Of a stretch of 64,000 nucleotides of DNA, positions 1-64,000 are shown in pieces. The stretch covers positions 149,308-213,307 of the forward strand of contig JAPPFB010000021.1 in assembly GCA_028875225.1 (NCBI GenBank). Reading direction: 5' to 3'. This stretch comes from Chloroflexota bacterium. GTDB taxonomy: Bacteria; Chloroflexota; Dehalococcoidia; Bin125. A program made the translations under genes and the position numbers. How positions within the stretch are numbered: position 1 is the first letter of the stretch; each line of letters starts with the position of its first letter. The notes under the pieces are model-generated. The model worked only from the letters and a program-made list of their open reading frames with translations, had not been told where the DNA came from and did no database searches.

Positions 1-1
1 C

Positions 2-1153
2 CGGACCGTGGTGCATAACCGCGCCGGCTCGAACCTGGTGCGCGGCGTCGCTTCCGCGCTCATCGAGTCGGCCTCGCCGCTTGGTCGCTTGCCAAACGGA
101 ACCAACGCCGTTCTGGAAGCAGACGAGGCCGCGCTGCCGACCATCGCCGCCGCCGCGCCGCCCAGCGTCGCCGTCTTCACCAACCTGATGCGAGATCAAC
201 TCGACCGCTACGGCGAGATCGAATCGATTGCGCGTCGCTGGGCGGCTGCCTTGCCGACGTTTCCGCCTGACACGACCATCGCGCTCAACGTCGACGATCC
301 GCTGATCGCGTCGCTCTCGCACCACTGGACCGGGTCCAGTCTGAGTTTCGGCATCGAGGATCCCGACATTCCTTCAGCGCCCGACGGCGAAATCATGGAT
401 GCGGTCTGGGATCCGGACACCGACGACGATTTCCGTTACTCTCGCCGCTACTTCGCCCAACTCGGCCGCTGGCACACCGACTCGGGCGCGCGGCGGCCCA
501 CTCCGGACATCGCCGCCGACCGCATTACGTTCGGCCCCGGACCGACGAGCTTCACGCTCCGGCTGCCGCAGTCGTCGGTCAACATCGCACTGCCGGCCGA
601 GGGCCTCTACAGCGTCTACAACGCCCTGGCGGCATCGGCAGCCGCGACGGCGCTCGGCGTATCTGCCGAAACCATCCGCGACGGTCTGCAGTCACACGAG
701 GCGGCCTTCGGCCGCCAGGAAGAGATGATCGTCGAGGGCCGGCGCGTACGCGTCCTGCTGGGCAAGAATCCGTCGGGCATGAACCAGGCGCTGCGCACGC
801 TCCAGCGCCCTGGCGAGCGCCATCACCTGCTGATCCTGCTCAACGACGGCGTCGCCGACGGCACCGACGTCTCCTGGATCTGGGACGTGGACTGGGAATC
901 GCAGGCCCAACACTGCGAGTCGCTCACCGTCGGAGGCCGCCGCGCCGCCGACATGGCGCTCAGGTTGCAATACGCCGGGTTTCCCGCTCCCTGCTCGCCA
1001 ATCGAGAACGATGTCGGATGTGCGCTGCGCGCCGCCCTGGACACCGTTCCCGACTCGGGCCGTCTGACGATTCTGGCAACATATACCGCGATGCTCGACG
1101 TCCGCCAACGGCTTGGACAGATGGGCGCCTCGCGTCTCTGGGATGTGGCCTGA
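2..1153 (+). CDS. murT: Lipid II isoglutaminyl synthase (glutamine-hydrolysing) subunit MurT, 5' truncated
   Basis: This is the Mur-ligase-like subunit that, with GatD, amidates the alpha-carboxylate of D-Glu in lipid II. The reading frame is open to the window edge, so the N-terminus and the ATP P-loop are outside. The visible part starts at the family motif HNRAGSNL and contains the Mur ligase middle domain (TNLMRDQLDRYGE) and the C-terminal DUF1727-type domain (KNPSGMNQALR, then NDGVADGTDVSWIWDVDWE). Most MurT proteins carry a four-cysteine zinc ribbon inserted in the middle domain. The corresponding segment here (about 397-510) keeps the surrounding pattern but no cysteine is left in either CxxC position. 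The stop codon overlaps the GatD start (TGATG), which implies translational coupling. Confidence 0.9.
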   Translation, partial: RTVVHNRAGSNLVRGVASALIESASPLGRLPNGTNAVLEADEAALPTIAAAAPPSVAVFTNLMRDQLDRYGEIESIARRWAAALPTFPPDTTIALNVDDPLIASLSHHWTGSSLSFGIEDPDIPSAPDGEIMDAVWDPDTDDDFRYSRRYFAQLGRWHTDSGARRPTPDIAADRITFGPGPTSFTLRLPQSSVNIALPAEGLYSVYNALAASAAATALGVSAETIRDGLQSHEAAFGRQEEMIVEGRRVRVLLGKNPSGMNQALRTLQRPGERHHLLILLNDGVADGTDVSWIWDVDWESQAQHCESLTVGGRRAADMALRLQYAGFPAPCSPIENDVGCALRAALDTVPDSGRLTILATYTAMLDVRQRLGQMGASRLWDVA

Positions 1154-1935
1154 TGACAAGCACCGCCAAGACTGCGCTCAACATCGCCGTGCTCTATCCC
1201 GACCTGCTCAATCTCTACGGCGACCGAGGCAACGCTCGCGCGCTCGAGCAGCGCTGCGCAGCCCGCGGGATGGAGGCAACTGTCACAGGCGTCGACATCG
1301 GCGACGACTGGGATACCGACCAGGCGGACATCGTCCTCGTCGGCGGCGGGCAGGATCGCGAGCAGCGCCGAGTCCAGGCAGACCTCCAGCGCCGAGGCGA
1401 CGACCTGCGCGACTACGTCGACGACGACGGCGTCGTGCTCGCCGTCTGCGGCGGGTTCCAGCTCTTTGGCCATCAATATCGGGGTTGGGACGGCGAGATC
1501 ATGGAAGGCATCGGCATCTTCGACGCCGTTGCGGCGCACCCCGGGCCGAAGATCGCGCGTTGCGTTGGCAATGTGGTCGCTCTCTGGGAAGGCGAAACGG
1601 TCGTCGGCTTCGAGAATCACGGCGGCCGCACCTACCTCAACGATGGGCAGGAAGCGCTCGCCGACGTGGTCAACGGGTTCGGCAACAACGGCGGAGACGG
1701 CCTCGAGGGGGCGAAAATCCGCAACGCGTACGGCACCTATCTGCACGGCGCCGTGCTGCCCAAGAATCCGCGCCTGGCCGACCGTCTGATCTCACTGGCG
1801 CTGGAGCGCCGCTACGGTCCCGAGGCGGCCGAGCTGGCGCCGCTCGATGACAGCGTCGCGCTCAAGGCCCACGCCGAGGCGCTGCATGCCGCATTGTCAG
1901 CCGGAGAATCGCCAATGGGACGCCGCTTCGCATAA
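1153..1935 (+). CDS. gatD: Lipid II isoglutaminyl synthase glutaminase subunit GatD
   Basis: This is a class I (triad) glutamine amidotransferase of the CobB/CobQ-like type that supplies ammonia to MurT. The predicted protein has 260 residues. The nucleophile Cys lies in LAVCGGFQLFG, the oxyanion-side motif GGGQDREQ precedes it, and the catalytic His lies in GTYLHG near the C-terminus. The ATG at 1153 was chosen because it overlaps the murT stop by one base and begins right before the conserved start (LNIAVLYPDLLNLYGDRGN). The open frame extends upstream into murT, but that part is antisense-like noise. The pair is normally found in Gram-positive-type and some Chloroflexota cell walls. Confidence 0.93.
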   Translation: MTSTAKTALNIAVLYPDLLNLYGDRGNARALEQRCAARGMEATVTGVDIGDDWDTDQADIVLVGGGQDREQRRVQADLQRRGDDLRDYVDDDGVVLAVCGGFQLFGHQYRGWDGEIMEGIGIFDAVAAHPGPKIARCVGNVVALWEGETVVGFENHGGRTYLNDGQEALADVVNGFGNNGGDGLEGAKIRNAYGTYLHGAVLPKNPRLADRLISLALERRYGPEAAELAPLDDSVALKAHAEALHAALSAGESPMGRRFA

Positions 1936-1983
1936 CGTGCATGACGTACAGTCGAACTGTCAGCATCCGAACGAGGAATCGCC

Positions 1984-2202
1984 ATGACCGCGACCACAAC
2001 CCTGACCCGTACCGCACCGGATATCTCCTGCGAGCATTGCGCCAACGCCATCACCGGGGCCCTCTCCGCCATCGAAGGGGTCTCCGCCGTCTCGGTCGAT
2101 GTCGACAAGAAGCGCGTCGACGTCGAATACGACGCCGCTGCCGCGACCGATCAGCAGATCGACGCCGCGCTGGAGGAGGAAGGTTATCCGCCGCTCCGAT
2201 AG
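1984..2202 (+). CDS. Heavy-metal-associated (HMA) domain protein, CopZ-like metallochaperone
   Basis: This 72-residue single-domain protein has the ferredoxin-like HMA fold pattern. The metal-binding CxxC occurs as ISCEHCANAI, followed by the GVSAVSVDVDKKRVDVEYD strand-turn-strand and a terminal EEEGYPP motif. Such proteins carry Cu(I) or related soft metals to a P-type ATPase or a regulator. No ATPase lies next to it in this window, so its partner must be elsewhere. The expected Met two residues before the first Cys (MxCxxC) is replaced: the sequence is D-I-S-C. The spacing to gatD is 48 bases. Confidence 0.85.
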   Translation: MTATTTLTRTAPDISCEHCANAITGALSAIEGVSAVSVDVDKKRVDVEYDAAAATDQQIDAALEEEGYPPLR

Positions 2203-3220
2203 TCCCTGGGGTCAGCAGCCGTCCGGTCGAGGCCTCTCGGCTTCCCGGGGAGGCGGGCGCCGAGGAGGCCCCGAGCGGAGCGACGGTTGGCTCATCGGCC
2301 CAACCTGGCTGTACGTCCTGGCCGCGATCGTCATATTCGCCGCCGCTGCGGCTGTAGCGGTCGTGCAGGCGACCGGCTCCGATGAACCCAGCGCGCAGGA
2401 AGTCGCACAGACCACCAGTGGCGAACCATCCGCTCAGAGCCAGCTGCAGCAGTCGGCAGTGGCAACCCAGCCGGAAGAAGCCCCTGCCGACGCCGAGCCG
2501 GCCCCTCAGGTCCAGCAGGCGGCAGCGCCGGAGGAAGACGCAGCAGAGGCTGAGGCCGTTGCCGAGGTTGACGCCCAGACCGAGGAAGTTGCCGCAGCAG
2601 CCGAGCCCCAACAACAGGCCGAGCCGGCGCCCGCTCAGGTTGAACAGGATCAGGATCATCCGCTGCGCGGATTTATCCGCCCGATTGCCGGCGCGTGCGT
2701 GACCGAGTTTCCCGGTCACTTGCCCGGTTCACCCAGGACCTACCGCAATAGTGGCGTTCACGAAGGTCTCGACTTCTACGAATGGGCCTCCTGCACCGCG
2801 GTTACTTACAGCACCGAAATCCTGGCTGCCAAGGCCGGCGTCGTCGTCCGCGCCGACCTTGACTACGTCGAGATCACACCGGCGGATTGGCAGCGGTTCA
2901 TCGACGCCAACTGGGAGGGCGAAGCAATCCTCGACGAGTTGCGAGGTCGGCAGATCTGGATCGATCACGGTCGCGGAATCGTCACCCGTTACGCGCACCT
3001 GTCGGCGATCGCGGACGGCATCGCAGTCGGCGTCGAAGTCCAACGGGGTCAACTGATCGGCTATCCGGGCGAGTCCGGCCAGCAAGAGGTCTACGCCAAT
3101 CCCGGCACCGATATCCACCTGCACTTCGAGATCCGAGTCGGAGACGGATGGCTCGGCCAGGGCGAAACGCCCGCAGACGCCCGAACCCTCTATCTCCAGG
3201 CCTTCGGCCTGGCGGAGTGA
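2099..3220 (+). CDS. Membrane-anchored M23 (LytM-type) peptidase-domain protein
   Basis: The protein is predicted at 373 residues. A short Arg/Gly-rich cytoplasmic tail precedes one transmembrane segment (LYVLAAIVIFAAAAAVAV). A long low-complexity Glu/Ala/Gln/Pro linker follows (about residues 95-185), then a C-terminal M23 domain. The zinc ligands look intact: HEGLD (H and D), and HLHFEI giving the HxH pair, with the RYAHLS motif between them. It probably cleaves peptidoglycan cross-links outside the membrane. The start is uncertain. The only ATG (2099) lies inside the upstream HMA gene in another frame (104-base overlap), and no good start exists between 2203 and the membrane segment, so a rare start codon or coupling to the HMA gene is possible. 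Confidence 0.8.
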   Translation: MSTRSASTSNTTPLPRPISRSTPRWRRKVIRRSDSPWGQQPSGRGLSASRGGGRRGGPERSDGWLIGPTWLYVLAAIVIFAAAAAVAVVQATGSDEPSAQEVAQTTSGEPSAQSQLQQSAVATQPEEAPADAEPAPQVQQAAAPEEDAAEAEAVAEVDAQTEEVAAAAEPQQQAEPAPAQVEQDQDHPLRGFIRPIAGACVTEFPGHLPGSPRTYRNSGVHEGLDFYEWASCTAVTYSTEILAAKAGVVVRADLDYVEITPADWQRFIDANWEGEAILDELRGRQIWIDHGRGIVTRYAHLSAIADGIAVGVEVQRGQLIGYPGESGQQEVYANPGTDIHLHFEIRVGDGWLGQGETPADARTLYLQAFGLAE

Positions 3221-3245
3221 AATCCGATCCTTCAGTCAGCCAACG

Positions 3246-3262
3246 AAAACCCTGCCGGTTTT
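3246..3262 (+). terminator. Possible intrinsic terminator after the M23 gene
   Basis: A six-base-pair stem (AAAACC / GGTTTT) with loop CTGCC ends in a run of T and lies 25 bases after the peptidase stop. It is short, so the call is tentative. Confidence 0.4.
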
Positions 3263-3323
3263 GATGTGCGGTGAGCAAGTGAAGGCTCTAGGATCGGCAC
3301 ATCGTTGATGAGAGAACAGCGCA

Positions 3324-3635
3324 ATGACGACCAAGCAGGCCGTTCCACAGGGTCTTCCTCCCCCTCAGAACATCGCCCCTGAGGAGATGGACAATCGGGC
3401 CCTGCAGTTTGCTGCGACTGCGTTGATCGAACGACTTGCTGCAGTGGACAACGACGTCGATGACCTGGGTGTCACAGCGTTGGTCTTCAACCTTCAAAAC
3501 TTGATGCGACTGTTTGATCGGCCGGCGTTCACATTGGATCTCACTGAAGGCACTGTGGTGTTCACGAGAACCGTGCTCAAAGGGGATTGGGAAACGGGAC
3601 GATGGAATCTGGCATGGGAGTCCCGTGCCGACTAG
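3324..3635 (+). CDS. Small hypothetical protein
   Basis: The predicted protein has 103 residues and no recognised family. It is soluble, with no signal peptide or membrane segment. The N-terminal 20 residues are Pro/Gln-rich, the middle is helical (ALQFAATALIERLAAV), and the C-terminus looks like alternating strands (FTLDLTEGTVVFTRTVL). The ATG at 3324 is the first in frame. The next small gene starts within its last codons, suggesting that the two are co-translated. Function unknown. Confidence 0.55.
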   Translation: MTTKQAVPQGLPPPQNIAPEEMDNRALQFAATALIERLAAVDNDVDDLGVTALVFNLQNLMRLFDRPAFTLDLTEGTVVFTRTVLKGDWETGRWNLAWESRAD

Positions 3636-3849
3636 CCGAGAGCATGCTGGAATCGGACATCAGTCCGGGCAGAAGTCTACGCCGCCTGGCATTCCGTCGA
3701 CCGAGCTTCGGAGCAGTTCGATCTCAGATCAGGCCCGCGGCGCCGTGCTCTGGGCGCGCCGAGAAGTGATTCTTGCGCTGTTCGCCGCATTCATCGCCGG
3801 ACTCGGAGCGGGAGCTGCAGAAGCGCTGATCACCTGGCTAGCCGGTTGA
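3625..3849 (+). CDS. Small predicted C-terminally anchored membrane protein
   Basis: The GTG at 3625 overlaps the end of the upstream small gene by 11 bases and has GGGAG four bases before it. The 74-residue product has a polar, Ser-rich N-terminus and one C-terminal hydrophobic helix (VILALFAAFIAGLGAG) ending 10 residues before the stop. No family is recognised. The open frame extends further upstream to 3514, but that part overlaps the previous gene and looks unrelated. It is kept because of the coupled start and clear membrane segment. Confidence 0.4.
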   Translation: MPTSREHAGIGHQSGQKSTPPGIPSTELRSSSISDQARGAVLWARREVILALFAAFIAGLGAGAAEALITWLAG

Positions 3850-3863
3850 ACTGTCTCACGAAC

Positions 3864-6197
3864 CTAGCGCGGACTGATCGGTTTCGGCGGTAGATCGTCC
3901 GGTGATTGCTTGGCGGTCAGTCCGGCGGCGACGCCTCGCTCCATCAACTCATCGATCGCTTCATCTGTGAGACAGAGCGTCTCCCTGAGGATCTCAACCG
4001 AGTGCTCGCCCATTCGCGGGGCCGGCGTCGAGCATGAGGCGGGCCGCCTGCTCAACCGCCAGGGAAATCCCTGGTATTGCCGTGTGCCGGTATCGGGATG
4101 CGTCAGCTGCAGCCACCAGTCACGGGCGGCCAGATGCGGATCCCGCAGATGAGTCAGGGTCGAGTGCACCGCGGCGGCCGGGACACCGATCGCCTGCAGC
4201 CGGTATTGCAACGTGAGCGCGTTCCAGCGGCGCGTCCACTCGCTCAGGGCCGACTCCAACGCAACCTCATCGTCCTTCCGGCCCGTCGCGGTGCGCCACT
4301 CCCGACGATCGAGCCCGGCAAACGTTGCCAGTCGCTGCCAGGTCTCGTCGTCGGGGACCGAGATCGCGATCCACTCGTCGTTGCCGTCGACGCTGTCGGC
4401 GCAGCGGAAACACTCGTGCGGCGCCGCGCCGGGAATCCGATTGCCGTTGCGCGCCGGCATCTCCTGCCCCGCCGACGCCGCCAGCAGGTATTCGTCGATG
4501 TAGGCGACCGCCGATTCAAACATCGAACCCTCGACGTGTATCGCCGACCGTTCCGACTGGGCTCGCAACGCCGCCGCCAGGGCCGAGGCCGCCATCTGCG
4601 CGCCAACGATCGGGTCGGCCTGCATGGTGCCCAGCATCACCGGCTTGTCGCCCCGGTAGCCCAGCAGCAGATCCCATCCGGCGTTGCCCTCGGTCGTGCC
4701 GCCGTTGGCGCGGAAGTTGTCGTAAGGGCCGCCGGTGCCGAATCCCGAGAACGAGACCAGCGCGACGTGCGGGTTGACCTCGCGCATGTGCTCGTGGGTC
4801 AGGCGCAGGTTCTGCAACACGCGCGGACGAAAGTTCTCCAGCACTACGTCGGCCAGCGAAATCAGGTCGAGCGCCAGCTGACGACCTTCGTCCGTGTCGA
4901 GCGCGATCGAGATCGTTCGTTTGCCGCGATTCGCCATGTTGAAGTTGGGCCGGACGTTCAGCGGGTGCGCGTCCGGCGAGGCGACCCGCATCGGGCCGCT
5001 CGCCTCGTAGCGCCAGAGGTCGGGGCGCTTCGGCCCCTCCACCTTGATCACTTCTGCGCCCAGATCGTTGAGCAAGCCCGACGCATACGGTCCCAGCCAG
5101 GCATGGGTGAAGTCGACCACCCGCAGTCCGTCGAGCGGGCCGGTCGAGCGTTCAGGTGGCCGCCGCAGCGCGAACCGATCGGGGCGCTCCTCCCGATTCT
5201 CGACCTCTGTGACCCGCATCGCCCGGCCCGCTCCCGTCAGACCGCTGTTACTACGAAAGAAATCAATGGCCTGGAGTTGCGGATCCTCGAGCAGCTGCCG
5301 CGCCGAGCGGTGCATCGCCATCACTGAACCCAGCTCCGAGAGCTTCGTCCAGATCGTCGTCGCGTCCAGCGACTCGACGATCGGCCGTACATATGCCAGC
5401 GACGGCTCCTGCTCGGCGAAACGGCCTCTGCCCTCCAACAGTTCATCTGGCGGCGGATCACAGCCAAACGCGATCGGCGCGTTGCGCAGCGTTTCCCTGG
5501 ACCAGGGCGAGAGGGTGATGTAGCCGTCGACCGTCTCCATCACCTCGGCCCAGCCCGGCGTCCCACCGACGCGCGGCAGCGCCTCGCCCAGGAACTCGGA
5601 GCGCAACGACATGATCAATGTCGAGCAGGCTTCATGCGAAGACAATTCAATCCACTCGCCCCGGCCCGAGTGCATCCGCTCGAGCAGCGCCGCCAACGCC
5701 GCCACGGCGCCCAGGATGCCGATCGCTCGGGGGATGATCGCCGCCGGAGCTGCCAGCGGTTCCTGAGGCGCGACGCCATTCGTCCCGGCGAAGCCGGACA
5801 ACGCCTGGATGATGAGATCGTCGGACAGGTAGTCGGCATACGGACCATCGGTCCCGAACGGCGACGAGTGCACGACAACCAGCTCGGGAAACTCGTCGGC
5901 GATCCCATTCAGTTCCGCCAGCGGCGCGTCCGTCACGAAGACATCCGCGTCGGGGAGCTCGGCTCGCCAGGACCCCGTTGGCGACATCTTGCCGATCATC
6001 AACGACTCGCGCAGCAAAGAAACGGTTTCGCCGTCTCGCTCGATCGTTGGCGGGGCTGAACGCAAATGCGAATCGGGCGCTTCGAAGACCGAGACCCGTG
6101 CGCCCCAACGCGAGAACTCTCTCGCGCAGGCCGCCGCCGGTACGTCGCCGCTGTACTCGACGACGCGGATGCCGCTCAGCAGATTGCCGTCCGACAC
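3864..6197 (-). CDS. CaiB/BaiF-type (class III) CoA-transferase, tandem two-module protein
   Basis: The 777-residue protein has two CaiB/BaiF modules in one chain; usual family members have about 400 residues. The N-terminal module begins GIRVVEYSG and the C-terminal one LDGLRVVDFTHAWLGPYA, with GLLNDLGAEVIKVEGP. The catalytic Asp of formyl-CoA transferase-type enzymes is expected shortly before the G...LAALLxR helix. The C-terminal module has it (MQADPIVGAQMAAS) but the N-terminal module has IIPRAIGILGAVAAL with no Asp, so probably only one module is catalytic. It would move CoA between carboxylic acids. It lies 13 bases downstream of a crotonase on the same strand, so the two may act in one acyl-CoA pathway. 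The substrate is unknown. Confidence 0.85.
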   Translation of the reverse strand: MSDGNLLSGIRVVEYSGDVPAAACAREFSRWGARVSVFEAPDSHLRSAPPTIERDGETVSLLRESLMIGKMSPTGSWRAELPDADVFVTDAPLAELNGIADEFPELVVVHSSPFGTDGPYADYLSDDLIIQALSGFAGTNGVAPQEPLAAPAAIIPRAIGILGAVAALAALLERMHSGRGEWIELSSHEACSTLIMSLRSEFLGEALPRVGGTPGWAEVMETVDGYITLSPWSRETLRNAPIAFGCDPPPDELLEGRGRFAEQEPSLAYVRPIVESLDATTIWTKLSELGSVMAMHRSARQLLEDPQLQAIDFFRSNSGLTGAGRAMRVTEVENREERPDRFALRRPPERSTGPLDGLRVVDFTHAWLGPYASGLLNDLGAEVIKVEGPKRPDLWRYEASGPMRVASPDAHPLNVRPNFNMANRGKRTISIALDTDEGRQLALDLISLADVVLENFRPRVLQNLRLTHEHMREVNPHVALVSFSGFGTGGPYDNFRANGGTTEGNAGWDLLLGYRGDKPVMLGTMQADPIVGAQMAASALAAALRAQSERSAIHVEGSMFESAVAYIDEYLLAASAGQEMPARNGNRIPGAAPHECFRCADSVDGNDEWIAISVPDDETWQRLATFAGLDRREWRTATGRKDDEVALESALSEWTRRWNALTLQYRLQAIGVPAAAVHSTLTHLRDPHLAARDWWLQLTHPDTGTRQYQGFPWRLSRRPASCSTPAPRMGEHSVEILRETLCLTDEAIDELMERGVAAGLTAKQSPDDLPPKPISPR

Positions 6198-6210
6198 AGG
6201 ACGAATCTCT

Positions 6211-7023
6211 CTAGGAATGACCCGGCTTCTGCAGCTTGGCCAGCGCCTGCGCCACAGGCGAGAGCTGGCGTTTTCCCTGCACCATGCGTGGGTCGGGCTG
6301 ACCGAACCGCGCGCCGGTGGCGTAGGTCATGAAGCTCGCGTTGATGTGGGTGGTGAATCCCTGCGCGTCTTGCATGTTGTTGATCGAGTGCTTGATCTGG
6401 CGCAGCGACATCGGCGTGCGCTGGGCGACCTCGCCCGCATAGGCCAGCGTCTTCCGCTCCAGCGCCTCGGCCGGATAGACCTGGTTGACGAAGCCCAGTT
6501 CCTTCGCTTCGCGAGCGGGGATGAACCGGTTCTGGAACAGGATCTCCTTGGCCTTGCGCACGCCCAGGTCCCAGGGCGCCGAAAAATACTGTGTGTGAGA
6601 GGGCAGGAAGAGCGCATCGTCGGAGGCGAAGATCAGGTCCATCGAGGCGGCCACCATCCAACCGCCGAAGATGCACTTGCCGTGCACCATCGCGATCGTC
6701 GGCTTGGGGTTGTTGCGCCAGCGCATGGTGTTCGCAATCCGCGTGTCGCGCTGTCGGTCGAACACGCCGACAAAATCCTCGGCCCAGCCGCGAATCTCCC
6801 GGTCGGCGATCTCGGATGGCGAACCGAGATCGTGACCGGCGGAGAAGTCAGGACCGTTGCCCGAGAGCACGATGACCAAGACCTCCGGGTCGTCGGCCGC
6901 CTCCTGAAAGGCCCGGTCAATCTCCTCCAACAGGACCCGCGACTGCGCATTGCGGTACTCGGGCCGGTTCATGATCACGCGAGCGACCGGGCCCGGCTCG
7001 TAGATCACTTCGTGGTACGTCAT
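6211..7023 (-). CDS. Enoyl-CoA hydratase/isomerase (crotonase) family protein
   Basis: The 270-residue crotonase-fold protein has the oxyanion-hole regions SGNGPDFSAGHDLG and VHGKCIFGGWMVAASMDLI. These bind the acyl-CoA thioester carbonyl. The length is typical. The C-terminal region (FTTHINASFMTYATGARFGQPDP) resembles crotonases annotated as enoyl-CoA hydratases rather than dehydratase/thioesterase members. The exact reaction cannot be assigned from sequence. It is the first gene of a two-gene minus-strand unit with the tandem CoA-transferase. Confidence 0.85.
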   Translation of the reverse strand: MTYHEVIYEPGPVARVIMNRPEYRNAQSRVLLEEIDRAFQEAADDPEVLVIVLSGNGPDFSAGHDLGSPSEIADREIRGWAEDFVGVFDRQRDTRIANTMRWRNNPKPTIAMVHGKCIFGGWMVAASMDLIFASDDALFLPSHTQYFSAPWDLGVRKAKEILFQNRFIPAREAKELGFVNQVYPAEALERKTLAYAGEVAQRTPMSLRQIKHSINNMQDAQGFTTHINASFMTYATGARFGQPDPRMVQGKRQLSPVAQALAKLQKPGHS

Positions 7024-7083
7024 GGCATGCTCCGCTCAGCGGGTATGGACAACAGTGCGAGGCTATCAGCGACCACTTGGGGG

Positions 7084-7875
7084 TTAGACGAACGCCTCCA
7101 GCAGGAGCACTTCGACGACCTGATTGAATTCGTCCGGCAGTTCCCAATAGACGCTGTGCCCGGCCTCGGGGACCTGGATGTACTGAGCGCCCGGCACCAT
7201 CTGAGCAGCGCGTTCGATCAGCTCGGCCGGAATGATCGCGTCTTCCGCGCCGGCCAGGAAGATCGTCGGCATGGTCAGCGCCGACAGCTTGTCCTTCGAT
7301 ACCGCGCCGTCTTCCTGGCCGAAGGCGAGCGGCTGATTCGGATCGAGCGGGGGATTCAACCCTCTGATCTGGTTGTAAAGGAACACGCCGTTCGGCTCAC
7401 GCTCGAGGTAGGCGGGGCCGACCATCCGCGTCAACCCGCCCTGTTCCTGGTTGACCTGCGCCGACTCGACTGCCTTGCGCATCTCCTGGACCAGCTCCGG
7501 CGCATCAATGCCGAGGAAGGTGTCGGCCATCAACAGACCCTTGACCCGCTGCGGGTTGCGCACGGCGAAGGGCAGGATCGTGAACCCACCCATCGACTGA
7601 CCGACCAGCACCGCCTCGGGAATCTCGAGCGCATCCATCAACTCGCCCAGGTCGCGCGAAAACGCCTTGCGGCCCTCGCCCGAGTCGTCGCGGCTGCGTC
7701 CCCAACCGCGCACCTCGTAGGTGATGCAGCGATAGCGGTCGCGGAAGACCGGAATCTGCTGCCACCAGCTCAGATGGTTTCCGCCAGCTCCATGCACGAA
7801 GATGATGGTCTCGGGGCCATCGCCGAACTCGTCGTAGATCAACTGCCCACCGGTAACATCCAGCGTCTGGGCCAT
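7084..7875 (-). CDS. Alpha/beta hydrolase
   Basis: The 263-residue protein has a canonical alpha/beta-hydrolase fold: FVHGAGG oxyanion loop, nucleophile elbow GQSMGG, acid in LAGAEDAIIP, and catalytic His in PEAGHSVYW. The ATG at 7875 is preceded by a strong ribosome binding site (GGAGG). The open frame continues upstream for 138 codons, but that part is antisense to the first AhpD-like gene. The substrate is unknown. The gene is divergent from the selenoprotein pair across about 96 bases, so the two promoters probably share that interval. Confidence 0.88.
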   Translation of the reverse strand: MAQTLDVTGGQLIYDEFGDGPETIIFVHGAGGNHLSWWQQIPVFRDRYRCITYEVRGWGRSRDDSGEGRKAFSRDLGELMDALEIPEAVLVGQSMGGFTILPFAVRNPQRVKGLLMADTFLGIDAPELVQEMRKAVESAQVNQEQGGLTRMVGPAYLEREPNGVFLYNQIRGLNPPLDPNQPLAFGQEDGAVSKDKLSALTMPTIFLAGAEDAIIPAELIERAAQMVPGAQYIQVPEAGHSVYWELPDEFNQVVEVLLLEAFV

Positions 7876-7971
7876 GTTGTTGCCTCCTTGCCGTCGCATG
7901 CACCTCAGGCTTGCAACCGAGGTGCGGATCGGACTAAACGCTACTCTCTTGTCAGGTTGCGAGGTGCAGGA

Positions 7972-9030
7972 ATGGCCTTTGAGTACGCCGGCGTCGATTT
8001 GCCCATTCGCGAGAAGACAATCGCGTCCCAACGCATGAGCTGGGAGATGATCGCCAACCCCGGCCGCTGGTGGACGGGCGCGGAACGCGTTGAGATCGCG
8101 AGAATCGGACGCGCGGCGCGAGACTTTGAGGTCGTTGGCAGCGAGATCCTGCCCGAGGCTGCCGTCTACGCGATCCAGAAGCTGGTCGTCGACAACGCCA
8201 ACCTCAACCGCGTGTGGTACGAGGAAATCATCGCCTCCGACGGCATCACCGAAGACCGCTACGTGGAACTGGTCGCCGTGGTCGTCCACGCGCTCTCAAT
8301 CGACGAGTTCCACCGTGCCCTGGGCCTTGAACTCGAACCCCTGCCCGACCCTGTACGTGGCGAACCCACGCTCCAGCGACCGGCAGAGGCAGAGCAGCGG
8401 TACTCCTGGCCGCCCATCGTGCCCAAGTCCGGACTCAACCCCGGCGACGAGATGCTCTACGGACCAATGGAGTGGGGCGCCAACGTCATCTCGGCGCTCT
8501 CGCTGATTCCTGAGAACGTGCGCTGGCTGCACGACCTCTCCGAGGGTCACTACCTCTCGTTCGCCGAGATGCGCCAGCCCGATCCGCTGCGGGCCATTTC
8601 GCGCTCGCAGATTGAGCTGATCGCCGCGCGGGTGTCGGCGCTGAACGAGTGCTTCTATTGAACCGCCTCGCACGTGCGCATGCTCCGTGAGAGCAGCAAA
8701 CGCAGTGGCACCCTCGACCAGCTCAACCTCAAGGGCACGGTGAATGCCGACGCCGACAGCGGCGTCCCGCAGGGCAGCCTGCTGACCGCATTCGCCGAGG
8801 CCGCCGTCCGCCGGACCGACGCGCTGCCCGGCCTGCGCGAGCAGATCGCGTCGGAGCTCGGCGCGCAGGAACTGGTTGACGCCGCCGGCGTGGTGGCCAA
8901 TTTCCAGCGCATGGTCCGGATCGCCGACGGCTGCGGGATCCCGCTCGACGAGTTCACCAGGGACGCCACTGACGATGTTCGCGATGAACTCGGCATTCAT
9001 GAATATGCCTCGGCCGCCAACACCGTCTGA
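7972..9030 (+). CDS. AhpD-like (carboxymuconolactone decarboxylase family) selenoprotein, Sec at codon 230
   Basis: A single gene is read through the UGA at 8659-8661 as selenocysteine, giving 352 residues. The C-terminal half has the AhpD-type active site: ELIAARVSALNECFY, then UGA, then TASHVRML. The family has CxxC followed by SxH here, so the UGA occupies the second redox Cys (CxxU). The same frame stays open 123 codons beyond it with family-like sequence (VVANFQRMVRIADGCGIPLD). The N-terminal half is a second AhpD-like module (GRWWTGAERVEIA, LPEAAVYAIQKLV) that has lost its redox cysteines. A SECIS-like hairpin follows the UGA. It probably acts as a thiol/selenol peroxidase or reductase; the substrate is unknown. 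The next gene is a close paralogue. Confidence 0.87.
8678..8697 (+). promoter_or_regulatory. SECIS-like hairpin of the first AhpD-like selenoprotein gene
   Basis: A seven-base-pair stem (GC, bulged A, TGCTC / GAGCA, GC) closes a five-base loop CGTGA with GU near its 5' side. The loop begins 24 bases after the UGA. Bacterial SECIS elements sit just after the UGA with a G in the first two loop positions and a 16-37 base separation, all of which fit. Confidence 0.7.
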
Positions 9031-9044
9031 TCCCGGAGTCCCGG

Positions 9045-10139
9045 ATGACCTCCACCGCAGCGATGTTCTCCTACGCCGACACCGCCTGGCCCGTGCTGGA
9101 ACGCACGGCCGAAGCGCATCGCCGCAGCTGGGACATGCTGGCCGCGCCAGGCGAATGGTGGACCGGCGCCGAGCGGATCAGCATCGCTGCCGAGTGCCGC
9201 CGCGCGTCGGCGCTGGTGGACGGCCTGCCCGATCCAGGGCCTGGGCCGGCCGAACTGCCCGAGGCCGCCGTCTTCGCCATCCACAAGCTGATCGGCGATC
9301 TGCCCAACGTCACTCACGATTGGTACGACGAGACGATCAGCGCCGAAGGCATGTCCGACGCGCGCTACATCGAGATGCTGGGCGTCGTGGTCCATATCTG
9401 GTCGGTCGACGAGTTCCACCGCGCGCTGGACATTGACCTGGAGCCGCTCCCCGATCCGATTCCCGGAGAGCCGACGCAGGTTCGCCCCTCTGGAGCCAGG
9501 GCGCACGGCAGTTGGCCGCAGACGATCCTGCCGGAAGATCTGCACGAGAGCGAAGCGGACATCTACGGCGGAATGGAGCGCACATCCAACGTGCGCGCGG
9601 CGATGAGTCTGCATCCCGACAGCGTGCGCTGGCTGACCGATCTCTTCGACGCCCACTATCTGAGCTGGATTGAGATCCAGTCCGAGCAGGAGCCGTTCCG
9701 CGTACTCACGCGGCCGCAACGCGAGCTGGTCGCAGCCCGCGTCTCGGCGCTCAATGAGTGCTTCTATTGAACGATTTCCCATGTGATGCTGCTCGGTCGG
9801 AACAGCGAAGGCAACGAAGCGCTCAACCTGAACGGCACGGTGCGCAACGAGGTCGACAGCGGAATCGAGCACGGAGACGTGCTGCTGCGTTTCTCCGATG
9901 CCGCCGTCGGCCGCTCCGATGATCTCGCCGCGGCGCGCGAGGCGCTCAGTGTCGCCATGGGCCCCGACGCAGTCGTCGACTGCGCCGCAACCATCGCCAA
10001 CTTCCAGCGCATGGTCCGCATCGCGGACGGCTGCGGCATTCCCCTGGACCCGTTCTCAAGGGAAGAATCGGCGAAGTGGCGAGACGGCCTCGGCATCGAC
10101 AACTTCCGCAGCCGGGGGAATACGTTCAGCCAGGCCTGA
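9045..10139 (+). CDS. AhpD-like (carboxymuconolactone decarboxylase family) selenoprotein, Sec at codon 242
   Basis: This is a tandem paralogue of the preceding gene, 14 bases downstream. Reading the UGA at 9768-9770 as Sec gives 364 residues. The context is ELVAARVSALNECFY, UGA, TISHVMLLG, the same CxxU-x-x-SH active-site pattern as its neighbour. After the UGA the frame continues for 123 codons with matching sequence (TIANFQRMVRIADGCGIPLD). The N-terminal module (GEWWTGAERISIAAE, LPEAAVFAIHKLIGDL) again lacks the CxxC. Independent conservation of the extension in two copies argues strongly against a nonsense mutation. Its own SECIS-like hairpin lies at the same distance from the UGA. A conventional annotation would stop at residue 241 and call a separate small ORF. 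Confidence 0.87.
9788..9806 (+). promoter_or_regulatory. SECIS-like hairpin of the second AhpD-like selenoprotein gene
   Basis: The stem GCTGCTC / GAACAGC (seven positions, one C-A mismatch) closes loop GGTCG. The loop starts 24 bases after the UGA, exactly as in the neighbouring paralogue, although the primary sequence of stem and loop differs. Confidence 0.68.
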
Positions 10140-10162
10140 CTACAGCCACTCCCCTGCCCCGT

Positions 10163-10294
10163 GCCCCGACGCGGGGCTCAGACCTCGGTTGTCGTTCAGG
10201 ACGACGCGCCGTTGCTTGGCTCGGCCTGCAGCAACTGAAAGGTCGCCCCGCCGTCGGCGTTGGCTGCGCTGGGCCCCGCGTCAGAGCGCGGGGC
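10163..10294. repeat. Paired GC-rich palindromes in inverted orientation (REPIN-like)
   Basis: Two hairpins, GCCCCG-ACG-CGGGGC (10163-10177) and GCCCCGCG-TCAGAG-CGCGGGGC (10273-10294), flank 95 bases in the gap between the second selenoprotein gene and the convergent ribH. A similar pair occurs at 50712-50875. The arrangement of two palindromes pointing at each other resembles REP doublets. It could also serve as a bidirectional terminator. Confidence 0.5.
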
Positions 10295-10325
10295 ATCGAG
10301 AACTTCGGGTGGAGGACAGAGATTG

Positions 10326-10814
10326 CTATTCGATCGTCGCCAGCAGCCGGGCGATCTCAATCGCCGCCTGGGCTGCCTCTTCGCCTTTGTTGCCGGCTGA
10401 GCCGCCGGCTCTGGCCATCGCCAGGGCCACCGTCTGCGTGGCCAACACCTCGAAGATCACCGGCACGCCCGTGTCCAGCCCGACCCTCGCGATCCCCTGT
10501 GTCGCGCCGTCCACGACGAGCCGGTAGTGATCGGTTTCACCCAGGATCACCGCGCCCAGGCAGATCACGGCGTCAAACCGGCCGGTCTGGGCGCACTTCT
10601 GTGCGGCGATCGGGATCTCGAATGCGCCGGGCACCCAGTAGATGTCGATCTCGTCGCTGTCGGCGCCGTTCTCCTCGAGATGGTCGATGCAGCCGTCGAG
10701 CAGCTTGCTGGTCACGAAGTCGTTGAACTTGCTCACCACCACGGCAAAGCGCAGACCGCTGGCTGGCCCGTGTTCGGGATCCGGATTCGCCGCGCCGTCG
10801 TGGACTCTTGGCAT
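10326..10814 (-). CDS. ribH: 6,7-dimethyl-8-ribityllumazine synthase
   Basis: This 162-residue enzyme condenses 5-amino-6-ribitylaminouracil with dihydroxybutanone phosphate in riboflavin synthesis. Diagnostic segments are VVVSKFNDFVTSKLLDG, the substrate-binding VPGAFEIP, GAVILGETDHYRLV with the catalytic-region His, and the C-terminal GNKGEEAA. It is the last gene of the ribD-ribE-ribBA-ribH set, 17 bases after ribBA. The N-terminus has about 20 extra polar residues before the conserved core. All four enzymes of the late pathway are clustered here. Confidence 0.96.
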   Translation of the reverse strand: MPRVHDGAANPDPEHGPASGLRFAVVVSKFNDFVTSKLLDGCIDHLEENGADSDEIDIYWVPGAFEIPIAAQKCAQTGRFDAVICLGAVILGETDHYRLVVDGATQGIARVGLDTGVPVIFEVLATQTVALAMARAGGSAGNKGEEAAQAAIEIARLLATIE

Positions 10815-10831
10815 GTCGGGCTGTTTGCGGC

Positions 10832-12199
10832 CTAGCCGATCGCCGCGCGGCGGGTCGGTGGATGACCGTCGTCGCCCGGATCGGTGGCCGCGATGTCGTC
10901 ACTGTCGAGCAGGTGCCCCATCTTCTCCTGTTTGACCGACAGATAGCGGACGTTGTGGGGATTGGCGGACGCGATCACCGGTACCCGCTCCACGATCTCC
11001 AGTCCGTATCCGGACAGTCCGTGACGCTTCGCCGGATTGTTGGTCATCAGGCGGATGCGATGCACACCCAGATCCCGCAAGATCTGCATACCGATCCCGT
11101 AGTCACGCCGATCGGCTGCGAAGCCCAGCGCGAGGTTGGCCTCGACCGTGTCCATGCCCTGATCCTGCAAGGCATAGGCGGCGATCTTGTTGTGCAGACC
11201 GATCCCACGACCTTCCTGCGCCATGTAGACAATCACGCCGCGTCGTTCTTCGGCAACGCGGCGCATTGCAATCTCAAGTTGCTCGCCGCAATCGCAGCGC
11301 TGCGACGAGAACACATCGCCGGTCAAACACTGCGAGTGGACCCGAACCAGGGTCGGTTCACCGCCGCCGACGTGGCCCATCACGAGGGCGACGTGCTCCT
11401 CGGAGTGGTCGCGAGTGCGGTAGCCGATCAGCTGCCAGGTGCCCATCGGCGTTGGCAGTTTCGCTTCGGAGACCCGGTCGACCAACTGCTCAGTGCGCAG
11501 TCGGTACTGGATGATCTGCTCGACCGAGACGATCTTGATCTTGTGCCGTCGCGAGAATCGGACCAATTCCGGCAGGCGCGCCATATCGCCGTTGCGCTTC
11601 ATGATCTCGCAGATCACGGCCCCCGGCTGTAGGCCGGCCAGCCTACAGAGATCGACCGACGCCTCGGTCTGTCCGGCCCGGACCAGCACCCCGCCTTCGC
11701 GGGCCCGGAGCGGGAACATATGGCCCGGCCGGACCAGGTCTTCCGGGGTGGAATTCGGATCCATGAGCACCTGCACCGTGCGCGCGCGGTCGGGCGCGGA
11801 GATGCCGGTCGTCACGCCGGACCGAGCCTCGACCGAGACGGTAAAGGCCGTGCCCAGTGGCGCGGTGTTCGAACCTTGCTCGACCATCAGGCGCAGGTCC
11901 AGTCGGTCGAGCATTCCGCCGTCCATGGCCACGCAGATCAGGCCGCGGCCATGCATCGCCATGAAATTAATCGTGTCCGAGGTCACGAACTGCGCCGGCA
12001 GCGCCAGATCGCCTTCGTTCTCCCGATCCTCGTCGTCCGTGATGATCAGCGGCTCGCCCTGGGCGAACGCCTCGATCGCCTCCTCGACAGAGCAAAACGG
12101 GGACTTGCGCCGTCGGCCGCTCGTGCGCTGGGCCGGTCGCGGCTTCTTCTGTTCGGTGAGGCTGGAGTTCGACGCCGCCTGGACCTTCGAATCCGTCAT
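10832..12199 (-). CDS. ribBA: Bifunctional 3,4-dihydroxy-2-butanone-4-phosphate synthase / GTP cyclohydrolase II
   Basis: The 455-residue protein has an N-terminal DHBP synthase domain (ITDDEDRENEGDL metal-binding motif, GHMFPLRAREGGVL) and a C-terminal GTP cyclohydrolase II domain. The latter has the zinc cysteines in HSQCLTGDVFSSQRCDCG, plus MAQEGRGIGLHNK and TNNPAKR. It supplies both entry substrates of riboflavin synthesis. The start overlaps the ribE stop by four bases. A basic 35-residue N-terminal extension precedes the conserved start, and its exact beginning could be later. Confidence 0.96.
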   Translation of the reverse strand: MTDSKVQAASNSSLTEQKKPRPAQRTSGRRRKSPFCSVEEAIEAFAQGEPLIITDDEDRENEGDLALPAQFVTSDTINFMAMHGRGLICVAMDGGMLDRLDLRLMVEQGSNTAPLGTAFTVSVEARSGVTTGISAPDRARTVQVLMDPNSTPEDLVRPGHMFPLRAREGGVLVRAGQTEASVDLCRLAGLQPGAVICEIMKRNGDMARLPELVRFSRRHKIKIVSVEQIIQYRLRTEQLVDRVSEAKLPTPMGTWQLIGYRTRDHSEEHVALVMGHVGGGEPTLVRVHSQCLTGDVFSSQRCDCGEQLEIAMRRVAEERRGVIVYMAQEGRGIGLHNKIAAYALQDQGMDTVEANLALGFAADRRDYGIGMQILRDLGVHRIRLMTNNPAKRHGLSGYGLEIVERVPVIASANPHNVRYLSVKQEKMGHLLDSDDIAATDPGDDGHPPTRRAAIG

Positions 12200-12834
12200 C
12201 GGGCCCCGCCTTCACTCGCATCCCGCGCCCCGAGCCGTTCCTCCAGGATCTGGTCGATCCTGGTTTCCAGCAGTTCATCCACGTATCGCGCCAGGATGTC
12301 GGTTTCGAGGTTCACGGCATCGCCAGGTCGTCGGTCGAGCAGGTTGGTGTGCTGCTGAGTGTACTGAACGAGTGACACCGCAAAGCCGGACTCATCCTTG
12401 TCGATAATCGTCAGCGACACGCCATCGATGCAGACAGGGCCCTTGACAATCATGTGACGCAGCAGATCAGCCGGCGCGTCGTAGGTCACGACGATCGCGT
12501 CCGACTCCGGCCGGGTGTCCCGAAATGCGCCCCGACCCTCAACCACGCCGCGCACCAGGTGCCCGGACAGCCGGTCCATCGGCCGCACCGAGCGCTCAAG
12601 ATTAACCCGATCGCCCACCTGCAGATCGCCCAGGTTCGAACGCCGATACGTCTCCGGCATCAGGTTGGCCAGGAACTGGCTCGACTCAATGTGGGTGACC
12701 GTCAAGTCAACCCCATTGATTGCGATGCTGTCTCCCAGCTGCGCGTCCTCGAGGATCATCGGCGCTGAGATCCGCAACAGACCCTCGGCCGCTTCCGTGA
12801 TCTCGCCGACCTCTTCGATGATGCCCGTGAACAT
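12196..12834 (-). CDS. ribE: Riboflavin synthase alpha chain
   Basis: The 212-residue protein contains two lumazine-binding repeats typical of riboflavin synthase. Repeat one starts MFTGIIEEVGEI with DSIAINGVDLTVTH, and repeat two has LVRGVVEGRG and CIDGVSLTIID. The enzyme dismutates two lumazines to riboflavin. Repeat one has INGVDLTV where INGVCLTV is common, i.e. Cys to Asp. It is translationally coupled to ribBA. About 135 bases separate it from ribD, with no recognisable FMN riboswitch. Confidence 0.95.
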   Translation of the reverse strand: MFTGIIEEVGEITEAAEGLLRISAPMILEDAQLGDSIAINGVDLTVTHIESSQFLANLMPETYRRSNLGDLQVGDRVNLERSVRPMDRLSGHLVRGVVEGRGAFRDTRPESDAIVVTYDAPADLLRHMIVKGPVCIDGVSLTIIDKDESGFAVSLVQYTQQHTNLLDRRPGDAVNLETDILARYVDELLETRIDQILEERLGARDASEGGAR

Positions 12835-12969
12835 CGCTCGCCCCCGAAATCTGGTTCGTCGGCGTCAATGCTAGCCCCGGATCCCCAAACATCGCGCATA
12901 ACGCGCAGCCGGAAACTGCTCAACACAATGGGAGTTGTGGAGCGATGGTGAAAAACGAATAGTGATTGC

Positions 12970-14628
12970 TTATGAATGCAGCCGCTTGATCAACACGTCC
13001 GAGCTATTGGCGTCGCGACGGTAGTAGCGATAGCCGGACGACCTGTATTGCTCCCGGCTGAGTCCGATGGCACTCGAGGTCGTCAACGTCAGCCACTCTG
13101 CGTCCCGCCCGCTGGCTGACGCCTCGCAGGAGTCCCTCAGCCGTTCCGCCACGCTCGCCGGAGCATCGGGCCGGACGGCCAGACAGCGAATGGCAGCCCG
13201 CTCGTTGGCGAAGCTGACCGCGGCAACACCGAGGACATCGTCGAACACTTCCGCCTCGCCCTGCGCGTCTGTGCGCGCGCCCTGTCTCGTCGCGAGCCAG
13301 ACTACCGCGTCCCCGGTGCGGGCTTCGGCCAGCAGTTCCTCGCACTTCGGCGGGCGCTCGACAATCTGCGATGCCAAGAGCTGGTCCACGGCGTCGACAT
13401 CCGCCTGTCCGGCCGGTCGAATGCGGACATCCAGTTCGCGCTCTGGAATGACCGGATAGCCGCTGACGAGCAGGTCCGCGCCCAAGCGTTCAACCTCCAT
13501 GTTGGTCAGCCGTAACACGTCGAGCATCCGCTCGGCCCCCCGTCCGCGCACGGCCGTCTGCGCGTCGCCGCCGATGATCATCGGCGCCACGACTGCCGTC
13601 ACCTTGTTGACCAACTGCTGGTCGAAGAACGAACCCAGCACCTCGCCCCCGCCTTCTACCAGCAGGCTGACCACCCCTCGCTCCCGGCCGAGCAGATCGA
13701 GCAGTGCGGACAACGACACCCGCCCGTCCTCGTCTGTCGGAAGCTCGACGATGTTGACTCCTCGAGCAGCCAACATCTCACTCCACTCCAATGGCGCTTC
13801 CGATGTCGTGGCGATCAGCGTGGGCGAGGACGAAGTGTCCTCGAGGACCCGACTCTCCAGCGGCGTCCGACCGCGACTGTCGAGGACTACGCGCAGCGGC
13901 TGCGGTACCGGACCACTCCAACGCTCCGGACGCGCGGTGAGCTGCGGGTTGTCGACGATGATCGTCTCAACCCCCACCAGCATGGCGTCGAACAACGGCC
14001 GGTTCTGGTGCGCCCAGTTGAGCGTCTGCGGCCCCGAGATCCATCGCGAGTCGCCGCTGGTCGACGCGATCCGGCCGTCGAGCGACGCCGCGAACTTGGC
14101 CGTCACGAACGGCCGGCCGGTCCGGCGATGGTGCGCGTACGCCTCATAGTGAACAGCGCCTTCCGCCGCGCCGTCGCCCAGGCTCACGTCGATGCCCGCC
14201 TCGCGAAGCTGCTCCAGTCCGCGACCCGACACGCGCGGATCCGGGTCGCCGACCGCCACAATGACCTTGGCGATTCCCGCTTCGATGATCGCCTCCGTGC
14301 AGGGCGGCGTCCGACCGAAGTGAGCGCACGGCTCGAGGGTGACGTACATCGAGGCGCCTCGCGCGAGCTCGCCCGCCTGCCGCAACGCCATCACCTCGGC
14401 ATGCGGCCCACCAGGACGCGCCGTGTCCTGGGATTGGCGCGGGCGGCCGTGTCGTGAAGAAGGATCAGCGCCGCCCGGCGGCTGCGTCGCACCCTCCCCA
14501 ATGATCTCGGAGCCGTGTGCGATCACTGCGCCGACCGCCGGATTGGGACTGGTCGTCCCGCGCACGGCGCGGGCTAGCTCGAACGCCCGCGACATCAGGC
14601 GTGAGCTGCCGGCCGAGCGGGCGCTCAT
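12970..14628 (-). CDS. ribD: RibD deaminase/reductase fused to a C-terminal GNAT-like acetyltransferase domain
   Basis: The protein has 552 residues against about 360 for a normal RibD. Residues 1-150 form the zinc deaminase (GGPHAEVMAL, EPCAHFGRTPPCTEAI), with an unusual 20-residue polar insert before the His motif. Residues 165-390 form the NADPH-dependent reductase (FAASLDGRIAS, GDSRWISG, LLVEGGGEVLGSF). From about 395 onward a GNAT-like module follows: LDVRIRPAGQADVDAVDQLL at its start, a VLGVAAVSF strand, IRCLAVRPD, and a C-terminal YRSSGYRYYRR. GNAT assignment is by pattern only. The start overlaps the stop of the upstream anti-sigma gene, so riboflavin genes and sigma/anti-sigma genes may share a transcript. 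Confidence 0.9.
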   Translation of the reverse strand: MSARSAGSSRLMSRAFELARAVRGTTSPNPAVGAVIAHGSEIIGEGATQPPGGADPSSRHGRPRQSQDTARPGGPHAEVMALRQAGELARGASMYVTLEPCAHFGRTPPCTEAIIEAGIAKVIVAVGDPDPRVSGRGLEQLREAGIDVSLGDGAAEGAVHYEAYAHHRRTGRPFVTAKFAASLDGRIASTSGDSRWISGPQTLNWAHQNRPLFDAMLVGVETIIVDNPQLTARPERWSGPVPQPLRVVLDSRGRTPLESRVLEDTSSSPTLIATTSEAPLEWSEMLAARGVNIVELPTDEDGRVSLSALLDLLGRERGVVSLLVEGGGEVLGSFFDQQLVNKVTAVVAPMIIGGDAQTAVRGRGAERMLDVLRLTNMEVERLGADLLVSGYPVIPERELDVRIRPAGQADVDAVDQLLASQIVERPPKCEELLAEARTGDAVVWLATRQGARTDAQGEAEVFDDVLGVAAVSFANERAAIRCLAVRPDAPASVAERLRDSCEASASGRDAEWLTLTTSSAIGLSREQYRSSGYRYYRRDANSSDVLIKRLHS

Positions 14629-15797
14629 GCTCGGCGGCGGCGATCGGCAATCGTGAGCACCAGCCAGAACACGGCGGAACTGATCGCCACGGCGGCGAGC
14701 ACGATCTGAACGGGCAGTTCCCAGGATGGATCACGGGCCAGCTGAACCGTCGTCGAGCGAGGTCGTTGCTCAAGCGGCCAATCCGACTCTCCCTGCGCGA
14801 CCGACGTGGCGACGGATCGGGTCTCGGTCGGGCCGGCGGCCGCTTGCTCATCCGCTGAGGATTCCTCGACTCGCGATTCCGCAGCGACCTGGTCGTCCTC
14901 CAGGCGCTGCTCATCCGCCCCATCGGCAGCGTGATCTGCATCTGCGTCCGACGAGACTTCAGCTTCCAATTGCCCCTGTTCTGCCGCCTCCGCCTCATCC
15001 TGATCGGCGACGACGTCCTCGACGTTGACACTCTTGGCTTGGGCGTCCCCGCCGCTTCGGCCGGCCGTCAGCGCGCGGCGCGACGGATCGACGGCCGACT
15101 CATCGGCCGACTCCTGCGCCTCGTGTTGAACCTGCTCCGCCTGATACGCCTCGGCTTGCTGTTCGGCCTCTTCCTGCTCGACCGCCTCCTGGGCCGCTTC
15201 TTGCTGCTCAGCCTGCTCCGAGGCCACCGCCGCGACCGCCGCCCGCTCTTCCTCGGCCTGCTCTTCCTGGGCTGATGCGGCAACAGACTCCGGCTCGCTC
15301 GACGTTGGAGACGCCGCTTCGTCGCTCGCCTCCTCGGCCTGAGCCTGCACTTCGACCTCGTCGGTCACGACCGCCGCAGTCGGCACGCGGGTCGGCTGAG
15401 CGTCAGCCGACGTCGTCGTGAAGTTGACCGTGGGAGAATCAACTGCGTCGAAGACCATGAACGCGGCAAACGTCGCAACGCCGATCGCCGCTGTCGACAT
15501 CGACAGTCGCAATGCCCGTGCGGTCCCTGCCGGTCGTACCGAAATCCGCGCCTGGTCGTCAAGCATCTCCGGAGTCAGCTGGAATGGCGCCGCGCTGTGC
15601 GCCGGCTCGAACCTCCGCAACACGGAGCGCATCTGCTCAAGATCGGCGAGGTACTCCTGCATCTCCTCCGACTCGCCTATTCGCGCCTCGACGCGCGCGC
15701 GATCGCGCAGGGACAGCTCATCATCCAGGTAGGCCGAAACCTCGTCGCGCCAGTCGGCGCGCCGGAACGAGAACCAGCCGATCAGTCCCCACGTCAT
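14625..15797 (-). CDS. Putative anti-sigma factor, membrane protein with long acidic extracytoplasmic region
   Basis: The protein has 390 residues. The N-terminal domain resembles zinc-type anti-sigma domains (VSAYLDDELSLRDRARVEAR), but the HxxxCxxC ligands are absent (IGESEEMQEYL). A first hydrophobic segment (AIGVATFAAFMVFDAV) lies near residue 110. A Glu/Ala/Gln-rich low-complexity stretch of about 200 residues follows, with a second membrane helix (IVLAAVAISSAVFWLVLTIA) just before a short basic tail. It lies downstream of an ECF sigma gene on the same strand, which supports the role. It likely sequesters that sigma factor at the membrane. Confidence 0.68.
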   Translation of the reverse strand: MTWGLIGWFSFRRADWRDEVSAYLDDELSLRDRARVEARIGESEEMQEYLADLEQMRSVLRRFEPAHSAAPFQLTPEMLDDQARISVRPAGTARALRLSMSTAAIGVATFAAFMVFDAVDSPTVNFTTTSADAQPTRVPTAAVVTDEVEVQAQAEEASDEAASPTSSEPESVAASAQEEQAEEERAAVAAVASEQAEQQEAAQEAVEQEEAEQQAEAYQAEQVQHEAQESADESAVDPSRRALTAGRSGGDAQAKSVNVEDVVADQDEAEAAEQGQLEAEVSSDADADHAADGADEQRLEDDQVAAESRVEESSADEQAAAGPTETRSVATSVAQGESDWPLEQRPRSTTVQLARDPSWELPVQIVLAAVAISSAVFWLVLTIADRRRRA

Positions 15798-16012
15798 CTC
15801 ACTGCAACCCCGATTTCCACCTCCGCGCCAGCGACGCTCAGCGGCACTGCCATGTTCTCATCTATGAATTTAGACGCTCGTCGGCCCCCGATAGTTCCGC
15901 CCATCGTCCCAGCTCGGGATCCTGGGGCAGCGTCCGTGCATACATAACCCGATGAAGCCGCCACTTCGTCCCTCAGACCCACTGTCCGACGACAGGCGAT
16001 AGTGTATTTCGG

Positions 16013-16639
16013 TCAGCGATCGGCACTGCGTGGTACCTTCTCCTTGAGCGTGTTGCGCGCGTTGAGAAAGTCTCTCATCGCTGATCGTCCGCGGCTGATC
16101 CGTGATTTCACGGTACCCATCGACCAGCCGGTCGCATCGGCGATCTCGCGATACTCCATGTCGGCAACGTCCCGGTAGAAGACCGCGCGGCGCTGCTCCT
16201 CCGGCAACGAATCCAGCGCGTCCCGCAAGACGCCGCTCAGTTCGATGTTGAGCAGATGATCGTCGAGTGATCGATCGCCGGATTCCGGCGCGAATTGATC
16301 CCCGAGGTCGTCCGTCAGACGGTCCAACGAGGTTGTCGGCCGGCGCTGGCGCTGACGCAGGTGATCGAAGCACGTGCGCCGAGCGATCACACCCAGCCAG
16401 GCCGGAAACTTGCCGCGCTGCTTGTACGTGCTCAGCCGATCCCAGGCTTTGATGAACGACTCCTGCATCAGATCGTCGGCGTCGGCCATGCCGACAATCC
16501 CGCGGCAGGTCGATCGAACTCGCGTCTGATGACGCAGCACGAGGACGTTGAACGCGTCCAGCCGCCCGTCCAACGACACGGCCACCAGCTGGTCGTCGTC
16601 CAGCGCGCCGAGGTCCAGAGGTCCGCCGGGACGGTTCAC
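16013..16639 (-). CDS. ECF-type RNA polymerase sigma factor
   Basis: The 208-residue protein has sigma-70 region 2 (DADDLMQESFIKAWDRL, KFPAWLGVIARRTCFDHLRQ) and region 4 (LDSLPEEQRRAVFYRDVADM, then YREIADATGWSMGTVKSRI). The GTG at 16639 was chosen because GGGGAG sits seven bases upstream. The longer open frame reaches over the divergent aldolase start and is unlikely. The putative anti-sigma gene follows after 215 bases with no other gene. The pair probably controls an envelope or stress regulon and may include the riboflavin genes behind it. Confidence 0.9.
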   Translation of the reverse strand: MNRPGGPLDLGALDDDQLVAVSLDGRLDAFNVLVLRHQTRVRSTCRGIVGMADADDLMQESFIKAWDRLSTYKQRGKFPAWLGVIARRTCFDHLRQRQRRPTTSLDRLTDDLGDQFAPESGDRSLDDHLLNIELSGVLRDALDSLPEEQRRAVFYRDVADMEYREIADATGWSMGTVKSRISRGRSAMRDFLNARNTLKEKVPRSADR

Positions 16640-16721
16640 CAATGCGCTCCCCTGCAGCCGCGCTTGCCCGGAGTTCCCGCCGGCGCCACAGCGGAGGCGC
16701 TGCCTGTGGGACACTGCGGCC

Positions 16722-17561
16722 ATGCCCCTCGCTGATCCAGGCCCAATCATCGCACAAGCGCATGCGCGTGGGTTGGCGGTGATCGGCGCCAACGTATCGA
16801 CCATTCAGATGGTCCGCGGCGTCGTTCGCGCCGCTGAGGATGCGCAACGACCGGTCCTGATCCAGTTCAACCGCTCGGGGCTGTCGTTGATTGGCGGGGT
16901 CGACATCGCGGCCCACGTGGTCAAATCGATCGCCGAGGACTCGGAAGCCGAAATCGCGCTGCATCTCGATCACGCCGACACCCTGGATGAACTGTCTGCC
17001 GCAATCAACGCCGGTTTCGGATCGGTCATGATTGACGGTTCCACGCTGCCCTTTGACCAGCACCTGACCCTGGCCCAATCGGCCAAGGGCCTGGTCACCT
17101 GGTCCCGCCTGTCGCTGGAAGCCGAGTTGGGTCACGTCGCCGGCGATGAAGCCGGCGTCACGATCGGCGACGCGTCATGGACCAACCCCGACGAGGCCGC
17201 CCGCTTCGTCGAAGCAACCGGCGTCGACTGGCTCGCCGTCGCCGTCGGCAACACCCACGGTGGCCCCGCCGTCGGCGGACTGCAAGCCGAACGCCTGCAG
17301 GCAATCCGAGACGTAGCCCCGGTCCCGCTGGTCCTGCACGGAGCCAGCGGCTTGACCGACGACGAACTCCGGGTGGCCGTCAACCTCGGAGTCGCCAAGA
17401 TCAATGTCGGCACCGCCCTCCACCAGGCCGCAGCCAGAGGAATGGCCGACTGGCTGTCCGAGAATCCGAACGACCTGCGTGGCGCGCTCTCTCAATCGGA
17501 AGTCGCGGTGCGAGAAGAGGCCTCAACGCTGCTCGCAGCGACGTGGGCGTTCGGCGGCTGA
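16722..17561 (+). CDS. Class II fructose/tagatose-bisphosphate aldolase family protein
   Basis: The 279-residue zinc-dependent aldolase has metal and substrate motifs in the usual order: ALHLDHADTLDEL (zinc His, catalytic Asp), EAELGHVAG, AVGNTHGG, VLHGASG, and INVGTALHQA near the end. The ATG at 16722 fits the family start (PLADPGPIIAQAHARGLAVIGANV). It cannot be settled by sequence alone whether the substrate is fructose- or tagatose-1,6-bisphosphate or another ketose phosphate. It is divergent from the sigma factor gene, with about 80 bases between starts. Confidence 0.9.
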   Translation: MPLADPGPIIAQAHARGLAVIGANVSTIQMVRGVVRAAEDAQRPVLIQFNRSGLSLIGGVDIAAHVVKSIAEDSEAEIALHLDHADTLDELSAAINAGFGSVMIDGSTLPFDQHLTLAQSAKGLVTWSRLSLEAELGHVAGDEAGVTIGDASWTNPDEAARFVEATGVDWLAVAVGNTHGGPAVGGLQAERLQAIRDVAPVPLVLHGASGLTDDELRVAVNLGVAKINVGTALHQAAARGMADWLSENPNDLRGALSQSEVAVREEASTLLAATWAFGG

Positions 17562-17599
17562 AACGGCGGCGGTTTCCGCTCGTCAAGACCAGAATTGCT

Positions 17600-17608
17600 T
17601 GTTACAAT
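17600..17608 (+). promoter_or_regulatory. Possible extended -10 promoter before the NYN gene
   Basis: TGTTACAAT matches an extended -10 (TGn TANAAT) in a GC-rich intergenic gap, about 130 bases before the NYN start. No clear -35 is seen. Confidence 0.35.
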
Positions 17609-17736
17609 GACTGTGGTGCGCCGCTACGGTCAGCTCTCTACCAGGCGGCGTACAACAGAAAGAGAGCGCACTCCTCCCCGCCCTCCGCGCCTCTCGGGTG
17701 CTGGACTGGCGGGGATTATTGCTGTTTGGAACCGGC

Positions 17737-18357
17737 GTGGCACAGCGCGTGGCGTTGTTTATCGACTGGCAGAATCTGCACGCTCGCGCTCGCGAGTCCT
17801 TTCACGCCGCGCCGTCCGCCGGACGGTCGACCGATGGCCAAATCGATCCCGTGGGACTTGGTCATCTGCTTTGCACACGAACGCCCCCGGGCGTGAGCAG
17901 AGAGCTGACCACTGTTCGTGTCTATTGCGGCGTGGCAGACCCGCATCGCAATCGCACCATGTTCATGGCCCGGCGAAACCAGATTGCCCGTTGGCGCCGA
18001 GACAGCGCCGAAGTAATCACTAGGCCGCTGCAGTATCTGTGGGATGCCCAAGGGCAAATGAACATCGCACGTGAGAAAGGCATCGACGTCGCCATCGCAG
18101 TCGACTTCGTCACCATGGCGTTTCGCGGCGAGTTCGATGTCGGCGTCCTGTTCTCGGCGGACACCGATCTGCGGCCCGCCCTCGAGTACGTTGCTCACAA
18201 TCACTCCGACATCTCCGTGGAAGTCGCGGCCTGGCGCTCAGGCAGGCAGGCAAGGCGGCTCAATTTCGATGCGCCGTATGCCGTCTGGTGCCACTACTTC
18301 GACGCTTCCGACTACGAGAGCCTCCGCGACCTGACCGACTACCGTCCACGCCGATGA
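17737..18357 (+). CDS. NYN/LabA-like PIN-fold domain protein
   Basis: The product has about 206 residues. N-terminal ALFIDWQNLH carries the first acidic residue and Asn of the NYN (Nedd4-BP1/YacP) nuclease pattern. KGIDVAIAVDFVTMAF and VLFSADTDLRPALEYV carry further acidic residues typical of PIN-like metal sites. The family is thought to act on RNA; target and partner are unknown. The start is uncertain: GTG at 17737 is used here, while 17698 and 17749 are alternative GTGs. It stands alone between the aldolase and the second tandem CoA-transferase. Confidence 0.78.
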   Translation: MAQRVALFIDWQNLHARARESFHAAPSAGRSTDGQIDPVGLGHLLCTRTPPGVSRELTTVRVYCGVADPHRNRTMFMARRNQIARWRRDSAEVITRPLQYLWDAQGQMNIAREKGIDVAIAVDFVTMAFRGEFDVGVLFSADTDLRPALEYVAHNHSDISVEVAAWRSGRQARRLNFDAPYAVWCHYFDASDYESLRDLTDYRPRR

Positions 18358-18401
18358 CGCTTCGCTAGCCTCCGCCCCATAAGAGAGCGGAGGAATTCGC
18401 C

Positions 18402-20777
18402 ATGCTTAGCGACTACCGAATTCTCGACCTGACCGATGACCGCGGCCTGATTGGCGGCATGATCCTCGCCGACCTCGGCGCAGACGTAATCGCGGTCGAG
18501 CCTCCCGGCGGCAATGAGTCCCGTCGCAGAGGTCCGTTTGCAGACGGTTCCAACGAAGGCGGCATCGAGGACTCCCTAGTCTGGCAGTCCTACGCCCGGG
18601 GCAAGCGCTCGGTCGTCCTGGATCTTGAGACAGAGGAAGGACGAGCGCAATTCATCGAACTCTCTCGAAGCGCTGACGCGCTGATTGAGTCGGCCGACGC
18701 CGGCGCGATGGATTCGCTTGGCCTCGGCTACGAGGCATTGTCGGCAGCCAACCCCGGCCTGATCTACGTCGCTATCACTCCCTTCGGCTCTGCCGGACCC
18801 AAGGCCGGCTGGGCGGCCACCGATGTCACCGTCGCAGCTGCAGCCGGCCCGATGATCCAGAGCGGCGACAAGGACCGACCGCCGCTCAGGGTCGGCCTGC
18901 CGCAAACCGCCCTGCACGCCGGCGCCGAGGCCGCCCTCGGAGTTCTGATGGGCTTGCACGAGCGAAAGCGCTCCGGGTTGGGACAGTTCGTCGACGTCTC
19001 CGCCCAGGCCGCCTACGCCCAGGCGACGCAGTCGGGAATCATTGCCGCTGCCAACAACTCCGGCCAATTCCAGCGCTCAGCGGTTGGCGCAGCACTGGGC
19101 CCCCTGGAAATCCGCCTCTTCTGGCCCTGCAAGGACGGGCATGTCGCCATCACCTATCTGTTCGGCGCCGCGATCGGACCCTTCACCGACCGCCTGATGC
19201 AGTACGCGCTCGAAGAGGGCTACTGCGACCAGGCGACCCGCGACAAGGACTGGCTCAACTACACCAACCTGATCCTCAGCGGCCAGGAGCCGATCAGCGA
19301 GTACTTCCGCTGCTGTGACGTGGTCGGCGCGCTCTGCGCCGACAAGACCAAGGCCGAGCTCTTCCAGGTCGCTCAGGAACGACGCCTGCTGATCGTGCCG
19401 GTCTCGACGATGGACGATCTCGACGAAAACGAGCACCTCGCCGACCGCTCCTACTGGCGCGATGTCGAGCGCGGCGGTCGAACGATCAGGTTCCCGGGAC
19501 CGTTCGCCCGACTCTCCGAAACGCCGATCGAGTACGGCCGACCCGCGCCATTACTCGGCGAACACACCGATGAAGTGCTCGCTGTGGACCGCCAGGCGGC
19601 ACCTCTCAATCGAGCAAACGCCGCCACGCCGAACCTGCCGCCGCTCTCCGGCCTCAAGATGCTCGACCTGATGTGGGTCATGGCCGGCCCGGCCGGCACG
19701 CGAGCGCTCTGCGACTTCGGCATCAACACGGTGCGGATCGAGTCCAGCACCCGGATCGACACCGCCCGCACCCTGCAGCCCTTTATCGACGACGAGGCGA
19801 CCCAGCCGGAGGGCTCGTCCATGTTCCACAACATGAACGCCGGCAAACAGATGATGACCGTCGACCCGGCCAATCCCGCAGGCCGCGAACTGATCCTCGA
19901 TCTCGTCCGCTGGGCCGACGTCATCACCGAGTCCTTCACACCCCGCGCCATGCGCGGCTGGGACCTGACGTGGGAAACGATCCACGAAGTCAACCCGCGC
20001 GCGATCATGATGTCCTCCTGCCTCATGGGACAGGACGGCCCGCTGGCCGAGTTCGCCGGCTTCGGCAACCTCGCCGCCGCCTTCGCCGGCTTCACCCCGC
20101 TCTGCGGCTGGCCCGACCGCTCGCCCGCCGGACCGTTCGGCGCCTACACCGACTACGTCGCGCCGCGCTTCGCCTCGGCCGCGCTGCTCGCCGCGATCGA
20201 CGAGCGCGACCGCACCGGTCAGGGCCAGTACATCGACGTCTCGCAGATGGAGGCCGCCATCCACTTCCTCACGCCGGCCTTCCTCCAGTACCGCCTGACC
20301 GGCGAGAAATGGCTCGCCGACGGCAACAACGACCCGTACATGTCCCCGCACGGCGTCTACCCCTCCGATGGCGAAGACCGCTGGATCGCCATCGCCTGCC
20401 GTGACGACGCCGACCGCGCCGCGCTGAACTCGGTGCTCAACGGTCAGGCGCTGGAAGACTGGTCCGCATCCCGCACGAACGAAGAGGCGATGAACACCCT
20501 CCAGGCCGCCGGCGTTCCTGCCCACGCCGTCCAGGACTCCGCCGCCTGCTTCGCCGACCCCCAGCTCCAACACCGCAACCACTTCGCCGAACTCGAGCAT
20601 CCCACCCAGGGCAAATCAGTCGTCGAGGCCGCACGCATCGTCTTCAGCCGCACCCCCGCCGGACGTCCACAGGTCGCCCCGACTATGGGCGCCGACAACG
20701 ACGCCGTCCTCCGCGACCTACTCGGCTACACCGACGAGCAAATCATCGAGCTGGCTTCGTCCGGCGCACTGCAGTAA
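18402..20777 (+). CDS. CaiB/BaiF-type (class III) CoA-transferase, tandem two-module protein
   Basis: This is the second two-module CoA-transferase in the window, 791 residues. Module one starts YRILDLTDDRGLIGGMILAD and module two SGLKMLDLMWVMAGPAGTRA. In the position of the catalytic Asp, module one reads LRVGLPQTALHAGAEAALG (no Asp) and module two YTDYVAPRFASAALLAA (Asp present), the same asymmetry as the copy at 3864-6197. AGGA/GGAGG lies just before the ATG. A hydrolase follows after 19 bases, suggesting an operon. The acid/CoA substrate is unknown. Confidence 0.86.
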   Translation: MLSDYRILDLTDDRGLIGGMILADLGADVIAVEPPGGNESRRRGPFADGSNEGGIEDSLVWQSYARGKRSVVLDLETEEGRAQFIELSRSADALIESADAGAMDSLGLGYEALSAANPGLIYVAITPFGSAGPKAGWAATDVTVAAAAGPMIQSGDKDRPPLRVGLPQTALHAGAEAALGVLMGLHERKRSGLGQFVDVSAQAAYAQATQSGIIAAANNSGQFQRSAVGAALGPLEIRLFWPCKDGHVAITYLFGAAIGPFTDRLMQYALEEGYCDQATRDKDWLNYTNLILSGQEPISEYFRCCDVVGALCADKTKAELFQVAQERRLLIVPVSTMDDLDENEHLADRSYWRDVERGGRTIRFPGPFARLSETPIEYGRPAPLLGEHTDEVLAVDRQAAPLNRANAATPNLPPLSGLKMLDLMWVMAGPAGTRALCDFGINTVRIESSTRIDTARTLQPFIDDEATQPEGSSMFHNMNAGKQMMTVDPANPAGRELILDLVRWADVITESFTPRAMRGWDLTWETIHEVNPRAIMMSSCLMGQDGPLAEFAGFGNLAAAFAGFTPLCGWPDRSPAGPFGAYTDYVAPRFASAALLAAIDERDRTGQGQYIDVSQMEAAIHFLTPAFLQYRLTGEKWLADGNNDPYMSPHGVYPSDGEDRWIAIACRDDADRAALNSVLNGQALEDWSASRTNEEAMNTLQAAGVPAHAVQDSAACFADPQLQHRNHFAELEHPTQGKSVVEAARIVFSRTPAGRPQVAPTMGADNDAVLRDLLGYTDEQIIELASSGALQ

Positions 20778-20796
20778 CCGGTCAAGGAGCGGAACG

Positions 20797-21681
20797 ATGG
20801 CGACCCATCACGGCGAGCGCCTGGTCCAGGGCAACGGCATCGAGATCTGTACTGACGCCTTCGGCGACCCTGTCGACCCCACCATTCTCCTGGTCAACGG
20901 CGCAGGTGGTTCGATGCTGGGTTGGCGTGAGGAACTTTGCCAGCGCCTCGCCGACGCCCGACGCTTCGTCATCCGCTACGACAACCGAGACACCGGCAAG
21001 ACGACGCCGCACTGTCCGCCGGGCGAGCCGAACTACACACTCGACGGCCTCGCCAATGACGCCGTCGCTGTGCTCGACGCCTACCAGATCAACCAGGCCC
21101 ACATCGTCGGCATCTCGATGGGCGGGATGATCACCCAGCTCATCGGACTCAACCACCCCAACCGAGCCCTCACGCTCACCCCGATCATGTCCACCCCGCA
21201 AGCCGGCGTGGTCACGGACGCCTTCGCCGGCAAAGAGGTTGCTGAGCTCTCCCCGCCTCATCCCAGGGTGCTCGAACTCGTCGCCAACCGAGACCAGATC
21301 GACTGGTCCGACCGGGACACGGTCATCAGGATGCAGGTCGAGTCATTCGCCACGATCAAAGGCTCCCGCTATCCCGAGGATCCCGACATGACCGAGTACG
21401 TCGCCCGCGAGTTCGACCGCGCCCTCAACTACGCCAGCTCCGTCAACCATACCCCCGCCATCGCTCAGTCCAACGCCTGGCACCACCGGCTGCACGAGAT
21501 CAACATCCCCACCCTCGTCATCCACGGCGACGAAGACCCCATCCTCCCCTACGACCACGGCCAGGCCCTCCACGCCGCCATCCCCGGCTCAACATTCCTC
21601 ACCATGGACGGCGTCGGCCACGAACTCCCCCGCCCCGTCTGGGACACCGTCATCCCCGCCATCCTCGACCACACCAGCTGA
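20797..21681 (+). CDS. Alpha/beta hydrolase
   Basis: The 294-residue hydrolase has VNGAGGSMLGW (oxyanion region), YDNRDTGKT, nucleophile GISMGGM, acid HGDEDPILPYD and catalytic GVGHELPRP. The composition and the YDNRD.G motif resemble hydrolases often annotated near polyketide/terpenoid or aromatic degradation genes, but no substrate can be assigned. It is downstream of the tandem CoA-transferase and probably co-transcribed with it. GGAG precedes the ATG. Confidence 0.88.
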   Translation: MATHHGERLVQGNGIEICTDAFGDPVDPTILLVNGAGGSMLGWREELCQRLADARRFVIRYDNRDTGKTTPHCPPGEPNYTLDGLANDAVAVLDAYQINQAHIVGISMGGMITQLIGLNHPNRALTLTPIMSTPQAGVVTDAFAGKEVAELSPPHPRVLELVANRDQIDWSDRDTVIRMQVESFATIKGSRYPEDPDMTEYVAREFDRALNYASSVNHTPAIAQSNAWHHRLHEINIPTLVIHGDEDPILPYDHGQALHAAIPGSTFLTMDGVGHELPRPVWDTVIPAILDHTS

Positions 21682-21700
21682 CACTCCGCTTGACTCTCCC

Positions 21701-21721
21701 GTCCCGGCCCCGAGCCGGGAC
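21701..21721. terminator. GC-rich hairpin between convergent genes
   Basis: A perfect eight-base-pair stem, GTCCCGGC / GCCGGGAC, with loop CCCGA sits between the convergent hydrolase and DHFR-like genes. It has no T-tract, so it may be a bidirectional factor-assisted terminator or a REP-type palindrome. Confidence 0.5.
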
Positions 21722-21755
21722 CCGCTCGGCCTCTGCCGCCATCGCCTAACGACCG

Positions 21756-22343
21756 TCACCCCCGCCGATACACCGACATCACCACGCCATTCCCCGTCGA
21801 CCCTGTCCGCACCAGCTGAAGACCCGCCGGCGCCGCGCCCGCCTCGAACAACCGCTTCCCGCCGCCCACCACCACCGGAAACGTCCACAACCGGTACTCG
21901 TCAATCAGATCATGCTTCAGCAACGTCTGAATCAACTCCGAGCTCCCATGTACCTGGATCAGCGGCCCATCCCCTGCCTTGAGAGCCTTGATCTCAGCAA
22001 CAACGTCCCCGCCTATTCGAGTCGCCGGACCCCACGGCAGCCGACGATCCACCGACCGAGTCGCCACGTACTTGTGACCCCCGTTCAGCCGAGCCGCCAC
22101 CGGATCCTCTTCGCCATCCACGTTGGGCCAGTGCGACGCGAACACGTCATACGTCCGCCGACCAAACAGCAGGTCGTACGGCTCCGACATCGCCTCCGCA
22201 TACACCTGAGGCATCACCTCGTCCCAGTACGGAGCCCCCCAGCCCCCACCCGAAAACCCGCCCGACGAATCCTCCTCCGGACTCGTCGGACTCTGCATCA
22301 CCCCGTCCAGAGTCACAAAACTCAAAATCGCCAGTTCGCGCAT
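21756..22343 (-). CDS. Dihydrofolate reductase / RibD C-terminal domain family protein
   Basis: The 195-residue stand-alone RibD_C/DHFR-fold protein has the N-terminal LSFVTLDGVMQSP, YDLLFGRRTYDVFASHW, QVHGSSELIQTLLKHDLIDE and VVGGGKRLFEAGA. Such proteins are NADPH-binding reductases of mostly unknown substrate and are common as multiple paralogues in soil and marine bacteria. The start at MRELAIL was preferred over the longer frame because the family pattern starts there. A second member lies at 28538-29182. Confidence 0.88.
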   Translation of the reverse strand: MRELAILSFVTLDGVMQSPTSPEEDSSGGFSGGGWGAPYWDEVMPQVYAEAMSEPYDLLFGRRTYDVFASHWPNVDGEEDPVAARLNGGHKYVATRSVDRRLPWGPATRIGGDVVAEIKALKAGDGPLIQVHGSSELIQTLLKHDLIDEYRLWTFPVVVGGGKRLFEAGAAPAGLQLVRTGSTGNGVVMSVYRRG

Positions 22344-22414
22344 GGCAACAGCCAGCCTAACCTCAGGATCCAGTCCGCGTTTCACGCACGTTTGTACCCA
22401 AACCAATCAAAGTC

Positions 22415-22434
22415 GGCCCCGCGCAGGCGGGGCC
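22415..22434 (-). terminator. Intrinsic terminator-like hairpin after the Gfo/Idh/MocA gene
   Basis: A perfect eight-base-pair stem, GGCCCCGC / GCGGGGCC, with tetraloop GCAG lies 32 bases beyond the oxidoreductase stop. On the minus strand it is followed by a moderately T-rich stretch (ACTTTGATTGGTTT). Confidence 0.55.
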
Positions 22435-22465
22435 TCACAGCGCTCGACGGGTTGCCATGCCCCCG

Positions 22466-23572
22466 CTACAGACTCCCCAGCTCCACCGACCGACCCGTCT
22501 GCGCCGACTCATAGATCCCAAACACGATCTTCATCGTCTCCAGGTTGTCCCGACCGCCGCTGACCGGCTCCGCCCCGTCCTCGCAGCACGAGGCGAAGTG
22601 GATGATCTCGTTCACGTACGGATTCATCGTCGGCAGCGACACCTCACTCGTGTCGACCGGGCAGAAGCTCGTCGCCGGATCGAAGCTCTCCTCGCCCTCC
22701 TGCTGCGCGCTGGTCATCACCGCCGGAATCCGATGCCACATCAGCGGCGTGTTCTCCTCCGGCGGCGGCGTCCAGGCCGCGCCCTGGTCGCCCAGGATCA
22801 CCGTCTGAAACAGCCACGGCGCCCGACTCGTCAGACTCGCCGTCAGCGTGCCGATCGCTCCGTTGGCGAATTCCAGCGTCGCCACCGCCCGGTCCTCCGC
22901 CTCGTTGGTGAAGCTCGGATGCCCGCGCCACGCCCGCGCCTCGACCCGCACCACCTCGCCGACGAAAAACCGCATCAGATCGAGGTGATGCACCGAGAGC
23001 AGCGTCACCACCCCGCCGCCGCCGCGCTTGCCGTCGAATCCCCACCAGCCCGGACGGATCGCGATCGGCTGGTTCGGATCCTCCAGCGCCGCCGTCAGGA
23101 ACGTGTCCGTCCGCGCCGACCAGATCCGCCCCAGCTCGCCCGCCTGGATCCGGCGCCGCAGCGCCACGTAGCTCGGCACGTGACGCAGATGCTGCGCCAC
23201 CATGAACGTCACCCCGGCTGCCTCCGTCGCCTCCACGATCGCCCGGCACTCGTCCACCGAGATCGCCATCGGCTTCTCCAGCAGCACGTGCTTGCCCGCC
23301 TCGGCCGCCGCGATCGCCAGCTCCGCGTGCGTGTCGTGGATCGTGCAGATGTCGACCGCGTCGATGTCCGCCAGCTCGCACATCTGCCGCGCGTCCGTGA
23401 AGATCGCCGACGCCTCAATCTCCGCCTCCGACGCAAACTCCTGCGCCGCCTCCTCGCGGATGTCGCAGACCGCCGCCAGCCGCACCCGCTCCGGGTCGTG
23501 CTGGTAGCCCGGCAAGTGCTGCCGGGAAATCCCCCCGGCCCCAATCAATCCAACCCGCAAAGGCTCCGCCAT
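22466..23572 (-). CDS. Gfo/Idh/MocA family NAD(P)-dependent oxidoreductase
   Basis: The protein is predicted at 368 residues. The N-terminal Rossmann fold starts LRVGLIGAGGISRQHLPGY. The family EKP motif appears as GKHVLLEKPMAIS, and the middle domain has GGGGVVTLLSVHHLDLMRFF with the usual His pair. The substrate is probably a sugar or cyclitol derivative, not identifiable here. The ATG at 23572 has GGGAG eight bases upstream; an earlier in-frame ATG adds 11 residues without an obvious site. The gene ends the region before tRNA-Lys. Confidence 0.9.
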   Translation of the reverse strand: MAEPLRVGLIGAGGISRQHLPGYQHDPERVRLAAVCDIREEAAQEFASEAEIEASAIFTDARQMCELADIDAVDICTIHDTHAELAIAAAEAGKHVLLEKPMAISVDECRAIVEATEAAGVTFMVAQHLRHVPSYVALRRRIQAGELGRIWSARTDTFLTAALEDPNQPIAIRPGWWGFDGKRGGGGVVTLLSVHHLDLMRFFVGEVVRVEARAWRGHPSFTNEAEDRAVATLEFANGAIGTLTASLTSRAPWLFQTVILGDQGAAWTPPPEENTPLMWHRIPAVMTSAQQEGEESFDPATSFCPVDTSEVSLPTMNPYVNEIIHFASCCEDGAEPVSGGRDNLETMKIVFGIYESAQTGRSVELGSL

Positions 23573-23665
23573 GGCCGTCGCTCCCGCATCCATCCGCGCA
23601 ATCAAGTGAGCCCAAGGCTACCGATCCGCCACCCCACACGAGCAATCCCCGCCTAAACTGGCTGC

Positions 23666-23742
23666 GGGTCCTTAGCTCAGTTGGCCAGAGCAGCGGACTT
23701 TTAATCCGAAGGTCCTGGGTTCGAGTCCCAGAGGACCCACCA
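23666..23742 (+). tRNA. tRNA-Lys (anticodon TTT)
   Basis: A 77-base cloverleaf: acceptor GGGTCCT pairs with the 3' AGGACCC, the D-arm is GCTC..GAGC, and the anticodon loop CTTTTAA (23698-23704) carries TTT. The T-arm is CTGGG-TTCGAGT-CCCAG, and CCA is genomically encoded (23740-23742). The less GC-rich methyltransferase/HerA/NurA cassette starts right after it, consistent with the tRNA being an insertion hotspot. Confidence 0.96.
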
Positions 23743-23788
23743 GTGTCGCGAGGTTTGACCCGCGACCTGAACTCGCACGGCGACACTG
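23741..23788. repeat. Inverted repeat immediately after tRNA-Lys
   Basis: CAGTGTCGC (23741-23749) and GCGACACTG (23780-23788) are a perfect nine-base inverted repeat. A nested AGGT/ACCT pair lies inside the 30-base loop. It begins at the tRNA CCA end. It could terminate the tRNA transcript and the convergent methyltransferase gene, or be a recombination site. Confidence 0.5.
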
Positions 23789-23792
23789 TCCG

Positions 23793-25016
23793 TCAATCTG
23801 TTGCTAACGGTCGCGACAGGAACACGACACTCTCACGAGAAGGAACGCGGCCTAGTCGTCCCATCTGCTGCGCGCTGTTCCCTCGTTCGCGGATTACCCA
23901 GGTATTTCGGTGGTTAAGGCCAACTTGCGATCCCAAGTCCGCAAGTATCTCGTCGACTGGCACCAATCGACCGGCGTGCCGAACGTTTCCAACGACGAAC
24001 GCTGCAGTGGCCCCAGGGCGTAGGGCGCCGCGTAGCCGGGTTAGTGTTGCTGAAAGGTCCTCGAAATAGCCATTGAGCATCCGGGGTACACGGTGATCGC
24101 CGTCTTCGGGCCAGTCATTGAGGACTTCAGTCAGCAATGGAGGCGGGGAGAAATCGCCGGGGCCAGGGTCAAGGGCACGAGCCTCCACATGTGAGCGTAA
24201 TGACCTGCGACGCAGTTTGAGGATCTCACTTTCGGCGAGCCCCACCAACAGGAGTTCAATGTGAAAGACCCTAGTGTAGTCATGCCGGTTTGGGTATGGA
24301 GGAGACGTGACGACCGCGTCGAATCTAGCGGTTTCATCGAGCAGCCTTGCGTCCCCCTGATAGACGTTCGCGACTTGCCTCTGACCTAGGGGGTCTCGCC
24401 TGACATCACTGATCATGCTTCCGACGATTCTGTCGAACTGTTCGGCAACAGCCCACTCGCAGGCCGGTTTATCAACCCAACGAAACCACCCGCCGTCAGG
24501 CCGTGCGCGGCTAAATCGTTGCGCTGTTTGCAGAAGGGAAACCGTAAAGAACTCGCGGTAGGGGCTGGGGAAGGACGCTATTGTGTTCCGTATCGCCAGC
24601 AAGTGTCTCAGTTCGCCACTCGTGAAGGCTCTGCTCAAGCGCGGGGACAGACTTGAGGTAGATGGGCAAGGAGAGGTAGGGTTCGACCAGATTTGTTCCG
24701 CGTACAGGTTTAGGAGTCTGAAGTCGTAATGACTCGTCTTTGCTTGGGTGATCAAGACCGAGACAGGAGAGAAATCCAAGCCCGTCCCCTCGAGCTCATT
24801 TTCTTGGGCTACCAGCAGTGTCGTACCCGAACCTACGAACGGGTCAAGCACCTTCCCGCCAGACTGGACCTCGCACTCGGTCAATATCGCATTCACCAAG
24901 GCGGGATCAAAACTGTGGGGAAAGTAGAACCAACGATGTCGAGGCAGATGCGAAAGACGACGCGCCGTCGCGAATCTCGAAAGATCTAGGCGGCGTTGCA
25001 GGAGGGGCGTGCGCAT
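23793..25016 (-). CDS. DNA methyltransferase (adenine-N6 or cytosine-N4 type)
   Basis: The 407-residue amino-methyltransferase has SAM-binding motif I as LDPFVGSGTTLLVAQE near residue 60 and catalytic motif IV as VVTSPPYPNRHDYTR near residue 240. The motif order is I then IV. The roughly 180 residues between them may hold target recognition. TSPPY fits an N4-cytosine or N6-adenine enzyme. It is the last gene of a three-gene minus-strand cassette with a HerA-like ATPase and a NurA-like nuclease, so it may mark self DNA. Base composition is lower in G+C than the surrounding genes. No strong ribosome binding site is seen; the start is provisional. Confidence 0.85.
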   Translation of the reverse strand: MRTPLLQRRLDLSRFATARRLSHLPRHRWFYFPHSFDPALVNAILTECEVQSGGKVLDPFVGSGTTLLVAQENELEGTGLDFSPVSVLITQAKTSHYDFRLLNLYAEQIWSNPTSPCPSTSSLSPRLSRAFTSGELRHLLAIRNTIASFPSPYREFFTVSLLQTAQRFSRARPDGGWFRWVDKPACEWAVAEQFDRIVGSMISDVRRDPLGQRQVANVYQGDARLLDETARFDAVVTSPPYPNRHDYTRVFHIELLLVGLAESEILKLRRRSLRSHVEARALDPGPGDFSPPPLLTEVLNDWPEDGDHRVPRMLNGYFEDLSATLTRLRGALRPGATAAFVVGNVRHAGRLVPVDEILADLGSQVGLNHRNTWVIRERGNSAQQMGRLGRVPSRESVVFLSRPLATD

Positions 25017-25033
25017 GACGGAGAGCCTTGGGC

Positions 25034-26773
25034 TCAGTCTTGTTGTGAGCCGAGTTGATAGGCTGGAACCGGGAAGCGCACCTTGACTGGCTGCCGATAA
25101 ATCGGGTGGGACAGCAGGAGTTCGCCCTTATTGAGCCGCGTAAGGTGCATCCGAATGTCGTTCGCCAGGAAGCGATACGCACTGTCGCTAAGTTCAGCAC
25201 TGTCGGTTCGACCCAGCACATTCGTCGCGGTGTTTCCAACGACGCGCGGGTGCACCGCGCTCAGGAATTGCTGGGCAGAAAAGAGCACAATGCCGAAAGA
25301 TCGGCCACGTTCCGCGACATCCAATATCTGGTCCAGGATAGGTGTATCCACGCCTCGTGCGTGAGCAGGTGCGTATTTGTTGAGTTCATCGACGAAGACG
25401 ATGACCTTGCTCGGCAGGTCCGTGTCCTCAATGGAACTCTCTCCCGCGAACAAGTCGTACACCGTTCGCAATACATCGCCGAACACGAGCGACTGCTCAT
25501 CAGGGCGCAGCTTTGCTACGTCGACCACATATGTGTGGCCGCCTTGGAGTTCGGAGAGTTCCGTGCCCACTGTAGTTTGGCTTGCTGCGAGGCGATTGAC
25601 GAAGAGTCCAGACTGTCGAGTCTTCACCACTCTGCGCATGAGTCGTAGGAACCTACCAACGCTGGCGGGTCGGATGCTTCCGAGGCCTTTGGGTTGCCCG
25701 TCCACAACCAGAGGTTTGTCGTTCAGGAGGTCATCCCAACCCTTCACTCTGCTCCAGGCAGCTTCCCGCGGCTGTTGACCCAACCCCTGCATCACTTCGC
25801 CGACTACTGCTCCCAACGTATCAGAGGGATCCGGTATCTGGTGCAGCAGCAGGTCGAGCATGCGAGCGGTGTAGTCGAGCGGGTAGGAATAGAGCTTATA
25901 GTTATCGGGCGGTCTGCCGAAGCTGTTCGGTTTCTCAGTCCGTGCGGAGTCATGGCCCCAAGGAAGCAGGTAGTGCACACGATCGTCCTGAAATGGTCTT
26001 GGGTCCAGACCCAGGCTCTTCCAGATGTTCTTCTCGTTGGAGTCAAGAGTGCGTGGCTCATGGATGTGCAGCAAGTCGTCGAATTTCACATTGAGCAAGA
26101 CTACGGCGATATCGTCGGACCCCAAGGTTTGGAGAATCGACTGTATAAGGAATGTCATGTACGAGGTCTTCGTCGCCAAGCCAGAGATACCAGAAACGTT
26201 GACGTGAGCCGACTCTGGACCTAGAACGTAGTCAGCATCGAGGTAGGCGACTGCTTCAACGCCGTTGCTCATCTGCACTAGCCCAGCGGGGACTCTGAGC
26301 TGGCGGTTTTCACGTTCCTGCTTCTCCAGCATTGCATCAATGCCGAGCGCCTGGTGGATCCCTGCTTCGTCGGCGAATGCGACGCGCGCCTCGCTCTGAA
26401 CGGGCATGTATATGTCGCCGTTGTTTGATAGCACGGATACTTCGGCTACATTTGTGCCTTGTCGCGGTGTGTTCGGCTCGTCGACAAGCTCACCAAAATC
26501 ATTCGAGATGAAGTTAGAGAGATGACTCGCGGCGTCTGTTGAATGGAATATGTTGGTGATCAGGCCATATGTGCTACTACCCTCTAGATGTTCTGCATCT
26601 ACAATGTCAAAGGGATTCACGCGAACGTTGGGTCTGACCCAGAAGGAAAATGCCTCTGAGGAGTTAGAGTCTCTTTCAGTGGCGGTGGAGCGCCCGACGA
26701 ATGGTTCACGAGCAGGTTCGTCTGCTTGGGTGTCTTCTGCCGGGCCGTCAGCACCATTTGGATTTGAGACCAT
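25034..26773 (-). CDS. HerA/FtsK-type ATPase of a candidate defence cassette
   Basis: The 579-residue P-loop ATPase has an atypical Walker A, NVSGISGLATKTSYMTF (GxSGxxxKTS), and Walker B KVIVFVDELNKYAP. ILDVAERGRSFGIVLFSAQQ follows, as in HerA-type hexameric translocases. An N-terminal beta-rich region (about residues 45-180) could be the HAS-barrel. HerA enzymes form rings that move DNA and pair with NurA nucleases, and a NurA-like gene lies six bases upstream. Composition differs from the flanking genes. It may alternatively belong to a repair system, but the methyltransferase neighbour and the tRNA-linked location favour anti-phage defence. Confidence 0.8.
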   Translation of the reverse strand: MVSNPNGADGPAEDTQADEPAREPFVGRSTATERDSNSSEAFSFWVRPNVRVNPFDIVDAEHLEGSSTYGLITNIFHSTDAASHLSNFISNDFGELVDEPNTPRQGTNVAEVSVLSNNGDIYMPVQSEARVAFADEAGIHQALGIDAMLEKQERENRQLRVPAGLVQMSNGVEAVAYLDADYVLGPESAHVNVSGISGLATKTSYMTFLIQSILQTLGSDDIAVVLLNVKFDDLLHIHEPRTLDSNEKNIWKSLGLDPRPFQDDRVHYLLPWGHDSARTEKPNSFGRPPDNYKLYSYPLDYTARMLDLLLHQIPDPSDTLGAVVGEVMQGLGQQPREAAWSRVKGWDDLLNDKPLVVDGQPKGLGSIRPASVGRFLRLMRRVVKTRQSGLFVNRLAASQTTVGTELSELQGGHTYVVDVAKLRPDEQSLVFGDVLRTVYDLFAGESSIEDTDLPSKVIVFVDELNKYAPAHARGVDTPILDQILDVAERGRSFGIVLFSAQQFLSAVHPRVVGNTATNVLGRTDSAELSDSAYRFLANDIRMHLTRLNKGELLLSHPIYRQPVKVRFPVPAYQLGSQQD

Positions 26774-26779
26774 TCTCCA

Positions 26780-27907
26780 TCACTCACTTTCGTTGATGGG
26801 CCAGCGGATCGCGGCCTTCAGGACCTCTTCTGAGAAGAAGGAGTCGCGGATGACTCGCTCGGCGACCCAAACGGGGTACAGGTGGGCATGCCACCTGGAG
26901 TCTTGTCCGTGAGGCGTGACACTGCGTTCCGCCACCAGCGCGCCTGAGATGAGGTCGGCAACTTCGGTGTCGACGGGTTTCCCGTCGGGGCACGGGATCT
27001 CAACCTTCACCACGCCCATCAATGGGTAGTCGAGTTGTCTCTGGGCACGTAACCGGACGTACCAAAAGGCAATGACTTGGGAGTGGTTGGGCCGTCGCCT
27101 GGGGAACACGGCCGTGCGGTGGCTTTCTTCGAGACCGGAGAGGAGGCTGTATAAGTTCAGAGTTCTGGCTGCGGGGCCCTTCCCGATCTGAAACGTACTG
27201 TCTCGGCGAAACGTCTTAGCGACGCCAATCAGTGGTGGGCCGTCCCAGTTGAGATACTCGTTCCCCAGGGAGCCGTCAGAGACTAGCCAGTCGTCCTGAG
27301 AACGCCCGGGCAGCCCGTTCTGCGCAATGCGCCGCTCTGCCTCGCGCATTAGCCAATTGGCCTTGTGTGCGCCCCGGGAGCGAGGCTCGTCGCCGCCGAC
27401 GGACGAATAGCTGTCTTCTTCCGAAGTGTCTCGAATGAGCAGGCTAGGTATCTCAGCTGCCGCCGATTGCACCTTCTCCCATATCACCCCCGAAAGGGCC
27501 GACTTGTCGAGCAACAGGGCAATGTTGCTAATGACCGCAGCCTTACGTAACCGACCGTCGTCCTCTCTCCGGACGCCTGCTGCGCCTACTTGCGCAAGTT
27601 GGACCGGACTGGATCGGTCGTGTTCAAGGATGGTGCCAATGAAGTACGTCTTTGTCGAGCCGTCGGCGAAGTACTTGAACAGATGCCGCTCTTGGCGTGG
27701 GACTTGAGGTACTTCCCTGTACAAGGAAGCCGCTGGTTTCTCCCACAGACCATCCGTTTGTGCGCCTCCACCTGTCGCCCTGTCGTACAACTCCTCGATG
27801 TCAGGCCGAACACCGTCAACAATGGCCTGGCCCGTGGCAGGCAGGACCCTGGCTTCGCGCCCCAAAATCTCAAGGGCTGGCATCAGTCCAGCGAAGGGAT
27901 TTGGCAT
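26780..27907 (-). CDS. NurA-like nuclease of a candidate defence cassette
   Basis: The 375-residue protein has NurA-type features: an N-terminal YFADGSTKTYFIGT segment carrying the first acidic metal ligand (DGS motif) and a second DGS in WLVSDGSLGNEYLNW. C-terminal strands then end in HAHLYPVWVAERVIRDSFF. NurA enzymes are RNase-H-like 5'-3' exonucleases that work with HerA. It is the first gene of the cassette, six bases before the ATPase gene. The assignment rests on these motifs and the HerA neighbour, not on overall similarity. A long intergenic region with a conserved element lies upstream. Confidence 0.72.
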   Translation of the reverse strand: MPNPFAGLMPALEILGREARVLPATGQAIVDGVRPDIEELYDRATGGGAQTDGLWEKPAASLYREVPQVPRQERHLFKYFADGSTKTYFIGTILEHDRSSPVQLAQVGAAGVRREDDGRLRKAAVISNIALLLDKSALSGVIWEKVQSAAAEIPSLLIRDTSEEDSYSSVGGDEPRSRGAHKANWLMREAERRIAQNGLPGRSQDDWLVSDGSLGNEYLNWDGPPLIGVAKTFRRDSTFQIGKGPAARTLNLYSLLSGLEESHRTAVFPRRRPNHSQVIAFWYVRLRAQRQLDYPLMGVVKVEIPCPDGKPVDTEVADLISGALVAERSVTPHGQDSRWHAHLYPVWVAERVIRDSFFSEEVLKAAIRWPINESE

Positions 27908-28043
27908 GCACTTCCCGCATCCTGCCGCCTGAGGTTGCTACTGTCCCGGGGGACAACCGAGAAGCAGACCGGTGTCCGTGATGGCGAGCTTGCTCTGCCC
28001 CCATTTTGACACCCTTGGGCGATACGGGAAACGCGATTGTGAC

Positions 28044-28098
28044 TGTCGCTTCCGACACTTCCAGCCAACCCCAACAGAACAGTCGTGCGCATATGATC
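28044..28098 (-). promoter_or_regulatory. Conserved intergenic element, copy 1 (hairpin plus 15-bp motif)
   Basis: On the minus strand this reads GATCATATGCGCACG, a spacer containing TTGGCTG, then the hairpin TGTCG-GAAG-CGACA, about 140-180 bases before the NurA-like gene. Copy 2 at 31029-31090 keeps the 15-mer exactly, TTGGCTG, and the hairpin. As minus-strand RNA the only stem change is a C to U giving a G-U pair. It could be a promoter/leader or a small RNA. The plus strand shows TATGAT (28092-28097), a -10-like sequence. Confidence 0.6.
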
Positions 28099-28370
28099 AA
28101 CCTGACCAACCGTGCCTCGAACACGAAACGACACCGCGATGCCTCAGGCCCATCCCTCCCCGCGCCTCGACCGCTCCGCGTGCCGAACTGTCCAATCTCG
28201 TCCATCCGACCCGCCGAAATCAGCCAAAACCATCACGAAATTGTGCAAAATTGAACCCCCAGATCCCACGATCTCCAGCAAAACACTGGACTTCCGCCTT
28301 TTTCTCCCCGCCAGGAAAAATTTTCCCGCACATCGCTCCGCCTACCGCCCCGACTCGCGCGCCCCACAAC

Positions 28371-28395
28371 CGAACAGAACCGAACAAGCCCGAAC
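28371..28395 (+). repeat. 10-bp-phased CGAAC direct repeats, copy 1
   Basis: CGAAC occurs at 28371, 28381 and 28391, exactly one helical turn apart, followed by GTTC. The array CGAACAGAAC, CGAACAAGCC is nearly repeated at 31221-31254. Same-face direct repeats are typical of response-regulator or replication-type binding sites. Confidence 0.5.
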
Positions 28396-28537
28396 GCCGT
28401 TCCCCTCCACACTCACCGAGAATCACCCACCCTCACCCAGAACCACACCCACAAAACCCACACATAACGAGACAAATCTGGACTCCCCCGGACACAAAAC
28501 GCCACAATTCCCAGCCCACGACGCCAGATCCGCCCGA

Positions 28538-29182
28538 TCACCCCGAAATTCGCTCGTAGCGCAGGTGCGTCGCCAACCGACCGTCGATCACCTCAGCGAT
28601 CCGATACCCCGACCCCACCTCCGGCACGTCCTCAAACAGCCGCCGGCCGCCGCCGAAAATCACCGGCGCCAGCGCGATCTCCAGCTCCTCGATCACGCCC
28701 AGCCGCAGGTACTGCTGAATCACGTTCGCCCCGCCCGAGATCCGAATGTCCCGCTCGCCCGCCGCTTCCCGGGCCAGCTCCAGCGCACGCGCCGGTCCCT
28801 CGTTGACGAAATGGAACGTCGTCCCGCCCGGCCGCGACCACGGGTCGCGCCGCTCGTGCGTCAGCACGAACACTGGATTGTGGAACGGCGCCTCCTCCGG
28901 CCAGGAAATCTCGCCCTGGTCGAACATCCGCTTACCCATGATGTTCGCCCCCGTCTCCTCAGTGATCCGACGCTGCAGGTCGTTCACCGGACCGGTCTCG
29001 CCGCCCTCCCCGAACCCGAGATTCTCGCGGAAGTGCTCCAGCTCGAAGATCCAGCCCATCAGCGACCCCCACTTCGCCGCCCAGTCCAGGCACTCCGGAT
29101 CCTCCCAGTGCGCCACCGCCATCCCCTCCGGCGCCATGTACCCGTCGAGGCTCAAGCCGATATTGATGAACACCCTGCCCAT
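28538..29182 (-). CDS. Dihydrofolate reductase / RibD C-terminal domain family protein
   Basis: The 214-residue RibD_C/DHFR-fold protein has FINIGLSLDGYMAP at the start, ANIMGKRMFDQGE, ISGGANVIQQYLRLGVIEEL and APVIFGGGRRLFED. The start at 29182 follows a strong GGGAGGG site. It is likely an NADPH-dependent reductase of unknown substrate. It is a distant paralogue of the gene at 21756-22343. It is divergent from the methyltransferase gene with 64 bases between starts. Confidence 0.88.
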   Translation of the reverse strand: MGRVFINIGLSLDGYMAPEGMAVAHWEDPECLDWAAKWGSLMGWIFELEHFRENLGFGEGGETGPVNDLQRRITEETGANIMGKRMFDQGEISWPEEAPFHNPVFVLTHERRDPWSRPGGTTFHFVNEGPARALELAREAAGERDIRISGGANVIQQYLRLGVIEELEIALAPVIFGGGRRLFEDVPEVGSGYRIAEVIDGRLATHLRYERISG

Positions 29183-29246
29183 CTCGCCCTCCCCTGTACG
29201 CTGCCGCTGCCCGCAACCGCGAGGCCGCGCCAGCAAAGGCTACTCA

Positions 29247-29987
29247 GTGAGCGCCGAGCCCGACCCCTACTTCTCCAACCCGCGCCTCGCCGAGCTCTAC
29301 GACGCCTTCTCCTCCCACCGCCGCGACTTCGACTTCTACCTCCCCCTGCTGCTCTCTGCCGACGCGGTGCTCGACGTCGGTTGCGGCACCGGTGAGCTGC
29401 TGCACCTGGCCCACGACGCCGGCCACGGCGGACGCCTCTGCGGGCTCGACCCCGCCGGCGCCATGCTCGACCAGGCCCGCCAGCGCTCCGACATCGACTG
29501 GGTCCACGGCGACCTGACCACCGTCGACTGGACCAACCAGTTCGACCTCGTCACCATGACCGGCCACGCCTTTCAGGTCCTCCTCGACGACGACCAGCTG
29601 CGACAGGCCCTCTCCGCCATCCGCCGCGCCCTCACCGAGGGCGGCCGCTTCGCCTTCGAGACCCGAAATCCCCTCGCCCGCGCCTGGGACGACTGGACGC
29701 CCGAGCACGCAAGGGAAATCGTCCATCGCGGCGCCCCGGTGCGAATGGAGACCCAGGTCGAAACCCCCGTTACCGGCGACCTCGTCTCCTTCACCCACAC
29801 CTTCTCCAGCCCCGACTGGGACCACCCCGAAACTAGCCGAAGCACCCTCCGCTTCCTCGACCTCGACGCCCTCGCCGCCCACCTCTCCGACGCCGGATTC
29901 ACCATCGAAGCGCAGTTCGGAGACTGGGAGCGCCAGCCGTTGACCGATTCCAGCCCCGAGATCATCACCATCGCCCAACGCGCGTGA
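29247..29987 (+). CDS. Class I SAM-dependent methyltransferase
   Basis: The predicted protein has 246 residues starting at GTG 29247. The SAM-binding motif is AVLDVGCGTGELLHLA, followed by LCGLDPAGAMLDQAR, WVHGDLTTVDW and FDLVTMTGHAFQVLL. The C-terminal half has beta-strands typical of small-molecule methyltransferases of the Methyltransf_25/11 group. No substrate can be named. It converges on the APH-type kinase gene with one base between stops. Confidence 0.88.
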   Translation: MSAEPDPYFSNPRLAELYDAFSSHRRDFDFYLPLLLSADAVLDVGCGTGELLHLAHDAGHGGRLCGLDPAGAMLDQARQRSDIDWVHGDLTTVDWTNQFDLVTMTGHAFQVLLDDDQLRQALSAIRRALTEGGRFAFETRNPLARAWDDWTPEHAREIVHRGAPVRMETQVETPVTGDLVSFTHTFSSPDWDHPETSRSTLRFLDLDALAAHLSDAGFTIEAQFGDWERQPLTDSSPEIITIAQRA

Positions 29988-29988
29988 G

Positions 29989-30987
29989 TTATCCGAAAAT
30001 CGACCCCGGACAGAGCAGCGCCTCCAGCTCCTCCATCGTTCCGATCGCCCTCCCCTGCCCGCGTTCCCGCCACTGGCGGATCACCTCATCGGCCCCGAAG
30101 TCGTGCAGCAGCGTCCACGCCACCGCTCGCCGGGCGAACTGGCTGTCGCCTGGCAGAGCGGGATCGTAGGCGTCGAGAAATGCGCGAGCCAGCGTCGGAT
30201 CGAGTTTGCAGAATCCCATCCAGACCGGCATCCACTCATACTCCGCCACGCCGATCTTGGCGTCGCCGAAGTCGATCAGCGCCTCAATCCGCCAGCCGCC
30301 GTCGGACCGGGAGCAGAGGACGTGGTCGGCCCCCAGGTCTCCATGCGCCACGACCCGCGACTCCGCCAGGTCCGCCCCAATCGCATCATCAAGCAGCGCC
30401 GACAGCGAGCCCTCCAGTCCCGCGTCCAGCACGCCCCCCGCAATCAGCTCGCCCACCGCGGCGCCGCGTCGGGCTGTCACGAGATCACCCCAGTTCCGTC
30501 TGGTGCCTGCATTGGCAAACCGGCTCACATCGAGCGAGTGAAGCCGGCGGACCATCCGACCGAGCTGCTCGGCAAGCGACACGGCCTCCTTCTCGGAGAG
30601 CTCCTGGCGAATCTCCGAGAACGGGCGAGCCGGGCAAAAGCGGGTGATCAGGTAGTCCCAGGCGACACCGTCGGCGTCGGCGACCTGACCGGAACCCACA
30701 GGGTCCGGGACGGGAATCGATTCTTCAAGCCTGAGCGCGTCGACCAGTCTCCGCTCCAGATCGAACTCATCCCAGAACGGGCTGTAGATCTTCAACGCCC
30801 ACGCGCGGTCGAGCAGGAACACGGCGTTCGTGTTCGCGCTGGCCGACCGGATCTCCCGGTAGCCGATGCTCTCCTGCGCGCAGATCGCGTCGACGAGGCC
30901 TCGCCAGACCGAGACATCGTTGTAGACCCGCGTCCAGTCGTCCCAGCTGTCGATCCGGATCGAAGGCAGCATCGTCTCGGCGCCCAT
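29989..30987 (-). CDS. Aminoglycoside phosphotransferase (APH) family kinase-like protein
   Basis: The 332-residue eukaryotic-kinase-like protein has the catalytic-loop motif VVAHGDLGADHVL (HGDxxxxH rather than the usual HGDxxxxN) and the metal-binding LIDFGDAKIG. The N-terminal lobe has FLLDRAWALKIYSPF with the ATP-binding Lys. The family includes antibiotic and small-molecule kinases. The usual Asn of the catalytic loop appears as His, but an Asp follows in LIDFGD, so activity is possible. The second copy of the conserved intergenic element lies just upstream. Confidence 0.82.
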   Translation of the reverse strand: MGAETMLPSIRIDSWDDWTRVYNDVSVWRGLVDAICAQESIGYREIRSASANTNAVFLLDRAWALKIYSPFWDEFDLERRLVDALRLEESIPVPDPVGSGQVADADGVAWDYLITRFCPARPFSEIRQELSEKEAVSLAEQLGRMVRRLHSLDVSRFANAGTRRNWGDLVTARRGAAVGELIAGGVLDAGLEGSLSALLDDAIGADLAESRVVAHGDLGADHVLCSRSDGGWRIEALIDFGDAKIGVAEYEWMPVWMGFCKLDPTLARAFLDAYDPALPGDSQFARRAVAWTLLHDFGADEVIRQWRERGQGRAIGTMEELEALLCPGSIFG

Positions 30988-31028
30988 TCACACCCGCCTC
31001 CGCCAAACGCTAACGCGCCCGACCCATC

Positions 31029-31090
31029 TGTCACCTCCGACACCCGCAGCCAACTCCGCAGCGCCGCAGCACATCCGTGCGCATATGATC
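31029..31090 (-). promoter_or_regulatory. Conserved intergenic element, copy 2 (hairpin plus 15-bp motif)
   Basis: On the minus strand it reads GATCATATGCGCACG, a spacer with GTTGGCTG, then TGTCG-GAGG-TGACA, ending about 42 bases before the APH-type gene start. The hairpin keeps pairing by a G-U pair where copy 1 has G-C. The spacer is seven bases longer than in copy 1. Confidence 0.6.
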
Positions 31091-31220
31091 GAGACGGCCC
31101 ATCCGCCCATCCACCGTCGAGAACAACCGCAATGACCCTTCGCCTGACGCCGACACAATCCCGAACCGCGCCGCACATCCTCGTCGAGAACCGCACAGAC
31201 CGCACACAGCCGTCCAAATC

Positions 31221-31254
31221 CGAACAGAATCGAACAAATCCGAACAAGCCGAAC
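31221..31254 (+). repeat. 10-bp-phased CGAAC direct repeats, copy 2
   Basis: CGAAC occurs at 31221, 31231, 31241 and 31250. The last two units (CGAACAAGCC, GAACGCCG) match the first copy at 28381-28398. Confidence 0.5.
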
Positions 31255-31406
31255 GCCGAATCCGTCCAAAACCGGCCGAAAACCGTTCAAAATTGACCCA
31301 AACTGACCCATTTCCCGGTCAAATGGCCTCGGAGTCGCCTGACTTCCGTCCGAACGGGCGTGGAGCGGCCCGGCCGCCCGGCAATGGAGCGCCCGCGGCG
31401 GCTCCT

Positions 31407-32540
31407 CTACCAGACCCTGGGCACAATTCGCCAGGGCACCCGCTCCTGGTATTCGGCCCACTTCTCCGGCCCGTACTTCTCCGCGCAGGCCCGGTCGTCC
31501 TCATACTGGCGCCAGGTGAACATCGTCACCACGAAGAGCATGTAGCTCCAGGCCCAGGGATTGCCGAAGTGGCCGAAACTGAGCGCGATCGCCAGGCCGA
31601 ACAGGCCCTCGCCGAAGTAGTTGAAGTGACGCGCGGCGCCCCAGAAGCCGTTACACAGGATCTTGCGGTTACCGGCCTCAATGATCTCCGGTTCGAACCA
31701 CAGGAACTTGCGATCGGGCCAGCGTTTGAACCAGTACTTCTGCAGGCTCGCGCCCCGCGAGATCGTCCAACCGGTCAGGAACAGCGCCGCCGAGCCGCCC
31801 ACGATTGCGTACTCCGCGGCGGCCGAGAAGCCCGGATCCGGCTGGTTGGCCATGGCCCACAGCGGCAGGATGAACAGCCAGCCGTAGACGACCAGTCCGC
31901 CCCAGAACAGCTTGAAGCCCGTGTTCTCGTGGATCAGGTCGTAGGTGTACAGCTGCACCCGCTCCCAGATGAAGTAATCGGTGATGTAGAAGGTGTAGAT
32001 GCCGGCGTAGAGGAAGACGCCGAGGTTCGCGTCGGCGAAGTTCTCATGGTGCCAGACCGCCCCGGAGAGCGCGTTGAGCGACAACATCGCCCCGCCGACC
32101 ACGTAGAACCACATCTTGACGTCGAAGTACTCGTTGAAGAACGAGAACTCCTGCTTGCGTCCGAGATAGAAGGCGATGATCGGGTTCTTGACCTCGCCCT
32201 GGGGCTGGCCGAACACGGCGATCAGAGAAAAGATGACGGTGAAGACCGTGCCCCCGAACACGGCCCAGAGCGACGACCGGTAGAACCAGTCGCGCGGCAT
32301 CCCAGTGGCCTCGGTCGCCCAGATGATCACCATGATCGCGAAGACCAGGAGCCCGTTCAGCCGGTACGTGCGCGGCTCGCCGGTCTCGGCATTGGTCACG
32401 TATCCGGTCACCGTGCGGGCGGTCAACGCCATCTGGGCGACGACGAACGCCGCGAAAATGATCAGCGGCGTGAAAAACGCGAGGATTTTCTCCTCCGCCG
32501 TCAGGTCGAACAGGTGCTCAATACCAAGAGATTCAATCAT
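31407..32540 (-). CDS. ERG4/ERG24-type sterol reductase family membrane protein
   Basis: The 377-residue polytopic membrane protein has eight or more hydrophobic helices. The C-terminal part carries the sterol-reductase family pattern: ILCNGFWGAARHFNYFGEGL, then QYEDDRACAEKYGPEKWAEY and VPWRIVPRVW at the very end. In eukaryotes the family reduces C14 or C24 (or C7) double bonds of sterols with NADPH. In bacteria it can serve sterol or other isoprenoid substrates, and related folds include isoprenylcysteine methyltransferases. The start at 32540 follows AAGGGG; the upstream frame extension overlaps the divergent gene. No other sterol gene is nearby. Confidence 0.75.
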   Translation of the reverse strand: MIESLGIEHLFDLTAEEKILAFFTPLIIFAAFVVAQMALTARTVTGYVTNAETGEPRTYRLNGLLVFAIMVIIWATEATGMPRDWFYRSSLWAVFGGTVFTVIFSLIAVFGQPQGEVKNPIIAFYLGRKQEFSFFNEYFDVKMWFYVVGGAMLSLNALSGAVWHHENFADANLGVFLYAGIYTFYITDYFIWERVQLYTYDLIHENTGFKLFWGGLVVYGWLFILPLWAMANQPDPGFSAAAEYAIVGGSAALFLTGWTISRGASLQKYWFKRWPDRKFLWFEPEIIEAGNRKILCNGFWGAARHFNYFGEGLFGLAIALSFGHFGNPWAWSYMLFVVTMFTWRQYEDDRACAEKYGPEKWAEYQERVPWRIVPRVW

Positions 32541-32685
32541 GAGTACCCCTTCCGCCGGTTGTCCAGCCATTGTCGCGGATTGGAAACGCCCCTGCGCCTG
32601 ATTGGAAACCTCGGCGACCGCCACACTCCTAGACTGCGCCCACGCCTCGTTGGCGCACGTTGAAATCGAACTCAGGAGCGGCGAG

Positions 32686-33978
32686 ATGTTCATCGGATAC
32701 TTCACCGAGCGGCCCTATCAGGACCCCAATTCCGGCTACTTCGGCGCCGCCGGTCGCGACATCCAGGACCTCGACCTGAGCAACGGCAGCTACGACCCGC
32801 GGATCGGCGCCGAGCTCTACAACCGCTACCTCGACGAGAAGATCTACGCCGAGGAAATGGGCTTCGACGGCCTGATGCTCAACGAGCACCACTCCACACC
32901 GTTCTGCATGGGCGGGGTGATGAACGTTGAGGCCGCGATCCTCGCTCGCATTACCAGCCGGGCCAAGATCGTCCTGCTCGGCAATGTCCTGCCAATCTGG
33001 GACGATCCGCTCTGGCTGGCCGAGGAACTGGCCGAAATCGACATGATCTCCCGCGGCCGGCTGGTCAGCGGCTGGGTGCGCGGCACCGGACGCGAGTCGG
33101 TCGCGCACAACACCGCCTCGCCCTTCAACTGGGATCGCTACCAGGAGGCGCACGACTTCATCGTCAAGGCCTGGACCACGCCCGGCCCGTTCCGCTGGGA
33201 GGGCGAGCACTATCAGTACCGCTACGTCAATCCCTGGGCCCGCCCCTATTCCGATCCGCACCCGCCGATCTGGATCCCGGGCGTGATGAGCCGCAACACA
33301 GTCAAGTGGGCCGCCGAACGCCGCTATCCCTACGTGATGCTGGCGACCGATATCGAGCCGACCAAGCAGTCGTTCGCTTACTACCGCGACTGCGCCCGCG
33401 AAGCCGGCTACGAGGCCGGTACGCAGCACACCGCCTACCTGTTCAAGGTCCACGTCGACGAGACCGACGAACTGGCCGAGGACACCGCCCGCAAGTACCT
33501 GCAGGGGCCGAGCAACCCCTTCCTCGAGGGCAACCAGGGCAAGGTGCGGCCCTTCCTCCAGTCCCTGCCGGGGCTGACTTCCCGCACCGACGTCCTGCCC
33601 ACCTCGCAGATTCGCGCCATTGCAGCGTCACGTGGACGCACCGAGCGTCATCAAGCGCTGTCGGGCACATCCCAGCCGGCCGAGCCGCGCGACTATCGAG
33701 GCACCTTCCAGGAGCAGGTCGACAAGTTGAGCATCATCCACGGCACGCCCGCGACCGTGCTGCCCAAGATCCGCCACGTGCTGGAGGAACTGCGTCCCGG
33801 CGCGATCATCTTCTGGGACGGCGACGGCTCGATGAGCCACGACGACGCCATGCGCAGCCTGCGCCTGATGGGCGAAGAGGTCCTGCCCGCCGTCCGTGAA
33901 ATCGGCGCCGAGCTCGACCTCAACGGCCCCTTCGAGGTCAATCCGGCCAACAACGAGCCCGTCCTGTCCGCCGACTGA
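32686..33978 (+). CDS. LLM-class flavin-dependent oxidoreductase (luciferase-like monooxygenase)
   Basis: The 430-residue protein has a bacterial-luciferase-type TIM barrel. Visible family features are MFIGYFTERPYQDP at the start, AEEMGFDGLMLNEHHSTPF, ILARITSRAKIVLLGNVLP, LAEELAEIDMISRGRLVSGW and HPPIWIPGVMSRNTVKWAA. It would use reduced FMN and O2 to hydroxylate or cleave an organic substrate. The ATG at 32686 has AGGAG seven bases upstream. A longer frame to 32602 lacks such a site. A second family member lies at 62994. Confidence 0.9.
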   Translation: MFIGYFTERPYQDPNSGYFGAAGRDIQDLDLSNGSYDPRIGAELYNRYLDEKIYAEEMGFDGLMLNEHHSTPFCMGGVMNVEAAILARITSRAKIVLLGNVLPIWDDPLWLAEELAEIDMISRGRLVSGWVRGTGRESVAHNTASPFNWDRYQEAHDFIVKAWTTPGPFRWEGEHYQYRYVNPWARPYSDPHPPIWIPGVMSRNTVKWAAERRYPYVMLATDIEPTKQSFAYYRDCAREAGYEAGTQHTAYLFKVHVDETDELAEDTARKYLQGPSNPFLEGNQGKVRPFLQSLPGLTSRTDVLPTSQIRAIAASRGRTERHQALSGTSQPAEPRDYRGTFQEQVDKLSIIHGTPATVLPKIRHVLEELRPGAIIFWDGDGSMSHDDAMRSLRLMGEEVLPAVREIGAELDLNGPFEVNPANNEPVLSAD

Positions 33979-34015
33979 GACCGCCGGCCAGCGCCAGCTT
34001 GACCCGGCCCGATAT

Positions 34016-36058
34016 CTAGCTGCAGACCGGTTCGAAGCGGTAGTTCTGCGAGCTCAGGTAGGCGAGCGCCATGCGCAGGCCCTCGACCGTCTGGCTGCGG
34101 TCCCCGCCGCCGTCGTGCAATACGACGACTGCCTGGTGCGCGGCCCCGCCGATGATACGGTCGGCGATCACCGTGGCGCCGGGACGGGTCCAGTCCCTCG
34201 GTCTGACGTTGCCCATGATCACTCTGAGACCCATTTGATCGGCCCGTTCGTAGGTTTCCGAATCGGCGCGGTAGTACGGCGGCCGAATGCAGGCGGTCGC
34301 GTGCTCGCCCAACGCCCGCTGCGTGCGCAAAACGGTGTCCGCAAACTCCTCCGCCGACAGGGTGTCCAGCGCGACGTGATCCCAGGTATGGTTCGCGAGC
34401 GTGTGGCCCTCGCTGACGATGCGGTCGATCAGATCGGGATAGCGCGTGGCGCTCTCCCCCGTCACAAAGAACGTCGCCCGGGCCCCGTGCCAGGCGAGGA
34501 TGTCCAGAATCTGCGGCGTGAAGGAGGGGTTGGGGCCGTCGTCGAACGTCAGATGGATGACGGCCGGCGATACGGTCAATGCTTGCGGTTTGGCGATTCG
34601 GAAGAGGTCGTCCAGGCAGCCGGCTCTCGACGCGCCGCAGTCGAGCGCAGGATCGAACGCGATCTCGACCGCGGCGGCAGATTCAGGACGAACGATCAAC
34701 TCCCACAGATCGCCGCGCCCGTCCACTCGCCGCGCGTCGGTCAACGCGCCGCCCGAAGCCGACAGCGCTTGACGGACGACGATCGAGGAGGTGCTGAGCA
34801 ACGGTTCGCTGAACTGGATTCGTACCGGAAACTCTGAATCGCCGCTGTGCACTTCGGGCGCGTCGATGAACCGTGCCGCGATCGGCGGGCCGAGAATCAC
34901 TACTTGAGGTTCGTTGGCGAGGCGAATCCGGTGCTGGGTGCAAATCGATCCCGGCAGGTCGCAACCGGGCGCGCTGCGCATGCTCACGTGGACGCTGCGA
35001 TTGGCATCAGGAGCGATGTCCACCCGCCAGAGGTCGGGTTGGCCGCTGAGCGGCTTTACTGACATAACCTTGCCCGCACTGACATACAGCGAGTCTGATT
35101 GAAGCAACTCAGCTGCTGCCGCAACTGGGTGACTGAAGCGGACATTGAGGGAGAACTCGTTGCCGGAGTGATTCGACGGCACGTGCTCAAATTGGGCCGT
35201 GAGCGGTCGCACCGGCCGCAACAGTTGAGCTGAGGCAGTGTGCTCCGCACCCCTGGTCAGGCTGATGCTCAAGGCGGTGTGAGCGCCGGCCGCCCAGTCA
35301 ACTTCGGTATCCAGCCAGAGATAACGGTCACCGTTTGGGGTTTTGATTCGTACGCTGTCACAGGTCGACAGTTCCTTCACATTGTTTCCATTGGAGTCAT
35401 GAACGGCAAGAACAAATTGGGGCGCAGTGCCGTTGCTGTGTTGTAACTCGAGCACAAATCCATCGGTGGCCTGCGAGGCATGAACAATCTGGTACTCGTG
35501 CCGGTCCAGCATGAACGCTCCCGGCGACAGCATGCCGACGTTCCCTGCCCTGGAGTATCCATAGTCGCCCGGGATCTCGCCGCTCTTGCCGCTCGTCAGG
35601 ATGCCCGACCAGATAGCATCGGCTTGAGAATCGACCCGGAAGGGATGCGCCGATGCCAGTGAGTCAACGCCTTGATTGGTTGGTCGCGAGTCGACCTTGC
35701 GGCCGTAGCCCGACCAAGCTGATGTGCGGCCGCAGCCCAACGCCTTGACGCGGAACGTGTTGATCAGCGCTCCCGGTGAGTGTTTGCTGACCACGGCACG
35801 AGAACCGTCGTAGTGGACGTCGATCGCCATCTCGCTATCAGGGAGGTCAACCCAGCCAGATGGATACCAGAGCTGCAACTGATAGCGATCAGCGCCGGCG
35901 ACATCGTTCCAGTCAACCTCGACCATGCGCTCGTGCAGTTGATGCGTGATTGGCGGTTGCGGCGTCTCTAGCGTCGCCGGCAGTGGGTTGACCTGCAGGT
36001 GCAGGTTGACCAGCAGCATCACACCGGCGAGCGCCAGCGCTCCACCAGATACGATCAT
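34016..36058 (-). CDS. Exported polysaccharide deacetylase (NodB domain) with N-terminal beta-domains
   Basis: The 680-residue protein starts with a signal anchor (GGALALAGVMLLVNLHL). A fibronectin-III-like domain follows (VEVDWNDVAGADRYQLQLWY ... TFRVKAL), then repeated Ig-like or CBM-like segments (about 130-480). The C-terminal NodB catalytic domain starts AVIHLTFDDGPNPSFTPQIL. The metal site is intact: the Asp of TFDDGP and the His pair in NHTWDH. IRPPYYRAD and VVVLHDGGGD supply further catalytic residues. It likely removes N-acetyl or other acyl groups from a surface glycan. The codon and base content of the middle section is less GC-biased than the ends. Confidence 0.85.
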   Translation of the reverse strand: MIVSGGALALAGVMLLVNLHLQVNPLPATLETPQPPITHQLHERMVEVDWNDVAGADRYQLQLWYPSGWVDLPDSEMAIDVHYDGSRAVVSKHSPGALINTFRVKALGCGRTSAWSGYGRKVDSRPTNQGVDSLASAHPFRVDSQADAIWSGILTSGKSGEIPGDYGYSRAGNVGMLSPGAFMLDRHEYQIVHASQATDGFVLELQHSNGTAPQFVLAVHDSNGNNVKELSTCDSVRIKTPNGDRYLWLDTEVDWAAGAHTALSISLTRGAEHTASAQLLRPVRPLTAQFEHVPSNHSGNEFSLNVRFSHPVAAAAELLQSDSLYVSAGKVMSVKPLSGQPDLWRVDIAPDANRSVHVSMRSAPGCDLPGSICTQHRIRLANEPQVVILGPPIAARFIDAPEVHSGDSEFPVRIQFSEPLLSTSSIVVRQALSASGGALTDARRVDGRGDLWELIVRPESAAAVEIAFDPALDCGASRAGCLDDLFRIAKPQALTVSPAVIHLTFDDGPNPSFTPQILDILAWHGARATFFVTGESATRYPDLIDRIVSEGHTLANHTWDHVALDTLSAEEFADTVLRTQRALGEHATACIRPPYYRADSETYERADQMGLRVIMGNVRPRDWTRPGATVIADRIIGGAAHQAVVVLHDGGGDRSQTVEGLRMALAYLSSQNYRFEPVCS

Positions 36059-36215
36059 GGCGTACAGTCCTGGCAGCCGCGGCGAGGTCGCATGTAGACC
36101 CCCGGGGGATATTACTGTTTCTTGTCATAATGAGAGTAGCGCAAACGTGGAGCGTTTGTAACCAGTCGATCAGCAGGCACTGAGCGGTCGGAGACCAGAG
36201 GGCGGGTTGGGGCTG

Positions 36216-36731
36216 CTAGTCGCGCAGCCTGGCGTAGATCAGGCGGTCGATGATTTGGCCGTCCTTGAGGACGGATCGGCGCAGTCGAGCCTCCTGGACA
36301 TATCCCACCTTTTCGAGCACGCGGCAGGAGGCCGGGTTCCACTCGAACACACCGGCGTCGATTCTGACGAGGTCAAACTGGTCGAAGGCGTAGTCCGTGA
36401 GCGCCAACAAGGCTGCCGTGGCAATGCCCTGGCCCCAGTGCGGCTCGCCCAACCAATAGCCGATCTCGGCGGAGCGCCGGAACACGTCGTTGCGTAGCTT
36501 CAGTCCGATGCCGCCGATGACCTGGCTCTCGTCGCCGATTGCGAAGTTCTGTTCCGGCGACTCCTGCCTGGTCAGGGCGATCCAGCTATGGGCGTCTTCG
36601 AGGGTGTAAGGGTGCGGGAAGTAGTCGTTCAGATTCCGCCAGATGCTGCGGTTGTTCGCCGAGCGCGCCAGCGATTCCGCGTCATCGGTCCGGTAGCTGC
36701 GGATCATCCAGTCGCCGATGTCGATGCGCAT
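36216..36731 (-). CDS. GNAT N-acetyltransferase, RimJ/RimL-like
   Basis: The 171-residue protein has acetyl-CoA motif regions IGYWLGEPHWGQGIATAALL (motif A, QGIAT) and VRIDAGVFEWNPASCRVLEK, characteristic of the RimJ/RimL/SpeG group. It acetylates a protein N-terminus or small amine. The ATG at 36731 is preceded by AGGAG. The frame extends 123 codons further upstream across the promoter of the divergent CapA-like gene, which is unlikely to be translated. Confidence 0.88.
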   Translation of the reverse strand: MRIDIGDWMIRSYRTDDAESLARSANNRSIWRNLNDYFPHPYTLEDAHSWIALTRQESPEQNFAIGDESQVIGGIGLKLRNDVFRRSAEIGYWLGEPHWGQGIATAALLALTDYAFDQFDLVRIDAGVFEWNPASCRVLEKVGYVQEARLRRSVLKDGQIIDRLIYARLRD

Positions 36732-36950
36732 TCCTGATTCTCCTCGGCTCAGCATGTCACGAGGACAGTCGAGCCGTCTCACCGAGTTCTGGAGCGGGGT
36801 TGACGATTGACGTTTGCTTGACAGTCTGGATAGAAGAACGGCCCTGGGCCTGCGAATGTCCATCCTGCTCGATCTGACGAACACCACGCTGTCTGACGCG
36901 GCATCGCGGTAACATCGCCAACCGGGGTTGGGGCGACCTGTGGCTACTCC

Positions 36951-38636
36951 ATGTTGTTGACCAGGTGGGCAGTTGCCGCTGCCTTGCTGTTGGCGAGCGG
37001 GACAATCCTGGCGCAGCGCGCTGACGCCGATGGGGACGTCGCCCGTCCCGTGACCGGGACACGTGTAGCCGCCGCATCGTCGCTCCCGGCGGTGGAGCAT
37101 GAGCCCTGCGACGAAGAAGCGTGGACGGCGGCATCGGGGATTTCCGATCGGCCTGAGCCCTGCTCGCGGATGGTGATCGTCGCTCGATGGGCGGCGATCA
37201 CCGATCAGCGCCGCGACGTGCTGGATCTGACATTTGGCGAAATTCGGCGCATCCTGCGCGGGGAGGTGCTCGATTGGTCGGAGCTAGGCGGCAGCCGGCA
37301 GTCGATTGCGGTGTTCCTGCCGGGGTCGCAGGCGGCGGACATCGCTGATGCGCTCGGCCTGTCACTGGTGGACCTGCGAGCCGTGTTCGTCACGAACGCT
37401 CGGCTACTCGACTCGGTTGCCTCGACTCCCGGAGCGTTTGGACTGATCGAGCCGGAGCGACTGACCGTGGGCGTCCTGGCGCTGACCGTCGACGGTCATG
37501 ATCCATATCAAGATCGGGCGCGCCAGTCGCCGCTGCGTCTGTTGCGCTGGGTCCGGGCGCGGACCACGGACGAGGCCGTCCAACGACTCGCTGAGACGGG
37601 CGTCGCGGTGGCCGGCCGGTTCGACCCGGTCGGCATGGCCGTCACCGGCGAGCTGATTCCGGTGCGTTGCACCAATCATGTGCTCTCCCTGCTGGACGAC
37701 TACGACGCGATGTTCGACGGCGTCCGAGACACGCTGGTGAACGCCGATATCGCTGTTGCGCCGCTTGAACATCCCTTGACCGCGAACGAGGAGCTGACAC
37801 CCTGCGTCGAGACCGTGATCTTCACCGGTAGCCATCGGGCGGTCCCGGCGATGGCCAATGCCGGCATCGATGTCGTGCTCACCGTCGGCAACCACATGAT
37901 GGACTGCTGGCAGGGTTGTTCCGGCGTCGCCGCGCTGTACGAGACGCTCGATCGCCTGAACAAGGAAGGCATCGCCACCGCCGGCGCCGGTGAGAATCTG
38001 CGCGCCGCACGCACGCCGGCGGTTGCTTCCGTTCGCACCGAGCAGGGCGAGGTGATGTTCGCGTTCCTCGGCTACGACATCATCGCGCCCTGGTATCACG
38101 CCGAGGAAGATCAGCCGGGCACGGCGGCGCTCGAGGCCGAGTACCTGCGACGTGACATCGGCGCGGCGAGAACACTCGCGGACCATGTCGTGGTGGGCGT
38201 CAACTGGGGCGTCGAGTATGTCTCCAATCCGGTCGCCTATCAGCGCGATCTGGCCGGCGTCGCGATGGAGGCCGGGGCCACGTTCCTGTTCGGCAATCAT
38301 CCACACTGGGTCCAGGCGATCGAACACTTCGGCGACAGCATTGTGGCCTATTCCTTCGGCAACTTCATCTTCGACCAGAACTGGTCGATCGAGACCACAC
38401 AAGGCATGTTGATGGAACTGGGCTTTACGAAGGATCGGTTGCTCGGCTACCGGGTTCGTCCGGTGGTGATCCGCGCCCACTCCAGTCAGTTGCCGTGGCT
38501 GTATCGACCGGAGTTCGTCGATCCGGCGGGCGAGGGCCGCCCGATCATGGATCGGATCTGGAACGCCACCGATCGGTTGCCCGACCGACCGTCTCCGGCG
38601 GCTACCATCCCTGAGAAGCGTGAGCATCACGACTAG
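36951..38636 (+). CDS. CapA-like (PGA_cap) exported protein with N-terminal PstS-like region
   Basis: The 561-residue protein has a signal peptide (AVAAALLLASGTILAQ). The N-terminal domain (about 85-200) resembles a phosphate-binding-protein motif (LTFGEIRRILRGEVLDWSEL). The C-terminal region (about 225-530) is a CapA-type metallophosphatase-like domain with VTGELIP, TVGNHMMDCW, VVVGVNWGVEY and LFGNHPHWVQ. The first family motif normally reads GD; here it is GE, a substituted metal ligand. CapA proteins act in polyglutamate or capsule export, but no PgsB/PgsC partner lies nearby. It is co-directional and 15 bases from the lactonase gene. Confidence 0.78.
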   Translation: MLLTRWAVAAALLLASGTILAQRADADGDVARPVTGTRVAAASSLPAVEHEPCDEEAWTAASGISDRPEPCSRMVIVARWAAITDQRRDVLDLTFGEIRRILRGEVLDWSELGGSRQSIAVFLPGSQAADIADALGLSLVDLRAVFVTNARLLDSVASTPGAFGLIEPERLTVGVLALTVDGHDPYQDRARQSPLRLLRWVRARTTDEAVQRLAETGVAVAGRFDPVGMAVTGELIPVRCTNHVLSLLDDYDAMFDGVRDTLVNADIAVAPLEHPLTANEELTPCVETVIFTGSHRAVPAMANAGIDVVLTVGNHMMDCWQGCSGVAALYETLDRLNKEGIATAGAGENLRAARTPAVASVRTEQGEVMFAFLGYDIIAPWYHAEEDQPGTAALEAEYLRRDIGAARTLADHVVVGVNWGVEYVSNPVAYQRDLAGVAMEAGATFLFGNHPHWVQAIEHFGDSIVAYSFGNFIFDQNWSIETTQGMLMELGFTKDRLLGYRVRPVVIRAHSSQLPWLYRPEFVDPAGEGRPIMDRIWNATDRLPDRPSPAATIPEKREHHD

Positions 38637-38651
38637 ATCAGGACAGCGTTC

Positions 38652-39563
38652 ATGCGCATCGAAGACGACAACGGGATTTCCGGTCTGCTCATCGGCGAGG
38701 AGACGCGGCTGTGCGGCGGATTCGGCTTCATTGAGGGGCCGATCTGGATTGCCTCGGACAACTCCCTGGTGTTCAGCGACATCCCCGGCAACAGGCAGCA
38801 CATCTGGCGACCGGGCGATACGGAAGCGGCGATCTACCGCGAGCCGTCGGGATGGTCGAACGGGTTGACGCTCGACGCGTCCGGTAATCTGCTCGCCTGC
38901 GAGCACGGTGGCCGGCGCGTGTCCAGCGCGCCGTACGGCTCGCCGGGCAGCGAAACGTCGCTGGCCGACACCTGGGACGGCAAGCGGTTGAACAGTCCCA
39001 ACGACCTCGTCGTGCACTCGTCGGGCGCAATCTTCTTCACCGATCCCGCTTACGGCGTGGACAGCGGCCGCACGCCGCGGTTCGGTCAAGAGGGCCAGCA
39101 GGAAGAGCTGGACTTCCGCGGCGTCTACCGGATCGACCCGGACGGCTCCCTGAGCCTGGTCGCGCCGACCGGCTTCTCGAACCCCAACGGTCTCGCCTTC
39201 AATCCCGACGAGTCCCAGCTCTACATCGGCGACTCGCAGGAGGGTCTGATCTGGCGCTACGAGGTCAACGACAATTTGACGCTCGGAGACCCCATTCTGT
39301 TCGTCGACCAATCCCAGGACGACCGCCTGGGCGCGCCCGACGGGATGAAGGTGGACAGCGACGGCCGTCTCTGGACGACCGGCGCCGGCGGCGTCTCCGC
39401 CCACGCGGCCGATGGCACGTACCTCGGCGTCTTTGAGATGGACGAGCACGCCGCCAACCTGACGTTCGGCGGCGATGATTTCTCGACGCTGTTCATGACC
39501 GCTGGGACGAGCCTGTTCAGCATCGAGACGACGGTTCGGGGCATCGTGCCGGGGTCGCGCTAG
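38652..39563 (+). CDS. SMP-30/gluconolactonase family protein
   Basis: The 303-residue six-bladed propeller protein has CGGFGFIEGPIWIASDNSLV (first metal-ligand Glu), NSPNDLVVHSSGAIFFTDPA, GFSNPNGLAFNPDESQLYIGD and GAPDGMKVDSDGRLW. These contain the Glu, Asn and Asp ligands of the calcium/zinc site. It probably opens a sugar lactone; the true substrate is unknown. The start at 38652 has AGGA about nine bases upstream. Confidence 0.9.
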   Translation: MRIEDDNGISGLLIGEETRLCGGFGFIEGPIWIASDNSLVFSDIPGNRQHIWRPGDTEAAIYREPSGWSNGLTLDASGNLLACEHGGRRVSSAPYGSPGSETSLADTWDGKRLNSPNDLVVHSSGAIFFTDPAYGVDSGRTPRFGQEGQQEELDFRGVYRIDPDGSLSLVAPTGFSNPNGLAFNPDESQLYIGDSQEGLIWRYEVNDNLTLGDPILFVDQSQDDRLGAPDGMKVDSDGRLWTTGAGGVSAHAADGTYLGVFEMDEHAANLTFGGDDFSTLFMTAGTSLFSIETTVRGIVPGSR

Positions 39564-39611
39564 GAGTACGTCCTTGTTGGCCAGCTATCGCCGACGGAGA
39601 GAGTTCACCTG

Positions 39612-40013
39612 ATGAGATTCAGCTTCGTGGGGTTTCAGGGATCCAGTGACCTGAGCACCCTGCCCGACACCTGGGCCAGGCTCGCTGCGAGCGCTTTGGC
39701 CGAACTGCCCGACCATACCTGTGTCTACGTCCCCGACGGCGTCGGGGTGACTCACTTCGTTGGCGTCCTCGGTGAGAATCTCCCGGACCACATCTCGTCC
39801 GAGGACTTCGATTCACTGGAGGTGGAGTATGAGTTTCCCGCGACTCGAGTTCTGACGGCCGAGACCGAAGACGAGCTGTCGGGGAAGATCTTCCAGTTCT
39901 GGACCAAGGACCACTACGAGGTTGAACACGCGATGCCGGGCGGAATCGAGATCCACAAGGTCGATCCGCAGGGGAACAAGTACGCAGAACTCATCCTGAC
40001 GCTGAGTGAGTAG
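39612..40013 (+). CDS. Hypothetical protein
   Basis: The 133-residue protein has no recognised family. It starts with an apparent beta-strand (RFSFVGFQG), then a helical stretch, then alternating acidic strands (EDFDSLEVEYEFPATRVL, EDELSGKIFQFWTKDHYEVE). It ends with PGGIEIHKVDPQGNKYAEL. No signal peptide or membrane segment is visible. A ribosome binding site (GGAGAGAG) precedes the ATG. It may be co-transcribed with the lactonase gene. Function unknown. Confidence 0.6.
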   Translation: MRFSFVGFQGSSDLSTLPDTWARLAASALAELPDHTCVYVPDGVGVTHFVGVLGENLPDHISSEDFDSLEVEYEFPATRVLTAETEDELSGKIFQFWTKDHYEVEHAMPGGIEIHKVDPQGNKYAELILTLSE

Positions 40014-40069
40014 CGAGTGAAGCAGACCAGTTCGCGTTGAACGCCCTGGCTCCGGGCCGACTGCAGAAC

Positions 40070-40570
40070 TCAGGACTCCTCACTTGAGGACCCACGCAGC
40101 ACCGACTCGAACACCTCGAGCGTCCGCTTCGTGAAGAGCCACATGTTCTCTTCTCGATCCTCGAGGCCCGTTTCGAGGGTCTCGACGTACTCGGTTGGGC
40201 CGGAGATGGCGATGCAAGTGTGGCCGGAGGCGTCGCCGTAGACGTTGCCTCCGGGTCCGGCGGCGCCCGTTTCTCCGATGCCCCAGGTCGCTCCGAGGCG
40301 TTCGCGAATCGTATTGGCGATGATCTGGGCGTAGGGCTCGCTGCTGGAGCGGACGCCGGGATAGTCTTCCAGTTCGATCTCGAGGAAGGTCGAGCGGGCG
40401 ACTCCGGTGTAGGTCACCGCTGCGCCGGCGTAGTAGCGGGATGCGCCGGGGATTGAGAGCAACGCAGCCGAGACCAGGCCTCCCGCGGTGGTCTCGCAGA
40501 TTGCGACAGTTTCACCTCGTTCTCGGAGAAAACGAGCGATGTTCTCGGCCATCGGTTGCAGTGGTTCCAT
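40070..40570 (-). CDS. CinA C-terminal domain protein (nicotinamide-nucleotide amidohydrolase family)
   Basis: The 166-residue protein is a stand-alone CinA C-terminal domain. The family motif normally reads (A)ESCTGG; here it is ICETTAGGLVSA, replacing the nucleophile-region Ser with Thr. GIGETGAAGPGGNVYGDASG is the second conserved block. Typical members deamidate NMN in pyridine nucleotide salvage. With the changed motif, activity is uncertain, or a related clade is involved. It is convergent with the hypothetical protein and divergent from the ThuA-like gene. Confidence 0.8.
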   Translation of the reverse strand: MEPLQPMAENIARFLRERGETVAICETTAGGLVSAALLSIPGASRYYAGAAVTYTGVARSTFLEIELEDYPGVRSSSEPYAQIIANTIRERLGATWGIGETGAAGPGGNVYGDASGHTCIAISGPTEYVETLETGLEDREENMWLFTKRTLEVFESVLRGSSSEES

Positions 40571-40650
40571 GTCTGACTTCCGTCCTGAACTCTCGCGCTG
40601 TGTCTAGCGGCTAGTATCGCGGCAGGCTGCATGAGTTCGAGGAGGCCGCC

Positions 40651-41469
40651 ATGAGTACACCGATCCGCGCCCACGTCGTGGTTGGGGGGTTTCCTCCGGG
40701 CAAGCACGCCGGGCATGACATGGACTATGCCCGTATGCGCATTTTGATGGCGCTGCAATCCAACGAGGACGTGCATACAACCGTGAGCAGCGATTTCACC
40801 GACTGCCACAAGTGGATCCGCGACGCGCAGCTGCTGATCTGTTACGTGGCAGGTCCGTTCGCCGACGACTATCAGACCGGCGTGATCCGCGACTGGCTCG
40901 GGGACGGCGGGCGCTGGCTGGCGCTGCACGGCTCGACCGGCGGCAAGGCCGAGCGCCTCGGCCGCGAGGACGGCCGTCGCCGCATGGCCAAGATGGACTA
41001 CCACGAAGCGCTGGGCGGCTTTTTCATGACCCACCCGCCGATCCGGGAGATGGACGTCAAGGTCTCGGACCACAACCATCCGCTGACCTACAACCTGCCC
41101 AGCAACTTCCCGGTCCAGGACGAGCCCTACATGGTCGAAGTGATTCATCCCGACACGCAGGTGTTGTTGACGACCGAAGATATCGAGAAACCGCCGTTCG
41201 TTGACGAGCTCTACGGCGGGGATCTCTCACTGCTGCCCGATGGCAAATCGCACGCGCTCGGCTTCGCCCGCCAGGTCGGAGAGGGCGAGATCGCCTACAT
41301 CGCGCCGGGCCACTGTCACACGCCACTGACCAATGGCCAGAGTTCGGTCCACGAGAGCATCTCCCCGGATGGCAAGGTGCCGTTGCGCTTCCGCGGTCCC
41401 TGGGAGACCGAGCCATACGAGCAGCTCTTGAAGAACGCGATCGACTGGGGTACCGGTGTCAACGGCTAG
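40651..41469 (+). CDS. ThuA-like glutamine-amidotransferase-fold protein
   Basis: The 272-residue ThuA-type protein has LLICYVAGPFADDYQTGVIRDWL, WLALHGSTGGKAERLG, a long loop with DYHEALGGFFMTHPPIREMD, and the characteristic GEGEIAYIAPGHCH near the C-terminus. ThuA domains bind carbohydrate-related ligands, and several have lost glutaminase activity. A strong GGAGG site precedes the ATG. It overlaps the carboxyltransferase gene by 14 bases, so the three genes form an operon. This ThuA/carboxyltransferase pairing is unusual. Confidence 0.82.
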   Translation: MSTPIRAHVVVGGFPPGKHAGHDMDYARMRILMALQSNEDVHTTVSSDFTDCHKWIRDAQLLICYVAGPFADDYQTGVIRDWLGDGGRWLALHGSTGGKAERLGREDGRRRMAKMDYHEALGGFFMTHPPIREMDVKVSDHNHPLTYNLPSNFPVQDEPYMVEVIHPDTQVLLTTEDIEKPPFVDELYGGDLSLLPDGKSHALGFARQVGEGEIAYIAPGHCHTPLTNGQSSVHESISPDGKVPLRFRGPWETEPYEQLLKNAIDWGTGVNG

Positions 41470-42946
41470 TCCCTCTGACCTGGAGCATCTCGCCGAACTG
41501 CGGCGTCGACGAGACGAGTTCTTCGCTCCGAATCCGGAAGGCGACGAGCGGGCCCATCGCCGGGGTCTGTTGACCGCCAACGAGCGAATCGAGCTGCTGC
41601 TCGATCCGGGCAGCCAGTGGGCGTTCAGCTATGGCCTGGGACCGACGCCGCTGCAGTTGGGCTTCGGCGAAATCCTCGGCCGGCCCGTGCTCTACAAGGC
41701 GCATGACGCGTCGAGAGGCGCGGGGGCATACAACCTGCGTTCGCGGGTCAATATGCGGGCCGTCGGTCACATTGTCGACAAGGCCGCGTTGCCGATGTTC
41801 TACCTGTTCCAGGGGGCGGGCGGGCAGATCGAGGACCACGTCATGTCCTCGGGCTTCTCCGCCGTCGGCGGGCACAACGTCGGCGCCCGTTCGAGCGTGC
41901 CTCGCAGAGGCGGCGTGTTCACGGCGATCCTTGGCAACTCATTCGCGCCCTGGGCGGCTTCGGTGGCCGACTTCTCGGTGATGACCCCGCGCGCGACGGC
42001 GACCTTCGTCAGTCCGTACATCATCGAGTTCGCCACGGGCAAGCGCCCCGACCTCTACGAGATGGGCGGCGTCGATGTCCATACGAAGATGACCGGACAG
42101 ATTTGTCGGCGGGCAGAGGACGAAGCTGAGGCGATGGAGACGCTGCGCACCTGTTTCTCGTACCTGCCCGGCCATGCCTTCGAGTCTGCGCCTCGGATCA
42201 TGAGCGGCGACCCCAGGGATCGCTGCGACGAGGAGTTGCGGTCGCTGGTACCGAAGTATCCGAACCGGCCCTATGAGGTGCGCAAGATCATCGAGCGGGT
42301 CGTTGATCGGGACAGTTTCTTCGAGTGGCAGCCCGAGTTCGGCACGAACATGGTGACGGGATTCGCCCGGCTCGACGGGCACACGGTCGCGATCATGGCC
42401 AATCAGCCGAAGGTGCGCGGCGGCGCAATCGACATGAACGCGCTCATCAAGGCTCGCCGCATCGTCAAGACGGCGAGGACGTTCTCGCTGCCGCTGCTCA
42501 GCTTCTGCGACACGCCGGGGATCATGACGACGCAGGAGGAGGAACACAAGGGTCTGCTGACCGAGACCACGGTCTACATCTCGGAGAAGATGGCGTCGGA
42601 GGTGCCGACGGTCTGCGTGACGCTGGGCAAGGGCATTGGGATGGGCTACTTCATCATGGGCGGCAGCGACCCGGAGGCAATCACGCTCTCCTGGCCGACC
42701 ACGCAGATCGCCTATCTCGGCCCAGAGGGCGGCGCCGCGGTCGTACATCGGAAGAAGCTCGCGGAAATCGAGGATCGCGACGACCACCGACTCCTGCTCG
42801 ACGAACTGGCCGAGCCGTTCCGCCGCAACATGAATCCCTGGCGCGGCGCGCAGATGGCCACGATTGACAACATCATCGACCCGGTCGAGACGCGGCCGCG
42901 CGTGATCCAGGCGTTCGACGCACTGGGCAGAGGGGGACGCAGATGA
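41456..42946 (+). CDS. Acyl-CoA carboxylase carboxyltransferase (AccD/PccB-like)
   Basis: The 496-residue carboxyltransferase has both crotonase-like halves: GAGGQIEDHVMSSGFSAVGG, DVHTKMTGQICRRAEDEAEA, TGFARLDGHTVAIMANQP, LLSFCDTPGIMTTQ and YLGPEGGAAVVHRKK. It transfers the carboxyl group from carboxybiotin to an acyl-CoA. The GTG at 41456 overlaps the ThuA-like gene, and its stop overlaps the next carboxyltransferase by four bases (ATGA). A biotin carboxylase is not in this operon but is present in the single-chain enzyme at 52724. Confidence 0.88.
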   Translation: MSTASPSDLEHLAELRRRRDEFFAPNPEGDERAHRRGLLTANERIELLLDPGSQWAFSYGLGPTPLQLGFGEILGRPVLYKAHDASRGAGAYNLRSRVNMRAVGHIVDKAALPMFYLFQGAGGQIEDHVMSSGFSAVGGHNVGARSSVPRRGGVFTAILGNSFAPWAASVADFSVMTPRATATFVSPYIIEFATGKRPDLYEMGGVDVHTKMTGQICRRAEDEAEAMETLRTCFSYLPGHAFESAPRIMSGDPRDRCDEELRSLVPKYPNRPYEVRKIIERVVDRDSFFEWQPEFGTNMVTGFARLDGHTVAIMANQPKVRGGAIDMNALIKARRIVKTARTFSLPLLSFCDTPGIMTTQEEEHKGLLTETTVYISEKMASEVPTVCVTLGKGIGMGYFIMGGSDPEAITLSWPTTQIAYLGPEGGAAVVHRKKLAEIEDRDDHRLLLDELAEPFRRNMNPWRGAQMATIDNIIDPVETRPRVIQAFDALGRGGRR

Positions 42947-44376
42947 CGACTCGACGCCGGCGGCACGTCAGCCCGGAAAAGAACCTGACCATTGCCGAGC
43001 GCCTGCAGCGGGTCGACGATGAGCGCGCGCATATCGAGGCGTTTGATCGCGAGCGAGAGCTGCAGCCCGGCCAGCTGACCCCGCGCCAGCGGGTCGAGCT
43101 GTTGGTCGATGAGGGGTCGTTCCTCGAGATCGGCGCGTTTGCCAAGAGTCAGCACCATGAAGTCGCCAAGGAGACGCCGGCCGACGGTGTGATCGTGGGC
43201 TACGCGGAGATCTCCGGGCGCCGGACGGTCGTGATCGCGGAAGATCCGATTGCGCTGGCAAACTCGGACGCGCAGGTCGGCAAGAACAAGCGCAATCGGA
43301 TGCTTTCGAATGCGATCTACCGTCGCCTGCCAATCGTGTTTCTCGCCGACGGTACATCGGACGAGGTTCCTGAGTTCGACGCCCACGCAGGAGTGCTGCT
43401 GAGTCGCGTGGCCGAGCAGTTGCCGGCCCGCGATATCGCCGAGCGGGAAGCGCCGTTGGTGACAGTCGCTTGCGGTCTCTGCGCCGGTCAGAACGGCGCG
43501 CTGGCGGTTCGTTCGGATCTGTTGGTAGCGACGGATCGCGCTCGCTTCGGCGCGCAGGAGGGCTCCGCCGAGTCCGTCGCCGACCTGGTCTGCGAGAGCG
43601 ACACCGAGGCGATCGGCGCCGCGCAACGGTTTCTGGCGACGTTACCAATCGATCTTGGCTCACCGCTCTTGCCAATCGGCGACGCGTCAGCGGAGGCCGC
43701 ACACAACCTCACCGATGAGGACATGTACGCCTCGCCGCGCGAGCAGATGGATGCGATCTTCGACGCCGGCAGCATCACCTTGCTCGGTCCGGCCGACGAA
43801 CACTGTGCGGTCGGCGTGGGCCAGGTTGAAGGCGTCCCGGTCGCCTTCGCGCTGACTGGCGGGTCGCCTCGAGCGTCGCTCACGACGGCGGACATGAAGC
43901 GGATCGCCCGCGCGGCCTCGTGGAGCGCCGACTACCAGATTCCGTTTCTCTCGACCCAGGACACGCTCGGCTACGACCCGGTCGACGCCGCGAGCGGCGA
44001 GTTCATGTTCGCCGCCGCACGCGCGGTCGAGTCGCTGCGCGCCTCGCACGCGGCGAAGATCACGATGATCACCGGCTGGGGCCATGCGCTCGGCGACTTC
44101 GCGCTCGGCGGCATGGGCACCGGGTTCGACTTCATCTGGTGCTGGCCGTCAGCCCGGCCGGCGATGACCGACAGTCCCGGCTACCTCGCGCGCGATCCCG
44201 AGTCCCCACCTTCCGAGGATCCCTGGGAGGCCGCCGACCTGGGGCTCGTCTCGGAGATGATCACGCCCGGGGATACCCGCTCGTGGGTTGTGAGAGCGCT
44301 GCAGCTGCTCGGCCCCGGACGAGCGCTGCCGGCCGCCCATTACGACCGCGGTCAACAGATCCACGACATGACGTGA
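42943..44376 (+). CDS. Second acyl-CoA carboxylase carboxyltransferase-like subunit
   Basis: The 477-residue carboxyltransferase-family protein is related to but divergent from its upstream partner. Visible features are ADGVIVGYAEISGRRTVVIAED, KRNRMLSNAIYRRLPIVFLA, FGAQEGSAESVADLV and TMITGWGHALGDFALGG. Two adjacent diverged carboxyltransferases suggest a hetero-oligomer in which one copy binds acyl-CoA and the other may be structural. Lack of the usual conserved GGARIQEGV/GPCAGG-type motif in this copy fits that idea. The acyl-CoA substrate is not predictable. Confidence 0.78.
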   Translation: MTTRRRRHVSPEKNLTIAERLQRVDDERAHIEAFDRERELQPGQLTPRQRVELLVDEGSFLEIGAFAKSQHHEVAKETPADGVIVGYAEISGRRTVVIAEDPIALANSDAQVGKNKRNRMLSNAIYRRLPIVFLADGTSDEVPEFDAHAGVLLSRVAEQLPARDIAEREAPLVTVACGLCAGQNGALAVRSDLLVATDRARFGAQEGSAESVADLVCESDTEAIGAAQRFLATLPIDLGSPLLPIGDASAEAAHNLTDEDMYASPREQMDAIFDAGSITLLGPADEHCAVGVGQVEGVPVAFALTGGSPRASLTTADMKRIARAASWSADYQIPFLSTQDTLGYDPVDAASGEFMFAAARAVESLRASHAAKITMITGWGHALGDFALGGMGTGFDFIWCWPSARPAMTDSPGYLARDPESPPSEDPWEAADLGLVSEMITPGDTRSWVVRALQLLGPGRALPAAHYDRGQQIHDMT

Positions 44377-44404
44377 ACCCTCCAGTGCCAGTGGTTTCAG
44401 ATAT

Positions 44405-44428
44405 CCTTACATTCTCAGGAATGTAAGG
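44405..44428 (+). promoter_or_regulatory. Palindromic operator over the AbrB/VapC translation start region
   Basis: A perfect palindrome, CCTTACATT-CTCAGG-AATGTAAGG, overlaps the AAGGAG ribosome binding site eight bases before the antitoxin ATG. It is well placed for autoregulation by the antitoxin-toxin complex. Confidence 0.75.
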
Positions 44429-44435
44429 AGCTGAG

Positions 44436-44690
44436 ATGCAAGACTTCGCGCGAGTCAGTTCCAAGGGTCAAATCACGATTCCCAAGGCGGTGCGGGAAGC
44501 GCTTTGCCTCAAGAAGGGCGACGCCGTCCTGTTCACCTTTGACGGCGACGAGGCAACGATCACACGCGTTCCAAGTCTCGTGGAGATTGCGGGATCGCTT
44601 GAGGTGCCGGAGGACAAGAAGAATGTGCCCTGGAAGGAGATTCGCGCCGAAACCTGGCGCAGGCGCGCGGCTGAGCGCGTCAAGAGATGA
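44436..44690 (+). CDS. AbrB/MazE-type antitoxin (VapB-like)
   Basis: This is an 84-residue swapped-hairpin AbrB domain protein: RVSSKGQITIPKAVREALCL, then KKGDAVLFTFDGDEATITRV. The C-terminal tail (VPWKEIRAETWRRRAAERVK) is basic and likely wraps around the toxin. It is followed by a PIN toxin gene with a four-base overlap. The upstream palindrome is the probable operator. Confidence 0.9.
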   Translation: MQDFARVSSKGQITIPKAVREALCLKKGDAVLFTFDGDEATITRVPSLVEIAGSLEVPEDKKNVPWKEIRAETWRRRAAERVKR

Positions 44691-45082
44691 CCGCGTATCT
44701 CGATACGAATGTAGTCGTTCGACATATCACTGGTGAGCCACGGGACCAGGCCTCCAGGGCGTCCGCATACCTTGATCAGGCCGTTGAGCTGCTGCTACCC
44801 GATCTGATTGTGGCTGAGGTCGCCTATGTGCTCGAATCCTTCTACGGCTTCAGCCGGTCGAGAATCGCTGAGTCAGTCAGATCCGTGATTCTCTCCGAGG
44901 CGGTAGTCGTGACAGATGCGCCGGTCCTGCTTCGGGCGTTCGAACTGTACGATTCACTTCGGCTCGACTTTCCCGATGCCTACATTGCCGCATTGGCAGA
45001 GGGCAGTGGAGTTCTAACAGTCGCCTCGTTCGATCGCGACTTCGATCGGATAGATACGATTCATCGCGAAGAGCCTGCTTAA
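44687..45082 (+). CDS. vapC: VapC-type PIN-domain ribonuclease toxin
   Basis: The 131-residue PIN-domain toxin has AYLDTNVVVRHI (first Asp), LPDLIVAEVAYVLESFYGF (Glu), LDFPDAYIAALAE (Asp) and VASFDRDFDRID (Asp). Together these give the intact metal-binding acidic set. VapC toxins cleave tRNA or rRNA. Start ATG overlaps the antitoxin stop. It is complete and therefore probably an active pair. Confidence 0.9.
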   Translation: MTAYLDTNVVVRHITGEPRDQASRASAYLDQAVELLLPDLIVAEVAYVLESFYGFSRSRIAESVRSVILSEAVVVTDAPVLLRAFELYDSLRLDFPDAYIAALAEGSGVLTVASFDRDFDRIDTIHREEPA

Positions 45083-45130
45083 CCAAGTAGCTCAACTGTC
45101 GAACCAGGCTTCGGTGAGCATGGAAACAGG

Positions 45131-45964
45131 ATGGGCCAGATGACCTACACCGCCATCGAGTTTGAGACCGAGGGTCCGATCGCCACGATCACGATGGACC
45201 GACCCGACAAGCGCAACGCGCTCAATCACGCCTTGCTCGATGACCTCCTCGCCGCGCTCAACGTCGTCGCCGAGGACGACTCGCTCAAGGTCGCGATCCT
45301 GCGCGCGAATGGTCCCGCGTTCAGCGCCGGGTATGACATTGACGGCAGCCCGTACATCAACACACCCGACGGCGATTCCGAGTGGAACATCGTCAACGGG
45401 CACAAGCACCAGCGGATCATGCGCGGGATCTACGAGGCGATCTGGGACAACCCCAAGGTGATCATCGCCCAGATCCAGGGACACGCCATCGCCGGCGGGA
45501 TGTACATCTCGATGCTCTGCGACCTCGTCGTCGCCGCGGACGAAGCGATCATTGGCGAACCGTTCATGCGTATGGGCGGCGCCAGCTCGATCCCGTTCTG
45601 GAGCTATCTCGTTGGTCCGCGCCGGGCCAACGACATGCTCTTCACCGGCCGAGTGCTGTCAGGGAAGGAAGCCGAGGAGTGGGGCCTCGTGACACGTAGT
45701 GTGCCGGCAGCTGAACTGGATGAGACCGTCCGCGAGATGGCGGAGAGCGTCGCTGAAGCGCCATTGGCGAGTCTGCTGACGAAGAAGGAAATGTGGCATA
45801 CGCAGGCCGACATGCTCGGCTGGGGCGCGCAGTTCCGCTACACGACCAGTCTCAACTCCTGGCTGCGGATGGCTCCGCCGCCGCCCGACAGCGCCGGCAG
45901 CATGCGTGATTTCATGAACCAGCGCAAAGCGCAGCAGGAGCGCGGCGAGCGGACCGATTACTAG
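45131..45964 (+). CDS. Enoyl-CoA hydratase/isomerase (crotonase) family protein
   Basis: The 277-residue crotonase has TITMDRPDKRNALNHALLDD, ANGPAFSAGYDIDGSP, QIQGHAIAGGMYISMLCDLV and a DEAIIGEPFMRMGGASSIPF segment. It binds acyl-CoA through the two oxyanion-hole blocks. The precise reaction is unknown, as several crotonase subfamilies share these features. Start at 45131; an alternative in-frame ATG lies at 45140. It precedes the convergent amidase. Confidence 0.88.
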   Translation: MGQMTYTAIEFETEGPIATITMDRPDKRNALNHALLDDLLAALNVVAEDDSLKVAILRANGPAFSAGYDIDGSPYINTPDGDSEWNIVNGHKHQRIMRGIYEAIWDNPKVIIAQIQGHAIAGGMYISMLCDLVVAADEAIIGEPFMRMGGASSIPFWSYLVGPRRANDMLFTGRVLSGKEAEEWGLVTRSVPAAELDETVREMAESVAEAPLASLLTKKEMWHTQADMLGWGAQFRYTTSLNSWLRMAPPPPDSAGSMRDFMNQRKAQQERGERTDY

Positions 45965-46059
45965 GGTCGGCTGCCACGCTCACCATCCGAGTTTCCCGCG
46001 TTTGTCACAGGAATCTCGGCTGTCGCGCACCCACTTGACAGCGTGCGGTTTGCTTCGAG

Positions 46060-46082
46060 ATACCCACCGCAGGCGGGGGTAT
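46060..46082. terminator. Hairpin between convergent crotonase and amidase genes
   Basis: A near-perfect stem, ATACCC / GGGTAT plus CCG / CGG, with a single bulged A lies about midway between the two stops. It probably acts in both directions. Confidence 0.5.
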
Positions 46083-46116
46083 GACGCTCCTGTCTGCGCG
46101 GGGAGTCGACCGACGA

Positions 46117-47514
46117 CTAGAGCTCGGGGTTGCGCATGAAGTCGGTGGCCTGCTCGTAGGCGTAGCCGGCCCGGCAGAGGGCCTGCTCGCTGCCGAGCGG
46201 GCCAACGAGCTGCAATGCCATCGGCAGACCCTGCTCGCTCCAGCCATTCGGCAGCGTCAGCGTCGGGGCGCGGTTCATGTCCCAGGGCGCGGTGTACTGC
46301 AGCCGCGACCACTGGAACTCGCCCGGCGTGTCGTCGTACATCATGTCCTCGGTCACCTGGTGCGGCAAGGTGCCCTGCGCAGAGCAAGCGAGCATGTCGA
46401 TGTCGGCGAATACTCGAGCCAGCCGGCCGCGCAACTCCTCTCGCCGGATGCAGGCGTCGGCGTAGTCGGTCGCGCTGACCGACGAGCCCAGCTCCAGCCA
46501 GGCGCCAAACCAGTTGCCGTAGTCGCCGGCCCGGCTCGGGTAATGGTCCAGATGCGCGTGCAGCGCCTCGACCGAGCAGAGTGTCGGCCAATCGGCCATG
46601 TACACCTCAAAATCTGGCAACTCGACTGAGACGATCTCTGCGCCCAACGAGGCCAGCGTCTCGACCGACGCTGCGACGGCTTCTGCGATCGGCGGGATCA
46701 CTTCCGCCGTTAAATAGCGCTCGTCGTAGCCGATCCGCATTCCCTCGACCCCGCCGTCGATCCCGTCCAGCATCGCCGGCGCCGGTTCGGGCATGGTGGT
46801 CGGGTCGTTCGGATCGTCTCCGGCGATCACCTCGAGTGTGACGGCGCAATCCCAGGTCGAACGGCACATCGGCCCGACGTGGTCCAGCGACTGGGCCAGG
46901 TCGAGCACGCCATAGCGGCTGACCCGACCCCAGGTCGGCTTGAGCCCGACAATCCCGCACGATGCCGACGGCCCGCGGATCGAGCCGCCGGTGTCGCTGC
47001 CCAATGAGGCATAGCAAAGACCAGCTGCCGTAGCGACGCCTGAACCGCTGGAGGACACGCCGGTCCAGCGGTCCGAGGCCCAGGGATTGACCGGCACCTG
47101 TCGAGCGCGGTTGTAGCCGGCCATCGCGCCCTCGGTCAGGTTGAGTTTGCCCAGCAACACCGCGCCGGCCTGCTTGAACCGGGCGACAACGGTGGAGTCG
47201 AAGTCGGGCACAAGGTCTTCGAGCACCTTCGTTCCGCCCATCGTCCGAACGCCGGTGGTGTAGCAAAGGTCTTTGACCGCGATCGGAATCCCGTGCAATG
47301 GCCCTCGGTAGTTGCCTCCGGCGATCTCGTCCGCCGCCTGTTGCGCTTCAGCCAGCGCCGACTCGGCCATCACCGTGGCATAGCTCTTGAGCCTGCCATC
47401 GTGCGCTGCAATGCGGTCCAACTGCGCCTGGGTCAACTCAACGGGCGACTGCTCGCCGGAGGCGATCCGCGGGGCGAGTTCCTCAATCGTTGCGTAGGCG
47501 AGGTCGGTGGTCAT
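46117..47514 (-). CDS. Amidase signature family protein
   Basis: The 465-residue protein carries the amidase signature Ser-Ser-Lys triad: IAVKDLCYTTGV (Lys), TGVSSSGSGVATAAGL (cis-Ser) and GSDTGGSIRGPSA (nucleophile Ser). C-terminal LTLPNGWSEQGLPMALQLVG is also family-typical. It could be a general amidase or a GatA-like protein; with no GatB/GatC neighbours, a general amidase is likelier. It is 42 bases downstream of the EthD-like gene on the same strand. Confidence 0.92.
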   Translation of the reverse strand: MTTDLAYATIEELAPRIASGEQSPVELTQAQLDRIAAHDGRLKSYATVMAESALAEAQQAADEIAGGNYRGPLHGIPIAVKDLCYTTGVRTMGGTKVLEDLVPDFDSTVVARFKQAGAVLLGKLNLTEGAMAGYNRARQVPVNPWASDRWTGVSSSGSGVATAAGLCYASLGSDTGGSIRGPSASCGIVGLKPTWGRVSRYGVLDLAQSLDHVGPMCRSTWDCAVTLEVIAGDDPNDPTTMPEPAPAMLDGIDGGVEGMRIGYDERYLTAEVIPPIAEAVAASVETLASLGAEIVSVELPDFEVYMADWPTLCSVEALHAHLDHYPSRAGDYGNWFGAWLELGSSVSATDYADACIRREELRGRLARVFADIDMLACSAQGTLPHQVTEDMMYDDTPGEFQWSRLQYTAPWDMNRAPTLTLPNGWSEQGLPMALQLVGPLGSEQALCRAGYAYEQATDFMRNPEL

Positions 47515-47556
47515 CGGGAGGCTCCGTCCGTGTCTGTTGATTTCCGGTCCCGGCGC

Positions 47557-48306
47557 TCAGGGAATCCCAATCAACTCCGTGTCCGCGCCGAACCAGACGG
47601 TCTCATCTCTGTCGACCATGGGCCCGAAGTCGTCAGGCGTGATCGTCTCGCCGTAGCGCGCCCAGCCGGACGGGTCGCGAAAGTAGAGCTCGGCCATACC
47701 GGCGTAGGGTTCATCGTCGGGATCGATGCTGTGGCTGACCACGTAGCGCAGCCCCCCAACCTGGTGCATGGTCTCCCTGACGTTGGGCGCGTGATCCTCC
47801 AGCCAGACGCGGAAGAATTCGTCCCAGTCGACGCCGTCCTTCGCCTTGACCAGGAACGAGACCTTGAACAGGCTGCTGCGAGTGGTCGGGAATGGCTCAT
47901 TCAGCGTCAACGGCACGACAGGAAGTTCGTCTGCGCCGTCGATCACGACGTGCTCGCTTGTGGCCCAGGGCACGAACGGTTCGACTTTCTGATCGAAGGT
48001 GTCTCGCGGTTCGCTGAACATCGGACCGTCGGGTTTGCGCAATGGCTTGTCGAACCAGAGCTGTGCCATGCCGTCGTAGGTCGGCCGAGCAACGTGCTCG
48101 CCCTGCTCGCCGTTGAACAAGGTGACCAGGTACTTGCGCGCCGGCCGTCGGCCTGCGGCCTTGGCTGCCTCTTGCGCTTCGAGCACGCCGGGCATGTGGT
48201 TCTTGTACCAGTGGGCGATCATCTCGTCGCGCGAGGCGTCTTCGCGCCGGCGGATCATGAACATCATTTTCGCGCCGGGCGTCGTCGTGATTGCTTCACT
48301 CATCAT
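47557..48306 (-). CDS. EthD/dabb-like tandem domain protein
   Basis: The 249-residue protein holds two EthD-like ferredoxin-fold domains. The first has FMIRRREDASRDEMIAHWY and NHMPGVLEAQ. The second has FLVKAKDGVDWDEFFRVWLE and DHAPNVRETM. EthD proteins often assist in degradation pathways for ethers or aromatic/polyketide-like substrates, sometimes as cyclases. The start may be 48303, since two Met codons are adjacent. It lies upstream of the amidase and divergent from the aminotransferase. Confidence 0.8.
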   Translation of the reverse strand: MMSEAITTTPGAKMMFMIRRREDASRDEMIAHWYKNHMPGVLEAQEAAKAAGRRPARKYLVTLFNGEQGEHVARPTYDGMAQLWFDKPLRKPDGPMFSEPRDTFDQKVEPFVPWATSEHVVIDGADELPVVPLTLNEPFPTTRSSLFKVSFLVKAKDGVDWDEFFRVWLEDHAPNVRETMHQVGGLRYVVSHSIDPDDEPYAGMAELYFRDPSGWARYGETITPDDFGPMVDRDETVWFGADTELIGIP

Positions 48307-48400
48307 TGCCTCCCTTCAGGAGGGTGATCGCCATTGAGGTTTTGGCCGAGTCTACGCGCCGGAGCTTGCAACCGTGCGGTGCAGCACTGACAATCGGCCC

Positions 48401-49684
48401 ATGACGACACCAACCACACAAGACCTGCTCGCACGCCGGGAACGGCTGCTGGGAGCGGGCATCGCCACCTTCTACAACGACCCGGTGCACATTGTCCGCG
48501 GGGAGGGCGTCTGGCTATACGACGCCGACGGCCGTCGCTACCTCGATCTGTACAACAACGTGCCCTGCGTTGGCCACGCGCATCCGCACGTGGTCGAGGC
48601 GATGCAGCGCCAGTCCGAGACGCTCAACGTTCACTCGCGCTACCTGCACGAGGGGATCCTCGACTACGCCGAGCACCTGACCTCGGTCCACGCCGACCAC
48701 CTCACAACCGCCGTCTTCGCCTGCAGCGGCACCGAAGCGAACGAGATCGCCGTGCTGATGGCCCGGGCGGCGACCGGCGGCCGCGGCCTGATCTACACGC
48801 AGGCGGCCTATCACGGCAACTCGACCGAGGTGCGCAAGCTCTCGCGTCTGCGGGGCGACAACGAGCCTGAATTCCGCTCGATCCCGGTGCCCCAGCGCTA
48901 CCGGCCGATCGAGGAGGGACTTGAGGACGAGTCGCTGTCCGAGGCCTACCTGGGACGGCTCAGGGCCGAGATTGATGGTTTCGCCGAGGACGGCGTCCCG
49001 TTCGCCGGCATGATGGTCTGCTCAATTCTGGCCAACGAAGGGCTGCCCGATATCCCGCCCGGCTTCATGTCGCGCGCGGCCGACATGGTTCGCGACGCCG
49101 GCGGCCTCTTCATCTGCGACGAGGTCCAGGCCGGATTCGCCCGCTCGGGCAACTGGTGGGGTTACGAGACCACTGAGGTCAGGCCCGACATCGTCAGTAT
49201 GGGCAAGCCGATGGGCAACGGACTGCCGCTCTCCGGCGTGGTGGCGTCGCAGGAACTGGTCGAGACCTTCCGCGACCAGACCCGTTACTTCAACACGTTC
49301 GCTTCGAGTCCCTTGCAGGCGGCCGTGGGCAAGGCGGTGCTGGAGGTGATCGAAGGCGAGGGGCTGGTCGACAGCGTCGCCGATGTCGGCGGCTACCTGA
49401 TGGACAACCTGCGTTCGCTGCAGGAAGGCTGCGAGCCGATGGCGGACGTGCGTGGTCACGGCCTATTCATCGGCATGGAGTGGGTCAAGGATCGCGAGAG
49501 CAAGGAACCCGATCAGGCCGGAGCCGCGGTGATCGTCAATCGTCTGCGCCATGCCGGATTCCTCATGGGTCAGGCCGGGGAGCACGGCAATGTGCTCAAA
49601 GTGCGACCGCCGCTCGTGCTCAAGCGCGAGCAGGCCGATCTGTTCCTCGAGGCATTCGAAGCCGCGATCGCCGATCCCACTTGA
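48401..49684 (+). CDS. Class III (PLP-dependent) aminotransferase
   Basis: The 427-residue protein has class III features: VWLYDADGRRYLDLYNNVPC, ACSGTEANEIAVLMARA (PLP phosphate binding), YHGNSTEVRKLS, LFICDEVQAGFARSG (Asp to pyridine N) and the Lys in SMGKPMGNGLPLSG. The amine donor and acceptor are unknown. An upstream ATG at 48374 is in frame but has no ribosome binding site. The kinase-like gene begins four bases after its stop, so the two are probably co-expressed and may act on the same metabolite (as in ethanolamine- or amino-alcohol-like pathways; inference). Confidence 0.9.
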   Translation: MTTPTTQDLLARRERLLGAGIATFYNDPVHIVRGEGVWLYDADGRRYLDLYNNVPCVGHAHPHVVEAMQRQSETLNVHSRYLHEGILDYAEHLTSVHADHLTTAVFACSGTEANEIAVLMARAATGGRGLIYTQAAYHGNSTEVRKLSRLRGDNEPEFRSIPVPQRYRPIEEGLEDESLSEAYLGRLRAEIDGFAEDGVPFAGMMVCSILANEGLPDIPPGFMSRAADMVRDAGGLFICDEVQAGFARSGNWWGYETTEVRPDIVSMGKPMGNGLPLSGVVASQELVETFRDQTRYFNTFASSPLQAAVGKAVLEVIEGEGLVDSVADVGGYLMDNLRSLQEGCEPMADVRGHGLFIGMEWVKDRESKEPDQAGAAVIVNRLRHAGFLMGQAGEHGNVLKVRPPLVLKREQADLFLEAFEAAIADPT

Positions 49685-49688
49685 GCCG

Positions 49689-50690
49689 ATGCCCGAGCCG
49701 ACGAATCTGAGCGACGCCGATCTGCACGCGATCGCGGAACAGTCACTTCCCTCCTGGGGGCTACGGCCAGAAGCGGTGGAGTTGGTCTCGCGGAGCGAGA
49801 ACACCGTGTTTCGGCTCGACATGCCCGATGGACAGCGCTACGCGCTGCGGATTCACCGGCCCGGCTACCACACGCTGCCCGAGCTCGAATCGGAGCTGCT
49901 CTGGACGCAGGCGCTCAACGATGCGGGGATTCGCGTGCCGGTTGGAGTGCGAACCCTTGACGGCCCCGGATATGCCACGATCCCGACGCCCGACGGGAAG
50001 TCGAGCCGGGCCGTCGGACTGGTGAACTGGCTCGAAGGCGAGCTCCTGAGCTCGGTCATCGGGGAGGAAACAGATGAGACCCGGGTTGTGGAGCACTTTC
50101 GTCAGATCGGTCGGATCCTGGCCGCCATGAACAATCAGGCGAGTGCCTGGGCGCCCCCGTCGGCGTTCACGAGGCATGCCTTCGATGTCCCGGGTTACGT
50201 TGGCGAGGAACCGTTCTGGGGACGATTCTGGGACATTCCCCCACTGACGAGGGGTCAGCGCGATGTGCTCTCCCGGGCCCGCGCGCGGATTCGCGAAACG
50301 CTCAGCGACTACGGCAAGCATCGAGGCACATACTCGATGATCCATGCGGATCTCCATGCGCACAACATCCTGATCGATCCATCCGGCAACCTCCAGGCAT
50401 TCGACTTCGACGACGCCGGCTTCGGCTGGCACCAGTACGACCTGGCGGTCGTGCTCTTCGGCCTGGAGGACTTGCCCTACTTCGATGCCGTCACCGATGC
50501 CCTCGTGGACGGCTATCGTTCGGTTCGGCCATTCAGCGACGAGGCGCTCTCGTTGCTGCCGCTCTTCTTGCTGATTCGCCGGCTGGTGCTGATTAGCTGG
50601 CAGTGGGAGCGACCCGAATTGGGCCGCCGCGAGGGGATCGAGGCATACATCGCGGACGCATGCGACCGAGTAGACGTGTTCTCCTTTTAG
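49689..50690 (+). CDS. APH-family kinase (homoserine/choline/aminoglycoside kinase-like)
   Basis: The 333-residue kinase has SRSENTVFRLDM and RYALRIHRPGYH (ATP-binding Lys region). The catalytic loop is MIHADLHAHNILID (HxDxxxxN, complete), and the metal motif is LQAFDFDDAGFG. This matches phosphotransferases such as HipA-like/homoserine kinase type II. It follows the class III aminotransferase by four bases. The pairing of a phosphotransferase with a class III aminotransferase is also known for amino-alcohol phosphate degradation, which would fit but is not proven. Confidence 0.86.
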   Translation: MPEPTNLSDADLHAIAEQSLPSWGLRPEAVELVSRSENTVFRLDMPDGQRYALRIHRPGYHTLPELESELLWTQALNDAGIRVPVGVRTLDGPGYATIPTPDGKSSRAVGLVNWLEGELLSSVIGEETDETRVVEHFRQIGRILAAMNNQASAWAPPSAFTRHAFDVPGYVGEEPFWGRFWDIPPLTRGQRDVLSRARARIRETLSDYGKHRGTYSMIHADLHAHNILIDPSGNLQAFDFDDAGFGWHQYDLAVVLFGLEDLPYFDAVTDALVDGYRSVRPFSDEALSLLPLFLLIRRLVLISWQWERPELGRREGIEAYIADACDRVDVFSF

Positions 50691-50711
50691 ACGATTTCAC
50701 CGGTTTCGTTG

Positions 50712-50875
50712 CCCCGTGCTTGACACGGGGTCCCGTCCCCGAACGATGAGCGAAGATTGGCGGTCGCAATCGCCTCGAACACCGAGTGGAGGCATCCTCA
50801 CTCTCTAGTGTTGAGCCTGGAAACGGTCTGACTCGGAAGCGGCGTCCATTGCTCTGGGCTCCGTGTCAAGCACGG
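50712..50875. repeat. Paired palindromes in inverted orientation (REPIN-like), second locus
   Basis: CCCCGTG-CTTGA-CACGGGG (50712-50730) and its inverse CCGTG-TCAAG-CACGG (50861-50875) flank 130 bases. The loops are reverse complements of each other. The layout parallels 10163-10294. The gap has no gene. Confidence 0.6.
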
Positions 50876-50940
50876 GGCATCGGAAGTCTTCCTCTTGTCG
50901 CGAAGGAAGACTTGACATCATCGATTGCGCTGGGTACTTT

Positions 50941-50966
50941 ACCAACAGGTTAGATAACCGATTGGT
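50941..50966 (+). promoter_or_regulatory. Palindromic operator before the ArsR-type gene
   Basis: ACCAA-CA-GGTTA-GA-TAACC-GA-TTGGT is a nested palindrome with perfect arms, eight bases before the GTG start. ArsR-family repressors bind such sites, so autoregulation is likely. Confidence 0.7.
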
Positions 50967-50974
50967 GAAATACT

Positions 50975-51382
50975 GTGCCGACTGCCGCTCCGACTCGCGA
51001 TCCGCTCAGCGCCACATTCGCGGCGCTGGCCGACCCGACCCGGCGCGCGATTCTCACGACCCTGGCCGACGGGGAGGCCTCGGTGACCGCGTTGGCCGAG
51101 CCGTTTGAGATGACGCTGCCGGCGGTGTCCAAGCATCTCAAGGTGCTGGAGCGGGCGGGCCTGATCGAGCGCAGCAGCCGCGCCCAGTGGCGGCCTTGCC
51201 GGCTATCCCCAGAACCGCTCAAGGACGTCTCCGACTGGGTCGAGCGCTACCGGGAATTCTGGGAACCGAGACTCGATCGCCTCGACGAGTATCTCAGCGA
51301 CCTGCAGCGCCACGTTGACGGCGATCAAGAGCGTGACACCACACTGCCAGGCGAGACCGAAGAACAGGAGCCCCCGAGATGA
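50975..51382 (+). CDS. ArsR/SmtB-family winged-helix transcriptional regulator
   Basis: The 135-residue regulator has FAALADPTRRAILTTLADGE, AVSKHLKVLERAGLIERSS (recognition helix) and GTG start. No ArsR metal-binding Cys motif (ELCVCDL) is present, so it belongs to the metal-free group often paired with AHSA1 genes. It overlaps the downstream gene by four bases, giving a two-gene operon. The palindrome just upstream is the likely operator. Confidence 0.9.
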   Translation: MPTAAPTRDPLSATFAALADPTRRAILTTLADGEASVTALAEPFEMTLPAVSKHLKVLERAGLIERSSRAQWRPCRLSPEPLKDVSDWVERYREFWEPRLDRLDEYLSDLQRHVDGDQERDTTLPGETEEQEPPR

Positions 51383-52272
51383 CCGCAACCGAAAGCACCA
51401 TCACGACCGACGAGCGAGGGGTGCAGCTCGAGCGCATCTTCGACGCGCCTCCGGCGCTGGTCTGGCAAGCCTGGACCGAAGCCGAGCACTTCGCTCGCTG
51501 GTACGGTCCGGATGGCTTCAGCGTTCCGACCTGCGAGTTCGACTTCCGCGAGGGCGGCGAGTATTCGCTGGTGATGCGCTCACCGGACGGCTGGGAGATG
51601 CGCAACTTCGGCGAGTTCAAGGAAATCGTGCCGGGCGAACGGTTTGTGGCCACGATGTGGGCCGACATGCACGACGAGACGACCTTGACCGTTGAACTGG
51701 AAGATCTCGGCGACGGACGCACAAGGCTGACAATGCGCCAGGACGGCTGGCCCGACCCGCAGATGGCCGAAGGCGCCGGCGGCGGTTGGGCTCAGGCACT
51801 GGACAAACTCGAGGCCACGCTGGCCGCCAGCAGCTTGCAAGCCCTGGTGATCGAGCGCGTCTTCGACGCACCTCGCGAACTCGTCTGGCGTGCCTGGACC
51901 GACGCAGATCGGCTAGCGGCCTGGTACGGCCCCAATGACTTCAGCGTGCCCACTTGCGAGATCGACTGTCGTGTTGGTGGCGGCTACGCAATCACAGAGC
52001 GCACACCGGATGGCACGGAGATTCGTACCACGGGTGTGTTCCAGGAGATCGTTCCGCTCGAACGCTTCGTCGCAACGATGGAGATTGAGCCTGAGCCCGG
52101 CGTCGTGCTCAACATGCTGCTCAGCGTCACCCTGGCGGATCTTGGCGACGGTCGCACACGATTGACCCTGGACCACACAGGCTGGCCGAACAACCAGGTT
52201 CCCGAGGGAGCCGATCAAGGCTGGGTCGAGAGCTTCGAGAAGTTGGCCGCCGAACTGGCGCAGGCTGCCTGA
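51379..52272 (+). CDS. Tandem AHSA1/SRPBCC-domain protein
   Basis: The 297-residue protein contains two homologous AHSA1-like domains (LERIFDAPPALVWQAWTEAE; IERVFDAPRELVWRAWTDAD). Each continues with RWYGPDGF/AWYGPNDF and ends with the shared LGDGRTRLT and GW motifs. The domain binds hydrophobic ligands; the two-fold repeat is not typical of the single-domain ArsR partners. It follows the ArsR regulator with ATG overlap. The ligand is unknown. Confidence 0.88.
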   Translation: MTATESTITTDERGVQLERIFDAPPALVWQAWTEAEHFARWYGPDGFSVPTCEFDFREGGEYSLVMRSPDGWEMRNFGEFKEIVPGERFVATMWADMHDETTLTVELEDLGDGRTRLTMRQDGWPDPQMAEGAGGGWAQALDKLEATLAASSLQALVIERVFDAPRELVWRAWTDADRLAAWYGPNDFSVPTCEIDCRVGGGYAITERTPDGTEIRTTGVFQEIVPLERFVATMEIEPEPGVVLNMLLSVTLADLGDGRTRLTLDHTGWPNNQVPEGADQGWVESFEKLAAELAQAA

Positions 52273-52299
52273 ACGCCTCTGTCGTAGCGTCGAGCGTGG

Positions 52300-52617
52300 T
52301 TGGCTGCCGTCGTCACGAACGTAGGCGCAGTAGTACATCAGCAGAGCCAGCTGGCCATCGATCCGCGGAGGGCCCTTTTTCGTGCCGAAACGTGGTTGCG
52401 CTCGACCCTGCCGCGCCCGGACGGGCCAGCGGTTGTAGGCGCCGCCCGTGGTTTCGGTCGGCGCCGAGTACGCCTCGCCGAGCCAGTAGCCGATCGCATT
52501 GTGCTCGTTGTACATCACCTGGGCCGTGCGAGCCTCGGCCTGCAGGTCGCCGGCGTTTGGGAACAGACCCTGCTACTCGCCGTTCATCACTGCTGCGGGT
52601 GCTGTATTGGTGGTCAT
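52300..52617 (-). pseudogene. Nonsense-interrupted, 3'-undefined hypothetical gene remnant
   Basis: An ATG at 52617 with a perfect GGAGGAG site seven bases upstream begins MTTNTAPAAVMNGE and then hits TAG (52573-52575). The same frame then stays open with protein-like sequence (QGLFPNAGDLQAEAR, MYNEHNAIGYWLGEAYSAP, LALLMYYCAYV) to about 52300. Beyond that it runs antisense into the AHSA1 gene. The best explanation is a recent nonsense mutation in an unknown gene, or a stop that is part of the design. No family is recognised. Confidence 0.5.
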
Positions 52618-52723
52618 TGAGGTCTCCTCCGAGCCGTCGCACGCAGGCAAACCAACCCAGCCGCGAACCGCAGCAGTTGCCGGCGTGTTCGCCTCTATTC
52701 TGCTTCCCGACGGAGGAACCCTG

Positions 52724-55700
52724 ATGCCTGTCAGCAAACTGTTGGTCGCCAATCGCGGCGAGATTGCCATTCGCATCATCCGCGCCGCGCGCGAACTTGG
52801 GATTGGCGCAGTGGCGATCCATTCGCAGGATGACGCCAGCTCGCTGCACGTGCGTCTGGCCGACGAGGCGGTGTCGTTGGGCGGTTCCGGCGCTCGCGCG
52901 TACCTCGATGTCGAGTCGGTCGTCCGCGCGGCGATGGACGCCGGCTGCGATGCGCTGCATCCCGGATACGGCTTCCTCGCAGAGAGCGCGGAGCTGTCGC
53001 GGGAGTGTGACGCGGCCGGGATCACCTTTGTCGGTCCGACGCCGGAATCATTGGAACTGTTCGGCGACAAGGCGCGGGCGCGAGCATTGGCGGTGGAGTT
53101 GAACGTTCCGGTTCTGCCCGGGACCGAGACAGCCGTCAACGTCGAGGGCGCGACCGACTTCTTCCGCTCGCTCGGCGATGGCGGCGCCATGGTGCTCAAG
53201 GCGATTGCGGGCGGTGGCGGCCGCGGTATGCGGGTGGTCACAGCAGAGGATGCGATCGCCGAAGCGTTCGAGCGGTGCCAGTCGGAGGCGGCCACGGCAT
53301 TTGGCAACGGCGACCTGTTGGTCGAGCGCCTGATGACCACGGCGCGTCACGTTGAAGTGCAGATTGTCGGGGACGGCTCCGGCGCGGTCGCCCACCTCGG
53401 CGAGCGCGAGTGCAGCCTGCAGCGGCGACACCAGAAGGTCGTCGAGTGGGCGCCGAGCCCGTCGATTTCGGATGAGACGCGCGAGCGTCTGACGACCGCG
53501 GCCGTTCGTCTGGCAGCGTCGGACCACTACCGCAGCCTGGGCACGTTCGAGTTCCTCGTCAACGCCAAGGACGAGTCGGACCTGGCCTTCATCGAGGCGA
53601 ATCCCCGCATCCAGGTCGAACACACGGTGACCGAGGAAGTCACAGGGGTCGATCTCGTTCGCGCGCAGTTGCGGATCGCAGGCGGAGAATCGCTGGCGGC
53701 GGTCGGACTCTCTCAAGGGGACGTGCCGGCCGCTCGCGGATTCGCGATTCAGGCGCGCGTCAACATGGAGCGAATGGAACCGAGCGGCGACGTCCGTCCG
53801 TCGGGCGGAACCCTGACTGCGTTTGAGCCGCCCTCGGGACCCGGCGTCCGAGTCGACACGTACGGCTACCCCGGCTACACGACCAACCCCAACTTCGATT
53901 CGCTGCTGGCCAAGGTGATCGCCTATTCGGCCTCGGCGGATTTCGCCGATGTCGTGGGACGGACTCGGCGCGCGCTGGCGGAGTTTCGAATCGAGGGAGT
54001 TGAAGCCAACCTCTCGTTCCTGGAGCAGTCGTTGGCGCACGACGACTTCGGCTCGGGCGGAATCTACACCCGCTGGGTCGACGACCACGTTGCCGAACTC
54101 GCGGCAGCGACCGAGGTAGAGGCTGCGGCCCGTAATGGCGCCTCCGACTTGCAATCCGGACTGGCCGGAGCGCAGCTGGACACGCTCGATCCGCTCGCCG
54201 GGCTGAACTACTTCCGCGAAGGTTCGGGCACGAGAGCCGGGCAAGGCGTTGGCGCAGTCACGCCCGGGACGCAGCCCGCGCCGACCATCGCGGGACCGCC
54301 GGGGACGGAGCCGATCGACTCCCCGCTCCAGGGGACGATCATCCAGATCCTGGTCGAAGAGGGAGTCGCCGTTCGCGAGGGCCAGCAGATGTTCGTGATG
54401 GACTCGATGAAGATGGAGCACATCATCAACTCGGACATCGGCGGCTACCTGCGACGGCTCACGGTCGCGGTCGGCGACGTGGTCTATGAGGGACACCCGC
54501 TCGCCTTCATTGAGCAGGCCGACGTCGGCGACGCGATTCGCGAGGAAGAGGCGGAGATCGATCTGGACTACATCCGGGCCGACCTGCAGAAGCTGTTTGA
54601 CAATCTCGACGCCGGCAAGGACGAAAATCGACAAGCCTGGGTCGAGCGCCGTCACGCCAAAGGCAAGCTGACACAGCGAGAGAGCCTAGCCGAACTGGTC
54701 GACGAAGGCAGCTGGGTCGAGATGGGCGAGTTGGTCCTGCCGGCTCGGCATCGGATCATGTCAATCGAAGAGATGCGCGTGCGCGCGCCGGCCGATGGGA
54801 TGATTACCGGAATCGGCACGGTCAACGGGAACCTGTTCGACGAGAATCGCGCGACCACCCTGGTCGCGATGTACGACGAGACGGTCTGGGCCGGCACCCA
54901 GGGCATGATGGGTCACCAGAAGACGGACCGCGTGATCAAGTTCGCCGACGAACAGGCGACGCCGTTGATCGTCTGGGCCGAGGGCGCCGGCGGCCGCTCC
55001 GGCGACACCGATTTCTCCGATATCTCGGCGGCCGGACAGTGGGTGCCGACCTACGACATGATGGCGCGGATCAGCGGCACCGTGCCGATGATCGGGATCA
55101 CTGCCGGGCGCACCTTCGCCGGCAACGCATCGATCCTGGGCATCACCGACTGCATCATCGCCACTCGCGACGCCAACATCGGCATGGGCGGTCCGGCGAC
55201 GATCGAGGGCGGCGGACTTGGCCTGTTCACGCCTGAAGAGATCGGCCCGATGTCCGATCTCGGCCCGGCCGGGAGCGTTGACATCCTCGTCGACGACGAG
55301 CACGAGGCCATCGCGGCGGCGAAGCAGTACCTGTCCTACTTCCAGGGTTCAATCCCCAGCTGGGACTGCGTCGATCAGCGCCATCTGCGGCATGCGATTC
55401 CCGAGAACCGCAAGCGGCCATTCAGTGTGCGCAACGTGATCGAGCAGATGGCCGACATCGACTCGGTGCTGGAACTGCGTGGGGAATTTGGCGTCGGGAT
55501 CATTACCTCGTTGATTCGCATCGAGGGTCACCCGATCGGCGTGATTGCGAACAACAACCAACATCTCGGCGGAGCGGTCGACAGCGACGGCGCGGACAAG
55601 CTCTGCCGGTTCGCGCAGCTCTGCGACTGCTTCAATATTCCGATTCTCGTGCTGGTCGACACGACCGGGATGATGGTTGGCCCCGACATCGAGCGCACCG

Positions 55701-56134
55701 GTCTCGCCCGCAAGTGCAACAACGTGTTTGTCACTCTGGCCAATGCACAGTCGCCGCGATTCACGATCATCCTGCGCAAGTCCTATGGTCTGGCGGCGCA
55801 GGCGATGATGACCGGCAGTTCCCGCGCGCCGCTGTTCGCGCTCGCCTGGCCCACGGCGGAGCTGGGCGGCATGAACCTCGAGGCGGCCATCCGCCTGGGC
55901 AACCGCGCCGAGCTGGAGGCGATCGAGGACATTGAGGAACGCGCCGCCCGCTACGAGGCGCTGGTCGCCAACGCCTACTGGCGGGGCAACGCGATCAACT
56001 CGGCCTCGGTCCACGAGAACGATGGCGTGATCGACCCGGCCGACACCCGCCGCTGGATTGTCCGAGGCCTGATGGCCTGCGAAAACCCGGAGCCGATCCG
56101 TCGCGGCCGTCGGCCTAACATCGACACGTGGTAA
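52724..56134 (+). CDS. Single-chain biotin-dependent acyl-CoA carboxylase (BC-BCCP-CT), LCC-like
   Basis: The 1136-residue protein joins all three functions. The biotin carboxylase comes first (residues 1-450; SKLLVANRGEIAIRIIRAAR, AIAGGGGRGMRVV, FIEANPRIQVEH). The biotin carrier domain has FVMDSMKMEH, with the biotinyl Lys at 563. The carboxyltransferase (about 610-1136) has AGRTFAGNASILGITD, GGPATIEGGGLGLF and a second half with VLVDTTGMMVGPD. A single-chain carboxylase with this order is known as long-chain acyl-CoA carboxylase (LCC) in mycobacteria and relatives. The ATG has GGAGGAAC six bases upstream. The GrdB-like selenoprotein gene follows after 38 bases. Confidence 0.9.
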   Translation: MPVSKLLVANRGEIAIRIIRAARELGIGAVAIHSQDDASSLHVRLADEAVSLGGSGARAYLDVESVVRAAMDAGCDALHPGYGFLAESAELSRECDAAGITFVGPTPESLELFGDKARARALAVELNVPVLPGTETAVNVEGATDFFRSLGDGGAMVLKAIAGGGGRGMRVVTAEDAIAEAFERCQSEAATAFGNGDLLVERLMTTARHVEVQIVGDGSGAVAHLGERECSLQRRHQKVVEWAPSPSISDETRERLTTAAVRLAASDHYRSLGTFEFLVNAKDESDLAFIEANPRIQVEHTVTEEVTGVDLVRAQLRIAGGESLAAVGLSQGDVPAARGFAIQARVNMERMEPSGDVRPSGGTLTAFEPPSGPGVRVDTYGYPGYTTNPNFDSLLAKVIAYSASADFADVVGRTRRALAEFRIEGVEANLSFLEQSLAHDDFGSGGIYTRWVDDHVAELAAATEVEAAARNGASDLQSGLAGAQLDTLDPLAGLNYFREGSGTRAGQGVGAVTPGTQPAPTIAGPPGTEPIDSPLQGTIIQILVEEGVAVREGQQMFVMDSMKMEHIINSDIGGYLRRLTVAVGDVVYEGHPLAFIEQADVGDAIREEEAEIDLDYIRADLQKLFDNLDAGKDENRQAWVERRHAKGKLTQRESLAELVDEGSWVEMGELVLPARHRIMSIEEMRVRAPADGMITGIGTVNGNLFDENRATTLVAMYDETVWAGTQGMMGHQKTDRVIKFADEQATPLIVWAEGAGGRSGDTDFSDISAAGQWVPTYDMMARISGTVPMIGITAGRTFAGNASILGITDCIIATRDANIGMGGPATIEGGGLGLFTPEEIGPMSDLGPAGSVDILVDDEHEAIAAAKQYLSYFQGSIPSWDCVDQRHLRHAIPENRKRPFSVRNVIEQMADIDSVLELRGEFGVGIITSLIRIEGHPIGVIANNNQHLGGAVDSDGADKLCRFAQLCDCFNIPILVLVDTTGMMVGPDIERTGLARKCNNVFVTLANAQSPRFTIILRKSYGLAAQAMMTGSSRAPLFALAWPTAELGGMNLEAAIRLGNRAELEAIEDIEERAARYEALVANAYWRGNAINSASVHENDGVIDPADTRRWIVRGLMACENPEPIRRGRRPNIDTW

Positions 56135-56172
56135 ATCTCAAACGACGCAATTCCAGCGTGAGGAAGTAATCA

Positions 56173-57342
56173 ATGGCAGAGCAACCATCTGGCGACGCCC
56201 TGATCCGAGCACAGGTCGGCCAGCAGCCCGTCCCCGAGTTTTCCGAGACGGCCTGGACCGTGCCACCTCCGTTGGCTGAAGCCAAAGTGGCGGTCGTGAC
56301 TTCGGCGGCGCTCTACCCGCGCGACGGGGAGTCGTTCACGGTGACCGACACCAGCTATCGCGCGCTCGACCACGCTGAACGCCAGCTGGTGATGGGACAT
56401 TGGAGTCCCAACTTCGATCGCTCCGCATTCGGCATCGACTACAACGTCGTCTACCCACTGGCCCGCCTGGATGAGCTGGTCGAGCAGGGCGTGATTGGGT
56501 CGGTCGCCTCGAAGCACTACGCGTTTGCCGGCAATCAGCCCGACGATGTGGCCACGATCCGCTACGACTCCGGTCCCGCGTGCGCGGCGGAGCTCAAGGC
56601 GGACGGTGTGGACGTGGTCTTCCTGACCCCGGTTTGACCGCTGTGCTCGCGTACCGTGTGTACGCTCGCGCACGTCTTCGAGGCCGCCAGCCTGTCGACC
56701 GTGACGATTACCTCGATTCGCGCGGTCGGCGAACGCATGCGTCCTCCGCGGGTGCTGCATTGCGAGTTCCCGCTCGGTCGGCCGCTGGGCAAGACCAACG
56801 ATCCCGAGTTCCAGCACGATGTCCTGCGCCGCGCGTTCTCGTTGCTGGAACGCGAGTCCGGTCCCGTGTTGGAAGATCACCCTAATGAGATCGTGGCCGA
56901 CGAAGAGCCATTGAGTTGCACGGTGCCGCCGCGATTCGATCCCGATCTCGCGCCGGCGGTCGACGAGGCACGGGGATTGCGCAAGGCCTACGATCGCGCG
57001 CTCGGCCGCCGCGGAGTGAGCGAAGTCGGCAATGCGGTCGACGCCGATGGCGTGCCGCACGCCCTGGATGTGCTCCAGAACATCGTGAATGGCACGCCGT
57101 GGAAGGAAGCCGGTATCCCGGGCGGACACACCACGGCGCTCGCGAATGACATTCGCGCCTACTACGAAGAGGCGGCGCTGGAGTTGACCGACGCGCCCAA
57201 TCCGGGAGGTCATCAGACCGAAGACTGGTTCTTCGAACGCACGGAGGCGGGCAAACTGGTCCTGGCCGTGAGGAAAGCGCTCGCTGCGCAGGGCGCGCCT
57301 CAGCCGGTCTGGTTCTTCATGGCGCCGATGTATCGCAGCTAA
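56173..57342 (+). CDS. GrdB-like (glycine/sarcosine/betaine reductase B family) selenoprotein, Sec at codon 155
   Basis: Reading UGA 56635-56637 as Sec gives 389 residues. The context is VDVVFLTPV, UGA, PLCSRTVCTLAHVFEAAS: a UxxC motif where Cys-containing relatives have CxxC. The continuing frame has strong family blocks: LHCEFPLGRPLGKTNDPEFQ, YYEEAALELTDAPNPGGHQT and WFFERTEAGKLVLAVRKAL. Upstream, WSPNFDRSAFGIDYNVVYPL is typical of this group. It likely performs a selenol-based reduction. In anaerobes GrdB cleaves C-N bonds with GrdA/GrdC; none of those lie here, so the role of this stand-alone member is unknown. GAGGAAG precedes the ATG. Confidence 0.85.
56643..56671 (+). promoter_or_regulatory. 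SECIS-like hairpin of the GrdB-like selenoprotein gene
   Basis: The upper stem GCGTAC / GTACGC (six pairs) closes loop CGTGT. A 2x2 internal loop and a lower stem of four pairs (one G-U) lie below it. The loop begins 17 bases after the UGA and has G at its second position followed by U. Confidence 0.72.
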
Positions 57343-57361
57343 GCGATCGACGACCGGTCCG

Positions 57362-58525
57362 CTACCAGAATGGGGCGCGGGCCGCGTCGCCCAGCAACAC
57401 ACGCGCCGCGGCCGCATAGTTGGAGGCACCCAGCACGACGTGCTGGTTCATCGCGTAGATGTCGCGCAGCCGTCGATCGAGCGTCGAACGTTCTGAGTAC
57501 AGGGCCGTAGAGCCTGCGACTGCGTAGAGGCGCTCGACGACTCTCTGGCACTCCTGGTGAACGTGGGTGATTGCGAGCCGCAAGTTTACGCGGTTGGCGT
57601 CGGACATCTGGCCGGTGTCGCACACTTCTTGCCAGGCGATGTCAGACGCCGACAGCGCATATGCGTGGCAGGCGGCAATCTGCGCCGCCGTCTCGCCGAG
57701 CGTGGCCTGGGTCAGCGGATCCTCGCGCAGCGCTCCGCGGAAGGCGACCCGTTCGCGGGCGAGATCCATCACCTCGTCGTGCGCTGCCTGGGCCAGACCG
57801 AGCGCCACGCCGAGGTGCTTGGGCAGCAGCCATGCGGGATGGCGCAACGGATCGCCCGGCACGGAGCGATGGCCCAGGCGCGGAGGAACGCTCCGTTCGT
57901 CAGGAACGAATAGATCCTTGATCTCAACGTCGTGACTGCCGGTTCCGCACATGCCGCCCGTCTTCCAGGTGTCGAGGATTGTCACCTCGCTGCGGTGCGC
58001 GACCAGCCTGATGAACGGCGGTCCGTCCGACGGCGCATCGTCGCCGCTCAGCCGGCAGTTCATCTGCACCCAGTCGGCGTGGGTGATCCCGCTCATGTAG
58101 GGCCAGCGACCGGTTGCCAGATATCCTCCCTCGACACGTCGAGCGGTCCCGGGTGGGAAGCCCGCGCCGCAGGTGGCGGCGTCGATGTCGGCGTACATCT
58201 CGCGGGCGACATCGGGTTCGAGCTCCCGGGTGAGCAGGCCGCCGTCGCAGCCGATCATCACGCACCAGGCGGTCGAGGCGTCGGCTTTGGCCAGCTCGGC
58301 GATGAACAGGATCTGGGTCACCGGGTCGGCGTCGTGTCCGCCCAGCCATCGCGGCTGGAGCAACCGGAACGCGCCGATGCTTCTGAGCAAGTCGACGATG
58401 TGCCTGGGGAGTTGCCGGGCGGCCTCAATCTCGTCGGCGGACTCACGAATCTGTGGCGCGATCGAACGAGCCGCTTCGAGCAAGGCCTCGCGTTCTTCCA
58501 GAGTGGCGCCGAACGTCTGATTCAT
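57362..58525 (-). CDS. Acyl-CoA dehydrogenase-fold flavin monooxygenase-like protein
   Basis: The 387-residue protein resembles acyl-CoA dehydrogenase-fold monooxygenases such as DszC/HsaA. Features are PRHIVDLLRSIGAFRLLQPRW, AELAKADASTAWCVMIGCDG, ATGRWPYMSGITHADWVQMN and WKTGGMCGTGSHDVEIKDLF. The second set of helices is near NQHVVLGASNYAAAARVLLG. No catalytic Glu of true acyl-CoA dehydrogenases is recognisable, supporting an oxygenase with reduced flavin. A flavin reductase partner is not adjacent. AGGAG precedes the ATG at 58525. Confidence 0.84.
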   Translation of the reverse strand: MNQTFGATLEEREALLEAARSIAPQIRESADEIEAARQLPRHIVDLLRSIGAFRLLQPRWLGGHDADPVTQILFIAELAKADASTAWCVMIGCDGGLLTRELEPDVAREMYADIDAATCGAGFPPGTARRVEGGYLATGRWPYMSGITHADWVQMNCRLSGDDAPSDGPPFIRLVAHRSEVTILDTWKTGGMCGTGSHDVEIKDLFVPDERSVPPRLGHRSVPGDPLRHPAWLLPKHLGVALGLAQAAHDEVMDLARERVAFRGALREDPLTQATLGETAAQIAACHAYALSASDIAWQEVCDTGQMSDANRVNLRLAITHVHQECQRVVERLYAVAGSTALYSERSTLDRRLRDIYAMNQHVVLGASNYAAAARVLLGDAARAPFW

Positions 58526-58594
58526 CGAGGCTCCTGCCGGTGCAGGGTAGTGTTGGCGAGTAGAATGGGTCGGGAGCGCGGAGGCGAAGGAACG

Positions 58595-58825
58595 ATGGCC
58601 AAGCCGAAGTCCGTGGACCCGAGATTCGAGTTGGTGAACTTCGATGTTCTCGACATGGACCAGTTCCCACCATTCGAGGAATGGACTGAAGAAGACTGGG
58701 AGGAGGCGGGGTTGCTGACTCTGGCAGCGATCTCGCAGGCGGAGATCGAAGCGGGCGAAGGAAGGTTGATTCCTGGCCAGGAGATCGAGGCAAAACACCG
58801 ATCGCAGGTCGATGCGGCTGACTAA
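58595..58825 (+). CDS. Antitoxin of a RelBE-type module, first copy
   Basis: This 76-residue acidic protein is homologous to the antitoxin at 60482: shared DPR(F/A)ELxN, FPPxxEW, a (D/E)xxW(E/D)(D/E)AxLxTL block and a following IPxxE motif. It starts at ATG 58595 after AGGCGAAGGA. The following toxin frame is interrupted, so this antitoxin may now be an orphan. It is divergent from the oxidase gene. Confidence 0.78.
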   Translation: MAKPKSVDPRFELVNFDVLDMDQFPPFEEWTEEDWEEAGLLTLAAISQAEIEAGEGRLIPGQEIEAKHRSQVDAAD

Positions 58826-58831
58826 GCCACT

Positions 58832-59101
58832 GTGGCTCTTCGCTACTTCTATACGTCACGTGCGGAACAACAGCTAGCTCGACTCTCTCATCGAGATTGA
58901 GAGCGTGTCTTCCGCCGCGTGGCTCAGCTCGCCAAGGATCCGAGAGGCCACAGATCCAAGCGGCTCAAAGGCCGTCCTGAACGGTGGGCATCACGAGTCG
59001 GCAATCTCCGTATCGTCTTTGCCATTGACGACTCGTCTCAGGAGATGATCGTTCACGGAGTCGGGAACCGAGACAATATCTATGAATTGCTACGCCGATG
59101 A
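58832..59101 (+). pseudogene. RelE-type toxin with premature in-frame stop
   Basis: From GTG 58832 the frame reads VALRYFYTSRAEQQLARLSHRD, then UGA at 58898-58900, then ERVFRRVAQLAKDPRGHRSK and a C-terminal half ending IVHGVGNRDNIYELLRR, both clearly RelE-like (LKG, SRVGNLRIVFAIDD). The UGA position in RelE is a helix residue, not a redox Cys, and no convincing SECIS follows. It is therefore scored as a nonsense mutation. Possible reinitiation at GTG 58919 would give only the C-terminal half. Confidence 0.7.
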
Positions 59102-59113
59102 CCGTGAAGCCCT

Positions 59114-59554
59114 CTACAGCTCCATCGGCTCGCCCTGGGCGACCTGCTGCGGGTCGGTCTTCCAGATATCCGAGCCGTCAACGTAGAGCTCGACGCCGTT
59201 GCCGTCTGGGTCGTTCAGGTAGAGCGACTTCGAGACCACGTGGTCAATCGTCGCGAAGACTTTGACGCCTGCCGCTTCGAGTTCGTCGCGCGCTTCGCGC
59301 AGTTCGTCCAGCGTGTCGCCGATGCAGAAGGCGAGATGGTAGAGGCCTGGCGCCTTGGGGTCGGCGGTCTCGGGGCCCTCTTCGCCGACCTCCAGGAGCG
59401 CGAGGTCGTGGTGGTTGCCGAGCGTGTAGAAGGTCATCGGCATCTGTTCGTGGCGGGCGGCGAGCTTCATTCCGAGAATGTCGCCGTAGAAGTGCTCGGA
59501 GCGCTCGCGGTTGCGGACCTTGATGACTGCGTGACCGAGTTCCTTGACCTGCAT
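59114..59554 (-). CDS. VOC (glyoxalase/dioxygenase fold) family protein
   Basis: The 146-residue vicinal-oxygen-chelate protein has LGHAVIKVRNRERSEHFYGD at the start, LALLEVGEEGPETADPKAPG, GLYHLAFCIGDTLDELREAR and LNDPDGNGVELYVDGSDIW. Metal-ligand positions (His in GH, His in YHLAF, Glu in VELY) are present. It could be a dioxygenase, glyoxalase-like or resistance protein. GGAGAGACCG precedes the ATG at 59554. Confidence 0.86.
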   Translation of the reverse strand: MQVKELGHAVIKVRNRERSEHFYGDILGMKLAARHEQMPMTFYTLGNHHDLALLEVGEEGPETADPKAPGLYHLAFCIGDTLDELREARDELEAAGVKVFATIDHVVSKSLYLNDPDGNGVELYVDGSDIWKTDPQQVAQGEPMEL

Positions 59555-59695
59555 CGGTCTCTCCTTCATTGCCAATGCCGCACGTCGGCGGTCTCTGTCT
59601 GCTGCTCATTCTACGTCCGCCCGTTCGCGCTCGGTGATTTCTTATCTTGACCATGAACGGCAACAGTCGGGCGAACGTAGTGGGAGGCGATTGAG

Positions 59696-60448
59696 ATGGA
59701 CGAGATTGGCTATTCGGTGGACGGGCACATCGCATCGGTCCAGTTGCTGCGGCCGGAGAAGCTAAACGCGATGACGGACGAGATGTACCGCGCGATCGGC
59801 GATGCGTTCAAGGAAGCGGACGCCGATCCGCAGGTTCGTTGCGTGGTGATCAGCGGCTCCGGTCGGGCGTTCACCTCGGGTCACGACTTACTCGAGTTCG
59901 GCGAACGGCAGGCGTGGAAGCCGTGGACCGGTGAGCGATTCGACAACGGCCTCGAGACGGCCAAGCCGGTGCTCGCGGCAATCAACGGATACTGCCTCGC
60001 GGGCGGATTGGAGCTGGCGCTCTATTGCGACATCAGGATCTGCGACACGACGGCGCAGTTCGGCTGTCCCGAACCGCGCTGGGGCATCCTGCACGGCTAC
60101 GGCGCGCTGCGCACACCGGGCCTCGTCGGAACATCGGACGCAATGCGATTGCTGCTGACCGGCGAGTTCATCGACGCCGCCGAAGCGCTGCGCATCGGTC
60201 TCGTGAGCCAGGTGGTTGAGCCATCGGAGTTGATGGCAACCGCCAACGACATGGCAGCCAAGATTGCCGTCAACAGTCCCCTCGCCATCCGGCTGACCAA
60301 GGAACTGGCTCGCCGAGGGCGCGACATGTCGCTTGCCGACGGGCTGCGCCTCTACCAGGAGTACTCGAGGCTGGCGTTCAGCTCGGACGACGCGCGGGAG
60401 GGCACCAGGGCATTTGCCGAGCGGCGTGATCCCGAGTATCAAGGCTGA
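59696..60448 (+). CDS. Enoyl-CoA hydratase/isomerase (crotonase) family protein
   Basis: The 250-residue crotonase has ASVQLLRPEKLNAMTDEMYR, SGSGRAFTSGHDLLEFG and INGYCLAGGLELALYCDIRI. It also has FGCPEPRWGILHGYGALR and a typical C-terminal trimerisation helix. It is a plain hydratase-type member by length. It is followed by the second toxin-antitoxin pair. The RBS GGGAGGCGATTGAG is close to the ATG. Confidence 0.9.
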   Translation: MDEIGYSVDGHIASVQLLRPEKLNAMTDEMYRAIGDAFKEADADPQVRCVVISGSGRAFTSGHDLLEFGERQAWKPWTGERFDNGLETAKPVLAAINGYCLAGGLELALYCDIRICDTTAQFGCPEPRWGILHGYGALRTPGLVGTSDAMRLLLTGEFIDAAEALRIGLVSQVVEPSELMATANDMAAKIAVNSPLAIRLTKELARRGRDMSLADGLRLYQEYSRLAFSSDDAREGTRAFAERRDPEYQG

Positions 60449-60481
60449 GCCGCGTAGGATGACACAAGAGAGCGAGGCCCG

Positions 60482-60718
60482 ATGCTCAAGCCAACGACGT
60501 CCGACCCAAGGGCAGAACTCATCAACTGGGAGATTCTGAGTTCGGACGCGTTTCCGCCCGTTGACGAATGGGACGAAGACCATTGGGACGACGCGGCCCT
60601 TGCCACGCTCGTCCACTACAACTTGGAAGAAGAGCGGAAGAGTGGCACGGGACGTCGGACCATCCCATTCGAAGAAGTACTCGCGAAACGTGGACTCACT
60701 CTGGACGACCTCAAGTAG
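60482..60718 (+). CDS. Antitoxin of a RelBE-type module, second copy
   Basis: This 78-residue acidic protein is a paralogue of the product of 58595-58825. Shared blocks include DPRAELINWEIL, FPPVDEWDEDHWDDAALATL, and a C-terminal IPFEEVLAKRGLTLDDL resembling RelB/Phd tails. The toxin gene starts five bases later. Together they appear functional. Confidence 0.82.
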   Translation: MLKPTTSDPRAELINWEILSSDAFPPVDEWDEDHWDDAALATLVHYNLEEERKSGTGRRTIPFEEVLAKRGLTLDDLK

Positions 60719-60723
60719 CCCCC

Positions 60724-61008
60724 GTGCCTCCGAGGGTCGAGTTCACAGTTCGCGCCGACCAGGCGCTTGATCAGCTCCCAATCGACACTCAACTCAGGGT
60801 GTTGGAGCGGCTTAGCCGGCTGCAGGCTGCTCCGAGGGGACCAGGATGCTTGAAGCTGGAGGACTTCGACAATGTCTGGAGAGTGAGGGCTGGCGACTAT
60901 CGAATCGCTTACACGCTGCATGAGGACGACAAGCTGATACAAATCGAGCAAGTCGGCCACCGACGGGATTTCTATCGACGGCTCCGACGCCTCCCACACC
61001 TTCGCTGA
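60724..61008 (+). CDS. RelE/ParE-type toxin, intact
   Basis: The 94-residue toxin starts at GTG 60724, five bases after the antitoxin stop. It has FTVRADQALDQLPIDTQLRV, a conserved CLKLEDFDNVWRVRAGDYRI core and YTLHEDDKLIQIEQVGHRRD, followed by a basic C-terminus. RelE toxins cleave mRNA in the ribosome. The Arg/Lys content at the C-terminus is typical. The frame is open without the interruption seen in the 58.8-kb copy. Confidence 0.86.
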   Translation: MPPRVEFTVRADQALDQLPIDTQLRVLERLSRLQAAPRGPGCLKLEDFDNVWRVRAGDYRIAYTLHEDDKLIQIEQVGHRRDFYRRLRRLPHLR

Positions 61009-61070
61009 CCCTTCTCCAATTCCCTACCCTTCGCTTGATCAATCACTTAAATCCAAGAAAGGAGCTCATC

Positions 61071-61556
61071 ATGCCGCTCACTGCTGACGATCGATCAGAA
61101 ATCATTGTGCTGGCCGGACGCTATAGCCAGTCGCTGGATCTTCGCGACCCGGATGGCTGGCGGTCCTGTTTCACTGACGACGCGGTGATGGAAATGGAAC
61201 TCCAGGAACTCTGGATTACCGGCGATGCGCTCTGGAGCCTGGCCTCTGGCGTCACCGACAATGGCGACGATCGCGTGTCGCGCCACCAACCCTCAAACTT
61301 CGTCATCGACGGTGACGGCGATGAGGCGACCATGAAGTCCTATTGCACGGTCGTGAGTGGCGGAAGTCGCGACAATCCCTTTGTCGAACCGGCCCGAATC
61401 ACGTTCCAGGGACGCTACGAAGATCGGCTGCGACGAGTCGACGGTGCGTGGAAGATCGCGCACCGCAAGATCTTCACCGATTGGATCGACTCAGATATCA
61501 ACGCCGAGGTGACGGCTGGTCAGTCGGCCAGCAGCGTCAGCGAAGCCGCGTCCTAG
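61071..61556 (+). CDS. SnoaL-like/NTF2-fold protein
   Basis: The 161-residue NTF2-like protein has IIVLAGRYSQSLDLRDPDGW, SCFTDDAVMEMELQEL, QPSNFVIDGDGDEATMKSYC and DRLRRVDGAWKIAHRKIFTD. The FTDDA and WKIAHR motifs are typical of SnoaL-like hydratase/isomerase proteins. AAAGGAG precedes the ATG. The gene converges on the SDR gene with a four-base overlap of stops. Confidence 0.86.
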   Translation: MPLTADDRSEIIVLAGRYSQSLDLRDPDGWRSCFTDDAVMEMELQELWITGDALWSLASGVTDNGDDRVSRHQPSNFVIDGDGDEATMKSYCTVVSGGSRDNPFVEPARITFQGRYEDRLRRVDGAWKIAHRKIFTDWIDSDINAEVTAGQSASSVSEAAS

Positions 61557-62353
61557 ATCTTCGCGGCGACGCCGCCGTCGATATTGATGATCTCTCCGGT
61601 GATGAATCGGGAATCGTCGCAGGAGAGAAAGAGGACCAGGTTGGCCACGTCGATTGAGTAGCCGGGACCCTGCACGATCTGAGCGAAGTCGAACATCTTC
61701 TCGAAGACGTGGTGCCCGCCGTCGGGGTCGTTGTAGGTGCCGCGGGTCGCGCCCGGCGTGATGATCTGTCCCGGTCGGACGCAGTTGACGCGGATGTTGT
61801 CACGGCCGCCCACGCCGGCCATGTAGCGGGTCAGAGCGTCGACGCCGGCCTTAGCGGCGTAGTACGAGGCGGAAGTTGTGCCGAACTCGTCTTGCATGCG
61901 CGAGGAGAAGCCTCGTTGCGCGGCCAGTGAAGACATGTTGACGACGGCTCCGCCGCCTGCGGCGACGATGTGCGGCCAGACCGCCTGGCTGACATAGAAC
62001 GTGCCGGTCAGGTTGACGTTGATCACCCGCAGCCACATCTCGTTGGGCTCGTTGGGGAAGTACTCGCCTGCGCCGCCGCCGGCGTTGTTGAAGAGCAGGT
62101 CTATTTGGCCGTAGGCCTTGGCGGCCTGGTCAACGGCCGCGACGACGGAGTCGTTGTCTCCCACGTCGCAATGAATGAAGGTGGCTTCGCCGCCGGAATC
62201 CCTGATCTCGCCGACGATCGCTTCGCCCTCCGGGATCCGACGCGCCATCAGGATGACCTTCGCGCCTTCGGCCGCGAAGAGCCGTCCGGTCTCGGCTCCG
62301 ATTCCGCTGTTGCCGCCGGTGATGATCGCCACTTTGCCGTCGAGCTTGCCCAC
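61553..62353 (-). CDS. Short-chain dehydrogenase/reductase (SDR)
   Basis: The 266-residue Rossmann-fold oxidoreductase has the cofactor motif IITGGNSGIGAETG, the NNAGGGAG strand, the catalytic Ser in VVNMSSLAAQRG, and Tyr-Lys in SYYAAKAGVDAL. The C-terminal RFITGEIINIDGGVAAKI is canonical. GTG at 62353 has GGAGG six bases upstream and was preferred over the earlier TTG. The substrate is unknown. Confidence 0.92.
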   Translation of the reverse strand: MGKLDGKVAIITGGNSGIGAETGRLFAAEGAKVILMARRIPEGEAIVGEIRDSGGEATFIHCDVGDNDSVVAAVDQAAKAYGQIDLLFNNAGGGAGEYFPNEPNEMWLRVINVNLTGTFYVSQAVWPHIVAAGGGAVVNMSSLAAQRGFSSRMQDEFGTTSASYYAAKAGVDALTRYMAGVGGRDNIRVNCVRPGQIITPGATRGTYNDPDGGHHVFEKMFDFAQIVQGPGYSIDVANLVLFLSCDDSRFITGEIINIDGGVAAKI

Positions 62354-62370
62354 GCGAACCTCCAACCGCT

Positions 62371-62404
62371 CAACGCGCCCGGTGGAGAATGCGCCGGCGC
62401 GTTG
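62371..62404. repeat. Inverted repeat between SDR and VOC genes
   Basis: CAACGCGCC (62371-62379) and GGCGCGTTG (62396-62404) form a nine-base perfect inverted repeat with a 16-base loop. It lies between two minus-strand genes and may terminate the PhnB-like gene or regulate the SDR gene. Confidence 0.45.
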
Positions 62405-62445
62405 TGCTGATGGTAGCGAGGGAAGGGTCCGGCTGGCCTGGTGGT

Positions 62446-62871
62446 CTAATCGGTCTGCGGTGGCTGCCAGAGAATCTGCCAGGCGATGCCGAACTGGTCG
62501 GTGCAGGAGCCGAAATAGTCGCCCCAGAACATGTCGGCCATCGGCATGTCGACCTGGCCGCCGGACGAGAGCGACGCGAACTTCTCGTCGGCGTCGGCGC
62601 GGCTGGCGGCTGCGAAGCTGATCGAGAAGTTGGTTCCGACCACAGGCCCGGGGCCGAAGGCTGGGTTGGAATCACTGCCCATCAGGACGCTCTCGCCGAC
62701 CGGCAGGGACACGTGCATGACGAGGCTCTTGGCCTCTTCAGGCACGCCCATGTCGGGAGGGCCGTCGCCGAACGTCTGCCACTCCGAGAACTCACCGCCA
62801 AAGACTGAGCGGTAGAACTCGAACGCCTCGCGGCAGTTGTTCTCAAAGGTGAGGTAGGTGTTCAGGGTCAT
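62446..62871 (-). CDS. PhnB-like VOC-domain protein
   Basis: The 141-residue VOC protein has MTLNTYLTFENNCREAFEFY at the start, VFGGEFSEWQTFG, LVMHVSLPVGESVLMGSD and the C-terminal FGSCTDQFGIAWQI of the PhnB / 3-demethylubiquinone-methyltransferase-like group. The family is of uncertain function and often lacks metal ligands. The start at 62871 was chosen at the canonical N-terminus; an upstream extension is unlikely. It is divergent from the flavin monooxygenase. Confidence 0.85.
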   Translation of the reverse strand: MTLNTYLTFENNCREAFEFYRSVFGGEFSEWQTFGDGPPDMGVPEEAKSLVMHVSLPVGESVLMGSDSNPAFGPGPVVGTNFSISFAAASRADADEKFASLSSGGQVDMPMADMFWGDYFGSCTDQFGIAWQILWQPPQTD

Positions 62872-62993
62872 GGTTGCTCCAACGGGTTCGATCATCGACA
62901 GGAGTGCCATTGTACCGGTCACAGACGGGTAATCGCGCTGAGCTTCCCGGGTTGCCGTAGAATCTGTTGACTTGCACTGACTTGGACGCTGGT

Positions 62994-64000
62994 ATGCCCG
63001 ACTCCCACATTCGCTTCGGCTGGTACATCCCCACGCACGGCGATCTGACCAACTTCGCCGACCCCGAACAGTTCATTCCCGCATCCATGGAGATGTTTGA
63101 GCGTGTGGCGCTGGCGGCCGAGTCGGCCGGCTTCGAGTACGCCCTGGTCCCCGTCACGCCGACCTGCTGGGAGGCCTGGATCTCGACGGCGATGATGTCG
63201 GCTCGGACCACGAAGCTGAAGATGCTGGTCGCAGCCCGGCCCGGCTACATTCTGCCCACCCAGTTGGCGCGGATGATTGCTGCATTCGACCAGCTCTCCG
63301 AGGGCCGCGTGTACATCAACCTGATCGCAGGCGGCAATCCCCGCGAACTGGCAGGGGATGGCATCACATTCAGTCACGACGAGCGCTATGAGGTCATGGA
63401 CGAATCGGTCCAGGTGATGAAGGCGCTGTGGACGTCGCACGAGCGGATCGATTGGGACGGGAAGCACTACCAACTCACGGGCGCCCACGCCTATCCCAAG
63501 CCGTACCAGGACCCGTGGCCGCGGTTCTATATCGGCGGCGAATCAGACGCGGCGCGCGACGTTGGGGCCAAGCACGCCGATTGTTACTTCTTCTGGGGCG
63601 ATACGCCTGAAGCGACCGCTCTGAAGGTTGCCGACGTGAAGCGCCGGGCAGTGGGGTTCGGCCGACCCGATATCACCTTCGGCATGCGGCTCCAGGTCTG
63701 TGTGCGCCAGACGGAGGACGAGGCCTGGGCGGCAGCCCAGAGTCTGATTGCCGGTACAACCGAGCGCCAACGAGAGGCGCGCAAGAACTGGCGCGGCGAA
63801 TCGGAGGCGGACAGCCGCATGTGGCAGCTGGCGGACGAGTCCCAGGACAACGATTACCGGATTGCCCCGCATCTTTGGAGCGGTCTGAGCACGGTTCGCG
63901 GCGGCGCCGGACTGGCAGTGGTCGGCAATCCGCAGCAGGTCGCCGACACGCTGCAGGAGTTCGTCGAAATCGGCTGCACCGAATTCTGCCTCTCGGGATA
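62994..64000 (+). CDS. LLM-class flavin-dependent monooxygenase (SsuD-like), 3' truncated
   Basis: The frame starting at ATG 62994 stays open to the window end (335 codons). Visible features are IRFGWYIPTHGDLTNFADPE at the start, AAESAGFEYALVPVTPTCWE, LSEGRVYINLIAGGNPREL, YPKPYQDPWPRFYIGGES and VVGNPQQVADTLQEFVEIGC. These match the alkanesulfonate-monooxygenase-like branch of bacterial luciferase enzymes, needing reduced FMN. The C-terminus is outside. Gene context with PhnB-like and SDR proteins suggests catabolism of an organic substrate. Confidence 0.88.
   Translation, partial: MPDSHIRFGWYIPTHGDLTNFADPEQFIPASMEMFERVALAAESAGFEYALVPVTPTCWEAWISTAMMSARTTKLKMLVAARPGYILPTQLARMIAAFDQLSEGRVYINLIAGGNPRELAGDGITFSHDERYEVMDESVQVMKALWTSHERIDWDGKHYQLTGAHAYPKPYQDPWPRFYIGGESDAARDVGAKHADCYFFWGDTPEATALKVADVKRRAVGFGRPDITFGMRLQVCVRQTEDEAWAAAQSLIAGTTERQREARKNWRGESEADSRMWQLADESQDNDYRIAPHLWSGLSTVRGGAGLAVVGNPQQVADTLQEFVEIGCTEFCLSG

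Follow-up and report, generated by a model that had tools for sequence, protein, structure and literature searches.

A tandem pair of putative AhpD-related selenoprotein genes in a Chloroflexota bacterium

Introduction

Within the 64,000-nucleotide stretch of Chloroflexota DNA analysed here (‘the window’), two neighbouring genes, termed A and B, seem to stop too soon. Standard open reading frame (ORF) calling ends both at an internal UGA and lists small GTG-started ORFs beyond (8674-9030 and 9783-10139), so that standard annotation leaves both genes broken into fragments; an earlier note on this DNA had foreseen this outcome, two truncated genes plus two small ORFs. Are the UGAs ordinary stops, or do they encode selenocysteine (Sec) and, if so, what proteins result? 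The earlier note proposed a tandem pair of AhpD-like selenoproteins. We put the probability at about 0.85 that A and B are indeed a real, well-supported selenoprotein gene pair of a known family, NF041238, organized as a bicistronic unit; Sec insertion and catalysis are both inferred from the sequences.

The gene pair and its surroundings

With TGA read as Sec, the coding spans extend over 7972-9027 (A) and 9045-10136 (B), each with one internal UGA. The features of the pair, in window coordinates, are these:

7961-7966, plus strand: Shine-Dalgarno-like GAGGTG upstream of gene A, by consensus resemblance only
7972-9030, plus strand: gene A, putative AhpD-related selenoprotein of 352 residues, Sec230, with its UGA stop at 9028-9030
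7972-8361, plus strand: N-terminal AhpD-like module of A, predicted to lack the catalytic helix and without Cys
8398-8979, plus strand: C-terminal AhpD module of A, the presumed active one, with E215, C227, Y229, U230 and H234
8659-8661, plus strand: in-frame UGA (Sec) of gene A in the CFYU motif, residue 230, present in 15/15 A-like genes (13 of the genus and both copies of genome G017)
9034-9038, plus strand: Shine-Dalgarno-like CGGAG upstream of gene B, by consensus resemblance only
9045-10139, plus strand: gene B, putative paralogous selenoprotein of 364 residues, Sec242, starting 14 nt past the gene A stop
9768-9770, plus strand: in-frame UGA (Sec) of gene B in the CFYU motif, residue 242, present in 13/13 B genes

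After the internal UGA, both genes run on for 122 further sense codons and then reach a UGA stop of their own; with U itself, these are the 123 codons to a common end that the earlier note had counted. Proteins A and B are 49% identical over 356 aligned columns, and the alignment crosses the UGA, in keeping with the homologous downstream parts that the earlier note had described.

A promoter scan found none, terminator-like sites occurred near chance level, and an Rfam scan of 7800-10400 returned nothing relevant. The neighbours—CoA-transferase, enoyl-CoA hydratase and riboflavin genes—are conserved in the genus; they are unrelated to A and B and give no clue to function. An 890-aa open frame (window 5989-8661, plus strand) lies antisense to three minus-strand genes and runs into gene A; we rejected it as a gene and attribute it to high G+C.

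Conservation of the UGA and of the sequence beyond it

For comparison we assembled 28 genes from 14 genomes, 13 of them of the genus (the source genome included) and one, G017, of another genus in the same family. The CFY-UGA arrangement is kept in all 28 genes, and none has Cys at that position; the motif CFYUT is common to both proteins and to every aligned gene. The UGA aligns with the second active-site Cys of AhpD proteins, where the earlier note had placed it in both paralogues. Between 118 and 127 codons follow it in 28/28 genes. By the Nei-Gojobori method, dN/dS is 0.134 upstream and 0.147 downstream of the UGA in A, and 0.152 and 0.207, respectively, in B. The sequence past the UGA is under purifying selection in both genes.

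These observations bear on an alternative in which translation simply ends at the UGAs: A and B would be truncated or decaying genes, and the ORFs beyond either remnants or small proteins started separately at the GTGs at 8674 and 9783. Standard ORF calling gives exactly this picture, but we consider it very improbable: the codon is UGA and never UAA or UAG in 28/28 genes, with the same frame continuing for 118-127 codons; dN/dS is well below 1 before as well as after the UGA, a codon that falls inside the AhpD domain; and synonymous constraint peaks just past it. Homologues lacking sequence beyond the UGA, which the earlier note said would tell against Sec, were not what we found, for the downstream sequence is kept in them.

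The note had also suggested a search for homologues with Cys in place of the UGA. Among the full-length genes this yielded none (0/28), but among shorter AhpD-like matches in other Chloroflexota genomes two (L045 and L050) have Cys, against 32 with UGA at the same column. Single-module AhpD-like CxxU proteins are very common across Chloroflexota (L068-L094), and at nearly all of the loci retrieved the second active position is UGA rather than Cys. Across samples of the phylum and of the class, full-length members of the family were confined to the genus, to G017 and to four genomes from two further families (G555, G708, G716 and G629), the sampling being within Chloroflexota; all have UGA. No relatives were found in viral contigs and plasmids, and a scan of a contig collection found them only in four Chloroflexi/Dehalococcoidia MAGs of the same clade.

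Selenocysteine machinery

The source genome (3.2 Mb, 29 contigs, 96% complete) encodes a tRNA-Sec with anticodon TCA (UCA; 68.2 bits), a SelB of 622 aa, SelA (520.6 bits) and SelD (353.8 bits; G000:C23:272746-273687, L029). The absence of selB and tRNA-Sec, which the earlier note had named as grounds for abandoning Sec, is thus not what the genome shows: tRNA-Sec, selA, selB and selD are all there. The selD gene has an in-frame UGA of its own, in ...ARCGGUGSKFG..., and is itself a selenoprotein gene.

A third gene, resembling carboxymuconolactone decarboxylase (CMD) and located about 8.4 kb from selA (L003, G000:C12:40327-40575, minus strand), contains an in-frame UGA of the CxxU type in ...EINECSVULATRSA...; it likely encodes a further selenoprotein. 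Two genomes of the same genus (G002 and G003) lack both genes of the pair and have selA, so the pair can be lost while Sec use persists.

In-frame UGAs in several genes (A, B, selD and the CMD protein on contig C12) could also suggest that UGA has been reassigned to one of the standard amino acids, for instance Trp or Cys. We regard the chance of this as close to negligible, however, as UGA terminates A and B themselves, the other in-frame UGAs occupy Sec positions (selD, CxxU), and tRNA-Sec, SelA, SelB and SelD are present.

SECIS-like hairpins

Selenocysteine as the reading of both UGAs is further supported by the sequence just downstream, where each gene has a hairpin:

8680-8696, plus strand: SECIS-like hairpin of gene A, stem 8681-8685/8691-8695, loop CGUGA at 8686-8690
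9789-9805, plus strand: SECIS-like hairpin of gene B, loop GGUCG at 9795-9799

The loops begin at 8686 and 9795, exactly at the distance, 24 bases past each UGA, that the earlier note had given. In an alignment of 74 nt round the UGA, an almost invariant hairpin, UGCUC-[CG]GU-two bases-GAGCA, stands out; 24 nt lie between the UGA and the loop, in which GU is invariant (28/28). In the six-pair register 91% of stem cells are paired, compared with 23-58% in slid registers. Compensatory (double-sided) changes in the hairpin pairs were absent from the 28-gene alignment. The folding energies of the single sequences are no better than those of shuffled ones (z -0.54 and +0.72), and an argument from the hairpin of one sequence is weak for that reason.

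The best argument for a SECIS is synonymous constraint at the level of codons. Among 365 nine-codon windows, the excess of synonymous identity is greatest in that beginning 4 codons past the UGA. Within the hairpin, CTC (Leu) is kept in 28/28 genes, and the next codon, Arg or Gly, retains its third-base T even though A and B do not share the amino acid. On the evidence of conservation and synonymous constraint, rather than covariation, we take the hairpin to be a probable bacterial SECIS.

Family assignment

Both proteins match NCBIfam NF041238 (AhpD_rel_CFYUT, ‘alkylhydroperoxidase-related (seleno)protein’) over its full length: A scores 352.7 bits over profile positions 1-356, and B 341.8 bits over 3-357, against a curated cut-off of 175 bits. 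The family has a history. In the 2005 Sargasso Sea selenoproteome it was represented by four Sec-containing sequences, for which SECIS elements were predicted; homologues with Cys came from the sea itself as well as from organisms already known (PMC1088965). A 2026 review lists NF041238 as ‘hypothetical protein 1’ of the Sargasso Sea metagenome, with the motif CxxU (PMC13188914). The kind of selenoprotein is not new, therefore, having been catalogued since 2005, in agreement with the earlier note's remark that AhpD-like selenoproteins had been reported before (PMC13188914, PMC1088965).

Duplication of the pair

Twelve of the 14 genomes have A and B side by side, 13-100 nt apart. In the tree they form one clade each, and the first gene of G017 joins A while the second joins B (95/86); when more distant rows are added, the grouping of B stands at 90/90 and the fork of A is drawn open. 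Since the G017 copies sort with A and B respectively, the duplication probably predates the split of the two genera. In G629, from another family, the C-terminal part of one gene is followed directly by the beginning of another, which the contig end cuts off, and the tandem pair is probably common to this third family as well. The first gene of G629 (L122, about locus 1242, minus strand) has its N-terminal part swapped for unrelated sequence in the same open frame, which is either an assembly join or a real fusion. The exceptions are these: G005 has A only, the B of G014 is found far from its A, G009 adds a distant B to the pair, and G002 and G003 have neither. The two distant B copies (G014 and G009) group together in the tree. 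Both copies of the tandem pair have kept Sec.

Persistence of both copies, and of their order, would be explained if A and B together made up one heteromeric enzyme. They are adjacent in those 12 genomes, 13-100 nt apart, the order is the same in the second genus, and the proteins are 49% identical; against this, G005 has A only, the B of G014 lies elsewhere, G009 has an extra distant B, and each protein already has two AhpD-like halves. We think a heteromer unlikely. As to novelty, the tandem pair is absent from the section on selenoprotein operons in the 2026 review (PMC13188914), and our literature search found no precedent for a tandem NF041238 pair. The earlier note had called a tandem pair with Cys-less N-terminal modules unusual. 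The tandem arrangement is a new detail; an N-terminal half without Cys has a precedent in the Cys forms of this layout described in 2024 (PMC11429811).

A predicted double AhpD fold

The AlphaFold model built from the 28-row alignment is moderate (pLDDT 77.7, pTM 0.82). Its C-terminal half (about residues 143-335) matches AhpD structures with Z up to 13.2, and the debrominase Bmp8 as well as these (Z 13.0). The best whole-length matches are to human Sestrin2 (Z 15.3-16.7 over 236-243 residues, rmsd 3.2-3.5, 9-10% identity), and beyond the Sestrin and AhpD groups Z drops to 3.1 at the first row. Predicted on its own, the N-terminal half has a pLDDT of 85.6, and the first seven rows are AhpD-family structures only, with modest Z of 5.5-7.5 over 85-89 residues. 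The chain span aligned in these comparisons is 115-120 residues, so that the alignment leaves out some 28 residues of the AhpD core, which would correspond to the catalytic helix. Each protein is accordingly predicted to be a fused double AhpD fold, with an N-terminal half that keeps the AhpD core and has probably lost the active site.

That these N-terminal modules lack the active-site Cys, as the earlier note had observed, is correct; the single Cys there in protein B, located in the preceding helix (AAECRRAS), is unrelated. More distant members do have a CxxC there: CALC in the second gene of G017 (L110), CTLC in the second gene of G629 (L122) and CGLC in G716 (L125). It lies 9 residues past the [IV]A (or IV) of the preceding helix, and the C-terminal half has the same spacing (IA...NEC). 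The CxxC is absent from A, B, the first gene of G017, G555 and G708. Profile comparison of the two halves with hhalign gave no signal (Neff about 2), and the case for internal duplication consequently rests on the predicted structure and the CxxC spacing. Loss of the N-terminal CxxC is likelier than gain, given as this is on an unrooted tree in which G716 has a very long branch. The second gene of G017 and the gene of G716 combine an N-half CxxC with a C-half CxxU; the L110, L122 and L125 members are possible two-site enzymes. The N-terminal half has its own invariant residues in the 28 genes (W24, W33, W34, G36, R39, D111, E112, H114 and R115), and is thus kept under selection rather than decaying.

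Proposed mechanism

The residues E215, C227, Y229, U230 and H234 are invariant (28/28), in the arrangement E-(11)-C-F-Y-U-(3)-H. In the AhpD-type protein YP_296737.1, E74, C86, Y88, C89 and H93 are the proposed proton relay of these oxidoreductases (PMC4674687), and the active-site spacing of A and B is the same. By analogy, the pair may function as hydroperoxidases. By the known pathway, SelB carrying Sec-tRNA would bind each hairpin, and Sec would be inserted at the UGA. The Sec selenolate would then, as the most likely chemistry, reduce a hydrophobic hydroperoxide; the neighbouring C227 would resolve Sec as a selenylsulfide, and a cellular thiol donor would recycle the enzyme. The inactive N-terminal half might serve as a built-in dimer partner or as a binding surface.

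A and B could also be selenoproteins that are not peroxidases, and engage instead in thiol-disulfide or selenylsulfide exchange, act like a dehalogenase-type reductase, or serve as sensors. Our literature search found no assay of the NF041238 family, the C-terminal half matches Bmp8 (Z 13.0) as well as it does AhpDs (Z 13.2), and PF02627 also includes decarboxylases. Set against these points are the E-C-Y-C(U)-H set and its spacing, which are those of AhpD-type hydroperoxidases, and the NCBIfam name, alkylhydroperoxidase-related. A function other than peroxidase is a minority prospect that deserves to be kept in mind; peroxidase remains the reading we prefer.

Comparison with known systems

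The closest known system is NF041238 itself, the ‘hypothetical protein 1’ of the Sargasso Sea, which A and B resemble in a full-length match at about twice the cut-off, in CFYUT and CxxU, and in the bacterial SECIS; what differs is that there are two tandem paralogues here, and that neither has a Cys motif in its N-terminal half. The AhpD-like 1 and AhpD-like 2 selenoproteins (COG2128 / PF02627, about 200 aa; PMC2398784) share the active module, with CxxU in the same column, but are single modules without the N-terminal half of about 140 residues. Mycobacterium tuberculosis AhpD (1knc) resembles the C-terminal half in fold (Z 8.5) and in CxxC/CxxU and His spacing; unlike A and B, it is single-domain and Cys-based. 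Escherichia coli YciW, a double AhpD named in PMC11429811, gave no match to NF041238.

Human Sestrin2 (5t0n, 5dj4, 5cuf) is the best whole-length fold match of the predicted model (Z 16.7, 242 residues, rmsd 3.2), and it too has one active half and one without the catalytic helix. In Sestrin, however, the active half is N-terminal and bears the catalytic Cys, whereas in A and B the CxxU helix-turn-helix lies in the C-terminal half and the N-terminal half has no Cys motif; identity is 10%, and the helix-loop hinge DDYDY of the Sestrin C-terminal half is absent from A and B. The Pfam Sestrin model matches neither protein up to E = 1. We therefore rejected the idea that A and B are Sestrins, there being no Pfam match, halves in opposite order and no hinge motif. 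One could go further and view NF041238 proteins as mirror-image counterparts of Sestrins, derived from an ancestral CxxC/CxxU double AhpD whose N-terminal half turned to binding or sensing, with A and B as a heteromeric selenoenzyme; we hold this to be speculative and rather doubtful. A literature search largely confined to papers outside subscription found nothing linking the family with Sestrin architecture.

The find is real, and mostly ordinary: the new details, a tandem layout and a probable stepwise loss of the N-terminal site, are modest. They matter in two ways. NF041238, known by its motif alone since 2005, now has a defined, if predicted, architecture of two fused AhpD modules, one of them dead. 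And the distant members whose N-terminal half carries CxxC form a natural series in which to study a question raised in work on Sestrins, namely the route by which a fused AhpD comes to lack the active site in one of its halves. A similar layout is found among the fused AhpDs of Corynebacterium ureicelerivorans and Comamonas aquatica, described in a 2024 review that had sought Sestrin-like architecture in bacterial proteins (PMC11429811); in these the C-terminal half has two Cys and the N-terminal half none. Compared by description only, they share with A and B the two AhpD-like halves per chain, the active C-terminal half and the absence of Cys from the N-terminal one. They differ in using Cys instead of Sec, and the N-terminal half of the Corynebacterium protein is said to keep the helix-turn-helix (PMC11429811), whereas that of A and B is predicted to lack the catalytic helix. 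A and B look like the Sec version of this layout.
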